In this document: positions 1 to 64,000 of the stretch, piece by piece | How the letters are laid out: the number at the start of each line of letters is the position of its first letter | Position numbering within the stretch: the stretch's first letter is position 1 | Source: Rhynochetos jubatus | Taxonomy: Eukaryota; Chordata; Aves; Eurypygiformes; Rhynochetidae | Assembly (NCBI GenBank): GCA_027574665.1 | Contig: CM050666.1 | Span: 6,014,001 to 6,078,000, forward strand | DNA: 64,000 nt | Direction: 5' to 3' | Notes under the pieces: generated by a model | Told to the model about the DNA's origin: nothing | Seen by the model: the letters and a program-made list of their open reading frames with translations, nothing else | Database searches by the model: none | Translations under genes and position numbers: made by a program

Positions 1-36
1 GTAATTTATCGGACTGATGGTGCCTGTTGTGTCACA

Positions 37-715
37 GTCACAGACTGGTTGGGGTTGGAAGGGACCTTAAAGACCATCCAGTGCCACCCCCTGCCATGGG
101 CAGGGACACCCTCCACTAGCCCAGGTTGCTCCAAGCCTCATCCAGCCTGGCCTTGGACACTGCCAGGGATGGGGCACCCACAGCTTCTCTGGGCAACCTG
201 TCCCAGTGCTCCTCACCCTCTCCAGGAAGAATTTCTTCCTGATATCCAATCTAAATCTCCCCATTTTCGATTTAAATCCATTACCCCTTGTCCTGTCACT
301 CCCTGCCCTTGTAAAAAGCCCCCCCAGCACTGGAAGGTGCTATAAGGTCTCCCCGGAGCCTTCTCTTCTCCAGGCTGAACACCCCAACTCTCCCAGCCTG
401 TCCCCATAGCAGAGGGGCTCCAGCCCCCGGAGCATCTCCGTGGCCTCCTCTGGACTCGCTCCAACCAGTCGGTATCTTTCCAATGCTGGGGGCTCCAGGG
501 CTGGACACAGCGTTCCAGGGGGGTCTCACAAGAGCAGAGCAGAGGGGGAGAATCCCCTCCCTCACCCTGCTGGCCACGCTGCTCTGGATGCAGCCCAGGA
601 TCCGGTTGGCTTTCTGGGCTGCCAGCGCACACGGCCAGCTCATGGCCAGCTTTTCATCCACCACGGGGTGCCCCGACCCACGCGCAGCACCTTGCCCTCA
701 GTTGAACATGTTGCT
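37..715 (-). repeat. CR1 LINE 3' fragment
   Basis: The left end (gactggttggggttggaagg, then gaccttaaag) is the reverse complement of the conserved avian CR1 3' end, so the element lies on the minus strand with its 3' end at the left. Reading leftwards, the 3' end of the reverse-transcriptase ORF is recognisable only as broken coding fragments (about 210-660), followed by the CR1 3' UTR. The copy is 5'-truncated near 715, as is usual for CR1. This is the longest CR1 copy in the window. It lies just beyond the 3' end of PISD. Confidence 0.9.
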
Positions 716-1242
716 TAGCTCAGACTGTGGCCGTGCTGGCCGCTGGAACTGGCTGGCGCGCTGTGCCTTCGCAGGCTGCCCTTAGGTAAGAACTTCAGTG
801 GAGTGCCTTCGAATAAAATAAATATGAGAACTTGCAGATAGAAGGTACAAGGTGTGACTGAACCTGTCCATGTCCCTTTAAATAGAGCTAATCCCTACCT
901 CTGCCCTTCCCCACTGCACCTGCACAGTCCAGGAAGGCTTAAAAGGGACTCACAGGCTCCCAGAACATAATTATCCTGTGGCACATTGAGGGGGGGAACA
1001 TGAAACTACAGGCACCAGGTGGGACGGAAACCCCCGTGGTCAACATCGTTAAAGGCAGCTGTACCCGATACATACTCGGCCGTTCGATTCATGTAGCTAC
1101 AGACCAAACTCTCAAGTTTAATGTAGCGGTGACACCGTCTGTTCTCCTCACCCAGGTCCTGCTGAGCGATACCCACTCGTCCAGTGAAACACTCGGTGGT
1201 GTGCGCGAGCCCCTTCGCACAGAAAGCCTTCCTGCTGAGCTT
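716..1242 (-). other. PISD: PISD 3' UTR and downstream flank
   Basis: This is non-coding sequence beyond the PISD stop codon. A minus-strand ATTAAA at 1122-1117 is the only recognisable poly(A) signal close to the stop; it would give a 3' UTR of roughly 140 bases. On the plus strand AATAAA occurs at about 813, twice in close succession. In human, SFI1 converges on PISD, so this could be the poly(A) signal of a convergent gene whose coding part lies left of the window. That is a guess: no SFI1 coding sequence is visible here. Confidence 0.45.
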
Positions 1243-27248
<26,006 letters not shown>

Positions 27249-27394
27249 CTTCCCGCGCCGCCGCGTCCTCTGCCCGGTCCCGCGCGTGAGGGCGGGAGAC
27301 GCGCGGGGGGCGGGGCCAGGCGGAGGAGGCGGGGCCGGCGCGGCTGAGGCGGGCGCGGGGCGGTGTGTGCGGGAGCCCCTTCCTGAGGGGAGCA

Positions 27395-27680
27395 CGGGCG
27401 GGACCGTGCCTCAGGGGAGATGGGGCGTGGGGACCCGCGTACGAGGCTGTTCCCCAGAGGGGGACGCGGTCAGGGCTGTTCTCGGGGGGTGCCGTGTGGG
27501 CCCAGGGCCGTCCCTTGAGGGGACGTGATGTGGGCACGGGGCCCTTTCCCGGGGGGTGTAGTGTGGGGACGGGGTTGTCCATGGGGTGTGTGGTGTGGGG
27601 ACAAGGCCCCTCCGCAGAGGGGGTATGGAATCAGGGCAGAGCTGTTCCTCAGAGGGGGGTGTGGCCGGAGGAGAGGGCTG
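27395..27680. repeat. Degenerate GC-rich minisatellite
   Basis: Imperfect repeats of roughly 35-50 bases share elements such as gtgtgggga(c), gaggggg and ctgttcc. They lie just outside the PISD promoter island. The frames opened on both strands are low-complexity and are not taken as genes. Confidence 0.6.
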
Positions 27681-30199
27681 CTGCTTGGGGAGCTGAGGAT
27701 GAGGCAGGTGGGGTTCAGCAGCTTCTCAGTGCTGCTGTTGAGGGGCAGGTAGGCCCTTGACCAGAGGTGTGGGAGCCCCGGGGATGTCAGGGCAGGCATT
27801 TTCCTTGAGGGGGGGCAGACACAGTACTGTTCTGCAGTGAGGTGTCAGGCAGGGTGGTGCAGCAACGTCTGTTCTAATCGGCTGTCCCTTGTCTGGATCC
27901 TGGCGGCACAGAGGGGATTTCATAGAGATTATTTGGTCTCCACACTGTTAGGTGCATCCCTTGATAGATGCATAGATGCCACATTACCGGGAAGTAGCTA
28001 ATTACCATTTTCAGATGGTGGTAGGGGGGTAGTTTCATAGGGTGAATCAGCAGGGGAAGAATTCCAGAGTCCTGCCACTGTGTTTCCTCATCCTTGGTGC
28101 TTTAGGACATGGTCCTCTTGAATGACCCAATTACTTTATATTTGTGATTGTTTATTTTCCTGACCAGGCCTAAATGAAGTCTACAACACCTTCGTGTCAT
28201 TCTGCTTTTTTCAGCACAGACAGCAGTGTGGTACCTGTACAAGTATCTTAGCCGTACACAGGCAAGCCTTTTATTTTTAGATATGTAGAAGTTGAGCAGA
28301 GATTCAGGTTCAGTCCTCATGTAATATTACCAGCTCACTGAGTTGTTGAGATGGACATATATCCTGAGATAACATCGTGGTAGGATTGGCAGGAAGTAAA
28401 ACCTCAAAGAGGGTGGGATTTGTTCCTGCTAGGTGCTTTGCTGCAAGCATTGCAAGAGCCCTTAGCTTTGATGTCTAACTGCACCCCACTGGTGGGCCTG
28501 ACTGACAAGTTTCCCCAGAGTGATTCAGGATGATTCAGAGGTTAAGGTGGAGTTAAATGAAACACACTTGTTTGTAGTGTATATTAACAGATATTGACTG
28601 AACAGGTTAATGATCTGGCCTTGTCTACTCTTTCTCTCTGGAATTAAAAGTAAATACGTGGACCTTTAACTATTTTAAAATTACTTTTATCATGTGTTTT
28701 GTTCTTACATCTGGTGTTTGTTTTTAAACATCAGATAATACATCGCATCAAAAGATGGTACAGACTGCACTCACTGAGGAACAGAACATACTTCCCAAGG
28801 TACTGCGCTGTGCTAGGCCTGTGCAGGTGAGCCGGGTCAAAGGGTGGGATAATACCACAGTTATTCTCTTAGCGAGTGAGAGAACGGAGATCTTAGGGCT
28901 GGAAAACATAGAATCACAGAATGGTTTGGGTTGGAAGGGACCTTAAAGCCCATCCAGTTCCCACCCCCTGCCATGGGCAGGGACACCCTCCACTAGCCCA
29001 GGTTGCTCCCAGCCTCATCCAGCCTGGCCTTGGACACTGCCAGGGATGGGGCACCCACAGCTTCTCTGTTGCCCAGAGAACATTTGTTCAGGGAGCACAG
29101 GAAGGAGTGAGCAATGTAATGCCTCCTGTGATCAGTTTAGTGGGAGACATAACACCTCAGCAAGTGTTGGCGATCTAGTGAGGGAACTCGCCAAATGCAG
29201 AGGTAACCAATGGAATCCGTGTACCTGCATGCAAAAGAAGCAAGTGGGGAATAAGGACTGAATCATTAGGGAACGCTACATAAGGCAACAAAAGACATCT
29301 GGGAAAAGTGTTGGCAAAAACACATGAAGCAGAGAAAGCACTAAGAAAATCCAGAAGATGAAGAAGGAAAACAAAACTAGGACAAAGACTTTTTTTCTCT
29401 AGGACGTTTGGAATAGTCAGTTCTTTTTTGAACAGAAAAAATGAAAGCATATTAGCCATTCTCTATCAGATCAGTTCAGTATGCACACTTCTGCTTCTAT
29501 ATATGAAAACGTGTCTTTTTCCCTGCTGTAGAACAGATGATGTTAATCATGGCTGCTGCAGAGTAATTAAGAGGTAATATTCCAGGCTGAGTGTTAGAAA
29601 AGAGGGAAATAAGACAGCTTGGATGAGACTGCTGTGAGAGAATGGAATGAAGAGGGTCAAGAAAGTCAACAGTGTCACAGTTCTGAATTCTTAGGGAGGC
29701 AAAGGAGTACTTTTTGTTTAAAAGTCTCACTAGAGAAACCATTATCACATGAAAAAATAAGGTAAGAAGGTCTCTGATATTCTGTAGAGAGATAGGTACA
29801 GTAGCTTGGACAATTCACTTAGCTTTAGATACCTTTTTTGTAAGATAGATGCAAGTCTTACCTATCTCCTGAAAGCATATTGGTGCCTTTTGAAACAGGA
29901 GAAGGACAATTTATTTCAGAAACAGAGGCTTACATTTCTTCCTATGTCTGCTCATAGAAGAGCAGAAAATGCACAGATATTTTCCGTCTGTGGATAGGAA
30001 TAGGACACTGGCCCTTTCTCCTTCGCATACAAGGACATATCAACAGTTTGGGTTTTTTTCTTAAATCTTTGTTTATCTTTGTTGATGCCTAAAATCCCTT
30101 TGTTATCTTCCAGAAGCTTAGGTCATCACTGTGGAATTCCTGGTATGAGAAGGCAGAGCTTCAGGGTAGAGAGAGGATCCTTGCTGAACTGCTGTGATC
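27681..30199. other. Intergenic region between PISD and the transferrin-like gene
   Basis: Contains a short CR1 copy at 28907-29068. The last kilobase before the start codon at 30200 should hold the promoter and 5' UTR of the transferrin-like gene. I see no convincing TATA box or CpG island there, so tissue-restricted rather than housekeeping expression is likely. An untranslated upstream exon cannot be excluded. Confidence 0.5.
28907..29068 (-). repeat. CR1 LINE, very short 3' fragment
   Basis: Starts with two copies of the terminal octamer (catagaat, cacagaat; ATTCTRTG on the element's own strand), followed by the conserved CR1 3' UTR. It is truncated after about 160 bases at cacccacagcttctct. 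Confidence 0.93.
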
Positions 30200-33100
30200 A
30201 TGAAGATAGTGGGTTTAATTGTCCTAATCATCTTCACTTCGCTGTCTTCAGGTAAGGCGGATGCAGAGAGGCAGAGAAAGGTGACCTCTGGATGGGTTAG
30301 CAGGATATACCCTCTAATACATGCTTTGGGCTAGTTTTCTTCTGTGCAGAGAAGCTGCAGCTAGAACTGTGTCTGTGATTTGTATTTGCTTGTATTTTTC
30401 CTGTTTGATCATTGGCAGATGGTGACCCTGTTAGTTTTGAAGCAGCTTGATGCACTAGTTTCTTAGCAGTTTAGTGAAGGTTTGTTTCCTTTGAATAGTT
30501 GGGATCTGCGCACTCGTTAATGCTGTCAAAATGAATCAGTGTGTTTCAAGCTGCTCGCTCTAAAACCACAACGGGTTCTTGTTGGAATTGCACTGAATTA
30601 ACATCAAAACAAGTAGGGTACTAATGTCTGATGCTGTGCTCAAAGAAATAAAAACTTCAATGATTTAATTGTAAACATTATTTATTCCAGGCCATATTTT
30701 TTTAATAGATCGCCAGAGAGCCAAATGCTTAAACATCTGGAAATGACAATGGTGGAGATGTTGTAGTGTTTTCTGTGCATTCAGTCCTGGTTTTCATTAC
30801 ATGGTATAAGAGTCTCTCAAGTTACGTAACTGCATGCTATTCTTATATATAATAATCACTTTTTTTCCTCCTTAAATGCTTAGTATCTTCTTGAGGTGTA
30901 CATAATGATATACTTCAGAGTAGAAGGCATTTAATAGGAAGAATACAAATAAGTCGTAGTACATCCAAGATGGAGTAATTGGAGCCTAAAGCAAAAGAGG
31001 AAATTTTGTTGACATGTCTGGACTACTTAGGATGTGGCTTCATAGTCAGTTTAAACCAACCAAACCCCCGACTTCCCCTGGAAAAGGAGGTTTCACCTTC
31101 TCTTCCACTTCTAATTGCACCTTCCTTCTTTCTCCTGGCACTGTGTTTTTGGGTTTTTAATTGATTACTTAGCTTTCAGCTGGTAAAAGATCTGACAAGC
31201 TGAATAGTTCATTACCACTACATATTTATAGTGTTCTGTGCAGGTTATTTAATCTCTTTGTTTGGCATCCAGAAACGAAGATATTTCTTGCTAACTTCCT
31301 GCTTGGACGCGGTAGGATTGCAAGGACTTTGTTGTTAATACTTACTCAATACCCTGTTCAACACAGCGCATGATACTTCATTGTCAATACCCAAATTGTC
31401 CCTGGTTTCTGTCTCATGGTGGGTGTTGTCATGGAAGATAAACCTTTCTGCCTTGGGGGAACTGCAGCAAGTTACTTGTCATTGCTGAGGCAACACCTAG
31501 ATAGGACGTTGTTTAAAAACAGAAGTCACAGAATCGCCGTCGTAATTTCAAGTAGTCCCAGATCCTCACACTCAGATTGAAGGATTTGGTTTATTTCTAT
31601 TATAAAGTAGCATTTAATTGTGAACTTCTTCCAATGTAAAATTTTCATGCTTCTCTGATCTAAGGTTTTCTGACCCTGGAGCTGTGATGTGGGTCTTATT
31701 TAAAATCAGGTAGTCCTTGTCTGGAAGGAGAATGGGGAGGAAATGCTGCTGTAACAAAGTGTGCTGCTCGGTGGCAGCATGTAACTCAGTGCTGTGAGAC
31801 AGACGGGACTTGGAACACCGGTTATTGTCTGTTTAGAAAACAACAATCCCCTCTCTGAAGACTCAGTTCAACAAAGCTAAAGCAACTTGATCCCCTACCA
31901 ACCTCCTCCCTTCACAATTCTTGTTCTTTTGCAGGCTTAGTTCTGACTCTCTAGAGCTTGGTAACAGAAATCTTGGTATGGCTGAATTATGGATGGGGAT
32001 ATGTGCGTATGAAAGCACCGAAGGAAAGAGCAGAGCAAAGGTTAAACGAGTGGCCTGTATTGATAACCAAGGACACAACTGACAGCAATAAACCGATAAA
32101 CCCTGGGGAATGCATTGTTTACATCAGGAGCAGAAGGTCTGTGCTCTGATAAGGTCACATCACAGTTGGCCTCTTAGCAGTCTGATAGCAGGGAGATGGT
32201 AACAAGGTTACCCTGCATTGTAAGTGGCTATCCAACTGGAAAACAGACCATAGCCATAAAGGTGTCCTCGCCTTTGTTTCCTCATTTTGGGTGGCAACCT
32301 TGCCTAAGGTTCATGGAGGCTGAAGCAAGGAAGATTCTGAGGCAAAAGTTTATGCCGTAATAGTTGTTGATGCTTGAAAAAATCTACCTAAAAGCTAATA
32401 TGGTGCAGCCAGTCAAGAGGAAGCAGAGAGATATAATACAGTAAAGGCTCCGCAGCAAACACTCACTGTCCTCCACGTGGGGCAAAAGTTGTCTTGGTCA
32501 GACTGCTTGGGCACATGTATGTGGGTATGTGAGTGAGGAAGATGAACTTGTGAAGCTAAATAAATGAAAATAGCCTCCCTTTTCACTAAATCCTACAAAT
32601 CTTGTCTTGTTTCTTGATCCTACAGGGAAGAAATTCCGATGGTGCACCCTTTCTGACCTAGAACAGAGAAAGTGTGCTGAACTGTCCAAAGCACTCATGG
32701 CTGTGCTGCCCCTTGCTGCTGTCAATTCGTTTGCTAGGATTTCTTGCATCAGAGCCCACAGTACCTATGACTGCATTGATAAAATCAGGGTGAGTCCACA
32801 GGGGTTTTTAGAATTGATTTGGAGTCCAAATCCTCTTTTGAAGATGTAACTGGTAAACGTAGTAAACAGAAACCATGGGAGAGTGAAACGATGATGGTAT
32901 TGCATACCTGACAAAGTACACAGTAGCTTGCAAATAAACTACTAAATTACAACTTCCTCAGAGCATTCCTCTTGCTTGTGGGTTTTGGTCCTCCTGTGAC
33001 TATAATGAATATTTTCTCTTCCCTTTCTTCCCTGCCAATTTTAGTCCCTATTCAGTCTTTTCTGAAGTAGAGTAAAGCCTTTTTTCTGGTATAAAAATCT

Positions 33101-36100
33101 TTGATTTGAATAAAATTAGACAGCAGACCATTTGCATGTGTAAGGTCTTGTAACTGACCAGTTCTGAAATGAAATTTTCATAATGCTATATGCTTTGGAA
33201 AAAAATCACTAATGAACAAGGAAGCATTTGCTGTAGAATAATTTCATTAACATACCTGAAACTTGATTTGGATAGAGAATTTCAGTTTCCATTTTCATTC
33301 AGTCCCAGTTGCCTTCCACGGAGTCCAAGTCTGACTGGGAAAATACAACCAAAGAAAACCTTTCTTGTTGGTTCAGGGAATAATTTATTTCATGTTTTCA
33401 TTCAGTCCTGCAACCCTTGTTAACAGTCTTCAGTTCCACTTTCCGGGTTATGGAAAGATGATAGCCAGGAGAACTCTGTAAGGTTTGGGGTCTTGGGGGA
33501 GCTGTAGGAGGAAATAGGAATTGCATTTTTCTTCAGTTGGCATCAGAACTGGGGTTTGGAATGGAAGTCCCAAAGAAGAGGTGAGAAAGGATGCTACTGG
33601 AAAAGAACAGGTGTTTTTGGAGGTAACTCAGCCTTCATTGCTAACGTTTTGCCATGCTTAGTAGCAGGTCTTTAATTAAAAAAAAAAAAGCAAATGCTTG
33701 TAAAAATCACTGGTTACTACTTCTCAGGCAGAAACTCTGCTCTTGAAGCTTCTCTGTTTCCCTTTAAGCACACTTGTTTTGAGAGTTTCGCTTTTTCTTT
33801 TTTTTAAGGTGAATAAAGCAGATGCTGTCTCCTTGGATGCTGGAGATGCTTACTCTGCTGTAAAGCTATATGGTTTGACAGTGGTGGCAAAGGAGATCTA
33901 TGATCAAGGTATGTTCATGAAGGGAAATAATAAGCTGTACTTCTGATTTGGCTAATAAACTGTTCTGCAGTAGCTCAAGCATTCTTAAAGTCTATTAACT
34001 TTATAGGAGTATGGAGGTGACTAACAATTGTCCCTAAGATATTTAGTGATGATGAATAAAATACCGGTGGTGCTTTGTATGTGGCAGCCTTTCTGCCTGT
34101 GGCACTGTCACTATGACAAATTGTATCTACCCTTGCCCACAGCACTTGTGTACTGGAGTTCTACATCTTACAGGGAATAAGAAGGGTTTTATTCCGTCTG
34201 TGTCAGTTCTTACACCGTGCTCTTTACTAGTGTAACTGAATGTTTACTAGCAGTTATTTAAGAGATTAACTTCTCTTAGAGATTAACTTCTCGTATGGTT
34301 TCATTCTCTCCTCCTCACCCTGAAGAGACAAGAATATAAGTTGTAGTAGAATCTTGTTATGGTAAGATACCTCTTCATTCCTGGCAGACCTGAAGAGTCT
34401 GTGCAATGAATGATTTATAAGGTGAGAATACGTAATTCTGAGCCAAAATCAAGTATACGGTAGAAAATACTTGTGAGACATGAATCTGAGAAGGAAGCTA
34501 AATTAGCAGAGGGATGCAGGAAGAGACTAATAAGGGAATTGTATGGGAACAGAAGTGAATTTTGTTTTGGCTGAAGAACCAGGATATCAGAGTGGAATTG
34601 ATGTGTTTCAGGTGGTGAGTATGTTCTGAGGATAAGACATAGGAGCTTTTTCCGGTACAATACCTAAGCTGCGTGATAAAAGTGTTCCAAACTCTTGAGA
34701 AGCAATTGCATTGGATGGTGGAGCCAGGTGATCTCGTGAGCCCTTTCCACCAGTTCTTTACGTTCTTGCTTTGCACATCACTTGCATCGCTCAGTTTGAC
34801 ACGGTGCAACGTAGCAGTCTAGGGTAAAGTTCCTGGCATGAGTTCCGTGTTTCATATGCCTAAGGTTTTTTTTCCTTAGCCATGCTCACAGAAGTAATTG
34901 AACTCCTGCACACAGATGGAAGCTGCAGAACTGGAATTTAGTTATTTCCGTTACATTTTTTGTCCTGTTGCAGGAAATTGTGTGTTTGCTGTGGCCGTTG
35001 CCAAACGAGGAACTCTGGATATCCAGAGGCTACGAGGTGCACGCAGCTGCCACAACGGAGCCAGATGGACATCAGGCTGGAATATTCCACTGGGCTTTCT
35101 CCTTGCAAGAAATGATCTTTCCTGGGATGAGGCACAACCTCTGAGCCAAGGTGGGTGACAGGAGCCATAGGGCTATGTCTCTGCCCTGAGCTACAGTGAG
35201 CGAAATGCAAGCGGATGTAGGATGGACTGGGCTGTGTGGAAACCGAAGGGCTTTGTGGATGAGATCCTCTTGGAGTGTTTTGAATATGGGCTCTTAGCTC
35301 TCTTCAGAACTTCCCTAGTGATCTCAGAGCAGCAGAATTCTTACCAAACCAGGAAATCTTTGTGTTCTGCATGCGACAGGGAACAAACGTTTGCAATATC
35401 TGCTGGCACAAGAATGGTTTCAACAGAGCAAAGTTGGATCACACACTTGTTTCCAGCAAATGTTTCAAGTTTGAAGTTTAGACAATGAAACTGCATTTGC
35501 TGTTTTATTTATTTTTTTTAAAGCACCATAGTCCCAGTTATGCCCATGATATGTTTGGCCCTTTTTCTTCCATTTTTTCCCATTTGACTCCCTTTCTTTT
35601 TGTCCTCCCCACCCCCCTCTGCAGCAATCAGTGAGTATTTCAATGCAAGTTGCATCCCTGGTGTTGGCATTGCTGCTCCTCGACTGTGTGCTCTCTGCCA
35701 AGGACAAAAATCCTACGTCAGAGACAAGAACCACTTCTGTGAGACAAGCAGTAACGAACCCTTCTATGATTCTGAGGGAGCCTTCAGGTGAGCGGTGTGA
35801 CACTCCACTGAATTTACCTTCAGGGCAAAAGGAGTTGTGAGGGAGGAAGAGCCAGGTGACCTGTTAATAGGATGGCATTTGTCTTCCTGCAGGTGCTTAA
35901 AGAATGGAGTGGCAGATGTTGCCTTTTTAGATCATCTAACCATTGTGAGTGCCACAGGTAATCCTACAAATTCAGATTCCTTTTAACCTCTGGCTGTGTT
36001 ATTTTCTGAATGGGAGTCTGGGGGATATGGCTATATTTTTGTTGTTTCCAGGGAAAATGCAATCCCTGCAAGCGGTTCATTGATATTTCTTGGCTCTCCA

Positions 36101-39100
36101 CACAAGTCGGAAAGAGAAAAGGAAAGGGTAAATGAGCTATAGTCGCTCACAGGAGATTCTTAGGATGGGAGCAGACAGATGTTTTTGCACAGGTGATTTA
36201 TCCAGCTTAAAGTCTGTGATGCAGCTGTCAGTATTTGCATTGCCTGAGTTACAAGATTCCTTTTAAAATTCAGTGCACTGAGCTGCTAGAAAGTTCAGTT
36301 CCCATATACCCCTTCTGTGTTTTTAAACTCAGTCGAGCTCTGTTTCAATGTTTTTGAAAGTGGTTAGTAGGAGTATTTGCCGGTAAGCATTTTTAAACAA
36401 ACATATTTACGGGGATACAGGTCAGAGAGTATTTTGGCATACTTCTGGCTGAGGTCCCTCTCTTTGTTAAGAGAAGAGCATACCAAAGACAATTTTCCCA
36501 AGTGCACTTGGTGCACTGTGCTGCTTGCAGGGTCTTTAAGCAAACCTCCTCTGAAAAACATATTACCTTCCATCTCCACCTGCTGCCAAGCCATGTCTCA
36601 CTTCAGAGATTCACGAGTGTCCTGTTGTTTCAGAGTCAGAGCAACAGGAGTATGAACTCTTATGTCCTGACGGGACTACAGCTGAGCTGACTGAATACAG
36701 CACCTGTAACTTGGGCAAGGGGCCTGGCCGTGGCATCATCACCCGCCACAACTTCCAGAAGATCACCAACAAATTTCTTGCTATGATCCAAGTGAGTGGA
36801 CGTTATAAGCTGTATATTTCCAGGTACAGGCTTTTATTCCATCTTTGTGTGGAGGTCACCACCCAGTTTGCCTTCTTTCTTGAGAAATTTATAGTTAGTG
36901 TGAAAAAGGACTACAAATCAGTTGTTCTGGGAAAGGATTCTGCACTGGTTTCTGGCTGAAGGTTTTACTGCTCTCTAAACCATTCTTCTGTAGAAGGCTG
37001 GGATAAATAAGTAAGGAAGGGGAAAACGCCATAACACCCAAACTGGAAAATGGCTAACGGTGTTCACCCTGCCCTGGAACGTATGTGAATTCTTCTGTAG
37101 CTGAGGGAGATGCTTAGGTTCAGGCAGGCTTCGCCTTTGTTCCTCTCTCTTTCTGAACTTATAAATACTATCTGTTATCTTGACATCCAGGAATCTATTT
37201 GAAGCTGAACCTGAAATGCATATTTAAATGCAAATTTAAAGAATGTGTGAAGCTATCCAGCCCTTACAATAGCCCAGCAGACAGTGAATAATTCAGCCCA
37301 GTGGGCTGGGCTGTGCTGTCATGCAGACTCTGGCAGACAGCTGTTGTACAAAATCTGTTACTGAGAGATCTTCATATGCCGTTGCCAGTGCACCTATTAA
37401 CACATCTTAGCTCTGTTCCCGCCCCCCCAGCAATGTTCCTAGTACACTTCTCAGTGCTTTCTTTTCCAGCACCATCAGGCGAAATAGAGCTATGTGGTAC
37501 TTCCCCATCATAAAGCACAAGATATCGTGCACCCCATTACTGCACTGATCTTTATCACAAGTGTTTCTCACTCAGCTCTGCTCTCTCGGTTGCTGTTCCA
37601 GGGTAGGAGACATTGAGCACAGCCCAATAAATCTGAATAACTAAGAGGAGAAAAAATTCTTCAGAAAAGTGAATCGTATAATGCTTTTAGGTCTGGAACC
37701 AGCCACTTACTGCAGTACCAGTGTGATGGAACCAAGTGCTATGTTACAGACCATCGACATGAAGGGAGGGAGGATGAGGCTCCCTGTTACTGGAAGGTTT
37801 AGCAGGTTTGTTGCAATTAAAAGTGTTGTTCTTGTCCTAGCGCCTCTTTGGGCGAAAAGGAAAGGAAAGAGCCAGGTTTGAACTCTTCACTTCAGCACCC
37901 TTTGGAGGAAAGAACCTGCTGTTCCGGGATGCCACCCATCACCTGCAGCTTCTTGAGGAGCAGCTAGAGATTGCCTACGTCCTTGGTCTGGATTATGTAG
38001 CTCTCCTTAAGGGACTTGGCCATGAAGGTGAGAAGGCTTCCAGGGGACTGTAGCTAAGGAAAGAGAAGAAAAAGTTCCTTTCCTTGTTATTCCTCCCTGC
38101 AAGGCACAAGTGCATAAACCTAAATGTCCCCTTGGCAAGGAACAGATTGGTGCATAGGTGACATGAGCTCACTGTGCTCCTTCCTTCTAACGCAGGGAGC
38201 TCTTTGGACAACAGCGTTGTGCGCTGGTGCTGCATCAGTGATGCTGAGCTTCGCAAATGTGAGGAGTGGGCACTGAGCATCAAATCCGACCCATTAGTCT
38301 GTGTCCAAGCAACTTCCATGACCAAATGCATCGAAATGATCAAGGTAGGAGACTCCCTCTGGTCAGAATATATGACAAGGCTGCACAGGGTGTCTATGTC
38401 CTTGTCTCTGTTGAATAAGAGGAAAACCAGCTTATATGCTAGAGGAACTGGTGGGAATGAGAGGGAATTTATGCAGAGGAATTTCTAACCAGTGAGGAAG
38501 TACAACTGCTGGGTTGCACAATTAATGCAAATCCTGGTTTTGTTATGTTCTGTAATGCTGTTGGCAGAGTAGCGAGGCTGATGCAGTCACCCTGGACGCA
38601 ACACACGTCTACATTGCAGGGAGGTGTGGATTGGTTCCTGTCGCTGCAGAATGTTATGGTAAGTTCTCAGGTGACCTTAGCATAAGGGAGGGGATCAAAA
38701 AACTACCATTAAAAATACAGTTAAATTTCCACAGATGTTTGTGATAGAAGCAGGAATCGATATATATGTCCAAATACTCTTCCCAGCTCTTCCACTAACT
38801 GGCTTTAGCACTCGGTCTGGCTGTTCATTACATCCCTTCTGTAGAAGGGACAGAGATGCTGGCATGGCTCAAGAGGATTGCAAGGTTTTTGTTGGGGTGC
38901 TGCCATGTAATGGGAATGACAGCAGTTACAAGATCTGTAACGGTTGTCTCTTCTCTCCAGGCGGAGATTGTGCCCTGGCTGCTAAGAGCACGGAGGAAAC
39001 AGGGAAACTAATTCATCTTAAGCGCAAAGGTAACAGGACAACTTTGAGAAAGCAAGGAGTTCATGTTTTCCTGAGGCTGCTTCTAGGGTTTATGTAGGAA

Positions 39101-42100
39101 CGTATTTGCCTGTTCGTTTGGGAAAGAAATTGCTGTGCATCTTCAGTAGGAGCTTTACAGATAATGCTGGGAAGCTGGGACAGGAGCTTTGGGCAAAGCA
39201 AAGAATGCGGATCTTCCACTGAAACTGAAGATACCATGACAGGATGTCGGAGGGAAGTGGAGGGCTGTACCTGTGCAGAACACTTCATTGCCTTGGTGTA
39301 ACTGTTTGTTGTCATTGTTTTACAGCACTGCCACCAGTTTATGCTGTTGCCCTAGCTAAGAAAAACGCCAAACAGATTAACATCCATAACCTTAGGGGAA
39401 GGCGATCCTGCCACAGTCACCTGTATAGTCCTGGAGGATGGTTACTTCCTTCCAGATACACAGTGGGAGCTCTGGACAATGATACTGGGAACTGCAACCT
39501 TGGCTCTGGTAAGGGCTCCTCTGGGTTCTGTTGGCTAAACCATGGAAACCTGAAGCCCCAAATTTGGGAGTAAATGGAGAAGGGGCCATGAAGATTTGAC
39601 CAGCAGGTGATGATTGCAGTCTCAGAGGGTGTTGAAGCAGCTCTTCCTCCTCTCCAACTATGTGAGATTCATCACACTATTTAGCCCTCTTCTTGGTAGC
39701 TATTAGGATGGAATTCCATTCTTGTCTTTGCCCACGTGTGAAGATGCTTCAGAATACCTTGCCCTAACCTCACCTCAGTTTTCTCTTCTCAGGTTATCAG
39801 CATTACTTTTGGAAGGGCTGCATGCCAGGAGCAGATGGAAACCTGTGCAAGGTGTGCATTGGAGACAGCGAGGTGGAAGGGGCTCGAGTATCCAGCAGAT
39901 GTGCTGCAAGTCACAACGAACATTACTATGGCAATATGGGAGCACTCAGGTAAGCCTTTTGCCAGTCAGATATTCAGAGCAATAACCAGAATTGGCTTAT
40001 TGTTTTGCTGGTGGTTTTCCTTGGAGGTTTGTGAGGATCTTTTTTTTTTTTTTTTGGTTAAGCAACTGGCTGTATAAACTTTTGCTAGCACATATTTTGT
40101 TTTGGTTGCAGTTGCTATGGGATATTCAGCTGAGTGGTGATTTAAAACAGTCATAAAACCATTTCCAGAGCAAGACAATGCTTCCAAACATGTACAGCTT
40201 AGAGCATTGGCACTGACTCACTAAAGGGAAGGGATGAAAGATAGAAGGTCAGAGAGCAGAGGTGATGTCGTAAGCAGCAGTGGAGGGCACAAGAGGTAAC
40301 TAAATACACTGGAGATGTTAAACCACAGTTGAAGCAGAAGCAAAGAAGAGTATTAAGGGTGAAAGCACTCTCACAGAATAGATATAATGCATTTAGTTGC
40401 GTTACATTCTCTTTCCTGGCTAGGCACAGGTGAGGCTGCATGGGCATTGTGCCATGATTTTGCCTTGGGAGCTTCTTTAAGGGATGAAAGGGGTTGTCTC
40501 ATCAAATACGTGAACACTGTCCACCACTGACATCACTAACTTGTTCCATGTAGCCACCAAGCAATTACAGATGAGGGGGATACTTCCAGCTGCTCCTGTT
40601 TTAGCTTCAGATGACTGTCCAAACGTCAGTCATCGTCTAGTGGCTGTCTCTAACTCGTTTTTTCCTGCTCTAGGTGCCTAGTTGGCAATCCCAGTGGAAG
40701 AAGCTTTGGTGACGTAGCTTTCCTGGAACACTCTAACCTGCTCCAAAACATACAGAGTGAGATGCAGATATTCTCTTTTCCTTTGAAAATGTTCATTAGT
40801 GTCAGTTATTCCCACACAGTGACCATCACTCACGAGGATCAGTTTTTACAGGTTTAATCTAGGTCCATGAAGTTGTGTTTGTGACTGGAAAATTGCAAGA
40901 CCCTTCCTGCATGTAGTTGTTCCAGTAAAGCTCAAAATTCAGATACTGTTCGGTTTTAGAGAGGAAAGTGGAGGAATCACTGAGTGGAAGGATCAAGGTG
41001 TGCGCTGGGGGTAATCCTCCTTGGAAACTGCGCTAATTTTTGGGAAGCTCAAAGCTTTAAAAAGCAAGTGACTTTTCCCACCAGACTTTCTCCCATAGGC
41101 AGCCGTAGTGCATGTACCCGTTGGTTTTAAACAGTTTCAGGAATGAAAATGGCAGGTAAGGGCAATGCTCTGGGCTGTTCGTGCTGGGAGATGTTCCACG
41201 GCTTCATCCTGGCCTGGCAATTTCCTTGTGTTGTTTCACAGGCACTTAGGAATAAACAGTCTAGCTAAATAGGTAAAAATACTGCAAATTATTTTGCCTT
41301 TCACAGTTTCTAAAACAGCATTGTGAAATGTTTAAATTCCTCTGGGAATTTTTTCTTTGCAACAGTAGCAATCGGATTTTGCTGATGAAAATGGATTTGG
41401 TTACAGTAGCTTAAAGCCCTTCAATTACTTAAATTATGCCTACTGCTCTAACAGACAAAATATGCTGCCTTTTCATAGCGGCAAAGAGCTTATTTGCTGT
41501 TTGCCACTTTATTCAGCCTGATAAAGCACACTGGAATTCTAATTTAGGCAATTTCAGTAACAGGAGAGACTTTTCTAAGAGAGGAACCTCTCCAAAATCA
41601 AGTTGAGGTGTAAGGGCCTGGAAACCCACAGGGATTCATGGAGCAGTGAGCTGTTCGGGGAAGCAAAGGACATGCAGGCTGAATAGCTTTGTTTCCAGAA
41701 AGCCATCTGATTACAGACGAAGATGAGGCATGAGAAGCTCTTCGCATGCCTTGATGTTACTCTAGTCAATAGGTGCAGCTTAAGTTCACGGACCTGTTTC
41801 CTCAGTGAAAACACTACCCCGTTCCTCATGAACGACCTCATGGCATGCTGGGGTTTTTAACATACTGACCAAACTTCTTCCACTCATTTTTTAATATTTT
41901 GCATGAGATTCTCCTTGTCTTCTGTCTTCATATTTTAACAGGATTTGCTGTCACTTCATCTTCTTTTCAGATCTGGACAGCTCTGGTTGGGCAAAAGGTT
42001 ATACCCCTATTGACTTTGAACTCTTGTGTCCGGACGGAACGCGGGCTGCAGTCACAGAATGGACAGGCTGTAACCTTGGCCCCGTTCCCCCCAGCACAGT

Positions 42101-43504
42101 CATGACCCGACCAGTCGCTGTCACTAAAATCTATGACTTTCTAATGAAATCCCAGGTAAGGCAAGAGAAGAGGGGAAAAAGCATGTTATCGCTTGTTACC
42201 TATGACTGCTGAAAGCCCTTTCGTGATCAAAAGCTTTATATACTAAATACATAAAGTGCTTTCAGGTCCAATAGGAAACAAGAATGTGCATAGGAGACAG
42301 AGAAAATAATTACTTGGATTCTCTAAAGGGGCACTTTGGCAGCAGTTGCCGTTCCGCAATGGTCATTAAGCCACTGCAAAACTGCATCTTTTTGTACGAA
42401 TAAGGGCAGTACTAGGTGAAAGTGGAACCTTTTTTCTGCTGGTTCTTGCTACAAAACTGAGGGTCACCAGCTTAGCCTTGCTATTTGTGATCCAAGCGGT
42501 GAAACCTAATTTCTATTCTGTTTAGGAATCTCTGGGAAGCAAAGCGGATTCTGAATTCCATCTCTTTCAGTCGAGGAAGTATGGTGAAAGTGATCTGCTT
42601 TTCAAAGATACTACTCAGTTCCTTGTTCATGCAAGTCACATGAGCTACCAGGAAATTCTTGGAGTGTCTTTCTTTCAGTTGGCAGAGTCAGTGTTTAATT
42701 GTACACCTGCAGGTAAAGTCAAGTTCTTAACTCTGAGTTAGAGAAAAATGCAAAGCAGGAAGCGTTCTGTGCATAGATGTTGCCCTTTTGTGTAGACTGA
42801 ATGAAGAAGTATGTTCTACACAATCCTGTTAGTAACCGTTTTCCAAGTACTGTGTTTGGAGCTCCTTTACAGCATCTTACAACTCCTATCCAAAAGCACT
42901 GAAACTGGAGCTTGGCGGGAGCAGTGACATACTGCAGAGCAACACGAGGTTATTGAAATGGGACTGGTTTATTCCCACTCTGAAATTTTTCCCTTCAGTT
43001 CCAAAAATGAGTTCTGGCAAAGGGAATATAATGTTCATTTGAATATGCCAAACTTGGGGAAAAGAGAAATTTTATATTTAATTCTTGAATTAACCTCAAA
43101 ATAAGTTAAATTATTTCCTGTTAAACAAGAGTGCACTAGAGAAGTCAAGATCAAAACCGTTATAAACATGGCTTTTTCATTATTTTCCACTGAATGCTCT
43201 ATGAAGTATACATTTAGCTGTCACTAAAACTGTCTATGAGCCAGGGATAGGCTGTTTTGGGATCTGAAAATCCATATAGAAGTAAACAAAGGTTACACAG
43301 TAAGTCAGACTTCTGTGGGTTTGAGTTGTTAGAAAGCTGAAATTCAAAAGGGGAATTTTACCTCTATTCTGCTGTTTTATTGAATAGCATCTGAACAATT
43401 TGTTATTTTTAAAGCTGATAGCATCTTTAAGCGTATACTCTTACTCGTTTGTAGGCATCTTAGACTTCTGCAAACAGGATATCTGTGCATCCGCATCGAA
43501 CTGA
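30200..43504 (+). CDS. Secreted transferrin-family protein, non-iron-binding type (739 aa, 17 exons)
   Basis: Exons: 30200-30251, 32626-32789, 33809-33908, 34974-35150, 35625-35787, 35893-35957, 36634-36791, 37841-38027, 38196-38344, 38568-38658, 38961-39029, 39326-39508, 39793-39949, 40674-40756, 41971-42155, 42526-42712, 43455-43504. Every junction is GT-AG and every phase fits; the frame is open throughout. The exon number and pattern are those of vertebrate transferrins. Signal peptide [18 protein letters not shown]-lobe about 20-350; C-lobe about 357-724; a short Cys-containing tail (FCKQDIC) and no hydrophobic GPI signal, so it is secreted. Transferrin landmarks include [55 protein letters not shown] and FELLCPDGT. 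The iron-site Asp is kept (Asp82, Asp415). The other ligands are replaced: V109, S214, R273 in the N-lobe; V463, N567, S641 in the C-lobe. The anion-site Arg is W137 and S493. The nearest relative seems to be saxiphilin. The ligand is unknown. Confidence 0.93.
30252..32625 (+). other. Intron 1 of the transferrin-like gene
   Basis: This is the longest intron of the gene (2.4 kb), following the signal-peptide exon. Transferrin-family genes usually have such a separate first exon. No repeat or further exon was recognised. Confidence 0.6.
33909..34973 (+). other. Intron 3 of the transferrin-like gene (site of the saxiphilin insert)
   Basis: In frog saxiphilin two thyroglobulin type-1 domains are inserted between the residues encoded by the exons flanking this intron. 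I looked for a plus-strand frame with the hallmark Cys-Trp-Cys-Val and found none in these 1065 bases. The flanking exons join in phase without it (YDQ-G-NCVF). The intron therefore appears to hold no domain insert. Confidence 0.6.
35151..41970 (+). other. Introns 4-14 of the transferrin-like gene
   Basis: The larger gene-free stretches are introns 4 (35151-35624), 6 (35958-36633), 7 (36792-37840), 10 (38659-38960), 13 (39950-40673) and 14 (40757-41970). A 17-base T run lies at about 40041-40057 in intron 13. I found no CR1 copy, RNA gene or extra exon. Exons 4-17 carry the rest of both lobes. Confidence 0.55.
42713..43454 (+). other. Intron 16 of the transferrin-like gene
   Basis: It separates the last lobe exon from the 50-base final coding exon. 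Nothing else was recognised. The last exon begins after tttgtag at 43454 and encodes the Cys-containing tail and stop. Confidence 0.6.
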
Positions 43505-44300
43505 CCGCTACTACAGAGGCTTTGCAAGGCACATACATCACCGTCAGTGTTGAAAACACGGAAATACGAGTCCAACCTATCCAAAGCAATCAGCAAGGAA
43601 ACAGTCATCTCTAGAAATGTATGCTGAATACTCTTGCCTTTTTTTTAAAGCAGATTTTATGTTTATGACAATGTAGTACTACTCATATGTCACCCCTCTG
43701 TTGTTTGGAGCATGGCATCATGTGGAACAGCACAGGCCAGTCTACATAGCCTACAGCAAAGGACTAGGACCAGCAAATCTGTACAACTGCTGTGGAGAAA
43801 TCAGCATCTTTGTGGAAACAGCAGGGCCAATACCATGGGCTAAAATACAGACTGTTGGGAGTGGCACAGGTCAGTTGGTAGCAGTTTGCCTTGCTTGTCT
43901 TCTAAACTGTTTCCATGCAAAAAAAAACCCCAAAATTTTGGTAGTTGCAGCATTGTCCTCCTTTCTCCTTGATCGTGGTTGTACCTGGATAGTCCTTGCT
44001 GAATACACACATATGCTACAGGTTGGCTATGTAATTGCTATTGGAATCAGTAGTCTTTGCTGCTTTTAACTAGAAAGAATGTATTTGCTTTTTTAACCAA
44101 GGATTTATACTAGTAAATCAAAACATGGCATCTAACAGCCAGCAGAGCTGGATGCTTGCAGCCTTAAGGCGAAGGAAAGCAATGGATATTCACCCTTCTC
44201 AAAAACTCCAGTCACTGCTTTGTAGTACTTTGACACTTTGAATCTGAGTCTATGGAGTGTCAAAATATCAATTAAACAACATTGGTTTTACAAGGAGAAA
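43505..44300 (+). other. 3' UTR of the transferrin-like gene
   Basis: Non-coding sequence after the TGA at 43502-43504. The best plus-strand poly(A) signal is ATTAAA at 44271-44276. The 122-codon frame at 43701-44069 is taken as chance. Confidence 0.45.
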
Positions 44301-45689
44301 ATGCCTGAACGTGACATGAAGCCTTTTGAACAGAAAGTATCATGGATTTGTTTTGCCTCTTAGTGGATAAAGATCTTGAGTGGATGGCTCTTCATGGGCA
44401 GGGCTATTTCAGCTTGCAAGTGTGTTATCACCTTCTGCTCCCAAGTACCCTGAACTGGGCAAGGTTAAGATTTTTAATTAAAAAAATCACCCAGAACTTT
44501 CCAGTCCTCGCTACACATATGGCTGTTGTATTAATCTCAGCAAACAATACATGAGATGCAAATAGTGAAGACAGGCCAGCTGCAATGAAGTCAAGGTATC
44601 TGTCATATAGATGAAAAAATGTAAAAAACCCCTCCACCACCACACCACCACCTCGAGGCAGCAGTAAAGCACGTGGTTGTAGGATACACCGCTAAGAATC
44701 CCAGGGTTTAAACAGCTCGTTCCATGCCTAGGCTGTCTTTCCTGTTGTTTGACTTACAGTCACTCCCCACCTCCCCCTTTTCACTTCTGGAGAAAGAAAA
44801 CCTCTGACCAGTAGCAAGGGGTTTAGATTAAATGCATCTTGGCACTTTTAAAAATCTTAATCCCATGGACTAATCCAACAACAGAGAGAGGATGCAAGTC
44901 CCAATTCATCTCTCTTTGAGATGAAGAGGGAAGGTAAGCAGTGGATGAAGCAAGTCCCAGTATGGTATCAGAGCAAACTCCTTGTGCCAGCAAGCTCTAG
45001 CCCCGAAGAAGCCGGGGAACAGCAGGATGCTTGTTTCGGTCTCTGAGGTGCTCCCTTCCTTTCCTTACTGGAGCTTACATGCCATCTGCTGGGGCCCACG
45101 TACCACTGCACTTCAATCAGAGAAGGGAGGTAGGGGAAGAATTCACCTGCCAGCTTAGTTTTGCCGCGAGCAGCATGCAGCTGAACGGCGACAAGTTGAA
45201 AATCTGCATTATACACTTATACGTTATAAGATTTTATGGGTTGGATGGGTGGGGAATTGTTTTCTGGCACAGACATTAGAGGTGCTTAATAGGCCTTTTT
45301 CGTGTTCCTCTGCTTCAGGTTTGGTTTAAAAGCACCAGCCTGAGGCCTTGCATACCTGCAGTCCATGAACCACAGGCTCTCAGTTGTCAACCTAGCAGGA
45401 GCTGTCTGCTGTCTGCCTCCTGCTACTCTCCTACCTCAAGGGATGTCTTAACACTATGAATAGCAGCTAGGATCATGCCAAAATCCCCCAGGTCTGTTCC
45501 TGTTGAAGTATGGCTAGGGATGAGTGAACACGGGAATTGCTGCTCCCTGCCTCACCAACAGCCCACCCAGTCAATTAATAGCACTCATGTCCGTGGAGAT
45601 TTGACCTCTTCCCCCATGTATGCAAGACATATATCATGCATATTTACTGATACAAGCCCAAAGAAGGCCTTAAAAAAACTGAAATGTTC
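44301..45689. other. Intergenic gap between two convergent 3' ends
   Basis: About 1.4 kb separates the likely ends of the transferrin-like gene (plus) and PRR14L (minus). I see no gene, repeat or RNA in it. Confidence 0.5.
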
Positions 45690-48600
45690 TCAGAAAAATT
45701 TATTTCCATAAATTAAAAACACACACAAATGAAACAGTAAAATTTTAGATTCACACAATATTGAACAGAAACAAAATGCCAAGAGCATGATGGAGGCTAA
45801 TGGCACAAGTGTACAAACTCTCATTGAGCTATTTGTTAACATGATAGCATCATACAGACTTTTAATCCACAGTTACCATCCATATTCTAGAAGAGCACCT
45901 GGAACACAATATAGCAAAGGCCCACCTCAAATCAAATACAACAAATGACAACTGCTTGCAGAATATCGTGTCCAGCAAGCACCAGAACTCAAAATACACG
46001 CAGCCACAAGGCCAGTCAGGCAAATGCTGTCACATACATTAAGTAGCCTTAGCTGCTCCAGTTGTAGCACAATGAAAATAAGATCATGTTTTTCTAATTC
46101 TGAAAGTGATCTTTCTACCTCCCATAATCAGCAAATTTAGCAAAGAGCTGCCTGGCTCTGCAAAACTTACTACTAAGAGACAGTACATGGCAAAAGCTTT
46201 GCAATGCTTCTCAAGCTGCTCTAGTCATCGTTCTGTGCGCAACACATACAATGTCTTTCCATGATGGTACGGAAAAGCCCCTCACTGGAGTGGGTTCACT
46301 TTATGAAAAGGCAAGTGTAGATATCCTTCAGCTAGGGGAGTATGCAAGACCCCAAAAGATACATCCTCTATACTTGTTTCTTCCAGTTTCTGGGACAGAA
46401 GCAGCTCAGAGTGGCAGATGCCTAGCTTTTGTGCAGTCATCACTCCCAGCAGCAGCCCCAAGGAACAAGGCTGTTCCATGAGCGCTGGAAACAGGAACAG
46501 AGGTGGGAAAGGAAAAAAGTGCATAAGCACAACTAACATCTGTATGCTGGCAGGTGGGGAGGAGATGCTCTGTCTCAATTAGCTTACATCTTGCTCATCA
46601 TACAAATACTAAACCAAAACAGAATAATGCTATCTATTTGGGTTTCCACAAACTAAGGTCTGGGACAAGCTGGGCAACTGCAACTCCTCCAATTACTGTA
46701 AACAAGAAAGAATGGAGTGTTTTCTTCGCTCTGCTCTCTCTGCTGTAGCCGTTAAAAACAAAACTAAGAAACGTTATTTCAATTCATCAGAAACAGGACA
46801 GAGCAGGGAAGCAGACAAAAGAACCCAAACCAAACCCAAATAAACTCACAACCCAGAGGAAAAGCCCAACACATTCCATGTTTTGAAGCACATTAGAGGT
46901 GAACTTTGCCTGGACCCAAGTTTCCTCCCTTCCTACCCGTATCCTTGTTTCCTTAAAAGCTCAGTTACGTCACAGCACTAGGAGCCTCCCATGTTAACAG
47001 GAGGTGAGTAAATGCTGTGTAACAATCCCATTCTATAGCATAAACCCATAAAAATATATATCTCACTCTTGCTACAGCTTCCAACCAGTCAGTAACTGGG
47101 CTCATAGACCAGTATAGGGAAAACTTCAAACACTTTTAAAAAGGCAGTCGACCTTTATTTTTAGGGATTTCTTTTTATAAAAATAAAGAGGATTAATTAA
47201 AATGTTCTCCAGCAGCTCATATAGGTTAACCAGACCTTGCTGCTGAAATAGTGTGTCAATACGTTCAAAGTTTTCCTGCCTTATTATTTTACCCTCCAAA
47301 CCCGAACACCACTACTTTACGTGTGCACTCCTCTTCTTCAGCCTTCCTGATTAAAGATAATTGGCCTCCAAAACAAGAATGTAAACTTCTAGGAATCCCA
47401 GCACACAAGCCGGGAGAAAACCAAACCAGATTACGTTTCTTTCAAGACTCAGGCACACACACAGTGTAATAACCCTCTTCCATTCCTCTACTTCCAAAGT
47501 TCTGGAATTCAACAGATTGCTTGTTAATTTTTAGCTTTCTGTTCGGTCAGTGGCAGAGCAACAGAAGATAACGGTGGTATTTCCAGTCCTGCATTTACTA
47601 GGGCTTTATTAAAAATACCCACCCACTAGATATTTGCTCATTTTGAAGGTAAATAGAAACTCTACTATATGGGTAGGTAAATCAGAAAGTGCAAGTTTCA
47701 AGTGGCAAGTGAAAGAAAGGACAGACTAATTAAATTTGAGCATCCCAGCAATGACAGCTTTGCCTGAATAACTTCTATAGGCACTAAAGGACAGAGATTA
47801 CCTGAACAGCAGCTAGCATTCATTTTGAATTATGCTTCAAGTAAGTTTAACAGAAGTTATCCCAGAAGGGAGCTCTCTTCCCTAAAAGGTATAGCTGAGA
47901 AATTGCCCAGTGCTGCATCAGTTAATTACAAATGGCCTTACATAATGAAAAAAAAAAAATTCCACATACCAGGAGGCTCTTTGTACAACACAAGCTATTA
48001 TGTACAACAGTGCTGTACAGAGAATATCTAATTATGTACTACGTGAATTAAGTCTAAAATGGTTAAAAAAACCACCCCTCAAGAAGGAAAATAAAATATT
48101 TTCTTGTTGGCATTAAGTTGATATTTTTACTGGGATTAAAATAACTTTAAAATGAGTCTCAAAGATTTTGCTGGTGTTCCCTGCATACAGGAGCTCAGCT
48201 CAGTTAACTAAAATCCTCTACTTAGGTATCCTGCAGTTTAACACCCTCCTGGGCTAATTATCTCTTCCTCTGGAGAAGCGGCTGGCCTCAGCCAAGTAGT
48301 TAAAAACTCTACTATTTGGGAAGAATCAGTACTGGGCACAATTTTTTCTTAAAATATTACCTTTTCTTTGAACTCAATAATGTTAAAAGGTGTCCTCATG
48401 CAGCAAATAAAGAAACATATACAAAGTGCAAGTTATTTAAAGTCTAGTTATGTGGGATTTCTGCTGCCTGAAGCAAGGAAGGGCACAGAAACTCAGAAGG
48501 ACCCTTCTAAGTCAACAGAAGGAAGAAACAATGGAAAGCAAACCCAGACAGCTACTTTTAATTATTAAAAAGTTAGTGGTATATTAAGAATGTGTTTGCT

Positions 48601-49025
48601 AGAATTCATCTTGATCAAACACCATATCTTTTCCAAAATAGTCATTACAGTAACAACAGCAGACTCAAATGTGCAAATATCTGGAGTACAGAGTTCTAGC
48701 ATCACTGAAGGTGCACTACTTCCTTCTTTACACTCCTACTCTACCCCCAAAAGGTGTTTAAACATAATTAAACATTAGCAGTAATTTTCAGAGATTGGGG
48801 AAGGAATGGTAAATTGTATGTGGCTGTGTTACACTAAACAGGGACCTAAAAGAATCCCTCCAATAGCATTTTAAAATAAAATAAAATAGCACCTTAAGGA
48901 GGGCCACAGCCAAAACCGGGTTGTCAGCTATTAGAACAGAGTGGTAGGGTAATGGATGAAGTCAGTAGATTCCTCCCAACAGGACTAAAGGAGCCAACTG
49001 GACCATTTTTAGCTAAACGGCTCCC
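45690..49025 (-). other. PRR14L: PRR14L 3' UTR (proposed)
   Basis: AT-rich, non-coding sequence downstream of the PRR14L stop. A minus-strand AATAAA at 45704-45699 is the most distal good signal and would give a 3.3 kb UTR. Other minus-strand AATAAA sites (for example about 47154) could give shorter forms. Length and end are inferred. Confidence 0.5.
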
Positions 49026-63813
<14,788 letters not shown>

Positions 63814-63858
63814 CAGGGCAGCTGAAGAGCGGTCGTCCTGAGCTTTTCACAGTTTGCC
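63814..63858 (-). other. PRR14L: PRR14L 5' UTR part of the first coding exon
   Basis: Forty-five untranslated bases between a splice acceptor (ttttattttcag, minus strand) at 63859-63861 and the ATG at 63813. The acceptor shows that at least one untranslated exon and the promoter lie to the right of the window. Confidence 0.8.
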
Positions 63859-64000
63859 CTGAAAATAAAAGCACCGTTAAATCAATGTACGTAGGAGGAA
63901 TCGCTAGATTACAAGGAGAAGCTTCATCCTTCAGGATTCAAGCGTATATTCAACCCCCTGGTTAAGGAAGGTGAATCAATTTTTAAGAAAGGAGCTGAGA

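Follow-up and report, generated by a model that had tools for sequence, protein, structure and literature searches.

Transferrins are the textbook carriers of iron, and each lobe of the iron-carrying members holds an Asp, two Tyr and a His for the metal as well as an Arg and a Thr for carbonate. What, then, can a transferrin be doing once nearly all of these residues have been replaced in both lobes while the gene itself stays intact? On the forward strand of the window, which is the whole stretch of 64,000 nucleotides of Rhynochetos jubatus DNA analysed here, such a gene occupies positions 30200-43504 (all its features given below are on this strand).

An intact gene and its ligand columns

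Splicing the exons reproduced what the sequence-only reading had described, namely 17 exons with GT-AG introns throughout, matching phases and 739 open codons, followed by one terminal stop; the frame is unbroken, and both the start at 30200 and the end at 43504 are exact. The Pfam Transferrin family (PF00405) matches the product with 480 bits (E 4e-144) over two stretches, in agreement with the two lobes claimed before. Exon 1 (30200..30251) carries the start codon and, judged by eye, a plausible signal peptide of 18 residues; the protein is probably secreted. The gene is flanked by a putative PISD gene on one side and a PRR14L-like gene on the other, both on the reverse strand. The former name was given to an open reading frame at 1519..1983 with a phosphatidylserine decarboxylase domain (PF02666, 49.5 bits, cut-off 22), which is probably PISD. 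A sub-threshold Tantalus match (PF15386, 30.8 bits, cut-off 32.8) at 49026..49325 marks what we take to be PRR14L, probably its C-terminal part, and a 1946-codon open frame at 55482..61322, without any Pfam match at E 0.001, probably supplies the large exon of that PRR14L-like gene.

The ligand positions were read from an alignment of the window protein with chicken ovotransferrin, human melanotransferrin, frog saxiphilin and the TF and MELTF of the same genome, the TF being a chain of tblastn pieces; codon coordinates were derived by hand from the exon table. After exon 2 (32626..32789), the N-lobe columns are occupied by D82 (33836-33838) in exon 3 (33809..33908), by V109 (34982-34984, formerly Tyr), N133 (35054-35056, in the Thr column) and W137 (35066-35068, formerly the carbonate Arg) in exon 4 (34974..35150), by S214 (35771-35773, formerly Tyr) in exon 5 (35625..35787) and, beyond exon 6 (35893..35957), by R273 (36729-36731, formerly His) in exon 7 (36634..36791). 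Those of the C lobe hold D415 (38595-38597) in exon 10 (38568..38658) and, past exon 11 (38961..39029), V463 (39337-39339, formerly Tyr), S489 (39415-39417, formerly Thr) and S493 (39427-39429, formerly Arg) in exon 12 (39326..39508), N567 (39933-39935, formerly Tyr) in exon 13 (39793..39949) and, after exon 14 (40674..40756), S641 (42093-42095, formerly His) in exon 15 (41971..42155). Exon 16 (42526..42712) and exon 17 with the stop (43455..43504) complete the gene. Only Asp82 and Asp415 are thus kept out of 12 positions, one iron ligand per lobe, and the Arg/Thr pair for carbonate has become W137/N133 and S493/S489. In the same alignment, the TF of this genome reads D Y T R Y H in each of its lobes (12 of 12), which rules out an alignment error behind the loss. 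Every residue named in the sequence-only reading falls in the column assigned to it, the loss in both lobes is borne out against this control, and Tyr, Tyr, His and Arg are absent from the respective columns of the window protein. Judged from these residues, tight two-site iron binding would almost certainly be missing.

Two further cysteines are invariant, Cys108 (34979-34981, exon 4), which adjoins the former N-lobe Tyr, and Cys368 in exon 9 (38196..38344). The 15-residue interlobe linker (37985-38027 in exon 8, 37841..38027, its last codon being finished in exon 9) is nearly invariant, with a conservation score of 0.963. The predicted structural model is middling (mean pLDDT 76.6, pTM 0.57) and over its whole length matches known folds poorly (rmsd about 16 to 22 A), but the single lobes alone fit well, and in the predicted model of a close bird ortholog each lobe matches solved transferrins.

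Relatives and subfamily

The gene had been labelled avian, and it is indeed present in birds, whose listed entries are mostly near full length, but it is not specific to them: relatives with 57-95% identity in the aligned part were found in birds, turtles, crocodiles, squamates, amphibians, lungfish, ray-finned fishes, sharks and chimaera, the match lists being filled by jawed vertebrates. No mammal occurs among the 120 best long matches (about 725 amino acids or more, so that a short or broken copy would escape). In trees with two MELTF rows and without ICA and lactoferrin, the 24 sampled rows form a single clade with support 100/100, apart from TF and MELTF.

Throughout this group the replacements are strikingly uniform. 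Tyr occurs in none of the four Tyr columns in 123 rows; N567 and D415 are each found in 123/123 rows, S493 in 118/123 and W137 in 117/123. The six exceptions at column 137, Arg in two sharks, chimaera and lungfish and Ser in two sturgeons, indicate that the N-lobe change is not common to every lineage. Thr persists at column 133 in three of the 123 rows and His at column 273 in four (in 5/121 of the bird set), the latter column varying freely among nine residues. By amino-acid distance, in one comparison against the pieced-together TF of the same genome, the protein evolves at roughly half the rate of ovotransferrin. Since the replacements are conserved across the clade and change is slow, the loss of the ligands is old and kept rather than a sign of decay, and the earlier proposal of constraint for a function other than iron is supported by orthologs from birds to sharks with the same loss. 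As far as sequences can tell, the best explanation, and a likely one, would be that both lobes lost their iron and carbonate sites ahead of the divergence of today's jawed vertebrates, and that the sites have remained dismantled ever since.

We file the gene as a bird member of the 'M-like' transferrin subfamily of Hughes and Friedman (2014, Immunogenetics 66:651). That subfamily was reportedly described from bony fishes, reptiles and birds, with distinctive yet conserved residues at the carbonate sites and a basic, lactoferrampin-like region. On this definition, the separation from TF and MELTF, the conservation of W137 and S493 and, if the region is placed as it is here, a basic stretch in all 123 rows match; the group found here differs in also taking in two sharks, chimaera, lungfish and amphibians. 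The same authors are reported to have proposed separate lobe duplications, which does not fit our lobe tree, where each type of lobe clusters with its own kind, N with N and C with C.

Of the solved structures, melanotransferrin is the best match by sequence (441 bits), with 406 for ovotransferrin and 381 for ICA. Membership of MELTF is nevertheless rejected: the window protein falls in a clade apart from the MELTF rows, human MELTF keeps its N-lobe iron site whereas neither site is kept here, and a separate MELTF lies on another contig of this genome. Melanotransferrin is also marked by a GPI-anchor signal at its C terminus; by eye, the final residues of the window protein, QDICASASN, do not look hydrophobic. 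With ovotransferrin and serum transferrin the window protein shares the two lobes and the cysteine pattern, but of their ligands all except the two Asp are gone.

Candidate functions

A conserved function other than iron carriage is very likely for this gene. We propose that the M-like protein is probably secreted, has two lobes and most likely works without metal; the lobes would bind a conserved endogenous partner through the strongly basic stretch of the N lobe and the remodelled cleft of the C lobe (D415, S493, N567), and the almost unvarying linker would set the lobes against each other. As a whole, an old iron-free M-like transferrin binding an endogenous partner is probably the best explanation; the partner itself, suggested by slow change and clustering, is given somewhat less than an even chance. 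A literature search covering titles, abstract openings and some passages found no study on the function of this gene. The sequence-only reading had put forward a small-molecule carrier, an ICA-like inhibitor and a structural protein as candidates.

The remodelled clefts might instead carry a small molecule or some non-iron metal, as saxiphilin carries saxitoxin, which we regard as possible if doubtful. The conserved cleft residues (N567, S493, D415) and the invariant C108 beside the former Tyr, present in 123/123 rows, speak for such a pocket. Saxiphilin too has lost its iron sites and shares Cys at columns 108, 729 and 734. The freely variable N-lobe His column argues against a carrier, as do the residues of the toxin site itself: according to PMC12022044 this site includes Glu541 and Asp795, but in the M-like rows tested Glu541 is replaced by A, T or V (16/16) and an Asp stands in the Asp795 column in only two of 16. 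Saxiphilin also has thyroglobulin type-1 domains in its N lobe, whereas no thyroglobulin domain was matched by Pfam in the window protein and none is listed for the relatives shown. Together with its separate clade, this excludes that the gene is saxiphilin.

Host defence, in which the basic N-lobe stretch would attack microbes like the lactoferrampin of lactoferrin and iron would be irrelevant, seems rather unlikely to us, even though Hughes and Friedman reportedly suggested such a role. Residues 270-312 (36720-36791 in exon 7, then 37841-37897 in exon 8) carry a net charge of +4 to +11 in 123/123 rows compared with -3 to +3 in five references, which is what this explanation would lead one to expect. 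Charge is kept better than the residues, however: conservation of the stretch (0.705) lies below the N-lobe mean (0.742) and far below that of the linker, and it does not rank within the top eight 15-residue stretches by conservation. The pI of the whole protein is ordinary (7.2; 6.1-8.3 in six M-like rows), and the slow rate seen in the single comparison is unlike an arms race with microbes.

A role in mineral matrix is improbable, although a precedent exists in the otolith matrix protein (OMP), which PMC3125230 describes as a transferrin relative that plays a structural part in fish otoliths, reported from Atlantic cod, single-lobed and located beside Senp2 and Tra2b, two genes that are in linkage with TF on chromosome 9 of the chicken. 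The window gene has two lobes and, as neighbours, PISD and the PRR14L-like gene, so that, on this description, identity with OMP is ruled out by lobe number and locus. A Pacific cod entry (P0217) falls inside the M-like clade, and cods therefore seem to have both proteins; all this counts against identity with OMP, not against a matrix role.

Inhibition of an enzyme, by analogy with ICA, would be very improbable: this mammalian relative indeed combines weakened iron sites with inhibition of carbonic anhydrase, but it is not the nearest solved relative. A decaying relic whose residues drifted for lack of constraint would account for the ligands gone from both lobes and can otherwise practically be dismissed, a pseudogene being rejected, given the intact frame and splicing, the same conserved replacements across 123 rows from birds to sharks and a change slower than that of ovotransferrin in the one comparison.

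Names and meaning for the family

Database names such as melanotransferrin-like, serotransferrin-2-like and saxiphilin-like hide the M-like identity and can mislead. In work on salmon gill, a 'saxiphilin-like' gene found to be down-regulated is grouped with toxin sequestration (PMC8202022); a salmonid entry of this name (P0174), which may differ from the gene of that study, falls in the M-like clade. Both the interlobe linker and the conserved residues of the clefts offer concrete sites for testing. A relative kept from sharks to birds with an iron site in neither lobe would mean that the transferrin fold carries an old non-iron function, one seemingly missing in mammals. More speculatively, and with considerable doubt on our part, it may represent a third transferrin system, an iron-free one, inherited by jawed vertebrates, with a rigid linker and two extra cysteines, whose clefts would have become a new conserved binding site for a partner or ligand abandoned by mammals. 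If this were true, knowing that partner would bring to light a pathway, circulating or in the matrix, that is missing from human biology.

Gene structure, ligand columns and surroundings

The window (G000:C21:6014001-6078000 in the Rhynochetos jubatus genome) carries a real, intact and conserved transferrin relative without iron sites. The gene covers 30200-43504 on the plus strand in 17 exons, which once spliced give 739 codons and one terminal stop; every intron is GT-AG, the reading frame is preserved throughout, and a profile search with Pfam Transferrin matches the product with 480 bits in two stretches. The sequence-only reading had the aspartate kept in each lobe and the other iron and carbonate ligands replaced, and an alignment with the transferrin of the same genome (own TF) and chicken ovotransferrin as controls bears out all of its residue assignments at the ligand columns: both controls show D Y T R Y H in both lobes, and the window product shows D V N W S R and D V S S N S. 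In the same alignment, human melanotransferrin retains a complete set in the N lobe but an incomplete one in the C lobe; in frog saxiphilin both sets are gone.

Among 22 exon-sized matches in this genome, 19 lie on C12; the remaining three, located on C21, fall within the window gene. The C12 locus at 6.51 Mb is identified as TF by 79% identity to chicken ovotransferrin over 647 positions, and that at 9.09 Mb as melanotransferrin (MELTF) by 64% identity to the human protein over 679 positions. In this own MELTF (L011 and L012, C12 9.08-9.10 Mb), a sequence chained from tblastn pieces, the N-lobe iron-site His is replaced by Arg, and in the C lobe Asp is replaced by Gly, the first Tyr by Lys and His by Gln; because of these replacements in both lobes, it may bind iron more weakly than human MELTF.

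A phosphatidylserine decarboxylase reading frame (1519-1983, minus strand) and a 1946-codon open frame (55482-61322, minus strand), which goes with a sub-threshold Tantalus match (49026-49325, minus strand), suggest that the window gene is flanked by PISD on one side and PRR14L on the other. In human 22q12 these two are adjacent with no transferrin known between them, an arrangement that would fit a loss in mammals. A 177-base element occurs three times in direct orientation in the window (86-262, 10426-10602 and 28963-29139, the later two 94% and 67% like the first) and resembles the end of an avian CR1-type repeat; the window also holds short tandem repeats at 16191-16282 (48-base unit) and 21621-21682 (24-base unit).

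The M-like subfamily and its names

The window gene matches the 'M-like' subfamily, which Hughes and Friedman 2014 reportedly defined in bony fishes, reptiles and birds and marked by residues at the carbonate sites that are unusual yet conserved, together with a basic region like lactoferrampin; the subfamily has probably been described already. Their study stands in the reference list of PMC6826671.

A first search gave 675 proteins at E 0.001, the best 120 of which are exclusively birds with 85-95% identity over the aligned part, annotated as melanotransferrin-like, serotransferrin-2-like, TRFE2, TRFEB and similar. In a second search the query was extended with X, limiting candidates to proteins of about 725 amino acids or longer; the best 120 of its 242 matches reach down to 58% identity and run from birds through turtles, crocodile, squamates, salamanders, caecilians, frogs, lungfish, sturgeon, bichir, gar and teleosts to sharks and chimaera, and of two nameless rows one falls in with squamates and the other with grass carp. 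No entry named as a mammal is among these 120, nor is there a mammal among the best 120 of 222 in a third, likewise length-filtered search reaching down to 57% identity. Since shark and fish entries score about 1000-1100 bits, a full-length mammalian ortholog would be expected in these listings.

Among the fish rows of the best 120 of 242, 'saxiphilin-like' is a frequent label; P0158, P0160, P0166, P0174, P0217 and many others are called saxiphilin or saxiphilin-like, yet are M-like without iron sites. Judged by the saxitoxin-site residue numbers in PMC12022044, the name is a misnomer for the 16 rows checked, these five included: the equivalent of Glu541 is missing in all 16 and that of Asp795 in 14. 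Down-regulation of a 'saxiphilin-like' gene has been reported in salmon gills (PMC8202022); P0174, a salmonid entry with this label, falls in the M-like clade and may or may not be that gene. The otolith gene is described in PMC3125230. P0138 (734 codons on a 3,067-base contig) and P0207 (731 codons on a 2,500-base contig) look like spliced transcripts, which would hint at expression, or retrocopies, because the window gene covers 13.3 kb. The 978-residue entry P0205 (Siganus canaliculatus) carries a sirtuin domain (PF02146) in addition to the M-like transferrin, perhaps through annotation fusion with an adjacent gene.

Trees and age of the ligand loss

All 24 M-like rows form a single clade (100/100) with a long stem (1.35 in one tree, 1.14 in that without saxiphilin) and short inner branches, whose order mostly follows that of the species, with five forks open; under the midpoint root, cartilaginous fishes stand next to lungfish and tetrapods (87/99). 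Without saxiphilin, whose branch is long, the clade keeps its support of 100/100 and stays separate from TF and MELTF; the branching order of the three is open, as the tree program warns of long branches meeting at the join. In a tree of separate lobes, the N lobes of M-like proteins group with those of TF (85/86) and their C lobes with TF C lobes (99/96), which favours one lobe duplication common to both, with few references and the same long-branch warning applying. Hughes and Friedman reportedly argued for separate lobe duplications.

In 121 bird rows (the window product and the best 120 of 675), Asp82, Trp137, Ser214 and Asp415 occur in all, Val109, Ser493 and Asn567 in 120 each, and Arg273 in 116, with His in the remaining five. 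Among 111 rows (the window product, 108 non-avian entries and two birds), Asn567 and Asp415 are found in 111, Ser493 in 107 and Trp137 in 105, and no row has Tyr at any former Tyr column. A 123-row alignment (the window product, P0122-P0237 and six birds) has Asn567 and Asp415 in 123, Asp82 in 121, Ser493 in 118 and Trp137 in 117, and lacks Tyr at 109, 214, 463 (two rows gapped) and 567; two sharks, chimaera and lungfish retain Arg at 137, two sturgeons have Ser there, three rows have Thr at 133 and four His at 273. By parsimony, the C-lobe change was complete in the jawed-vertebrate common ancestor, while cartilaginous fishes and lungfish do not share Arg-to-Trp at 137.

The amino-acid distance (not dN/dS) from the window product to guineafowl is 0.13 and that from own TF, chained from tblastn pieces, to chicken ovotransferrin 0.30, with one pair each. 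Both pairs cover the same split provided that the window's bird falls outside fowl, as is suggested by its best matches, turaco (93%) and potoo (92%), against guineafowl (88%), among the best 120 of 675.

Conserved columns and predicted fold

The 123 rows have 201 columns that are at least 97% uniform; 98 of them are common to every reference having a residue there and 31 occur in no reference, where at least four of five were compared. Eight of these M-like-only columns lie no further than residue 353, and the other 23 come after it; 12 fall in residues 344-390, matched in 0 of 5000 permutations, and seven in 344-356, matched in one of 5000. No 15-residue stretch of the protein is more conserved than the interlobe linker (0.963), though the references also disagree with one another there. 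By contrast, mean conservation is alike in the N and C lobes (0.742 and 0.747), and among the 121 bird rows it is higher in the N lobe than in the C lobe (0.954 against 0.927). Cys108 (Ser in TF and MELTF, Cys in saxiphilin) and Cys368 (where the references have A, V or T) are each present in 123 of 123 rows, without an obvious partner going by the human transferrin disulphide map. The charge of residues 270-312 is +4 to +11 (mean +7.8) in the 123 rows, compared with -3 to +3 in the references, at a conservation of 0.705, below the N-lobe mean.

P0010, the potoo ortholog with 92% identity to the window product, was folded together with 48 others (pLDDT 76.6, pTM 0.57). Over about 315 residues its predicted N lobe fits transferrin N lobes, the holo structure 1iej among them, at 1.9-2.1 A, and its C lobe fits at 3.1 A over 333 residues; fits of both lobes together mostly come out near 21 A rmsd. 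The modelled lobe arrangement is not reliable, and a closed look of a predicted lobe is no evidence for a closed protein. Most likely, the window product is a binding protein that takes a conserved partner and works without metal.
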